From Gammaproteobacteria bacterium (GTDB lineage: Bacteria; Pseudomonadota; Gammaproteobacteria; JAJDYQ01), in the NCBI GenBank assembly GCA_028289815.1, contig JAPYNQ010000023.1:1-32819 (forward strand): a stretch of 32,819 bases of DNA. The letters run 5' to 3'. Below the pieces are notes generated by a model. It was not told the origin of the DNA. It searched no databases and saw only the letters and a program-made list of their open reading frames with translations. The translations under genes were made by a program, and so were the position numbers. Position 1 is the stretch's first letter; each line of letters starts with the position of its first letter. This document shows positions 1-32,819 of this stretch, in pieces.

Positions 1-1
1 C

Positions 2-3000
2 GATGAAGTGACGCTGACGCACGAGGTTACCGGCGGTATGGCGGATGGCTATGCGGGCTTGAGCGGCCGTGTTGAGGTGAGCGTGACGGATGATGATCGT
101 GAGGCGGGTGTGCGCATTGACCCAACGGTACTGAGGCTTGCGGAAGCCGAGACTGCCAGCTACACGGTGGTATTGGAGGCGCAGCCGTCCGACGATGTGG
201 TTATTGGGATTACCCCGTCGACAGGTGGCGGTGACTTTGGTGGTGTCGCTCCGGCGACGGCAAACCCGGTCAGCCTGACGTTCACGACGCGTAATTGGAG
301 TCAGCCCCAGGTCGTGACGGTATCGGGTGAGGATAATGACGTTGACAACAGTGACCGCTCAATGGCGTTCACCCACGCTATCACGACCGGTGACGGCGGC
401 GCCTACGGCACTGACACTGTGGGGATTGATCTGGTTGAGGTTACGGTTACTGACGACGATGAAACAGGTCTGATATTCTCGACGGATGAGGTCTCACTCG
501 TTGAAGGTGACAGTGCCAGTTACACGGTGAGCCTGATGTCGAGGCCGGTGTCAGCGGTAACCGTGACAATTTTTGGAGATGAACTGGCACTGATGATGAG
601 TGATACCAGTCTGACGTTCACGACGGACAACTGGGGTGACGCGCAGACGGTGGCATTGTCGGCAATAGCTGATTCTGATGAGTTTGATCATGTAGTGCGA
701 CTGTTGCATTTGGCCTCGGGCGGCGGCTACGACGGTGTGCAGGAGCGACTGAGGGCTTTTATTACGGATAATGGCCGCGAAGCGGGTGTGGTTGTCAGTA
801 AAGGCGATGTGAGGAGGCTTACCAGCTTGAGGGTTACTGAAGGTGCCGATGATAACTATGTCGTGTTACTGGATGCCCCGCCGGCGGATACGGAGACAGT
901 GACGGTCACAGTCACGGCTGACGATGCCGGTGTGGCGATGGTGAGCCCGGCCCGATTGATGTTTACCTCCATGAACTGGAGCGATCCCCAGGAACTGACC
1001 GTGACGGGTACGAATGATGACATTGACAATGATGCCGAGCGCACGACGAGTATAGCCCATGTTGTCAGTTCATCTGTGGGCGACACAGGAAGCTACGGCA
1101 GTGTGGGAACCCGGACAGTGAGTGTGACGGTGACCGATGATAATGACGAGGCCGGTCTGCGGCTGATGCGGGACGACGGTGAACCGGTGGCGGTGCTATC
1201 GGTGCTTGAAGGTGGTCCGAGTCTGACCTACACGGTAGCACTGACGAGCGAGCCGACGGCAGCAGTTACCTTGCAGTTCAGCGGTAATGACGGTACGGAC
1301 CTGAGGTTGAGCACGACGACTCTGGTATTCACGACGGATAACTGGAGAACACCGCAGGCACTGATGGTGAGTGCGGTGGCCGATGCCGATGAGCAGCCTG
1401 ATGGGGTGAGACTGAGCTATGCGGTCTCGACGACGGCGACGGACGATGGTTACCGTGATGTGGCGGGAGAATTGCTGGTCAGCATTCTCGACAGCGACAA
1501 CAGGGAGGCGGGCGTAACGGTCAGCCGGACGAATATCCGGGTCGCCCCTGAGGGAGGCACAGACCGTTATACCGTGGTGCTGCAAGCGTCGCCGGAGACG
1601 GCTGTGGTGGTGACGGTGACCTCGCAGATGCCAGGGATAGCGCAGGTAAACAAGGCAGGCGAAGCACCCGCTTCATCAGGGTTCCTGACGTTTGAGCCGA
1701 TGACTTTCACGTCGGGGAACTGGTACAGACCGCAGGCGATAACGGTGACGGGCGTGGCTGAAGGTAATACGGTCATCCGCCATGCGATAGCCGCCGGTGG
1801 TGATGGTGCTGGTTATACAGCCGATCTGGCGATTGCCGATGTGCGGGTGAGCGTGACGGACGATGAATCGGTCACCACTTCGCCGCTTGAGGAAATGGCA
1901 GAGATGCAAGCAGAGATGGCCCAACAAACCTGGGTGCCGGGCTTTGGTGCGGTGGCAGTAGAGCATATGGTCAGTGGCCTGGATTACCGCTTCTCTGTGA
2001 CCGGTAATCCGGGCCTGTCGGGTAGCGGTGTGAGCGGCTTGTTCGGCGATCAGATCGGAGGCACCGGCTTGACCGGGGTCGGCCCGCATCAGGGTCTGGG
2101 TGTTGACGGCTTCGGCAAGGGCGGTTCCGGTCATGCAGACGGCTTTGGTGCCGGTTCGGTGGATCGGCTGTTTAATGTGTCGAGGTCGCTGTCGCTGACG
2201 GATGCGCTGGGCGATATGCTGCGCGGTAGCCGCTTCCTGTTCGGTGATGAAAAGACCGGCGTCTCGGTCTGGGGTCAGGCCTCGTACTCTGGCTACGAAG
2301 ATGAGCAGAACGATGTTGCAGTGGATGGTGATATCACCACCGCGATGCTGGGTGTGGATAGCGATACGGGTAACACGCTGATTGGTCTGGCACTGGCATA
2401 CAGCGATGGAGACGGCGATTGGGATGGCTTGCTTGAAGGGACTACTACCCATGCTGAGGGCAAGCTGTCGAGCACATTGTTGTCGCTGCTGCCGTATATG
2501 CGCCACACGGTGAGTGATCGCTTGCAGATATGGGGAGCGGCGAGCTATGGTCAGGGTGAGCTGAAACAGACCAACAGCCAGTCCCGTGACTTGAAACATG
2601 ATCTGGAGCAGGCTTCGCTGACAGCCGGTGTACGTGGTACCTTGTTGGAGCGGTCGGCAGAAGAAGGCGGCCTGACGCTGACGCTGATCTCGGATGCTAC
2701 CCTGTCGCGTATTGAAACAGACGATGACGGTACGGTATCCGGCATGACAGCAGATACCCAACGGTTCCGCATGGGACTGGAGTGGTCCTGGCAGCTTCCG
2801 CAGGCAGACGGCGGTCGCCTGGTACCGGAACTGGAGTTGGGTGTGCGCTATGACGGTGGCGATACCAGTGAGGGCTTCGGTATAGAACTCGGTGGCGGTG
2901 TCAGTTGGGAGTTGCCGGCGAGCGGTCTGACATGGGATCTGCGTGGTCGTTATCTGCTCAATCATGAGGTCTCGGAGCGGCGTGAATGGGGTATATCAGG

Positions 3001-3400
3001 TTCGTTGCGCTACGATCTGCAACCGGGTTCGTCTTATGGCCCGTCCTTAAGCCTGCGGCAGGAATATGGCAATGTTTCGACGGCCAGTGGCTTAAGCCAG
3101 ATGCTGTCGAGTTCGTTGTCGGATTCGTTGAAGCAGGAGGATGTGTCTGAGGCAGGCGAGGTGTCAAGTAGCTGGAGCCTGGAAGGTGAATGGGGCTTTG
3201 CCCTGGAAGACGGTGCCACGGGTATCCCGTATGCAGGTCTGTCTTCTTCGGGCGCTGAGCGTGACCTGACCCTGGGCTGGCGTCTGTTGTCGGCACCGGG
3301 TAAGTGGAATACCGAACTGGACATCAAGGCGATTCGTCGCAATGATGATCAGGGCGAAGTCAACCACGGTATCGGTGCCGAATTTAAGTTGAACTGGTAG
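2..3400 (+). CDS. Autotransporter with Calx-beta-like repeats (5' partial)
   Basis: The reading frame is already open at the window edge, so the N-terminus and signal peptide are missing. Five full repeats of about 105-124 residues start near nt 98, 461, 776, 1148 and 1502. Each carries an EGxxxxYTV strand, an FTxxNWxxPQ block and a closing VTDDD-type acidic motif, as in Calx-beta/cadherin-like extracellular repeats. A Gly-rich linker (about nt 1870-2230) leads to a C-terminal beta-barrel of roughly 380 residues (about nt 2260-3400) ending in Trp, as expected for a BamA-assembled autotransporter domain. Likely role: a type V secreted surface adhesin or stalk with the barrel in the outer membrane. 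The repeats are acidic and could bind calcium. No passenger enzyme domain is visible in the part seen. The ligand and total length are unknown. Confidence 0.85.
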   Translation, partial: DEVTLTHEVTGGMADGYAGLSGRVEVSVTDDDREAGVRIDPTVLRLAEAETASYTVVLEAQPSDDVVIGITPSTGGGDFGGVAPATANPVSLTFTTRNWSQPQVVTVSGEDNDVDNSDRSMAFTHAITTGDGGAYGTDTVGIDLVEVTVTDDDETGLIFSTDEVSLVEGDSASYTVSLMSRPVSAVTVTIFGDELALMMSDTSLTFTTDNWGDAQTVALSAIADSDEFDHVVRLLHLASGGGYDGVQERLRAFITDNGREAGVVVSKGDVRRLTSLRVTEGADDNYVVLLDAPPADTETVTVTVTADDAGVAMVSPARLMFTSMNWSDPQELTVTGTNDDIDNDAERTTSIAHVVSSSVGDTGSYGSVGTRTVSVTVTDDNDEAGLRLMRDDGEPVAVLSVLEGGPSLTYTVALTSEPTAAVTLQFSGNDGTDLRLSTTTLVFTTDNWRTPQALMVSAVADADEQPDGVRLSYAVSTTATDDGYRDVAGELLVSILDSDNREAGVTVSRTNIRVAPEGGTDRYTVVLQASPETAVVVTVTSQMPGIAQVNKAGEAPASSGFLTFEPMTFTSGNWYRPQAITVTGVAEGNTVIRHAIAAGGDGAGYTADLAIADVRVSVTDDESVTTSPLEEMAEMQAEMAQQTWVPGFGAVAVEHMVSGLDYRFSVTGNPGLSGSGVSGLFGDQIGGTGLTGVGPHQGLGVDGFGKGGSGHADGFGAGSVDRLFNVSRSLSLTDALGDMLRGSRFLFGDEKTGVSVWGQASYSGYEDEQNDVAVDGDITTAMLGVDSDTGNTLIGLALAYSDGDGDWDGLLEGTTTHAEGKLSSTLLSLLPYMRHTVSDRLQIWGAASYGQGELKQTNSQSRDLKHDLEQASLTAGVRGTLLERSAEEGGLTLTLISDATLSRIETDDDGTVSGMTADTQRFRMGLEWSWQLPQADGGRLVPELELGVRYDGGDTSEGFGIELGGGVSWELPASGLTWDLRGRYLLNHEVSERREWGISGSLRYDLQPGSSYGPSLSLRQEYGNVSTASGLSQMLSSSLSDSLKQEDVSEAGEVSSSWSLEGEWGFALEDGATGIPYAGLSSSGAERDLTLGWRLLSAPGKWNTELDIKAIRRNDDQGEVNHGIGAEFKLNW

Positions 3401-3407
3401 AGTTTGT

Positions 3408-3456
3408 CCGGTTCCCTGATCAGAGTAACTGGCCAGGGAACCGGGTTCGCTGTTTT
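3408..3456 (+). terminator. Hairpin terminator after the autotransporter gene
   Basis: A perfect 11-bp inverted repeat (CCGGTTCCCTG at 3408-3418, its complement at 3434-3444) begins 8 nt after the autotransporter stop codon. The stem is GC-rich with a 15-nt loop and is followed by a weak T-containing stretch (GCTGTTTTAT). Position and stem strength fit a transcription terminator; the T tract is imperfect, so Rho assistance is possible. Confidence 0.7.
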
Positions 3457-3553
3457 ATATCAAGTGGCTGGGTAGGCATATAGCATAAGCGTCGGGGGGA
3501 CAGTCCGGGATCTGAGGCGATAAGTCGGATAGCTGCCTGGAATTTTGCGGCGC

Positions 3554-4131
3554 ATGGATGTCCTGGTCATCAAGGGACTGGAGCAGCTTGACCGTTTCAA
3601 AGTGGCTGACGCCTTTAGTATCCTCATTGAGAACCGGCATGTCTCCGATTTTCATATCAATGTCGATGTTATGATGTGACAGGTACCCGGTATCAGCAAT
3701 ATTGAACCGGTTCCTGATCAGGATGGACGTTTGCTACTCAGCTTTCAGGATGATGCCTTTACCGGGCCCTTTGTTGATAAGTATGTCTGAGACGGTACTA
3801 TCAAGATGTTTTCCTGTCTGGTTCTGCTTTATGACCCTGAGCCACACCGGCTACTTTGTATTGAAAAACCGGAAAACCAGCTCTATCCGGGACTTCAGCC
3901 TGAATTGGCTGAGGAGTTTCGTAATTATGCTAACCAGGGAGGTCAGCTCTCGTTTCCACTCATTCTCCGGACTTTCTCAATGCAGTCAGCCTAGGAGAGG
4001 TGCTCTGGCTGGTTAAGTCTGGGGGTACGCAAACAATCAAATGAGCCAGGGATAATGAGCAGATGCTGTTTTCATGGTTGAAAGGGAGGCCGATGGGCTA
4101 TTTGTGGAAGCAGGCTTTTTCACCGTCATAG
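3554..4131 (+). pseudogene. Relic of an AAA-family ATPase (AAA_21/RecF-like), C-terminal part
   Basis: The translated pieces line up in order with the C-terminal half of a widespread AAA ATPase family (predicted ATPases of the SMC/RecF/OLD-like group): a VLVIKGLEQ...LIENRHVSDFHI segment, then VPGIS...GRLLLSFQD, DGTIKMF, the Walker-B-like [10 protein letters not shown] and [10 protein letters not shown], then [21 protein letters not shown] and a GYLWKQ tail. The gene is broken by in-frame stops at 3677-3679, 3788-3790 and 4042-4044 and by a one-base loss near 3947-3951 that shifts frame 2 to frame 1. A block of about 40 codons expected between DFHI and VPGIS is missing. The Walker A half is not visible upstream. 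The second Glu of the usual EEPENQL Walker B is Lys here. No product is expected. Intact relatives are often defence or accessory ATPases. Confidence 0.85.
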
Positions 4132-4158
4132 CTACAGCGAGAATTTAAGTGTGTTGTG

Positions 4159-4977
4159 TCAGGCTTTCTCTGTCTGGTGCAGGTGTACATCTCGCTGCGG
4201 GTAGGGTATGGAAATACCCTCTGCATCAAGAGCTTTTTTCGTTGCCTCGGTCAGGTCAAAGTAAACATCCCAGTAATCATTGGTTGCTGTCCAGGGGCGT
4301 ACCACGAAGTTGACACTATTGTCAGCCAGTTCCACTACAGCAATCGTGGGTGCCGGGTCTTTCAGTACCCGATTGTCGGCAGTGACCACTTTGTTCAGGA
4401 CTTCTTTGGCCTTATCGATGTCGTCTTCATAGCTGATACCCATCACCAGATCGATGCGGCGGGTATCCTTGGCGGAGTAGTTGGTGATCGGGCCGCCCGT
4501 TACCGATGAATTAGGGATAATGACCTTTTTATTGTCAGGTGTAAGCAGTTCGGTGGTAAAAACCGTGATCTTTTCCACTATCCCCGCCTGACCGGCGGCC
4601 TCAATATAGTCTCCTATTTTGAAAGGGCGGAAAATCAGGATCAATACACCAGCGGCGAAGTTGGCCAGCGACCCCTGCAATGCCAGGCCAACCGCCAGAC
4701 CAGCAGCACCGACTACGGCCACAAATGAGGCGGTTTGGATACCCAGTTGTCCCAATGCCGCGATAATTGAAAATGCCAGCACGGCGTAATAAACCAGTGC
4801 CGACACAAAATGTTGCAGGGACAATTCGACTTCTCTGGCCTTCATTATTTTTTCAGTCAGGTGGCTTAACCAGCGTGCCACGAGCTTACCGATGTAAAAA
4901 ATAATAATAGCAGTCAGAATTTTCAGGCCATAAGAGCTGACCAGGCCTGGAATTGCATCCAAAGAAATTTTATCCAT
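4159..4977 (-). CDS. mscS: MscS-family small mechanosensitive channel
   Basis: This is a 272-residue inner-membrane channel that opens under membrane tension and releases solutes on hypo-osmotic shock. Two N-terminal hydrophobic segments (about residues 15-35 and 60-82) precede the hallmark pore helix TM3, a Gly/Ala-rich stretch (GAAGLAVGLALQGSLANFA, about 90-108). The MscS beta domain follows (FKIGDYIEAAGQ, VIIPNSSV, then an alpha/beta tail to HLHQTEKA). Length matches E. coli MscS (286 aa). It is transcribed alone, tail-to-tail with the AAA-ATPase relic. Paralogues are common, so the symbol names the family type and not strict orthology. Confidence 0.93.
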   Translation of the reverse strand: MDKISLDAIPGLVSSYGLKILTAIIIFYIGKLVARWLSHLTEKIMKAREVELSLQHFVSALVYYAVLAFSIIAALGQLGIQTASFVAVVGAAGLAVGLALQGSLANFAAGVLILIFRPFKIGDYIEAAGQAGIVEKITVFTTELLTPDNKKVIIPNSSVTGGPITNYSAKDTRRIDLVMGISYEDDIDKAKEVLNKVVTADNRVLKDPAPTIAVVELADNSVNFVVRPWTATNDYWDVYFDLTEATKKALDAEGISIPYPQRDVHLHQTEKA

Positions 4978-5495
4978 TATTTATTCTTGGGTTGTGGTAA
5001 GAAGAATTTTGCTACGGAGTTAATTTGGTATAGGTCAGGATGTTATTTTTTTGTAAAAAAGTACCGTTATTTCTATCATCGGAGCATGGGCTGATTTATC
5101 AATTTACCAGGGTGTTTACTCGAAAGCATTTTACATCCGGAGATATTGCAGGTGCAAGCGGTTTGTTGGGATCCATTCGGTCGGGTTATGTGTCCTCTTC
5201 GGGACAGGGATGTTGCAATTTTATGCGCCTGGAGATTAGTGATTTTTTGTGATGAGAGGCCGGACGGGTATATTGATATGTGAAACCGGCTGATGCAAGG
5301 TTCTCGGCGTTTTTTTGATCTTTGATAGGATAGGCCGTTAATTCCGGTCTGATCACCGAGACGAAGGCTGCTTGTGAGAAAAGCTGATATTTTGGTATTG
5401 AGGATGTTCTGGTTTAGGTCAGGGTATCCTTATTTCGGAGCCAGGTACTTGTGTACGGGTAAGGAGGGCAGGTTATTTCAGGTTGGGATCTGCGG
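4978..5495. other. Gene-free interval between mscS and dtd
   Basis: This 518-bp stretch separates the divergent mscS-like and dtd genes and must hold both promoters. Open frames inside it are short, lack ribosome binding sites and resemble nothing I know. I see no tRNA, no convincing sigma-70 promoter and no repeat. Its size is larger than needed for two promoters, so it may be eroded former coding DNA. Confidence 0.5.
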
Positions 5496-5936
5496 ATGAT
5501 TACGCTTATTCAAAGGGTTGCGAATGCTTCCGTGCGGATTGAGGGTGATGTCGTGGCCGAAATCGGCGAAGGTTTGCTGGCGTTGGTCGGTATTGAGAAA
5601 ACCGATCTTGAGAGGCAGGCTGATCGTTTGCTGCAGAGGGTGCTGGCATATCGCGTATTTCCTGACAAGCAGGGCAAAATGAATCTCAGCCTGCACGACA
5701 CTGCCGGCGGATTACTCCTAGTGCCACAGTTTACCCTGGTTGCGGATACTCGCAGTGGTAATCGTCCGGGGTTTTCCGGTGGGGCGTTGCCTGAAGAGGG
5801 CAGGCGCCTGTTTCATTATCTGGTGAAGCAGGCAAAGACAGTTTATCCGAACGTCGGTTGCGGGCTGTTTGGTGCGGATATGCAGGTCGAACTGATTAAC
5901 AATGGGCCGGTCACTTTCTGGTTGCAGGTGAATTAA
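5496..5936 (+). CDS. dtd: D-aminoacyl-tRNA deacylase
   Basis: This 146-residue cytosolic enzyme hydrolyses D-aminoacyl-tRNAs (and glycyl-tRNA-Ala), removing mischarged D-amino acids before translation. It starts with the canonical [13 protein letters not shown] and keeps the QFTL motif (near residue 77) and the C-terminal Gly-cisPro motif [11 protein letters not shown], which together form the chiral-proofreading pocket. The residue before QFTL is Pro, where E. coli has Ser. Length equals the E. coli protein (145 aa). It converges on priA with only 17 bp between stop codons. Confidence 0.97.
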
Positions 5937-5953
5937 CAGGTTGTCGGTAGGTA

Positions 5954-8149
5954 TCAGTACAGGTCATAAGGGTCTATATCAATTGACCAGCGTACCCGGC
6001 GAGAGATTTTTGATGTATCGAGCTGTGTGATGGCCTGATTTAAAAGATGATGCAATGCTTGCCGTCTGCGGGCATTTATCAATATCTGCATGTGAAAATG
6101 GCCCGCCTTACGCTCCAGCGGTGCCATGGAGGGGCCTAGTATGTCGATACCATTTGCCGGGATGGTTCGCAGTATGTTGGTTGTATACTGCATGAATTTT
6201 TCCACCAGATTTTTATTGTTTGCCTCTGCTCTTAAAAGTGCCAGATAACTGAAGGGAGGCATTGATGTTTTTTTTCTTATGTGGCTGAGTTCCCGGGCAA
6301 ACTGTTCGTAGCCGAGTTTTTCCAGGGAGATAAAGAAGGGGTGTTCCGGGTGTCGTGTTTGTATGTAAACCTTTCCGGTTTTGGATGCCCGCCCGGCCCG
6401 TCCGGCGACCTGGGTTAGAATTTGTGCCATATGTTCCTGTGCGCGAAAGTCCAGGCCGTATATGCCATAGTCGGCATTAAGAATAATGACAGTGCCCACC
6501 TGAGGGAAGTGGTGTCCTTTGGCGATCATCTGCGTACCAAGCAGGATTTTCTGCTGGCCTGAGCGAATGGAGCGGATCATTTTCTCAAAGGTATTTTTGC
6601 GCCTGGTGGTATCACGATCAATTCTCAGGACACCGGTATCCGGAAATCGCCTGCCAAGAAATTCTTCCAGTCGCTCAGTGCCCTGACCGATGTTTATCAG
6701 ATTATGGCTGTCGCAGTTCGGGCATTGCCCGGGCAGAGGTTTTTCATGGGAGCAGACATGGCAACGGAGCCGTTGTACACGCTTGTGAACTGTCATGCGG
6801 ATGTCGCAACGTTGGCATTCAGCGACCCAACCGCAGTCGGAACAGATCAGCGAGGGGGCATAGCCTCGCCGGTTCAGAAACAGCAGCACTTGTCCGCCCT
6901 GCTTTAATTCTTCCGTTATGGCGTTTATTGTTGTCCGGGTAAGGCCGCCTTCCAGCTTTTGGTTGCGCATATCCAGTCTGAAAATTTGTGGATGAATGGC
7001 ATTTGCCGCACGTTCAGGGAGGGTGAGCAGTCGGGATTTGCTTTGGTAGGTATTATGCAGGGATTCAAGCGACGGTGTGGCGCTCCCCAGTAGAATTGGC
7101 AGATTCAGCATGGCGGCACGTTTAATGGCGATATCACGAGCCGAATACCGAAAGCCTTCCATTTGTTTGAATGAACCATCGTGTTCTTCGTCCACGATAA
7201 TCAGGCCCGGATTGAACATGGGGGTAAAGACCGCGGATCGTGTTCCGATGACGATCCGAGCGTTGCCGCTGCGTGAGTCCAGCCAGGCTCGCTTACGTTC
7301 TCCGTTGCTCAGGCCTGAGTGTAGTTGCGTGATTCCGATCTGAAATCGTTGTTGAAAGCTCTCCAGCAGCTGTGGTGTGAGGCCGATTTCCGGGACGAGT
7401 ATGAGGACCTGCTTCCCTTGTTCAAGAAAGTGTTGTGAGGCGTGCAAATAAACTTCGGTTTTCCCGCTGCCGGTTACACCGTATAGCAGATGGCTGTGGA
7501 AAGTTTTGTCGGCGCTGATGATGGCCTTAAGTGCCGCCGCCTGGGCGGTATTCAGCCCAAAGTCGGGTGTCTTTATGGAGATACTTTGCTGGTTGCCGGT
7601 CGGTTTGGAGCGTACAATCAGCCCCTTTTTTTGCAAGATTTTCAGGCTTGGCTGCGGCGATTGGAACATGGCTTTGAGGCTGGACTCATAACAGCCATGC
7701 CGGGCAGCAATTATTTCGTAGAGCATTCGCTGCTTCGGCGCGCGTTGCAGGTCCGCTTCGATTCCGCGGAGGTCAGTCTTGATCTGCCAGAATGTATCGG
7801 TTTCCTGCGTGATATCTTTTCCCTGGCGTACCATCGCAGGCAACGCCGCTGCAATGACTTCTCCTACAGGATGGTGGTAGTAATGACTGGCCCAGTTCAG
7901 TAGTTCCAGTAGCTTATCATCCAGTATGGGTTCCGTATCAAGTAGCTCTGTGACCGCTTTTAATTCAAAATCGGATTGCCGGTTATGGATTTCCAGGATG
8001 ATGCCGATGACGGATTTATTGCCGAAGGGGACACGTACCCGGCATCCTGGTAGTGCATAAGCATATTGACCGTCTGGAGGTGGCAGGTAATCAAAAGATT
8101 TGCGTAGAGGGACGTTAATCGCAACGCGAATCAGGCTGTGGGCTGTCAT
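5954..8149 (-). CDS. priA: Primosomal replication restart helicase PriA
   Basis: PriA is a 3'-5' superfamily 2 helicase that recognises stalled forks and reloads the replisome with PriB/DnaT/DnaB. The 731-residue product (E. coli 732) has the N-terminal DNA-binding domain (VAINVPLRKSFDYLPP near residue 10), Walker A GVTGSGKTE near residue 230, the DEEH Walker B box, and a zinc module with four CxxC pairs (CSDC, CQRC, CHVC, CPNC). A C-terminal helicase lobe follows, with GTQMIAKGHHFP and QVAGRAGR. I chose the ATG at 8149, because the open frame extends to a TTG at 8254 only through non-conserved sequence that also holds the DnaA-box cluster, and the shorter form matches family length. No strong Shine-Dalgarno is visible. 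Confidence 0.97.
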   Translation of the reverse strand: MTAHSLIRVAINVPLRKSFDYLPPPDGQYAYALPGCRVRVPFGNKSVIGIILEIHNRQSDFELKAVTELLDTEPILDDKLLELLNWASHYYHHPVGEVIAAALPAMVRQGKDITQETDTFWQIKTDLRGIEADLQRAPKQRMLYEIIAARHGCYESSLKAMFQSPQPSLKILQKKGLIVRSKPTGNQQSISIKTPDFGLNTAQAAALKAIISADKTFHSHLLYGVTGSGKTEVYLHASQHFLEQGKQVLILVPEIGLTPQLLESFQQRFQIGITQLHSGLSNGERKRAWLDSRSGNARIVIGTRSAVFTPMFNPGLIIVDEEHDGSFKQMEGFRYSARDIAIKRAAMLNLPILLGSATPSLESLHNTYQSKSRLLTLPERAANAIHPQIFRLDMRNQKLEGGLTRTTINAITEELKQGGQVLLFLNRRGYAPSLICSDCGWVAECQRCDIRMTVHKRVQRLRCHVCSHEKPLPGQCPNCDSHNLINIGQGTERLEEFLGRRFPDTGVLRIDRDTTRRKNTFEKMIRSIRSGQQKILLGTQMIAKGHHFPQVGTVIILNADYGIYGLDFRAQEHMAQILTQVAGRAGRASKTGKVYIQTRHPEHPFFISLEKLGYEQFARELSHIRKKTSMPPFSYLALLRAEANNKNLVEKFMQYTTNILRTIPANGIDILGPSMAPLERKAGHFHMQILINARRRQALHHLLNQAITQLDTSKISRRVRWSIDIDPYDLY

Positions 8150-8210
8150 GGGTGGCTGTGTTAAACGAAAATCGCCTGGTGGCCCGCGGTCGAAAAAACG
8201 AAAAAATGGT

Positions 8211-8245
8211 TTATCCACAAAAACTGTGGATAATTCAGTGGATAA
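8211..8245. promoter_or_regulatory. DnaA-box cluster upstream of priA
   Basis: Two exact E. coli-type DnaA boxes face each other: TTATCCACA at 8211-8219 and its complement TGTGGATAA at 8225-8233, a perfect inverted repeat with a 5-nt centre. A third, one-mismatch box (AGTGGATAA) follows at 8237-8245, a direct repeat of the second with a 12-bp period. The cluster lies 62-96 bp upstream of the chosen priA start, where a priA promoter would be. Binding by DnaA is inferred from the sequence. The role could be control of priA, DnaA titration, or part of an origin region together with the AT-rich DNA to its right. Confidence 0.7.
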
Positions 8246-8931
8246 AGTGCGCAAAATGGCATGAAATGATGTTCCTGCCGAGCTTTTCGTTAGATTGTAT
8301 GAAAAATATACATATAAGATAACTTATTTCAAATCAAATACTTACGATTTTTCCTTGTTGGTTATGAAGGTATGGCGGTGCCCGTCATATGTGGGAACAA
8401 AGTATATTGAAAAACAGTGAATAATTTCCGTTGATTTGCGACTGAAGACAGAGAGTGTAGGTGGGGTTTTTTTAGTTAAAATAGCGGGAAAATCAAATAA
8501 AAGTTAAATTAAATTCTAGCTTAATGTGCTAACTGACCCTTGAGTTAATTTGCGGTGCGGGAGTAGGAGATAATCGCTGTCATCAGATAGGTAAAAAATT
8601 TTTAACTCATTGATATTTAATCGATTTCATCTATTTTTGGGCTGATTTTACAGAGACTGTCTGTTGTGTAAATCAGGGTGAAAATTCAGGTGATTTATTA
8701 GTTTCTAATATTAGATTCAGAGCGCTGACCATCCCGATATTTGGGCGAAATAATGCGTATGTAGAACGGGTGGCAGTGAGCTTTTGTGTATAAAGTTGTG
8801 CGTAATTTTAATATATCCAGTAAATACAATAAGTTGTGCTGCACTGAATGTTTTTTTCATGTTTTTGCAAATTTACTGGGGTGCTGGTTTGTTGGGGTCC
8901 CGGGTATTCGGCACAGTCAGTCTGATGAGCG
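8246..8931. other. AT-rich gene-free region with a further DnaA-box-like site
   Basis: About 690 bp between priA and the ibaG-like gene is markedly richer in A and T than its flanks, with many A/T runs. It contains no open frame that looks coding. A TTATACACA-type site (the E. coli R2 form) is present in reverse orientation at 8785-8793. I see no tRNA and no clear terminator. Together with the boxes at 8211-8245 it resembles the layout of a DNA-unwinding region flanked by DnaA sites, but dnaA, dnaN and mnmG are not in the window, so this stays a suggestion. Confidence 0.45.
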
Positions 8932-9153
8932 TTATTTCGCAGAGGTTTTTAGGGACAGTGCATGTATCTTACCTGAGGTGATCAGGTGGTTGACTGCGGT
9001 GTACACCATCTGATGCTGTTTCATGGTGTTAAGCTCCATGAATTTGTCGCTTATCACGGTAGCTTCATATTTATAGCCGTCGCCCGTTACTTCTACCTTG
9101 GCGCCGGGGATACCTTCTTCAATCAGTTTTTTGATGTCTTCAGTCGGAAACAT
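8932..9153 (-). CDS. ibaG: BolA-family protein, IbaG/YrbA-like
   Basis: This 73-residue cytosolic protein has the BolA fold: VEVTGDGYKYEATVISDKF, then MKQHQMVY and a C-terminal KIHALSLKT strand. IbaG/BolA proteins bind [2Fe-2S] clusters with monothiol glutaredoxins; the conserved His of the IHALS motif is the likely ligand. I chose the ATG at 9153, because the longer frame to 9252 adds 33 residues with no family similarity. The protein is slightly shorter than E. coli IbaG (about 84 aa). In many gammaproteobacteria ibaG sits with murA and the mla operon; here it stands alone and diverges from an unrecognised gene. Confidence 0.85.
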   Translation of the reverse strand: MFPTEDIKKLIEEGIPGAKVEVTGDGYKYEATVISDKFMELNTMKQHQMVYTAVNHLITSGKIHALSLKTSAK

Positions 9154-9309
9154 TGTGGTAGTAGCTGAATAGTAAAATATGTATATGAATCCTGGCGGTG
9201 GTTGCCTGCGCAGGATAGCCGCCTTCGCTTCTGTTGTCCAGATGAATATCAATGGAAATAACTGTAATCTGTATGATACAGGCCAGTCTGCCGGAATATA
9301 ATTACATTT

Positions 9310-10062
9310 ATGGTTTCCCGAAAAAAACAGGAGCTGCTCAATGAGCGCCTGGCATTGCAGGCGCGTATTAATAGAATTAACGGAGAGTTGGCAAATCTGC
9401 CCGATGATCCCGACGCAGATGCTCGACCGTCAGCCAGACCCGTCCGGATAAGCGCCAGTGGTAGCTCCCTTCGTGAGCTGGTTATCGCTATTGTCAGTGA
9501 GGTCGGTTATATGGTCACTAATACCAGCATCCGATATGTCTATGAGGCCAGGTTTGATAAAAATCTGCCAGCCTCGCAGCTTAACGAATTGTCAGACCTT
9601 GAAAGGCAACAGCAAAAACTGCCCGGGGGTGCACTCTATGGTTTGGTCCACCCGGTGCGACTGAAGGGTGAGAGTCTGGTTCATATTACCAATATCTGGG
9701 CCCGCGCCGATTGGTCAATACGTCGGCGCATCTGTCTACCAGTGACTATGAGGCTGATCAATCTGCATTTCCTGGACTGGTATATCACTAATCATGGCAG
9801 TCGGCATCATGGCTATCTTTCCAGTTCCGACATTTCAGCCTACATCGGCGAGCTGGTTCGTGGCCTTGGGCTTGGTTCTGAAGTCAACCGTGACTACGGC
9901 TCGGTTTATGCCAAAAAGGTGATCATCGGAGAGATAGAGAAGGCCCGTTCGGAAGAAGCCACCATACATTCCGGTCTGGCCTTCAAAATTATCTCCGGAT
10001 ATCGACAGGGTAGAAAAAATCACGATGCTCCTCCAGAGGAGGTGGCTACTCTGCTAAAATAG
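9310..10062 (+). CDS. Uncharacterised 250-residue protein
   Basis: I do not recognise this protein. It begins with a basic, heptad-like stretch (about residues 3-30, KKQELLNERLALQARINRI) that may form a coiled coil. A Pro/Asp/Ala-rich linker (31-45) leads to a mixed, basic globular region with several aromatic and Arg-rich stretches (for example RADWSIRRRICLPV and LHFLDWYITNHGSRHHGYL). There is no signal peptide and no membrane segment, so it is probably cytosolic; the basic charge would suit nucleic-acid binding, but no known fold motif is visible. The only nearby Shine-Dalgarno-like sequence is weak. It converges with the next gene, 5 bp between stop codons. Codon use looks like the neighbours, so it is probably a real gene. 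Confidence 0.65.
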   Translation: MVSRKKQELLNERLALQARINRINGELANLPDDPDADARPSARPVRISASGSSLRELVIAIVSEVGYMVTNTSIRYVYEARFDKNLPASQLNELSDLERQQQKLPGGALYGLVHPVRLKGESLVHITNIWARADWSIRRRICLPVTMRLINLHFLDWYITNHGSRHHGYLSSSDISAYIGELVRGLGLGSEVNRDYGSVYAKKVIIGEIEKARSEEATIHSGLAFKIISGYRQGRKNHDAPPEEVATLLK

Positions 10063-10067
10063 AAGCG

Positions 10068-10589
10068 TCACTTTTTTTTCAGCAGCTCTTTGATTTGTTC
10101 CGCACTCAGCACGTCATGTGTGCCGGTTAGTTCGACATCTTCTTTGTGCATGTTGGCCACTTCTTCATCGAAATTGTCCAGACTGAAGATCTCATGTGTG
10201 ACGTTTTCTTCCCGGGTTTTTTCTTGTGTTACATCAAACCCTTCGAAATATGCTTTGACTGCTGCAATATCGACAGTGCTGTTGACTGTAAAGCCTGTGT
10301 TCGAAGGTTCTTTGCCGCTTGTCGGTGCTTTCGATGTCGATTCGGTGGGTTCGGCTGTATCCTGAACGATATATCCCATAACGCCGAACTTGGCGAGCGC
10401 AAGCGCATATTTTTTGGCCTGCGGTAGATCAAGTTTGTTCTTCATGGTGAGTGTCTTTCCGGCAAAAAGACCGCTTGCGGTGGCTTTGTCCAGCTTGAGT
10501 AGTGCCGCCAGCTTCTTTTGTACCTCTTCCTGGCTGTGGCCTGGTAGCAGGTCACCTTCAAAAACCACTTTGTAAAATGACTTGGCCAT
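10068..10589 (-). CDS. Small soluble protein with an N-terminal FEGxLLPG-type domain
   Basis: This 173-residue protein starts with a domain (about residues 1-75: YKVVFEGDLLPGHSQEEV, LAALLKLDKATASGLFAGKTLTMK, AKKYALALAKFG) that I recognise as a recurring, unnamed N-terminal module in proteobacterial proteins, often fused to membrane or zinc-ribbon domains. A Ser/Thr/Pro linker (about 76-100) and an acidic C-terminal half (about 105-173) follow, ending in a KELLKKK tail. No membrane segment or catalytic motif is visible. A CRP/FNR-like palindrome lies 57 bp upstream. Function unknown. Confidence 0.75.
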   Translation of the reverse strand: MAKSFYKVVFEGDLLPGHSQEEVQKKLAALLKLDKATASGLFAGKTLTMKNKLDLPQAKKYALALAKFGVMGYIVQDTAEPTESTSKAPTSGKEPSNTGFTVNSTVDIAAVKAYFEGFDVTQEKTREENVTHEIFSLDNFDEEVANMHKEDVELTGTHDVLSAEQIKELLKKK

Positions 10590-10645
10590 ATCGGCATGTT
10601 CCGCTAAGAATGGGCGCCATCATACAAGGCGCATAAAAATCATTA

Positions 10646-10661
10646 TGTGATGTAAATCACC
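10646..10661 (-). promoter_or_regulatory. CRP/FNR-type operator
   Basis: TGTGA-N6-TCACC centred near 10653 matches the CRP consensus (TGTGA-N6-TCACA) at nine of ten fixed positions, and its core is a perfect GTGAT-GTAA-ATCAC palindrome. It lies 57 bp upstream of the minus-strand gene at 10589, a usual place for an activator of that gene. CRP-like and FNR/DNR-like regulators have similar half-sites, so which regulator binds is open. Confidence 0.5.
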
Positions 10662-10808
10662 ATATTAAACAAAGCCTTTGGACAGGCGGAGTAGCCGTTG
10701 GGTTCGCCGGAAAAGCACTGTCCTTCTATGATCCTGCATGATTTTCCGGTGAAAGCGCTCGAACTCTCTGTTGATAAGTATAGATGATTGGCGGTATTTT
10801 GGAAAAGC

Positions 10809-11756
10809 CTATATTTGTTCCAGTAAATGCCGCCATTCTATGAGCTCGGTTTCTTCGGTAAAGTCATTTTTCAGGGATTGCTGTTGCCAACTCAGCATGG
10901 GCAGGAAACTGCTGTCTTGTTCGGCTTTCAGCATCAGCTGCATCAGGGCATCAGTATCTTCAACCGGGTAATATCCTTGGTGATCTGTTCCCAACAGGCC
11001 GACACTGCCAGCAATTTTTGATGCCAGTATCGGCAAGTCCGCCATGACTGCCTCGGACACGACATTGGCGCCCCCTTCCATGCGGGAACTCAATATCATG
11101 GCGCGACTTCGCGCATGGACCTGGCGAATTTTCCAATGAGGTACTTCACCAAACCAGCGATAGCGCGGATTGATTTGCATTTCGTTGCTTGCCATTTTTT
11201 TCCACTTTTCATTATGTGGTCTGCCGTAGTGCAATATGCGAATTTGACTATCTTCGGGAAGGTTTCTCGCCGCATAGGCTGCGCGCAATGAGTCCTTTTC
11301 ATCTCGTAAATGACCGGAGACACAAAGATCAAATGTCCGGGTTCTTGGTGGCTTTCGTTTGATCGGTATGGCGGACTGTTTGATTACTCTGAATTTTTTC
11401 CGGTGTTTTGCAGGTATTGCCTGATGTGCCAGATCATGTAATGCGACTAGCTGATCAGCTGATTCAATTGAATTCAATGTTTCCGCGGGGTGAGAATGAA
11501 TGAAACGGTACAGGTCGGTGCCGGTCAGTGCCAGGATTAATGGACGGTTCGGATACCGCTTGCGAAAAGCCTTGATTGTGTCCGCGCTGCGCCACGCATG
11601 CAGTGCTATCATTATGTCGACATCGGAATCATTCCAGTCGGCATTGACTGTAACCTGATGGCCGAGTTGTTTCAGGATCCTAAGCCAGCGGGTGGCCGTT
11701 GCCCGGTTCCCGGATGACGAGCGTCGACCGGCCGGGGTAATCATAAAAACTTTCAT
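10809..11756 (-). CDS. senB: Selenosugar synthase SenB-like glycosyltransferase (TIGR04348 type)
   Basis: This 315-residue GT4-like glycosyltransferase has an N-terminal Rossmann-like half (KVFMITPAGRRSSSGNRATATRW) and a C-terminal nucleotide-sugar half with the EGGANVVSEAVMADLPILAS motif. It matches the family placed beside EgtB-like enzymes. In the established pathway SenB couples selenophosphate with a UDP-sugar to make a selenosugar, the selenium donor for selenoneine. The ATG at 11756 is preferred over the TTG-type extension to 11798 because the family starts with this KVFMITPAG strand. It is divergent from senA with 59 bp between start codons. Assignment rests on sequence type plus context. 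A thiol-sugar role instead of selenium cannot be excluded from sequence. Confidence 0.8.
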   Translation of the reverse strand: MKVFMITPAGRRSSSGNRATATRWLRILKQLGHQVTVNADWNDSDVDIMIALHAWRSADTIKAFRKRYPNRPLILALTGTDLYRFIHSHPAETLNSIESADQLVALHDLAHQAIPAKHRKKFRVIKQSAIPIKRKPPRTRTFDLCVSGHLRDEKDSLRAAYAARNLPEDSQIRILHYGRPHNEKWKKMASNEMQINPRYRWFGEVPHWKIRQVHARSRAMILSSRMEGGANVVSEAVMADLPILASKIAGSVGLLGTDHQGYYPVEDTDALMQLMLKAEQDSSFLPMLSWQQQSLKNDFTEETELIEWRHLLEQI

Positions 11757-11815
11757 TTTGATCTGTCGCTTTATCCTGCTATGGTGGTTATCTATCAAGC
11801 GAACATTACCAGCAT

Positions 11816-13087
11816 ATGACTCCGATTTCTAAAAGCAGGTTGGCGGATCAGCTACGTGACTCCCGTCGGCGTACTTTTCAGCTGACAGACGATCTGACGC
11901 CGGAACAAATGATAGGTCCCAGAAACCTTGCCATAATAAACCCTCTACCTTGGGAAATTGGTCATACGGCTTACTTCCATGAGCTATGGTGTCTGCGCCA
12001 CCGGCATGGACTCGCCAGCTTACATGCAGACTCGGATCAGCTTTACGACTCGGTTAATATCGCTCATGACATCCGCTGGGATCTGCCGATTCCTTCGCTG
12101 GATACAGTTCGTGATTACATGGATCAGGTTCAGGCGCGTGAATTACAGTTATTACAGTCTGAGGACGATGGTGAAGAAGCCCTGTATCTGTATCGCTATG
12201 CGCTGTTTCACGAAGATATGCACACCGAGGCATTTACCTATACACGCCAGACATTGAATTATCCCGTGCCACTATTACAACCGCCCATGCGCCAACCGTT
12301 GGAAGCCGGACCACTGGAAGGTGATGTTGCGGTGCCTGACTGTGAGTATACCTTGGGTGCCGTGCAGGGTAATGGTTTTTGTTTTGATAATGAAAAATGG
12401 GGACACACGGTGCATATCAATGAATTTACGATTGCCAGGGCACCTGTGACCAATCAGCAGTTTTTGGAATTTGTTGAAGCCGGTGGATATAGTGTCCGCC
12501 AATACTGGGATGATGAGGGTTGGCAATGGCAGCAGCAAAGAGCGCTTGATCATCCGGCTTACTGGCGCAAGGTCGAAAATGACTGGCAATGCCGTTTTTT
12601 TAATCAGTGGCAGCCTCTGGCATCGTACCAGCCCGCGGTCCACATCAGCTGGTACGAAGCCCGGGCTTGGTGCCGATGGGCCGGACGCCGGTTGCCAACG
12701 GAAGCCGAGTGGGAACTCGCTGCTTCCGGTACAGACAAGCGTACCTTTCCTTGGGGGGACACCCCTCCCAGCGAACTTACTGTCAACATGGATAGCCGCT
12801 CAGCAGGTTGTATTGATGTTGCCGCGTTACCGGCAGGTGATAGTCCTTATGGATGCAGGCAGATGATAGGTAATGTCTGGGAATGGACAGACACGATCTT
12901 CTGTCCTTATCCTGGTTTTGTGCCAGACATGTATGCCAGCTATTCGCAACCGTTGTTTAATATCACCAGGGTGCTTCGAGGTGGTGCCTGGACAACCCGT
13001 TCCAGAATGATCCGCAATACTTGGCGCAATTATTACGGGCCGGACCGTAACGATGTCTTTGCGGGGTTCAGGACTTGCCGGATTTAG
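11816..13087 (+). CDS. senA: Selenoneine synthase SenA (EgtB-like, DinB plus FGE-sulfatase domains)
   Basis: This 423-residue non-haem iron enzyme is related to EgtB and OvoA. An N-terminal DinB-like bundle supplies the iron ligands: His50 in EIGHTAYFHE and the HX3HXE motif HEDMHTE (132-138). A C-terminal FGE-sulfatase domain (about 180-423) carries AWCRWAGRRLPTEAEWE, NVWEWTDTIF, the VLRGGAW block and a final FRTCRI. In the known pathway SenA joins hercynine to the selenosugar made by SenB and yields the selenoneine precursor. The pairing with a SenB-type glycosyltransferase is what separates it from plain EgtB. No EgtD (hercynine-forming methyltransferase) or SenC is in the window, so hercynine and selenophosphate must come from elsewhere. 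Confidence 0.82.
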   Translation: MTPISKSRLADQLRDSRRRTFQLTDDLTPEQMIGPRNLAIINPLPWEIGHTAYFHELWCLRHRHGLASLHADSDQLYDSVNIAHDIRWDLPIPSLDTVRDYMDQVQARELQLLQSEDDGEEALYLYRYALFHEDMHTEAFTYTRQTLNYPVPLLQPPMRQPLEAGPLEGDVAVPDCEYTLGAVQGNGFCFDNEKWGHTVHINEFTIARAPVTNQQFLEFVEAGGYSVRQYWDDEGWQWQQQRALDHPAYWRKVENDWQCRFFNQWQPLASYQPAVHISWYEARAWCRWAGRRLPTEAEWELAASGTDKRTFPWGDTPPSELTVNMDSRSAGCIDVAALPAGDSPYGCRQMIGNVWEWTDTIFCPYPGFVPDMYASYSQPLFNITRVLRGGAWTTRSRMIRNTWRNYYGPDRNDVFAGFRTCRI

Positions 13088-13091
13088 GGTA

Positions 13092-13607
13092 TCAGATGTT
13101 CTGCTCTTGACTTGGCCGGAGAGGCTGTTCAGCCAGGTTCTCCGGCTTGCGCTGGTAATCCAGCAGCTTGTTTGCAAAGTATTTGTCGCCGACTTCCGGA
13201 TCAACCCGGTTGCCCTCTATATCTACCAGCGGCAGATCATATTCATTCCAGCCACGCAGGCCGGTTTTCAGTGAGGTTACTTTTCCGTATCCCATCTGCA
13301 TGAGGGTAAATGTGGCAAATACACTGCGGCTGCCGGAACGGCATACCACGATAATCCGCCGGTCCCGCGCCCGCACTAGCTCCGGTTCTGTTTCCTCATG
13401 ATCCCACTCTACGGCGGTTTCCAGAATGCCTCGTGGTACATGTAGAGAGTGCTCAATATGCATGGTGTCATATTCTTGATTCTCCCGTACATCCAGAAAC
13501 AGCAGGTCTTCTCCGGCGGTCATTTTTTCCGCGACATCCCAAGGAAAACATTCGTTAATTCGGGGCGCAATTTTCGCTACCAGGTTCTTGTAGGTCACCC
13601 GTTTCAT
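13092..13607 (-). CDS. Rhodanese-domain sulfurtransferase
   Basis: This 171-residue protein carries one rhodanese domain: LLFLDVRENQEYDTMHI near residue 35 and the active-site loop CRSGSRS with the catalytic Cys at residue 89, then GYGKVTSLKTGLRGW. Such proteins carry a persulfide (or, in some cases, selenide) on the Cys. A 3' extension of about 45 residues follows the domain. I chose the ATG at 13607; a GTG at 13706 would add 33 non-conserved residues. It converges on senA with 4 bp between stop codons and lies downstream of rppH on the same strand. A link to senAB chemistry is possible but rests on position only. Confidence 0.85.
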   Translation of the reverse strand: MKRVTYKNLVAKIAPRINECFPWDVAEKMTAGEDLLFLDVRENQEYDTMHIEHSLHVPRGILETAVEWDHEETEPELVRARDRRIIVVCRSGSRSVFATFTLMQMGYGKVTSLKTGLRGWNEYDLPLVDIEGNRVDPEVGDKYFANKLLDYQRKPENLAEQPLRPSQEQNI

Positions 13608-13707
13608 GGTTCGACAGATAGCGAATGCCGGCAGGTATGACGATTGCCGCCGCAGCAGCCCATAAATCGGGTCGGCAGGCAAGAGCGGTTGAGCCAGCTC
13701 CGGCACA

Positions 13708-14229
13708 TCAGTATTCCAGCAAAAACTCTTTTACCCATTGCGGTTGTTGCTGATTTTCCTTGTCTAACAGCGGTGCAAGTTCGGCCAATGCCTGGCAATA
13801 GACATGACGCTTGAAGTCAACGATGTGTCTGAGGGAATCCCAGTAGTCAATCCACTTCCATTCCTCAAACTCCGGGGATGTGTGCCGGTCAAGGCAGACG
13901 CGGCTGTCATCACACTTCAGGCGCAACACGAACCAGCGTTGTTTTTGCCCTATGCACAGAGGCCTAGAGTGCCAGCGGATAAAACGTTTCGGAATTTTAT
14001 AGTGTAACCAGTCATCGGTTGAACCGATAATTTCCACATCTGCCGGATGCAGACCGACCTCTTCATGAAGCTCACGTAGCATGGCGCTTTCATGCGACTC
14101 GTTTTTCTGGATACCACCTTGAGGAAACTGCCAAGCACTCTGACCGGTGCGCCTGCCCCAGAAAACCTGGCCGCAGCGGTTACTTAAAATAATGCCTACG
14201 TTAGCGCGGTATCCATTCTTGTCAATCAT
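13708..14229 (-). CDS. rppH: RNA pyrophosphohydrolase RppH
   Basis: RppH removes pyrophosphate from the 5' triphosphate end of mRNAs and so opens them to RNase E decay. The 173-residue product has the standard start (MIDKNGYRANVGIIL), the FPQGG entry and a complete Nudix box from residue 38 (GGIQKNES...RELHEEVGL) that binds the catalytic metals. The C-terminal part (KRFIRWHSRP, FEEWKWIDYWD) is typical of RppH. Length agrees with E. coli RppH (176 aa). It is divergent from the HAD phosphatase gene, a neighbour pair also found in pseudomonads. Confidence 0.96.
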   Translation of the reverse strand: MIDKNGYRANVGIILSNRCGQVFWGRRTGQSAWQFPQGGIQKNESHESAMLRELHEEVGLHPADVEIIGSTDDWLHYKIPKRFIRWHSRPLCIGQKQRWFVLRLKCDDSRVCLDRHTSPEFEEWKWIDYWDSLRHIVDFKRHVYCQALAELAPLLDKENQQQPQWVKEFLLEY

Positions 14230-14332
14230 GGGTGTCTATTTTTTCATATTTCAGGGCAGTTGAAAATCACTTGTCCGGTTTTTATAAGGCAGCTGCCTTG
14301 CGCTGTTTCACTTATGGTATGAATATGCAGAT

Positions 14333-15010
14333 ATGGCACTGACAATTTTTGATTTGGACAACACGTTGTTGGCAGGTGACAGTGATTACCTGTGGGGACA
14401 ATACCTGGTTGATAAAAAAATTGTCGATGCGCATGAGTATGAACGGCAAAATCAGCGCTTTTACCGCGAATACCGTGAAGGAAGCTTGGATATCCTTGAG
14501 TTTTTGTTTTTCTCACTTAAGCCGCTGGCTGACTATAGCCAAGAACAGCTCCATGCTTGGAGGCAGGATTTTCTTGATACCATTATCAGGCCGATTATTA
14601 CTCGGGACGCCGTCAGCTTGGTTGAAAAGCATCGGCGCTGTGGCGATACTCTTTTGGTTATTACCGCCACCAACCGGTTTGTCACCGAACCGATTGTTGA
14701 ATGCTTTGGCATCGAGAATTTACTGGCTACTGAACCGGAACGGGATCACTCTGGCTACACCGGTCGGGTTACCGGTGTGCCCTGCTTTCAGAAGGGTAAG
14801 GTTATCCGGCTTAACGAATGGTTGGAAAAAACCGGCCACCATTTGCAGGATGCTACGTTTTACAGCGATTCCCATAACGATCTGCCGTTGCTGAATGCTA
14901 TCGAACATCCGATAGCAGTTGACCCCGACCATAAATTACGCGCACATGCCATAGCAAGCGGCTGGCCTGTCATTTCTCTGCGCGGCAGAGGGTACCTTGA
15001 AAAGCTATAG
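14333..15010 (+). CDS. HAD-IB family phosphatase (histidinol-phosphatase/SerB-like)
   Basis: This 225-residue cytosolic phosphatase of the HAD superfamily, subfamily IB, has motif I DLDNT with nucleophile Asp7 and acid/base Asp9, motif II Thr111 in VITAT, Lys155 as motif III and the motif IV block SDSHND (178-183). The helical cap after motif I (about 15-85) is the SerB/CicA type. In Pseudomonas the homologue next to rppH has been linked to histidinol-phosphate hydrolysis, which would fill the hisB-like step of histidine synthesis; here the substrate is inferred from that neighbour pattern only. No good Shine-Dalgarno precedes the ATG. Confidence 0.88.
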   Translation: MALTIFDLDNTLLAGDSDYLWGQYLVDKKIVDAHEYERQNQRFYREYREGSLDILEFLFFSLKPLADYSQEQLHAWRQDFLDTIIRPIITRDAVSLVEKHRRCGDTLLVITATNRFVTEPIVECFGIENLLATEPERDHSGYTGRVTGVPCFQKGKVIRLNEWLEKTGHHLQDATFYSDSHNDLPLLNAIEHPIAVDPDHKLRAHAIASGWPVISLRGRGYLEKL

Positions 15011-15094
15011 CAAGTGTCTCCAGCATAGCAATCGCAGTGTAAAGTCTGGTGCTTGAAGATTCAGGTCGCCGCTCAGCGCTGTGGGCTTTAGCAG

Positions 15095-15487
15095 CTATTT
15101 GCCCGCCCTGAGAGCTTTGCGCAGAACATTAAGCTCCCGTACTGTCGAATCCATGCATTTTTTGATGACAGGTACATCAGACCTTGTTGCTCGGCCCTCC
15201 GTGCTTTCATATTGTAACCGTTCGGCCAAATCGCCGAGCTGCATGGCACCTATGCTGCGCGCGGCCGATTTAATTGTATGTGCGTAACCTTTTAGTGCTT
15301 GTTGATCATCGGCATCAAGTGCCAACCGCATTTTCTCCGCCAGCTCCGGAATTTCAGCCAGCCAGCAGTCGATGATTTCAATAGCATCGTGGGCGTCCCC
15401 GCAAATATCATTAATGAACTTGAGCAAATGCCGGCTTTCCAGGAGATCAAATCGGGTTGAACACATAATTTTTTCAAAGTTTGTCAT
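15095..15487 (-). CDS. Histidine-containing phosphotransfer (Hpt) domain protein
   Basis: This 130-residue four-helix protein has the Hpt signature AHTIKSAARSIGA with the phospho-accepting His at residue 70 and a helix rich in acidic residues ahead of it. Stand-alone Hpt proteins pass phosphate between hybrid kinases and response regulators. The ATG at 15487 is 10 bp after the stop of the thioredoxin-TPR gene, so it is probably the last gene of that run; a longer frame would overlap that gene. No kinase or receiver protein is encoded in the window, so its partners are elsewhere. Confidence 0.85.
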   Translation of the reverse strand: MTNFEKIMCSTRFDLLESRHLLKFINDICGDAHDAIEIIDCWLAEIPELAEKMRLALDADDQQALKGYAHTIKSAARSIGAMQLGDLAERLQYESTEGRATRSDVPVIKKCMDSTVRELNVLRKALRAGK

Positions 15488-15497
15488 AACCGGTATC

Positions 15498-16367
15498 TCA
15501 GTCGATATCACGCAGGCGTCTGCGATATTCTCTGACAAGCTTATGCTCTTCTCCGAGTATGGAAAACACTGAAATCAACGCCTGTCTTGCAGCACCATCC
15601 TTATACTGCCGGTGTCGATGCAGTATTTCCAGAAAGCCTTCCATTGCTTGGCGATACTCGTCCTGCAATACATGCAGTGCAGCTAATTGGTAACGTGCCT
15701 CGTGGTCATGCTCATTTTTCTTGATCGCGCTGTATAGTGCCTGTTTGTCCGCATTACCCGCTGCCAGCATGAAGTAAATCCGTCCACACAGGGCCTGTGC
15801 TTCTGCATCGTCACGTTGTCCAGCAGGCATGCTGCACAGTAAATTCAATGCTTCCTGCGGTCGGCCCTCTGTTATCAGCAGTCTGGCCATGGTTAAAGGC
15901 AGCCGGATATTTTGCGGGTCTTCCAGGGTTGCCTCGGCAAGCATTACCAGAGACTTCTGTACATCTCCCCGCTGATAGATTTTGACTGCTGCAGTCAGTG
16001 TTTCGTCAGAAGGACGTGGCAGATAGCGTGCCAGCATATGCCGCATATCATCCTCATCCTGAAAGCCATGCCGCGTCTCGACAGCAACACCTCTACTGAA
16101 CATTTTTAGTGTCGGCAGGCTGGTTACGCCGTACTGCTTTGCCAGATTACGGTATTTGTCCGTATTAAAATTGATCAGCAAGAACCGACCACCAAACTCA
16201 TTCGTCAGTTTTTCCAAAACCGGGTACTGACGAATACAGGGGCCTACTTTTCTTGACCAGTAATTCACCAGCACCGGGCCTTTTGAGGAATTAGCCAGCA
16301 CCAGCCGGGCAAAATTATCATCCGTGGCATCCCGGATGAATACGTTTTGTTGTTCCCCTTCGACCAT
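15498..16367 (-). CDS. cnoX: Thioredoxin-TPR protein, CnoX/YbbN-like
   Basis: This 289-residue cytosolic protein has an N-terminal thioredoxin fold (about 10-110) and a C-terminal TPR-like helical region (about 120-289). The usual WCGPC site reads KVGPC, with only the second Cys (Cys44) kept, so it cannot act as a normal disulfide reductase. E. coli CnoX likewise lacks the first Cys (SQHC) and acts as a holdase that hands clients to GroEL or DnaK; the same role is inferred here. The ATG at 16367 is preferred to a TTG at 16379. It follows the M16 protease gene by 20 bp and precedes the Hpt gene by 10 bp, so co-transcription is likely. Confidence 0.85.
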   Translation of the reverse strand: MVEGEQQNVFIRDATDDNFARLVLANSSKGPVLVNYWSRKVGPCIRQYPVLEKLTNEFGGRFLLINFNTDKYRNLAKQYGVTSLPTLKMFSRGVAVETRHGFQDEDDMRHMLARYLPRPSDETLTAAVKIYQRGDVQKSLVMLAEATLEDPQNIRLPLTMARLLITEGRPQEALNLLCSMPAGQRDDAEAQALCGRIYFMLAAGNADKQALYSAIKKNEHDHEARYQLAALHVLQDEYRQAMEGFLEILHRHRQYKDGAARQALISVFSILGEEHKLVREYRRRLRDID

Positions 16368-16387
16368 TTGCCCGGGCAAACAATCTG

Positions 16388-19315
16388 CTAAATCCGGAGC
16401 TCCTGCAAGCCCAGTGACTGCAAATCCGGCGCCTTGCCGGGGTCTGTAATAACGGCGGTGCTAACTCGCCCCGACGTCAGATACTGATGAGTGACCCGAC
16501 GCAAATCCTCCTGTGTGACCTGCAATACCCGTTCCCTGAATCGACGGCGCTGCTCAACCGTACGCCCGTTCCGTTCGAAGTAGAATGCCGCCAGTGCTTC
16601 ACCCGCGGGTGAGCGAGGGCGGTCAAGGGCAGCAATAATACCCAGTATGGCTTCCTCAAGCAGCCGTGGCTCGTGCTCGTCGTTATCTTTCAGTGCCCAC
16701 TGTAGCGATGCCTGATAGTCTTCCAGAGTATCCTTGAGTCTGGGGTCTCTGTAGGAATAAAAACGGAACGTGGCACCATCGCTATCATATATGGCCCCGC
16801 CACCATAAGCGCCTCCCTTTTCTCTGATAGCGGTATGTAAAAAGTTATTTCTCATATAGCCGCTGAGCACGGTAAGCGCTGCCGCGTCTTCATGGTCAAG
16901 CGGCACGACCGGATAAGCCTGCGAACAAAAATTTACCTGGGTGCTGGTCAGCCAGCCATGCCTGACCGGCTCTTTATTCGCCGTCGGACGGAAAACTGAC
17001 TGTTTATGGCTGGCCGTCAGTCCTCGCTTCGCTTCCAGCTGTGAGAGCAGAGATTGCTGCATGGTTTGCAGATATTGTTCCTCGGCGACCAGCAAAAGTT
17101 CTCGCGGAGAGCGGGCGATAATCTCCCGAATTTGCGTCAGTTGTTTGGTAAGCTGCCTCAGCCTTTTTTCTGAGCTCAGCGCCTCATCCAACCGCTTGAT
17201 GTGACGAACGGCTTCCAAGCCATCCCACCTGTGAGCAAGCGCAGCAGCGGGCGATAGCGATGCGCAGGCCGCCATCATCGCTAGGCTGTGACCATGGCCT
17301 GTGATGGCAGATTCTCGATGCGTCCTTATTTGCGAAATCACTTCCCGGATGCGGTCCAGTTCATCAAAGCGGGCCTCATCCAGAGTGGTTGCCATGATTT
17401 CGGCAAGCCCTGCAATATTGCGGCTCAATGCCTTGCCGGACAGGATAAAGCTGACGGTGGTCACGTCGCTGTCACTGATATCGCCATGTATGGAATGTCG
17501 TGCGCTGATGCCACCTGTCACGGCGGCCTGCCAGCCTGTCGTTTGCAGATAATCCTGTTTGCCGATACCGACCTCGGTCAGCAATTCACAAAACAGCGGG
17601 AAGATATCCACAAGTTCAGGCATCATATCCGGTACGGTGGTCACCAAGTCAGCATACACAAGGCCATTTGTGCCAGTGGCGTAACATGCTACGGGTGTGC
17701 CGTTAAGTCCGGTTTTTCGGCCCTCAGCTGTGCGGATATCCATATTGATATCCTGTAGCGTAACTTTGGGCAGGACTTCTGCATCATCTTTTTGATTCTG
17801 ACGTTTTTCCAGCTTGCGCGTCATATCAATGATGTCCTGCCTCTTTTGCTCGTCAAGCTGCGCTTTCATGCGTACTAGGCGTTCACGTTCTGCCGTCAGC
17901 TTTTTCCGGCTCAGTTCCTTGTCCGGCGACATCAACAAGCGTACCCGGTGGGGATTTTCCAGCAGGTATGTCCGCGCCAGATTTCCGATAAAGGTGGCAT
18001 CTTCGATATCTTCACGCAGACGCGCAAGCGCTGGTTCAAGGTTTAATGCTGCTGCCGGTTCCCCGCCGTGCAGTGCAGCGGGTAAGCCATTCAGCATCAG
18101 TTTCAGGCCAAACGGAAAACCATCTCCGCCAATTTCACGCTGACTCAGTTCAAGCTGATGTAACACCGACTCAACCTGTTGCTGAGGCACTCCGTTTGTG
18201 GCTACATCCCGGATAACCTCTATAATCATGTCTTCGATGGCATCCGCATCTTCAGCGCGTGCGCCCTCCACGCCCGCTACAAACGTAAACTCACGCGCAT
18301 GGTCATCCAAGCCACACAGCATCGAAGGCGAAGTGGCCAGCCCGGTTGTTTCCAGTGCCTGCCTCAGTGGAGAGGCACTGTTATTCAGCAGCACGCCTGC
18401 TAACAGATGGGCATTCATCAATTCATCAGGATTCGCTGTTTCCCCGACCAACCAGCCTAATACAACATGCGAACGTCTGCTCGGATCTTCTTCGCTGTCA
18501 AAAGCATAGCGTGCCTCAGTCCTCACGGGGGCGCACAGGTGTGTTTCGGCTTCTACCATAAATCGTTCCCCCCGGTTATGGAAATGGCTTAAGGCCCATT
18601 CCTCAAATTTCTGTTGCTGCTCGGCGGCGCATATATCGCCGTAGGTCAAAAAAGTTGCATTGGATGGATGGTAGTGACGCGCATGAAAAGCCTTTAGCTG
18701 TTCCCAGGTCAGGTCGGGTATATTCTCCGGTTCTCCACCGGAATTATGATGATATGTCGTAGTCGGAAACAGTGCCGACTGCAAAGCTTGGTTCAGCATA
18801 CTGGCGGCGGAGCTCATGGCACCCTTCATTTCATTGAATACCACGCCTTTGAACACCAGTTCCGAGTCCGGATTATTCGGTTCGACAAATTCAACCCGAT
18901 GCCCTTCCTGCAGAAAGTCCAGATGGTTCAGGTTGGGGAAAAAGGCTGCATCCAGATAGACCCGCAGCAGATTATCGTAATCCTTACGGCTTTGCGAGGC
19001 AAACGGATAGGCTGTCCAGTCGCTGCTGGTAAAGGCGTTCATAAAATTACTCAGCGAGCGGCGCGTCATCATAAAAAACGGATCCCGAACCGGGTATTTT
19101 TTACTGCCGCAAAGCGAAGTATGTTCAAGGATATGGGCAACCCCGGTTGAATCCTGGGGTTTGGTCATAAACGCTACCATAAAGACATTATTGTTGTCAT
19201 TACAAGCAAGATGCAGATGACGGGCACCGCTGGTCCGATGCCGGTAATCCTCCACCGTAATGTTTAGTGCGGGGATAAAATCGTTTTTCACCGATTCAAA
19301 TGTGTCATGACTCAT
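16388..19315 (-). CDS. M16C insulinase-family zinc protease (PreP/Cym1-like)
   Basis: This 975-residue zinc metallopeptidase has the inverted zinc motif HILEH at residues 61-65, followed by TSLCGSKKYPVRDPFF. The downstream metal-ligand Glu is in NEMKGAMSS (Glu162). C-terminal M16 repeat features include GGAYGGGAIYDSDGATFRFYSYRDPRL near residue 820. Length and domain order (four M16 half-domains with a central M16C-associated helix pair around 480-520) match the presequence-protease type, which forms a closed chamber and degrades peptides and unfolded fragments. There is no signal peptide, so it is probably cytosolic. It starts 6 bp after the Sel1 gene and is followed 20 bp later by the thioredoxin-TPR gene. 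Confidence 0.93.
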   Translation of the reverse strand: MSHDTFESVKNDFIPALNITVEDYRHRTSGARHLHLACNDNNNVFMVAFMTKPQDSTGVAHILEHTSLCGSKKYPVRDPFFMMTRRSLSNFMNAFTSSDWTAYPFASQSRKDYDNLLRVYLDAAFFPNLNHLDFLQEGHRVEFVEPNNPDSELVFKGVVFNEMKGAMSSAASMLNQALQSALFPTTTYHHNSGGEPENIPDLTWEQLKAFHARHYHPSNATFLTYGDICAAEQQQKFEEWALSHFHNRGERFMVEAETHLCAPVRTEARYAFDSEEDPSRRSHVVLGWLVGETANPDELMNAHLLAGVLLNNSASPLRQALETTGLATSPSMLCGLDDHAREFTFVAGVEGARAEDADAIEDMIIEVIRDVATNGVPQQQVESVLHQLELSQREIGGDGFPFGLKLMLNGLPAALHGGEPAAALNLEPALARLREDIEDATFIGNLARTYLLENPHRVRLLMSPDKELSRKKLTAERERLVRMKAQLDEQKRQDIIDMTRKLEKRQNQKDDAEVLPKVTLQDINMDIRTAEGRKTGLNGTPVACYATGTNGLVYADLVTTVPDMMPELVDIFPLFCELLTEVGIGKQDYLQTTGWQAAVTGGISARHSIHGDISDSDVTTVSFILSGKALSRNIAGLAEIMATTLDEARFDELDRIREVISQIRTHRESAITGHGHSLAMMAACASLSPAAALAHRWDGLEAVRHIKRLDEALSSEKRLRQLTKQLTQIREIIARSPRELLLVAEEQYLQTMQQSLLSQLEAKRGLTASHKQSVFRPTANKEPVRHGWLTSTQVNFCSQAYPVVPLDHEDAAALTVLSGYMRNNFLHTAIREKGGAYGGGAIYDSDGATFRFYSYRDPRLKDTLEDYQASLQWALKDNDEHEPRLLEEAILGIIAALDRPRSPAGEALAAFYFERNGRTVEQRRRFRERVLQVTQEDLRRVTHQYLTSGRVSTAVITDPGKAPDLQSLGLQELRI

Positions 19316-19321
19316 AGGATA

Positions 19322-19987
19322 TTACTCATCGTAAACGGGAAACAGTAAACCGGGTGTGGCCTGTTTCAAGCCGGCTAATGCGGTCATCTGCTCCTGTGGC
19401 GTAAGCCGCTTTGCCAGCTGCCGGTATGCGTACTCGGCATCAGGTTTCGCGGCCCTGGTCTTTGCAAACAGGGCAAACGCCCGCAACAGGTTCTTGCCGG
19501 TTCCCAGACCGTCGCGGTACAGGAGACCGAGATTATAGGCCGCATCAAAATTGTTGTCTGCCGCCTGTCTGAAATACTCGTAGGCCCGAGTGTAATCCTG
19601 TCCCATGCCATGACCATGGGCATACAGCAGTCCCAGATTATTATCGGCCCCTGCCATGCCCTGCCTTGCGGCCTGCTGATACCAGTACAGAGCCTGCCGG
19701 TAGTCCTGCCTTACCCCGGTTCCCTCATCGTACAGCACGCCGAGGTTAAACTGTGCGTCAACATGCCCCTGTTTGGCCGCCTTCTCGTACCACAATGCGG
19801 CTTTGCGCGCATCAGCTCGCACGCCGTAGCCACTGTCATAAGCGGTTGCAAGCGAAAACTGTGCATCCTGATTTCCCGCAGCGGCCTCTGCCATCAATTC
19901 CGGCAGCGCCCCATCATTGCCGGCAGAAACTCCGTTGCCCGTAGCTATCAGTACGGCAAGCCATAAGCCGGATAAAAATGGTTTCAT
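19322..19987 (-). CDS. Exported Sel1-repeat protein
   Basis: This 221-residue protein has a cleavable signal peptide (MKPFLSGLWLAVLIATGNGVSAG, cut near residue 22) and at least four Sel1-like repeats of about 36 residues between residues 35 and 185, each with A(x)2NLGxLYxxGxGVxxDYxxAxxWYxxAAxQG. Sel1 solenoids serve as periplasmic or outer-membrane scaffolds for protein binding. The ATG overlaps the stop codon of the upstream DUF6580 gene as TGATG at 19985-19989, a classic sign of translational coupling, and the M16 protease gene starts 6 bp after its stop. Partner unknown. Confidence 0.88.
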   Translation of the reverse strand: MKPFLSGLWLAVLIATGNGVSAGNDGALPELMAEAAAGNQDAQFSLATAYDSGYGVRADARKAALWYEKAAKQGHVDAQFNLGVLYDEGTGVRQDYRQALYWYQQAARQGMAGADNNLGLLYAHGHGMGQDYTRAYEYFRQAADNNFDAAYNLGLLYRDGLGTGKNLLRAFALFAKTRAAKPDAEYAYRQLAKRLTPQEQMTALAGLKQATPGLLFPVYDE

Positions 19988-20514
19988 CAGACCGATGCCT
20001 CATGCCTCCGGCGCAGGGCCGGGATACGATCTTCAAGTAGTCTGAAACCTCCAAACATCATGCCTGCAAACAGTAAGTCCCCCAGTAGCGCATAATGAAA
20101 AAAAGGTACGGCTGCTACAAAGCAGGCGAGTAACCCGTCAAATGTCAACGGATAATACCCTGCAACCAGCCATACCCCGAAGTTGGTTATCACGAAAAAC
20201 AGCAGTGACGAAAACAGCGAGGCAGCGATAATCACCTGCCCGCAAAGCCGATCAGCAAGAGCTATTCCCAGCAGGCCCACAAGCACAAAGGCTGCATATA
20301 CGAACACCATGGTGCCATGCAGCCCGAGCACCAGGTCACTGCACAACATCGCCATTAGCGGAATAATCAGTGCCAGCCTGCGGTCTGCCAGCAGAGCACC
20401 GGAAAACAGCGCCAAGGCAGTGACTGGCGAGACATTAGGTACCCCGGACAGTGCCAGCCGCGTGATCGCGGCAGCCATAATCAGACCGATAATTACACCA
20501 ATACGCAAATTCAT
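19987..20514 (-). CDS. DUF6580-family integral membrane protein
   Basis: This 175-residue inner-membrane protein has five to six hydrophobic segments. Family marks are PNVSPVTALALFSGALLADRRLAL near residue 25, DLVLGLHGTMVFVYAAF near 60, and FFVITNFGVWLVAGYYPLTFDGLLACFVAAVPFFHYALLGDL near 105-150. DUF6580 proteins resemble the substrate-binding (S) components of ECF transporters; the substrate is not known from sequence. I chose the ATG at 20514, preceded by a good CAGGAAT ribosome site, over a TTG at 20529. It is the first gene of a five-gene minus-strand run. I looked for a cobalamin riboswitch upstream and did not find its conserved boxes. Confidence 0.85.
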   Translation of the reverse strand: MNLRIGVIIGLIMAAAITRLALSGVPNVSPVTALALFSGALLADRRLALIIPLMAMLCSDLVLGLHGTMVFVYAAFVLVGLLGIALADRLCGQVIIAASLFSSLLFFVITNFGVWLVAGYYPLTFDGLLACFVAAVPFFHYALLGDLLFAGMMFGGFRLLEDRIPALRRRHEASV

Positions 20515-21093
20515 ATTCCTGTATCCCAATCCTTAAGTGACCGTATATTAAAGCAAGCTCCACACAAATCCATTTTTTGCGGCAATCGGTCTGCATAATG
20601 TGGTCCGGTCGCTACTTTCGAATGTGAAAGCCCGAAGATATATTGCATTTTGTAGAGTAAAAAAGCGAGTGCAATATCGATACGCAGGCGTTGATGGTGT
20701 GGCGCTGAGTGCACAGCCTGATCGGATAAACAAACCCTTAAGAAGGCAGGTGCCGAAGCCTGCCGGGATGGTTCTCACCAACGGCCAAGTAACCACCTCG
20801 GAAACTTTATCAATGTCTGTAACTTTTCACCATAGTCGGGCGGTAAGTCTCGCCATGGTGCGCCGGCATGCAAAATCCACTGTATCGCGTAGAGTTATGT
20901 TGGGTATTGATAACTGGAGTCTTGCTTCTCCTGAGTATAAGCCTCCGATTTTGTGCCTGGTTTTTGTAAGATCAGATCAGGCCGATAGCTTGTTTGCATC
21001 GTGTCCCGCCCTTATGTCTGTATGCCGTGTTTTTCCAGTATGTTGTCAAACTTAAGCCGAATTTACTGTCCCCTGCAACTTTCAGTAATGTCG
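20515..21093. other. Gene-free interval between DUF6580 and dsrE-like genes
   Basis: About 580 bp separates the divergent DUF6580 and DsrE-family genes. It has a 151-codon open frame on the plus strand with no ribosome site and no recognisable protein character, which I treat as chance. A 6-bp GC-rich inverted repeat (GGCAGG at 20745-20750, CCTGCC at 20759-20764) could be a small leader hairpin for the minus-strand operon. Nothing else stands out; the excess length leaves room for an unrecognised leader RNA. Confidence 0.45.
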
Positions 21094-21124
21094 CAAACCA
21101 TTGGTTTGATCTGTGGTCTATACT
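21094..21124 (+). promoter_or_regulatory. Palindromic operator and -10 element before the dsrE-like gene
   Basis: A perfect 15-bp palindrome CAAACCATTGGTTTG (21094-21108, T at the centre) is followed 10 bp later by TATACT (21119-21124), a good -10 hexamer. The palindrome overlaps the position where the -35 element would be, and no good -35 is visible. This is the layout of a repressor or activator site. The gene start is 37 bp further on, with an AAGGAGA ribosome site. Confidence 0.45.
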
Positions 21125-21161
21125 GGAGATTTAGTCGACTTAAATACCAAGGAGAGAAACC

Positions 21162-21641
21162 ATGAATGTCAAAGCACTGTCAAGCTGTCTCCTAATGATG
21201 CTGATGCTGTTTTACGGGCAGATATTGCTGGCTGAAAGTTATGGCAAGCAGAAGGTTGTTTATCATATTAACTACGATGACCCCAAAAAGCAGTCCGGGG
21301 CGTTACGTAACATACAAAATCACATCAATGCTGTAGGGGCGGAGAATCTTGACCTGAAAGTTGTATTACATGGCAATGGCTTGGCCATGTTGCTGGAACC
21401 GGATGCCTTGGGCAAACTTAAAAAATTCAGGCAAGCGAATGCGAATGACAAGATGACCGCCCGGATTGACGGATTAAAAAATCAGGGTGTCACTTTTAAT
21501 GTTTGTGCGAATACCGTTCGTGGTCGCAAGGTTGATCTGACAAACGATCTGTACGATGTAAACCAGTCGGATATCGTGCCGAGCGGAGTGGCTGAGGTGG
21601 CTCACCTGCAGGCAAAAGGCTATACTTATATCAAGCCGTAA
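21162..21641 (+). CDS. Exported DsrE-family protein
   Basis: This 159-residue protein has a hydrophobic N-terminal signal (about 1-24, ending LLAES) and one DsrE/DsrF-like alpha/beta domain: KVVYHINYDDPKK, ALRNIQNHINAVG, DLKVVLHGNGLAMLL and FNVCANTVRGR with a conserved Cys at residue 115. DsrE-type proteins carry or sense sulfane sulfur, usually on this Cys; periplasmic members are widespread in sulfur-metabolising bacteria. It is monocistronic with an excellent AAGGAGA ribosome site and its own promoter region. It converges on wrbA. The exact role is not known. Confidence 0.88.
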   Translation: MNVKALSSCLLMMLMLFYGQILLAESYGKQKVVYHINYDDPKKQSGALRNIQNHINAVGAENLDLKVVLHGNGLAMLLEPDALGKLKKFRQANANDKMTARIDGLKNQGVTFNVCANTVRGRKVDLTNDLYDVNQSDIVPSGVAEVAHLQAKGYTYIKP

Positions 21642-21698
21642 AACCAGCCATGAAAATGTTTCCGGGCTGTCGTGCGCGTGCAGATAGCTCGGAATTGC

Positions 21699-22316
<618 letters not shown>

Positions 22317-22349
22317 TTATCAGTCTTAGGGGAGATGTTGGAGATACAG

Positions 22350-23105
22350 ATGAATCGGCAATTCAGAATATTCAAGGCTATTATTCTTATGTTCGCGCTT
22401 CAGAATAATGGCATGGCAGATACCGAGCTGGAGTTTTCCAGTGGAAACCGGCAAGTGATGCTGATCGAGCTTTTCACTTCCCAAGGCTGTAGTAGCTGTC
22501 CGCCTGCTGAAAAATGGCTGCATAAGTTTGTTGACAGCCGTGAGCTTTGGAGAGAAGTCGTCCCCGTTGCCTATCATGTTGATTATTGGGATTACCTCGG
22601 ATGGCGGGATATCTTCGCCTCCAATGACCATTCGAACCGGCAACGCCAGTATCGTCTTTTGGGTAATATCAGCTCAGTTTATACCCCGGGCTTTGTGGTC
22701 AACGGCCAAGAATGGAAAGGTTGGTTCCGCCGTAAGCCGTTGCCTGCAGTCAGAGAGTCTGCGGGCGATCTGGAAGCTCGTTTACGCGACAGGTATCTGA
22801 GTGTGACCTACGAGGCAGATGTCCATGATTCGCTGATTCTGAATGTTGCCATGCTTGGTTTTGGGATTCAGACGGCGGTAGCAGCCGGCGAGAACCGTGG
22901 TCGTAACCTGCCCTATGAATTTGTTGTTCTGAGTCACCACAAACACTATTCAGATACGGCGAGTTGGGAAGTTGAGCTACCTGAAATCAATCTGGAGTCC
23001 GGTAACAGAGTGGGGCTTGCGATATGGATCAGTCAGGGGGCAAGCCTGATCCCGATACAGGCCACCGGAACCTGGTTGCCGGATACTTACTTGGCGGGAC
23101 AGTAA
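22350..23105 (+). CDS. DUF1223 thioredoxin-like exported protein
   Basis: This 251-residue protein begins with a short basic and hydrophobic stretch that reads as a signal peptide (cut near AMAD-like NNGMADTE, residue 22), followed by the DUF1223 signature VMLIELFTSQGCSSCPPAEK with a CxxC pair at Cys47 and Cys50. VAYHVDYWDYLGWRD and YTPGFVVNGQEW (cis-Pro region) follow. The family is a thioredoxin-fold group of unknown function, usually periplasmic. The ATG at 22350 has a GGAG six bases ahead; the ATG at 22335 sits almost on top of its own AGGGGAG and is less likely. It leads the plus-strand run of thiol-redox genes. Confidence 0.88.
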   Translation: MNRQFRIFKAIILMFALQNNGMADTELEFSSGNRQVMLIELFTSQGCSSCPPAEKWLHKFVDSRELWREVVPVAYHVDYWDYLGWRDIFASNDHSNRQRQYRLLGNISSVYTPGFVVNGQEWKGWFRRKPLPAVRESAGDLEARLRDRYLSVTYEADVHDSLILNVAMLGFGIQTAVAAGENRGRNLPYEFVVLSHHKHYSDTASWEVELPEINLESGNRVGLAIWISQGASLIPIQATGTWLPDTYLAGQ

Positions 23106-23117
23106 ATACGCTATACT
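23091..23117 (+). promoter_or_regulatory. Possible sigma-70 promoter before the tlpA-like gene
   Basis: TATACT at 23112-23117 is a good -10 element, with TTGGCG at 23091-23096 as a partial -35 and a 15-bp spacer, slightly short. It straddles the end of the DUF1223 gene and lies 30 bp before the tlpA-like ATG, so the six-gene block from tlpA to the ATPase may have its own start. Confidence 0.35.
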
Positions 23118-23146
23118 CGTGCCGGTGATGTTTTGAGGTAGCCACC

Positions 23147-23680
23147 ATGAAGAAAATGTATTGCACGATAAAAGCTGCCCTTATCTTTTGTTGTATCGCC
23201 AGTTCGGTTTATGCCGCGGATTCAAATGGGCCAACTGTCAACTTCAAGTTCAATGGGCTTGATGGAAATATCCACCAGCTAGCAGACTATAAGGGGAAAT
23301 GGGTTATCGTCAATTTCTGGGCGACTTGGTGTGGTCCCTGTATTCGGGAAATACCCGAGCTGAATCAGTTCTATCATAAGTATCGTGACCGGGGCATAGA
23401 GATTCTTGGGGTCAACTATGAGGAGCTGACACCGACACAGACTAAGCTGGCATTGAATGAATTCAAGATTGATTATGGGGTGTTACATATCGGTGAAGAA
23501 TCGGAGATGTCTGAAGCTATGATTCTGAAGGGACTGCCAACAACTTTTGTGATTTCTCCCGATGCCCGCCTTGTAAAGACGTGGGCCGGGCCGGTAACGG
23601 AAATCGAACTGCAGGATTACCTGTTACCCAAGTTGCAATCGGGTAGCAGGCTGACTGCCGGATCAATGGAGCGAACATGA
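23147..23680 (+). CDS. TlpA-like exported thioredoxin
   Basis: This 177-residue protein has a signal peptide (about 1-23, VYAAD) and a TlpA/ResA-type thioredoxin domain: NFWATWCGPCIREIPELNQF with redox Cys62 and Cys65, ILGVNYEE, and the cis-Pro loop KGLPTTFVI. Proteins of this type reduce periplasmic disulfides, classically in cytochrome maturation or in keeping partner thiols reduced. No ccm gene is near. Its last codons overlap the next gene by four bases (ATGA at 23677-23680), so the two CxxC proteins are translationally coupled and probably work together. Confidence 0.92.
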   Translation: MKKMYCTIKAALIFCCIASSVYAADSNGPTVNFKFNGLDGNIHQLADYKGKWVIVNFWATWCGPCIREIPELNQFYHKYRDRGIEILGVNYEELTPTQTKLALNEFKIDYGVLHIGEESEMSEAMILKGLPTTFVISPDARLVKTWAGPVTEIELQDYLLPKLQSGSRLTAGSMERT

Positions 23681-24219
23681 AGTTTCTGCCTTACCTGACC
23701 GGCATTCTGTTATATGTATTGCTATCCACTGCATATGCACAGGTACCACGTGACCCATACGAATATTTTTTCAATGAGTCTTTTGGGGACTACTCAGAAG
23801 AGCTCGAAAACGCCAGGGATCAGGGTAAAAAAGGTGTTATGGTATTTTTTGAAATGGACGAATGCCCATTTTGCCATCGTATGAAAAACACCATCATGAA
23901 CCAGCCCGAGATTCAGGAATATTATCGGGAAAGGTTTTTGTTGTTCTCCCATGATATTGAGGGTGATATTGATATTGTCGATTTTGAGGGCAACGAGACC
24001 ACGCAGAAAGAGTATGCGGTGAAAGTACATCGTGTTCGGGCAACTCCGGTGATCGCTTTTTTTGATCTGGAAGGAAACCGGATAGCGCGCTACATCGGAG
24101 CAACGAAAAGTGCACGTGAGTTTAAGTGGCTGGCCGATTATGTTGCCGATGGTCATTACAGGGATACCAGTTTCACGCGCTACAAACGGGAAAAGAAAAA
24201 GGAGCTGGAAGCAAGTTGA
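23677..24219 (+). CDS. Exported thioredoxin-fold protein with CPFC site
   Basis: This 180-residue protein has a signal peptide (about 1-21, TAYAQ) and a thioredoxin_7/SoxW-like domain: GVMVFFEMDECPFCHRMKNTI with Cys63 and Cys66, then VHRVRATPVIAFFDLEGN carrying the cis-Pro. A basic helix (RYKREKKKELE) ends the protein. The CPFC dipeptide is like that of disulfide-handling proteins close to DsbD partners. The start overlaps the tlpA-like stop (ATGA). The TolC-like gene begins 41 bp after its stop. Confidence 0.88.
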   Translation: MKFLPYLTGILLYVLLSTAYAQVPRDPYEYFFNESFGDYSEELENARDQGKKGVMVFFEMDECPFCHRMKNTIMNQPEIQEYYRERFLLFSHDIEGDIDIVDFEGNETTQKEYAVKVHRVRATPVIAFFDLEGNRIARYIGATKSAREFKWLADYVADGHYRDTSFTRYKREKKKELEAS

Positions 24220-24260
24220 CAGAACTCGCCAGGGTCTGGCGCGTACTCGGGGGGTATTAC

Positions 24261-25604
24261 ATGTATCTTTGCAGAAGCTGCATATTACCTGTAGCGATGT
24301 ATGCAGTGTTAACTTCCGGGCCCTTGAGTGCGGCCGATAAGCAGCCCATTCCCGACCCTTTAAGCCTGCAACAGGCCATAGCACTCATTGATGAGCAGCA
24401 CCCTGCGTTGCTACAAGACAAGCTGTTGCTGGATCGGGCGAAAAGCACGGCGGATGAAGCCGGAGAGCACAACAGTCTGAGCGTCGATCTGGTTGGCAGG
24501 ATGCGTTGGTATCAGGCGGGAAGTTCGCGATTTGATGTCGGGGACCATGATGATCACAGTCTCTGGCTGGTCTTGAGCAAGCCGTTATATGATGGCGGCT
24601 ACAGCGGTGCGCTGGCCGAGTCAGCCGAGCAGGATCGGAAAGCGGCCGAACTGCGGATTGCAGATAACCGCAGCCTATATACCATCATGGTGATGCAGAA
24701 GTTTTTTGACATCATACTCGCTGACATTGAGGCTGCCCGTGACAATGAAAGTATGGCCATCGCGTTTGTCACTTTTGATCGTGGGCAGGACAACCATGAG
24801 TTTGGCAAAATATCCGATGTAGACTTGCTGGAGTTGGAAAACACCTTTCAGCAGGCTCGCCTCCGTGTGGTTGAGAGTGAGGGCCGGGCGCGCAGTACGC
24901 GGCAGGCGTTGGCATTGGTCCTCAATCGACCCGGACAGCAGCCCTCGGTGTTATCTCGGCCCGATCTTGATGTCAAGAATCGCAAGCTGTTGGCATTCGA
25001 TACACTGATTGAAAAAGCCTTGCAGAATAACCGCCGGCTGCTTGCCCTTGATTCCGAGTTGTTGTCGGCAAAGGCGGAAGTGGAGGCGGCGTACTCACCC
25101 TATCGTCCTGATGTTTCTGCCGTGATTGAACGTAGTGCATACTCCAGAGATTTGGGGAGTTATGACAAATGGCGCGCAGCATTGGAAATGTCTTGGCCGC
25201 TTTATAGCGGCGGTCAGAAAGATGTTGCTGCCAACAGGGCATATCTTAAGGTAAATGAAACTCTTTATCGGCGTCATCAGTTAGAGCTGGACATGCGCCA
25301 GAAGCTCTGGGAGCTTGCCGAAGAGTTTGCCCTGCTGGAGGCTCGGCGGCAGGCAAATGATGTGTTTTCCGACTACCGGGAGCTGTATATGGACCGTTCT
25401 AGGGCATTATACGAACTGGAAGTAAAGACAGACCTTGGAGATGCGATGACGCAAATATCTGAATCGCAATTACGCGATGCCAGACAAACCTTCCAAATGG
25501 CGCTTTTGTTAGCCCAGCTAAATCATCTGCTTGGCGAGGATGACGTTATGAACTGGGAGGCGGTTACCGAAAAGGTAAAGAATCAGCCACAGGTTGGCGG
25601 ATAA
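24261..25604 (+). CDS. TolC-family outer-membrane channel protein
   Basis: This 447-residue protein has a signal peptide (MYLCRSCILPVAMYAVLTSG...SAAD) and two OEP/TolC repeats of long coiled helices: DPLSLQQAIALIDEQHPALL and FGKISDVDLLELENTFQQARL in the first, then LIEKALQNNRRLLALDSELLSAKAEVEAAYSPYRPDV, WPLYSGGQKDVAANRAYLKV and a late helix pair in the second. Trimers form an outer-membrane barrel with a periplasmic tunnel. The ATG at 24261 with a GGGGG ribosome site gives a proper signal peptide; longer frames overlap the previous gene. The HlyD-like adaptor gene follows 10 bp later. No inner-membrane pump is present. Confidence 0.88.
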   Translation: MYLCRSCILPVAMYAVLTSGPLSAADKQPIPDPLSLQQAIALIDEQHPALLQDKLLLDRAKSTADEAGEHNSLSVDLVGRMRWYQAGSSRFDVGDHDDHSLWLVLSKPLYDGGYSGALAESAEQDRKAAELRIADNRSLYTIMVMQKFFDIILADIEAARDNESMAIAFVTFDRGQDNHEFGKISDVDLLELENTFQQARLRVVESEGRARSTRQALALVLNRPGQQPSVLSRPDLDVKNRKLLAFDTLIEKALQNNRRLLALDSELLSAKAEVEAAYSPYRPDVSAVIERSAYSRDLGSYDKWRAALEMSWPLYSGGQKDVAANRAYLKVNETLYRRHQLELDMRQKLWELAEEFALLEARRQANDVFSDYRELYMDRSRALYELEVKTDLGDAMTQISESQLRDARQTFQMALLLAQLNHLLGEDDVMNWEAVTEKVKNQPQVGG

Positions 25605-25614
25605 AGGAGACAAT

Positions 25615-26367
25615 ATGTGTAATAAGGTGGTCACGTCTGTGCTGTTAATGGTTTTAATGGGCGCGGCATCAGTGGTACAAGCCGCCGGTGAAGCGGATGG
25701 TGTGCTGCAGTGGGAGCAAAAAACAGCATTATCCCTACCGGTTTCAGGAGTCATCAAGGCAATAAACGTCACTCCTGGACAAAGAGTTGCAAAAGGTGAT
25801 GTGCTTTTGTCGCTTGACAGGCGGTCCTTTCAGTATCGTTTGGAATCCGCGCAAGCCCGCATGGAAGAGTATGCTCCCGGTCGAGATGAAGCCCATGATG
25901 AGCTGCAACGTGCCGAGGAGCTATATGAGCGAACGGTTTTGTCGCAGGTAGAGCTGGATCAGGCGCAAAATGATTTTGCTGCGAAAGATGCCCGTTATCT
26001 GGCAGCTAGTGCCGATGTTGGTCAGGCAAAGCTGGATCTTGAGCACACTGAACTCAAGGCGCCTTTTGAGCTCATCGTTCTGAAAAATCATGTCGTTGTC
26101 GGGCAAACGGTTGTCAATCGTTTACAGGCTACCCCTCTGATTACCGTGGCAAACGGACAGCTGGTTGCTGTCATGCGATTATCCCCGGAGAAAATCATGG
26201 GTCTCAATATCAGTGGTGACGCAAATGTCACTACTGCAGGCCAGACGTACCCCGGGAAAGTGAGGGTTATCGACTACGATCCGGGGGCCGGTTTAGCAGA
26301 AGTCACCATTGCGATTGACGCCCGCCCGCCCGCAACCGTTGGCCAGCTCGCGCGTATTACATGGTAA
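25615..26367 (+). CDS. Short HlyD/RND-type periplasmic adaptor
   Basis: This 250-residue protein has a signal peptide (about 1-25, VVQAAGEA), an N-terminal biotinyl-lipoyl half (LPVSGVIKAINVTPGQRVAKGDVLLSLD), a helical hairpin of moderate length (about 60-140), the second lipoyl half (TELKAPFELIVLKNHVVVGQ) and a beta-barrel domain. The membrane-proximal domain usual in full-length RND adaptors (350-400 aa) is much reduced. An excellent AAAGGAGA ribosome site lies 10 bp after the TolC stop. Its end overlaps the acyP start by seven bases. Confidence 0.88.
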   Translation: MCNKVVTSVLLMVLMGAASVVQAAGEADGVLQWEQKTALSLPVSGVIKAINVTPGQRVAKGDVLLSLDRRSFQYRLESAQARMEEYAPGRDEAHDELQRAEELYERTVLSQVELDQAQNDFAAKDARYLAASADVGQAKLDLEHTELKAPFELIVLKNHVVVGQTVVNRLQATPLITVANGQLVAVMRLSPEKIMGLNISGDANVTTAGQTYPGKVRVIDYDPGAGLAEVTIAIDARPPATVGQLARITW

Positions 26368-26636
26368 TTATTGCAAAGCGATGCGTCATTTTCGGTCATG
26401 TGCAGGGAGTCTCTTACCGAGCCTCGACTTGCCAGAAGGCCCGCGAAATCGGTATTAGTGGCTGGGTCAGAAATCTGTCCGACGGTACGGTCGAGTGTCT
26501 GGTGCAAGGCAGTAAAGACCAAGTGACAGAAATGACACACTGGCTCCGGCAGGGGCCGGTACCGTCTAATGTAACCGATGTTCAATGTTATGATGAAGAG
26601 CCCGCTGATTTAGACAGCTTCAGAGTAACTCGATAA
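26361..26636 (+). CDS. acyP: Acylphosphatase
   Basis: This 91-residue cytosolic enzyme hydrolyses carboxyl-phosphate bonds such as acetyl or carbamoyl phosphate. The active-site loop GHVQGVSYR holds Arg20, which binds the phosphate, and Asn38 in WVRNLSDGTVE positions the water. Length and motif order are standard. Its ATG lies inside the adaptor gene (seven-base overlap) and the ATPase gene starts one base after its stop, so it is embedded in the run. Why a metabolic enzyme sits between an adaptor and a secretion ATPase is unclear. Confidence 0.94.
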   Translation: MVIIAKRCVIFGHVQGVSYRASTCQKAREIGISGWVRNLSDGTVECLVQGSKDQVTEMTHWLRQGPVPSNVTDVQCYDEEPADLDSFRVTR

Positions 26637-26637
26637 T

Positions 26638-28419
26638 ATGGCTAGGTTTGGACTGACGCTGGAAAACAGGGAAGACCGGCAACTGGAACTTCCTGATCTC
26701 TTGGCTGCAATGCAGGCTGACGGACTCATCTCGCGGGACCAACAACAGCAGCTTAACAGCAGCGTTCGTCCCAAAGACCTAGAATCAACCCATCCGGTTA
26801 CCATTATAGCCGCCCAGGCTTGGCAAAATGCCCGGGATGGCAGCCTTCTGCATGAGGAGGCCATTTCGCGCTGGTTGGCGCAGACTTTGGGCCTGGAGTA
26901 TCTGCGTATTGATCCGTTGAAAACTGATGTGCGGTTAGTGACTTCGCTGGCCTCATACGCCTATGTATCGAAGCGCTCTATTTTACCGGTTGCCGTTGAC
27001 GGGAGTCTCGCTACATTTGCGACATCACAGCCGCTGCAACAGACATGGCAATCCGACCTTTCAGGCATGCTCGGAAAAGAAATACGCGTTGTTATTACAT
27101 CCCCTTCCGATCTTGATAAGTATTCACTGGAATTTTACGCCTTGGCGAAATCGGTCAACAAGGCAGGCAAGGATGCGGCTGTTAATGTTCCCGGTGTCAA
27201 TAATCTTGAACAGCTGGTACAACTCGGAAAATCCGGCAATCTGGATGCCGATGACCAACATATTGTGCATGTCGTGGATTGGTTAATGCAGTTTGCCTTT
27301 GACCAGCGTGCCAGCGATATTCATCTTGAGCCGCGACGAGACATGAGCTACGTGAGGTTCCGTATTGATGGCATGTTACACATGGTTTATGAGGTACCGA
27401 CAGCCATCATGACGGCGATTATCAGCCGAATTAAATCCTTGGGAGGAATGGATATTATTGATAGAAGGCATCCACAGGATGGGCGGGTAAAAACCCGCAC
27501 ACCAAAAGGTAATGAAGTTGAGCTTCGGTTATCTACTTTGCCGACGGCATTTGGCGAAAAAATGGTGATGAGGATTTTTGATCCTGATGTGTTGGTGAAG
27601 AATTTTTCCGAACTGGGTCTATCCGATGCCAACAAGAAAATATGGAGTGAAATGATAGAGCAGCCCAATGGCCTTATTCTTGTGACAGGGCCAACAGGTT
27701 CAGGCAAGACCACGACGCTTTATTCGACGCTCAAGCATATCGCCAAGCCTGAGGTCAATGTCTGCACTATAGAAGACCCGATTGAACTGCTTGAAACACA
27801 GTTTAATCAAATGCAGGTAAATTCGGCTATAGACCTGAATTTTTCAGATGGCGTCAAGGCATTGTTACGACAAGACCCTGACATCATCATGATTGGTGAG
27901 ATACGCGACCTTGAAACCGCCGAAATGGCGATACAGTCATCACTGACCGGCCATCTTGTACTCAGCACGCTGCATACCAATGACGCCGTATCGACCGTTT
28001 CCAGACTCATGGAAATCGGGCTGCCGGACTACCTGTTACGTGCGACCCTGCTGGGAGTGGTTGCGCAGAGACTATTGAGAACGCTTTGTCCGCACTGTTT
28101 GAGAGCCGGCTCAATAGATGAATTGAGCTGGCGACAGCTTATCCGGCCGATGAAAATGAAGTTACCGGATAAAATTAATCGGGCGCAAGGATGTCTGGAA
28201 TGTCGTAATACCGGCTATCTTGGCCGAGTTGGTATTTACGAGATGCTAAGAGCCACTCCAAAGGTCAAAGATATGATACGGGTCGCTGTGGAGCGCCAGG
28301 CACTGTTTGAAACTGCTGTCCGGGAAGGCATGATTCCGTTAAACGTGAGCGGTGCTATGAAAGTTGCAGCAGGAATCACCACGCCGGAAGAAGTGCTCAG
28401 AGTGGTGAGCATAGCCTGA
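26638..28419 (+). CDS. GspE/PilB-family secretion ATPase
   Basis: This 593-residue AAA+-like hexameric ATPase belongs to the type II secretion/type IV pilus family. An N-terminal T2SSE-like domain (about 60-170: LAQTLGLEYLRIDPL, YVSKRSILPVAVDG) leads to the catalytic core: RASDIHLEPRRD, Walker A GPTGSGKTT (351-359), the Asp box, Walker B DPDIIMIGEIRD, the His box TLHTNDA, and a four-Cys zinc module (CPHC, CLEC). The zinc module is typical of GspE and PilB and absent in PilT-type retraction ATPases. No PilC/GspF platform, pilin or secretin gene is adjacent. It begins one base after acyP and ends the run. It may power an assembly encoded elsewhere. Confidence 0.93.
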   Translation: MARFGLTLENREDRQLELPDLLAAMQADGLISRDQQQQLNSSVRPKDLESTHPVTIIAAQAWQNARDGSLLHEEAISRWLAQTLGLEYLRIDPLKTDVRLVTSLASYAYVSKRSILPVAVDGSLATFATSQPLQQTWQSDLSGMLGKEIRVVITSPSDLDKYSLEFYALAKSVNKAGKDAAVNVPGVNNLEQLVQLGKSGNLDADDQHIVHVVDWLMQFAFDQRASDIHLEPRRDMSYVRFRIDGMLHMVYEVPTAIMTAIISRIKSLGGMDIIDRRHPQDGRVKTRTPKGNEVELRLSTLPTAFGEKMVMRIFDPDVLVKNFSELGLSDANKKIWSEMIEQPNGLILVTGPTGSGKTTTLYSTLKHIAKPEVNVCTIEDPIELLETQFNQMQVNSAIDLNFSDGVKALLRQDPDIIMIGEIRDLETAEMAIQSSLTGHLVLSTLHTNDAVSTVSRLMEIGLPDYLLRATLLGVVAQRLLRTLCPHCLRAGSIDELSWRQLIRPMKMKLPDKINRAQGCLECRNTGYLGRVGIYEMLRATPKVKDMIRVAVERQALFETAVREGMIPLNVSGAMKVAAGITTPEEVLRVVSIA

Positions 28420-28475
28420 AGGTATAACAATCTCTTGTGCAGACAAAATATCCCTGAATTACAAAGAGCAGAAAA

Positions 28476-28685
28476 ATGGATAGTAGGCCCCGGTGGCAAT
28501 ATCGTTTTGACAACTACAAACGTGCGTTTATCCTGTTACGAGAAGCAATAGAATTAAAACACAATAGAGAAACATCAGTTCTGGAGCAAGAAGGTATTAT
28601 TCAGCAGAGAACAGCTCTGGAAAATATGAATTCAGGATATAAACAAACCCGTATCGGCTTTACTTCATGGATCCGAGTTGGTTGA
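28476..28685 (+). pseudogene. Truncated HI0074-type nucleotidyltransferase substrate-binding protein
   Basis: Residues 1-44 (RWQYRFDNYKRAFILLREAIELK, VLEQEGIIQ) match the N-terminal helix of the HI0074 family (NTase_sub_bind), partners of small MNT nucleotidyltransferases, now grouped with HEPN-MNT toxin-antitoxin pairs. After IIQ the expected RFEYTFELAWKTLKDYL segment and the rest of the roughly 135-residue family are gone, and the frame runs on through unrelated sequence to a stop at 28683-28685. No partner nucleotidyltransferase gene is present. The stub could still be translated (AGAGCAG ribosome site), but a functional protein is unlikely. Confidence 0.7.
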
Positions 28686-28750
28686 ACAGCACTTTGCCTT
28701 TTTGTTGTGGTTTATAGAAATGGCATAAAACTCGGGATATTGTCAGCCAG

Positions 28751-30466
28751 TCAAGCCTCGATCCTTGCCCGCAAAAATTCCGAAATTTCCTCCATAGGTA
28801 CAATCTCCGTTTTATCGATATTCCGTCTATCCTTATATTCAAGCGTACCGCTGTCCAGTAAGCGGTCGCTGATAATGATTCGATACGGAATACCTATGAG
28901 TTCCATATCGGCGAAGATGACGCCGGGCCTCGCCTTGCGATCATCATACAAAACGTCATAGCCGGCAGACTGTAACTCCTCGTATAGCCGGTCTGCTGCC
29001 TCCCTCAGTCTGACCGATTTATACATATTGACAGGGGTAAGGGCGACCTGAAAAGGAGCGATACCGGCGGGCCAGATGATGCCTCGGTCATCGTGATTCT
29101 GCTCAATGGCTGCGGCAACAACTCTTGATATGCCAATGCCATAACAGCCCATTGTCATGGTTATGACCTTACCGTTTTCATCCAATACCTCCGCCTTCAT
29201 TGCAGTGGCATACTTGTTGCCCAATTGAAAGATATGACCCACCTCAATGCCTCGGGCGACAGACAATGTGCCATGACCGTCCGGGCTGGGGTCTCCATCC
29301 ATGACACATCGAATATCCACCACCTCCGGTTCCGGCAGGTCACGCCCCCAGTTGACGCCGGTGAAATGATAATCGTCTTCATTCGCGCCGCAGACGAAGT
29401 CGGCCATCGCCGCGGCGCCAGGGTCTGCCAATACTCGGACTCTCAACCCCACCGGTCCGACAGAGCCGGCGGCGCAACCTGCTGCCTGCCGAATAGCCGC
29501 CTCGGATGCCATAGTCAGAGGGGCCGCGACCGCCCCTGTTTTGGTTGCCTTAATTGCATTGAGAGTGTGGTCGCCGCGCAGCACCAGAGCAACTACGGAA
29601 TTTTCTTCAGCACCGTTGACCAGCAATGTTTTGAGGCACCTTGAAGCGTCAATATTCAGATGTTGACTCACCTCTCCAATACTGTGCTTCTCGGGTGTGG
29701 CAACCTTCTGCATTTTTCTGCTTGCCTCTGCCCGCACCAGTCCCGTTTCCGTGACCCCAACCATCTCGACATTGGCGGCATAATCCGACTCACTGGAAAA
29801 CGCGATGGCATCCTCACCGTATTCGGCCAGTACATGAAACTCATGAGACAGATTGCCGCCGATATTGCCGCTATCCGCAGCGACCGCGCAAAACTCCAGC
29901 CCGGTGCGCTCGAATATGCGGACATAGGTATCAAACATATTTTGATAGGTTTTGCCGAGGCAGTCCTCGGATACATGGAAAGAATAGGCATCTTTCATCA
30001 GAAATTCCCGTGCCCGCATGATGCCGAAGCGGGGGCGGATCTCATCTCGGAATTTTGTCTGTATCTGGTAATAATTCACCGGCAACTGCTTGTAACTGCG
30101 AATCTCGCGCCGGGCCAGATCGGTGATGACTTCCTCATGGGTGGGACCAAAACAAAACTCCCGTTCATGTCGATCAGCGAACCGCAGCAACTCTGCTCCA
30201 TACTGCTCCCAACGCCCGGATTCCTGCCACAATTCGGCTGGCTGCACAGCCGGCATCAACAGCTCAATGGCACCGGCGCTGTTCATCTCCTCCCGGACGA
30301 TGTTCTCCACCTTACGCAAGGTCCTCAATCCCAGTGGCATCCAGGCATAAATACCGGTGGCAATACGCCGGATCATACCGGCACGCACCATTAACCGATG
30401 GCTGACAACCTCCGCATCTGCGGGAGCTTCCTTCAAGGTATGGATGGAGAACTGACTCGTACGCAC
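28751..30466 (-). CDS. proS: Prolyl-tRNA synthetase
   Basis: This 571-residue class II synthetase charges tRNA-Pro. It is the long bacterial type with the INS editing domain (about residues 240-385, with [16 protein letters not shown]) that clears Ala-tRNA-Pro, inserted between motif 2 ([38 protein letters not shown]) and motif 3 ([17 protein letters not shown]). Length equals E. coli ProS (572 aa). The start is a GTG at 30466, because MRTSQF aligns with the conserved N-terminus and an AGGAAG ribosome site lies just ahead. Transcribed alone. Confidence 0.96.
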
Positions 30467-30715
30467 CTGAGCTTCCTGAATGTTTGTGGGGAGGTCAGGA
30501 TTCTACCCCGGAAGGAGAGCAGATTCGAGTAATGGTGCGGACATGCCGGCCGTTTTCACGTATCTATTGCTAATCGACCAGCTCCGCTCCGGGACATAAT
30601 TCAACCGTAAAGTACTGGCTTCCGGTCGGTACCAGCCGGAACAGCTACCGGGTTATAGGACAAATGTCACTAAAGTATCGATGGCTTATATCTCTTTGTA
30701 ATCGGTATCCGCATA

Positions 30716-31834
30716 TCAGGAGTCCCGGGATTGATCCTGATAAACAACCCCCCGTACCAGAGAAATCAACTCATGCCGCCGATGTGTGCCGGTTTTTGCA
30801 TAGATACGCTTCAAATGAGAGCGTACCGTTTCATAAGAACTGAAAGTGGATTCGGCGAACTCTTTCAGGTCAAGCCCGGCAATCAGTGTACCCATGAGCT
30901 TGGTTTCGGCACGCGTCAGATGATAATGTCGGCTGAATATGGCGGCCATCTCGCTGTCCTTAAACCCCGGAGCCCGGATTAGCAGCAATGCCGCATAGCC
31001 GGTCTGGTAACGTGGCTGCCCGGTTATCGGCATCAGACTCAGCAACCGGCGGGCACTGGCCCTGCCATCGACCGAACCTGCATAATGACAGGGACTTCCC
31101 GTTTGTGGCGAGTTGTATACCCGAGCGCTGCCGATAATGCACCCTGCAGCCAGTCCTGCGCCGCCTTATCCGGCAGTATCAGCTGCCCGTCATGTTTATC
31201 CACGCGCAGGGCAGGAAACATCGTTTCGGCGCTGCCGTTGGCATACATGACGCGCGCCCCTAGATATTGAAGAATATCACGCCGTCAGCGAGAAATTCGG
31301 CAAACTGCTCGTTGACCTGTGCAGCCATATTGCTCAGCCTGTAGCGGAAGGCAAGGCACGTTGCAGGTGCGGCAGCAATTGCTGCAAGGTGCGCATATTT
31401 TCAGCTAGGCATTTCTCTGCCACCGTGAAAACCAATGGCACTCATCTGCCCATCACGATCAACAATTTTGGCCATCAGGCCGCAGGCAATATCATTTTGC
31501 CGAGAAAATCATACAGCGCATAGTGCTTCATGGCCTTGACCGACAAAAACCGACGATCATGAAACACCTCACCGGCAGGCAGTGCCGGAAGCATCATGTC
31601 AAAGCGCGGGTTATCGCTGTGATAGTGAGTAAAATACTCCTCCCAGAGCTCGGCGCTGCCGCCTGTAAGGTTGCGATGTATGATCTGTCCGTCCTTGAAC
31701 AAATGCAGGTTGGCCACCCCGGCAGCGAAAAGGTCGCTGAGCGATTCCTGCAACGGCTGCCACTCCGCCGGCTCCAAGGCGGCGGTATAGATACGCTCGA
31801 TCAGCTCCTCCAGCGGTGTCGTAGTCTTTTTCAT
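30716..31834 (-). pseudogene. LuxR-family transcription regulator, frameshifted
   Basis: The parts form one gene of about 370 codons read right to left. N-terminal part: LEELIERIYTAALEPAEW to KMILPAA (31834-31475, then TGA). It continues in another frame with CGLMAKIVDRDGQM...GFHGGREMPS, shifts again at ENMRTLQQLLPHLQRAL, again at YRLSNMAAQVNEQFAEFLADGVIFFN, and again at MYANGSAETMFPALRVD...AGPVPAGC. It ends with an intact LuxR-type DNA-binding domain (LTRAETKLMGTLIAGLDLKEFAES, YETVRSHLKRIYAKTGTHRRHELI) stopping at 30716. At least four frame changes are needed, so no full-length protein can be made. The C-terminal HTH alone could be made as a 109-residue fragment. Divergent from the lipoprotein relic. 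Confidence 0.88.
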
Positions 31835-31952
31835 TGTGTCTCGTGTCAGGGATAATCAGCGGCAAAGCCAACTATCCCGGCATGTTGTCTTATAGAATAC
31901 GTTAAGCAAATTTGATACTGAAAGATATTTTAAGCTCGAACACCCCAGTGAA

Positions 31953-31974
31953 AAATCACCTATTTGGGTGATTT
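31953..31974. repeat. Inverted repeat in the luxR-lipoprotein gap
   Basis: AAATCACC (31953-31960) and GGTGATTT (31967-31974) form a perfect 8-bp inverted repeat around a 6-nt centre. It lies between the divergent starts of the broken LuxR-type regulator and the lipoprotein gene, 70 bp before the latter. The spacing and symmetry suit a dimeric regulator such as the LuxR protein itself. A terminator role is less likely because no T run follows. Confidence 0.5.
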
Positions 31975-32043
31975 ACCATGTTGCCGGGTGCGCCTAGACT
32001 ACGACCAAAGTCAGAGTTATCCGTCATGGTTAAGGAACACCCT

Positions 32044-32694
32044 ATGAGATTGAGCGCCGTAGTATCAACCTTTATGATTATTGCCGTCTGCGGAGGCTGT
32101 CTGGCGACGAAACCTGATGAAGAAGAGTACGCTGAAGATAGCTCTTCAGGGGAGTCAGACCTGCTATCAACCATTGCTGATGCAGCTTTATTGGAGGGTG
32201 CGGCCCTACTAGGCTATGAAGCGGCCAAAGCAGGCGTCAACCCGTCGTCAATACTGCCCCATCCGGTTATAGCTATAACGACACGCCGCAAATACCCTCA
32301 CCCAACTATAACCGCACACCGAATCAACCGGTAGCCAAAAGCAATACGCAAAGCCCATATGGTCGCATACCTATGAGAGATGCGAAAGATTGTGTCAACT
32401 TCGATTGATTTAAAGCGAATTAAGAATACCTGTTCTTACAAAATATCTGTTTGGTATTGTGACAATATAGGTGAAAAGCGTTCTTGTAATAGAAATAATA
32501 GATACTTCGGCTATCTGGCTAATATATCTCCTTACAGCGAGCACAGGACTCTCGGATCCTACGAGTATGACTCTAATTGAGGGAAAGATGCTATTAAGTT
32601 TGATTACTATGCTTGCAAATCCCCTCATAGTATTGTCGGTAATAAATCTGGCAGTACCAAGTTTGGCTGTAGAGGGTATAGAGAAGATCACTAG
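32044..32694 (+). pseudogene. Small Cys-rich lipoprotein gene broken by frameshifts
   Basis: The gene starts with a signal peptide and lipobox-like VCGGC (Cys19) after an AAGGA ribosome site. An acidic region and a small Ala/Gly hydrophobic patch follow (LLSTIADAALLEGAALLGYEAAKAG). Coding character then jumps frame near 32249 (lost base) to GYSYNDTPQIPSPNYN...PYGRIPMRDAKDCVNFD, stopping at 32406-32408. It jumps again to KNTCSYKISVWYCDN, SCNRNNRYFG, ISPYSE, and passes a TGA at 32578-32580 before KDAIKFDYYACKSPH and a final stop at 32692-32694. The spaced Cys pattern resembles small secreted domains of unknown function. Two frameshifts and one stop argue for decay; sequencing error at the first site is possible. 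Confidence 0.7.
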
Positions 32695-32819
32695 CCGTTG
32701 CTAATTTTCGGGCATATTTAACATAAATTATTGATTTTAATCGTAAAATAATGTGTAAAAAGGTGGCACGCTTTCAGTTTTTTTGTCAGCTGGAACCTTG
32801 TTCAGCCGATGTTGTAAGC

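Follow-up and report, generated by a model that had tools for sequence, protein, structure and literature searches.

A predicted TfpB-type pilus motor gene beside a conserved operon for a channel, an adaptor and exported thioredoxins in a gammaproteobacterium

The seven genes at 22350-28419 of the window (the whole stretch of gammaproteobacterial DNA that was analysed, 32,819 nucleotides long) are very probably two functionally separate units lying side by side. What looked like a hybrid machine would thus resolve into a pilus motor of a known kind and an operon, conserved and apparently undescribed, for a channel, an adaptor and thioredoxins. The full account that we favour, and consider probable, is that a TfpB motor and a separate thiol-redox-linked outer-membrane conduit operon are neighbours through the region between wrbA and proS.

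All seven genes are located on the + strand. The first (22350..23105) codes for an exported DUF1223 protein with a CSSC motif (Pfam PF06764, 9e-44) and is followed by genes for a TlpA/ResA-like exported thioredoxin with a WCGPC motif (23147..23680; Pfam AhpC-TSA/Redoxin), a CPFC thioredoxin similar to DsbD-gamma and DsbH (23677..24219; Pfam Thioredoxin_2), a TolC-family outer-membrane channel (24261..25604; Pfam OEP, 3e-29, and family alignment), a short periplasmic adaptor of 250 aa (25615..26367; Pfam Biotin_lipoyl_2/HlyD_3), an acylphosphatase (26361..26636; Pfam, 4e-25) and a predicted TfpB-type type IV pilus extension ATPase (26638..28419; Pfam T2SSE and MshEN). The recomputed junctions are, in order, 41 bp, an ATGA overlap (-4), 41 bp, 10 bp, a 7-base overlap and 1 bp. 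Coordinates, Pfam matches and recomputed gaps reproduced all the genes, junctions and overlaps of the original prediction. A scan for promoters and terminators gave counts no higher than the shuffled expectation and supported no internal promoter or terminator; PADLOC gave no meaningful defence match. The conserved edges of the neighbourhood are formed by genes on the - strand, for the quinone oxidoreductase WrbA on the left (21699..22286) and the prolyl-tRNA synthetase ProS on the right (28751..30466), both above their NCBIfam cut-offs.

The genes at 23147-26636 are predicted to form a conserved operon, encoding a pair of exported proteins with the thioredoxin fold, a TolC-family channel, a minimal periplasmic adaptor and an acylphosphatase; the CPFC thioredoxin, channel and adaptor genes are the core of this module and the acylphosphatase gene is usually its last. 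A thioredoxin-adaptor pair at the spacing of a channel gene was found in 76 of 369 gammaproteobacterial genomes, belonging to 43 families, and the thioredoxin-to-adaptor interval was 1.2-1.6 kb in almost all pairs. Variants of the order TlpA-Trx2-OEP-HlyD-AcyP without TfpB were found at 20 independent loci. Of 20 independent module loci, 12 have TlpA upstream from the CPFC thioredoxin and 16 have the acylphosphatase gene directly after the adaptor gene, often with a short overlap. A second genomic setting, in which the module is flanked by FxsA and CutA-DsbD, was found in L170, L173 and L187, and both settings have thiol-redox neighbours. The DUF1223 gene was found beside TfpB only in L118 and L119, the two other genomes of the genus; it is here a genus-level feature, outside the widely conserved module.

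The open-access literature, to which the search was confined (subscription papers were outside it), held no description of the set of TolC, acylphosphatase, HlyD and thioredoxin, nor of the orphan adaptor or the combination of DsbD, CutA, TolC and TlpA. The widely conserved operon is thus apparently undescribed. The Legionella Lit transporter (PMC11559062) was considered as a counterpart and rejected, being MacAB-like with a permease and an ATPase of its own.

The predicted structure of the adaptor (pLDDT 91.9) comprises a signal peptide, a lipoyl domain, a hairpin and a beta-barrel, with no membrane-proximal domain; the model stops after the beta-barrel, the point at which 25 aligned relatives also end. 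The modelled fold is that of AcrA, MacA and MexA, and the hairpin-tip residues R99, L103 and S110 are kept in 19, 24 and 21 of 25 sequences, respectively. The adaptor scores 112.7 against the RND_mfp model, above the cut-off of 94.9, and apparently has no membrane anchor. The membrane-proximal domain is present in all RND-associated adaptors (PMC8277102, section 7.3). A similarity of the adaptor to AaeA was also seen, hinting at a FUSC/AaeB partner.

A hydrophobicity scan within 4 kb of the module revealed no linked inner-membrane pump recurring among the 28 loci inspected, and the predicted absence of both a pump and PilC/GspF from the window was borne out. The absence holds for linked pumps only: the genome itself contains four RND loci elsewhere. 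In the textbook view, TolC and an adaptor depend on an energised transporter. The AcrAB-TolC, MacAB-TolC and EmrAB-TolC assemblies share with the module a TolC-family channel and an adaptor with an RLS-type hairpin tip, lipoyl domain and beta-barrel. Unlike these assemblies, the module has no linked inner-membrane transporter at any locus inspected, and its adaptor, lacking a membrane-proximal domain and apparently an anchor, is coupled to exported thioredoxins.

The channel and adaptor could still be an ordinary tripartite pump, with an RND, ABC or MFS transporter encoded elsewhere and the thioredoxins as mere neighbours, a reading that we hold to be somewhat unlikely. The RND_mfp score and the AcrA/MacA-like fold of the adaptor fit it, and outer-membrane channels are often shared among pumps; since the genome has four RND loci and only one other full-length OEP gene, the RND pumps may share the module channel. 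However, each of the four already has its own adaptor, which removes an RND pump lacking one as a candidate partner, and the module adaptor lacks the domain common to all RND-associated adaptors and has a signal peptide where MFS and ABC adaptors have an anchor. A FUSC/AaeB-type pump was rejected as partner, being absent from this genome and from 74 of the 76 module genomes. Neither the 28 loci without a linked pump nor the thioredoxin linkage kept across 43 families favours a pump supplied in trans.

The CPFC cysteines are invariant in 22 of 22 sequences. In the PDB, the folds closest to the AF2 model of this thioredoxin (pLDDT 95.3) are those of the C-terminal domain of DsbD, of DsbH and of a thioredoxin-fold protein from H. 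pylori, and an exported thioredoxin fold with a redox-active CxxC fits the DsbD-gamma-like periplasmic thiol reductases. From the DsbD-gamma, DsbH and TlpA thiol reductases the CPFC protein differs in being small, separate and exported, with a channel and adaptor consistently following it. DsbD is encoded in this genome, the module adjoins dsbD in several genomes, and DsbD is the sole recurrent multi-pass membrane neighbour of the module within 4 kb at the 28 loci. Disulfides of the channel or adaptor were excluded as the thioredoxin substrate: neither protein has a conserved cysteine in the family alignments, so the two offer no conserved disulfide for the thioredoxins to act on.

A conduit coupled to thiol redox is a possible mechanism for the module, to which we give somewhat less than an even chance. 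The adaptor would use its RLS hairpin tip to dock on the channel, forming an outer-membrane conduit, and the DsbD-gamma-like thioredoxin, fed by DsbD, would keep a periplasmic substrate or partner reduced. The conduit might then release the reduced substrate, or a thiol or metal-thiol adduct, and would either have no dedicated inner-membrane pump or borrow one in trans. The more specific version, a pump-less TolC-type conduit in about one fifth of gammaproteobacterial genomes, controlled by DsbD-fed reductases and releasing a thiol, persulfide or metal-thiol species from the periplasm, is speculative and, as we judge it, rather doubtful. A set free of pump genes, with its order kept in 43 families and an adaptor devoid of the domain for contact with RND or MacB transporters, makes a pump-less TolC conduit directly testable and raises the question of what role periplasmic thiol redox has in a TolC conduit without its own pump.

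The last gene of the run had been taken to code for a GspE-type secretion ATPase, an assignment that the family models and the tree do not sustain. The best NCBIfam model for the protein is TfpB (NF053534), with 832.7 bits, compared with 485.1 for PilB and 479.3 for GspE, a margin of about 350 bits. The score is 2% short of the TfpB naming cut-off of 850, which is an annotation rule and not a biological trait; relatives in L002, L025, L122, L136 and Pseudomonas score 907-958 with the same model, and Stenotrophomonas TfpB, at 830, is likewise below the cut-off. With the PilB model, the PilB of the same genome scores 817.7; with the TfpB model, it scores 400. In a tree with five PilB-like rows of the same genus as outgroup, the ATPase falls in a TfpB clade distinct from PilB (support 99/98). 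Its motifs include a Walker A at residue 351, DPDIIMIGEIRD at 413, a His box at 442 and a C-terminal tetracysteine. Judged by sequence, the "GspE" ATPase belongs with the TfpB-type extension motors of type IV pili, a known kind of spare motor, and should be annotated as a pilus motor instead of a secretion ATPase.

No platform protein, pseudopilins or secretin were found beside the ATPase gene. A family search of the genome for a platform protein located a single PilC elsewhere in the genome (contig C55 of G000), together with PilB, three PilT-family ATPases (PilT/PilU) and a single secretin, and the TfpB-type ATPase would be expected to act on this PilC alongside PilB. In Acinetobacter baylyi, tfpB codes for a second type IV pilus extension motor and is unlinked to pilC (Ellison et al. 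2021, PMC8213720). The window ATPase resembles A. baylyi TfpB in its best-scoring family, its full-length alignment, the lack of pilC linkage and the coexistence of PilB and PilC in the genome; it differs in scoring slightly below the curated cut-off and in lying downstream from an acylphosphatase gene and the TolC module. A close homologue working in a pilus outside such a setting, which the original prediction had named as telling against its own reading, therefore exists.

The distribution of the two units argues against the single machine that had been proposed. TfpB is present in 24 of the 76 module genomes and absent from 52, and 66 of 90 TfpB genomes have no module. The two are adjacent in 8 of the 24 genomes having both (4 families) and apart in the other 16. 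The original proposal that the set exports a thiol product with components encoded elsewhere survives in part: the thiol-redox genes do belong with TolC and the adaptor (43 families, two settings), and the platform for the ATPase is indeed encoded elsewhere, but the ATPase is very probably not part of the set.

WrbA on the - strand occurs at many module and TfpB loci, and ProS on the - strand at 9 of 20 module loci as well as at several of the TfpB loci. Between these edges, L142 and L161 have acylphosphatase and TfpB on the + strand without the channel genes, and L175 and L189 have HlyD and acylphosphatase on the + strand without TfpB. In several lineages the gene after acylphosphatase is that for TfpB, whether or not the channel genes are present. 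Their shared place in the conserved wrbA...proS neighbourhood is thus the probable reason why the module adjoins tfpB in a few lineages.

Selection for the adjacency, with TfpB tied to the module via the pilus (by thiol redox acting on pilins or on DNA-uptake factors, for instance), is improbable. TfpB directly follows the module in the 8 genomes, as well as in L002 and L025, and TlpA directly precedes TfpB in L144, L148 and L151; the recurrence in 4 families of the class sample leaves room for a weak functional link. However, co-occurrence is not significant (24 observed vs 18.5 expected among 369 genomes; Fisher p=0.13), most genomes with both keep them apart, and the shared neighbourhood accounts for the adjacency by descent. 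An undescribed envelope machine, in which the ATPase would take the place of the usual motor and drive the TolC/adaptor complex, is highly improbable: the physical adjacency, with its 1-bp gap, is outweighed by the TfpB-type identity, the PilC and pilus genes elsewhere in the genome and the many genomes that hold one unit without the other.

The predicted order was not limited to one genome: TolC-HlyD-AcyP-ATPase is common to both other genomes of the genus, where TfpB is 90% and 76% identical and the gene order is the same, and TolC-HlyD adjoins the ATPase in several other lineages. Although the window comes from an 89-contig metagenome-assembled genome, there is next to no chance that the run is a coincidence or an assembly artefact, because its order recurs in L118, L119 and several other lineages, and its core order in 43 families.

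The seven genes of the run (window 22350-28419, plus strand), coding for DUF1223, TlpA-like, CPFC thioredoxin, TolC-like outer-membrane channel (OEP), short HlyD-type adaptor, acylphosphatase (AcyP) and ATPase, were all located where the original prediction had placed them, and recomputation confirmed junctions of 41, -4, 41, 10, -7 and 1 bp. From the sequence, it is reasonable to regard them as a single putative transcription unit; a scan of the run for promoters and terminators found sites no more numerous than in shuffled sequence. The window is contig C16 of an assembly of 2.18 Mb in 89 contigs, 96.9% complete. Among the loci compared, DUF1223 occupied this slot in the genus of the window only.

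A search of 369 genomes of the class was made with two profiles, one built for the CPFC thioredoxin and one for the short adaptor. The adaptor gene was found downstream of the thioredoxin gene, on the same strand, in 76 genomes from 43 families, with a spacing of 1.2-1.6 kb in all except two, which fits one channel gene. In the 20 module loci read that had no adjacent gene for the ATPase (TfpB, see below), the commonest order was TlpA, CPFC thioredoxin, OEP, short adaptor and acylphosphatase: 16 loci had AcyP and 12 had TlpA upstream, and an upstream WrbA and a downstream ProS were each seen in 9. The overlap of a few bases between adaptor and AcyP is frequent in module loci and is also seen in the window. 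In a second setting (loci L170, L173 and L187; L173 genes checked with Pfam) FxsA lies upstream and CutA and DsbD downstream. The conserved order and the two genomic settings indicate that the three core genes, thioredoxin, OEP and adaptor, travel as a unit, and both the TlpA/CPFC-type order and the FxsA/CutA-DsbD loci place periplasmic thiol-redox genes beside it. The position of the triple between fxsA and cutA-dsbD ties it to genes of thiol redox and metal tolerance.

A strong CPFC thioredoxin homologue with no adaptor at channel spacing was observed in 20 genomes (G049, G054, G062, G122 and 16 others). This could be due to partial modules, to split contigs or to a stand-alone role of the thioredoxin. 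Gaps in metagenome-assembled genomes can conceal genes, and gene calls in the comparison loci were mechanical.

The ATPase, GspE-type in the original prediction, matched best the NCBIfam model TfpB, with 832.7 bits for a cut-off of 850 (PilB, 485; GspE, 479). Relatives from other families with the same gene order scored 907-921 on this model, Pseudomonas 958 and Stenotrophomonas 830; the PilB of the window genome scored 817.7 bits on the PilB model versus 400 on TfpB. In a maximum-likelihood tree, with a small outgroup and one very long PilB-like row, every TfpB row fell in one clade (99/98), separate from the PilB-like proteins of the genus. The ATPase retains intact motifs: Walker A, DPDIIMIGEIRD, His box and tetracysteine. 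The TfpB of Acinetobacter baylyi is an extension motor required for normal piliation and was so named partly because its gene and pilC are not syntenic; of 16 species having TfpB, 15 also have PilB (PMC8213720). A platform protein (PilC), reported as lacking from the run by the original prediction, was found by the genome search on contig C55, adjoining PilB, and is not missing from the genome; three PilT-family ATPases (C49) and one secretin (C3) are also encoded.

TfpB was found in 90 of the 369 genomes, chiefly in other neighbourhoods. It occurred in 24 of the 76 module genomes, adjacent to the module in 8 (families f1, f93, f137 and f154) and apart from it in 16, and co-occurrence over the 369 genomes was not significant (Fisher p=0.13); these counts vary with the E-value cut-offs and come from a single, evenly drawn sample of class genomes. 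Several TfpB loci (L142, L161) have AcyP+ TfpB+ lying between WrbA- and ProS-, not necessarily next to either, with no channel genes, and module loci (L175, L189) likewise have HlyD+ AcyP+ between WrbA- and ProS- with no TfpB. Judged by gene order, TfpB loci and module loci are variants of one conserved neighbourhood; descent is therefore the simplest account of the adjacency, which we infer to be inherited. Upstream of AcyP/TfpB or of the module, a conserved lipoprotein-like protein of about 220 residues was observed (L002, 4202-4876; counterparts in L003, L025, L122, L136, L149, L161 and L189), with no Pfam match and, by eye, a LysM-like C-terminal stretch.

The CPFC cysteine pair is invariant in the thioredoxin, whose nearest fold matches were an H. 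pylori thioredoxin-fold protein, the C-terminal domain of DsbD, and DsbH. Family alignments revealed no conserved cysteine in channel or adaptor. DsbD is encoded in the window genome and would reduce the CPFC and TlpA-like proteins; these, once reduced, may hold a putative periplasmic thiol species in the reduced state, and adaptor and channel would let out this species or its metal adduct. No description of the module was found in the open-access literature searched, an absence that is no proof of novelty.

The main rival explanation is that a pump encoded in trans serves the channel and adaptor. The window genome encodes four RND pumps, every one of which is accompanied by an adaptor of its own, and it has one other full-length OEP gene (C74) and two OEP fragments. 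One RND pump gene (C63, 8322-11348) carries an in-frame TAG, reflecting a pseudogene or an assembly error. FUSC pumps were absent from the window genome; among the 76 module genomes, 2 have one. A hydrophobicity scan (a simple Kyte-Doolittle count, which may miss or falsely call membrane segments) covered 4 kb around the module at 28 loci and found no linked pump, only scattered multi-pass proteins, of which DsbD alone recurred next to the module.

The AlphaFold2 model of the adaptor (pLDDT 91.9) starts with an N-terminal helix that looks like a signal peptide. A lipoyl domain comes next, then a hairpin of two helices (70-105, 111-143), and the chain ends after a beta-barrel; by eye the protein appears to have no membrane anchor. 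Its PDB matches were AcrA, MacA and MexA. R-x3-L-x6-S is the TolC-docking spacing of AcrA, and the adaptor has it as R99, L103 and S110, kept in 19, 24 and 21 of 25 aligned sequences. According to a review (PMC8277102), all RND-associated adaptors have a membrane-proximal domain, and this domain is absent where the transporter has no periplasmic domains; the modelled adaptor has none.

Elsewhere in the window, a LuxR-type regulator (30716-31834, minus strand) looks like a pseudogene: its N-terminal (31475-31834) and HTH (30716-31045) parts share one frame, and the intervening stretch contains stops and a frame shift. A large repetitive ORF of 1130 aa (8-3400, plus strand) near the window edge has a C-terminal part that is autotransporter-barrel-like by eye. 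An exported DsrE-family protein (21162-21641, plus strand) is encoded directly upstream of WrbA and has a counterpart in another genome of the genus (G001, locus L118).
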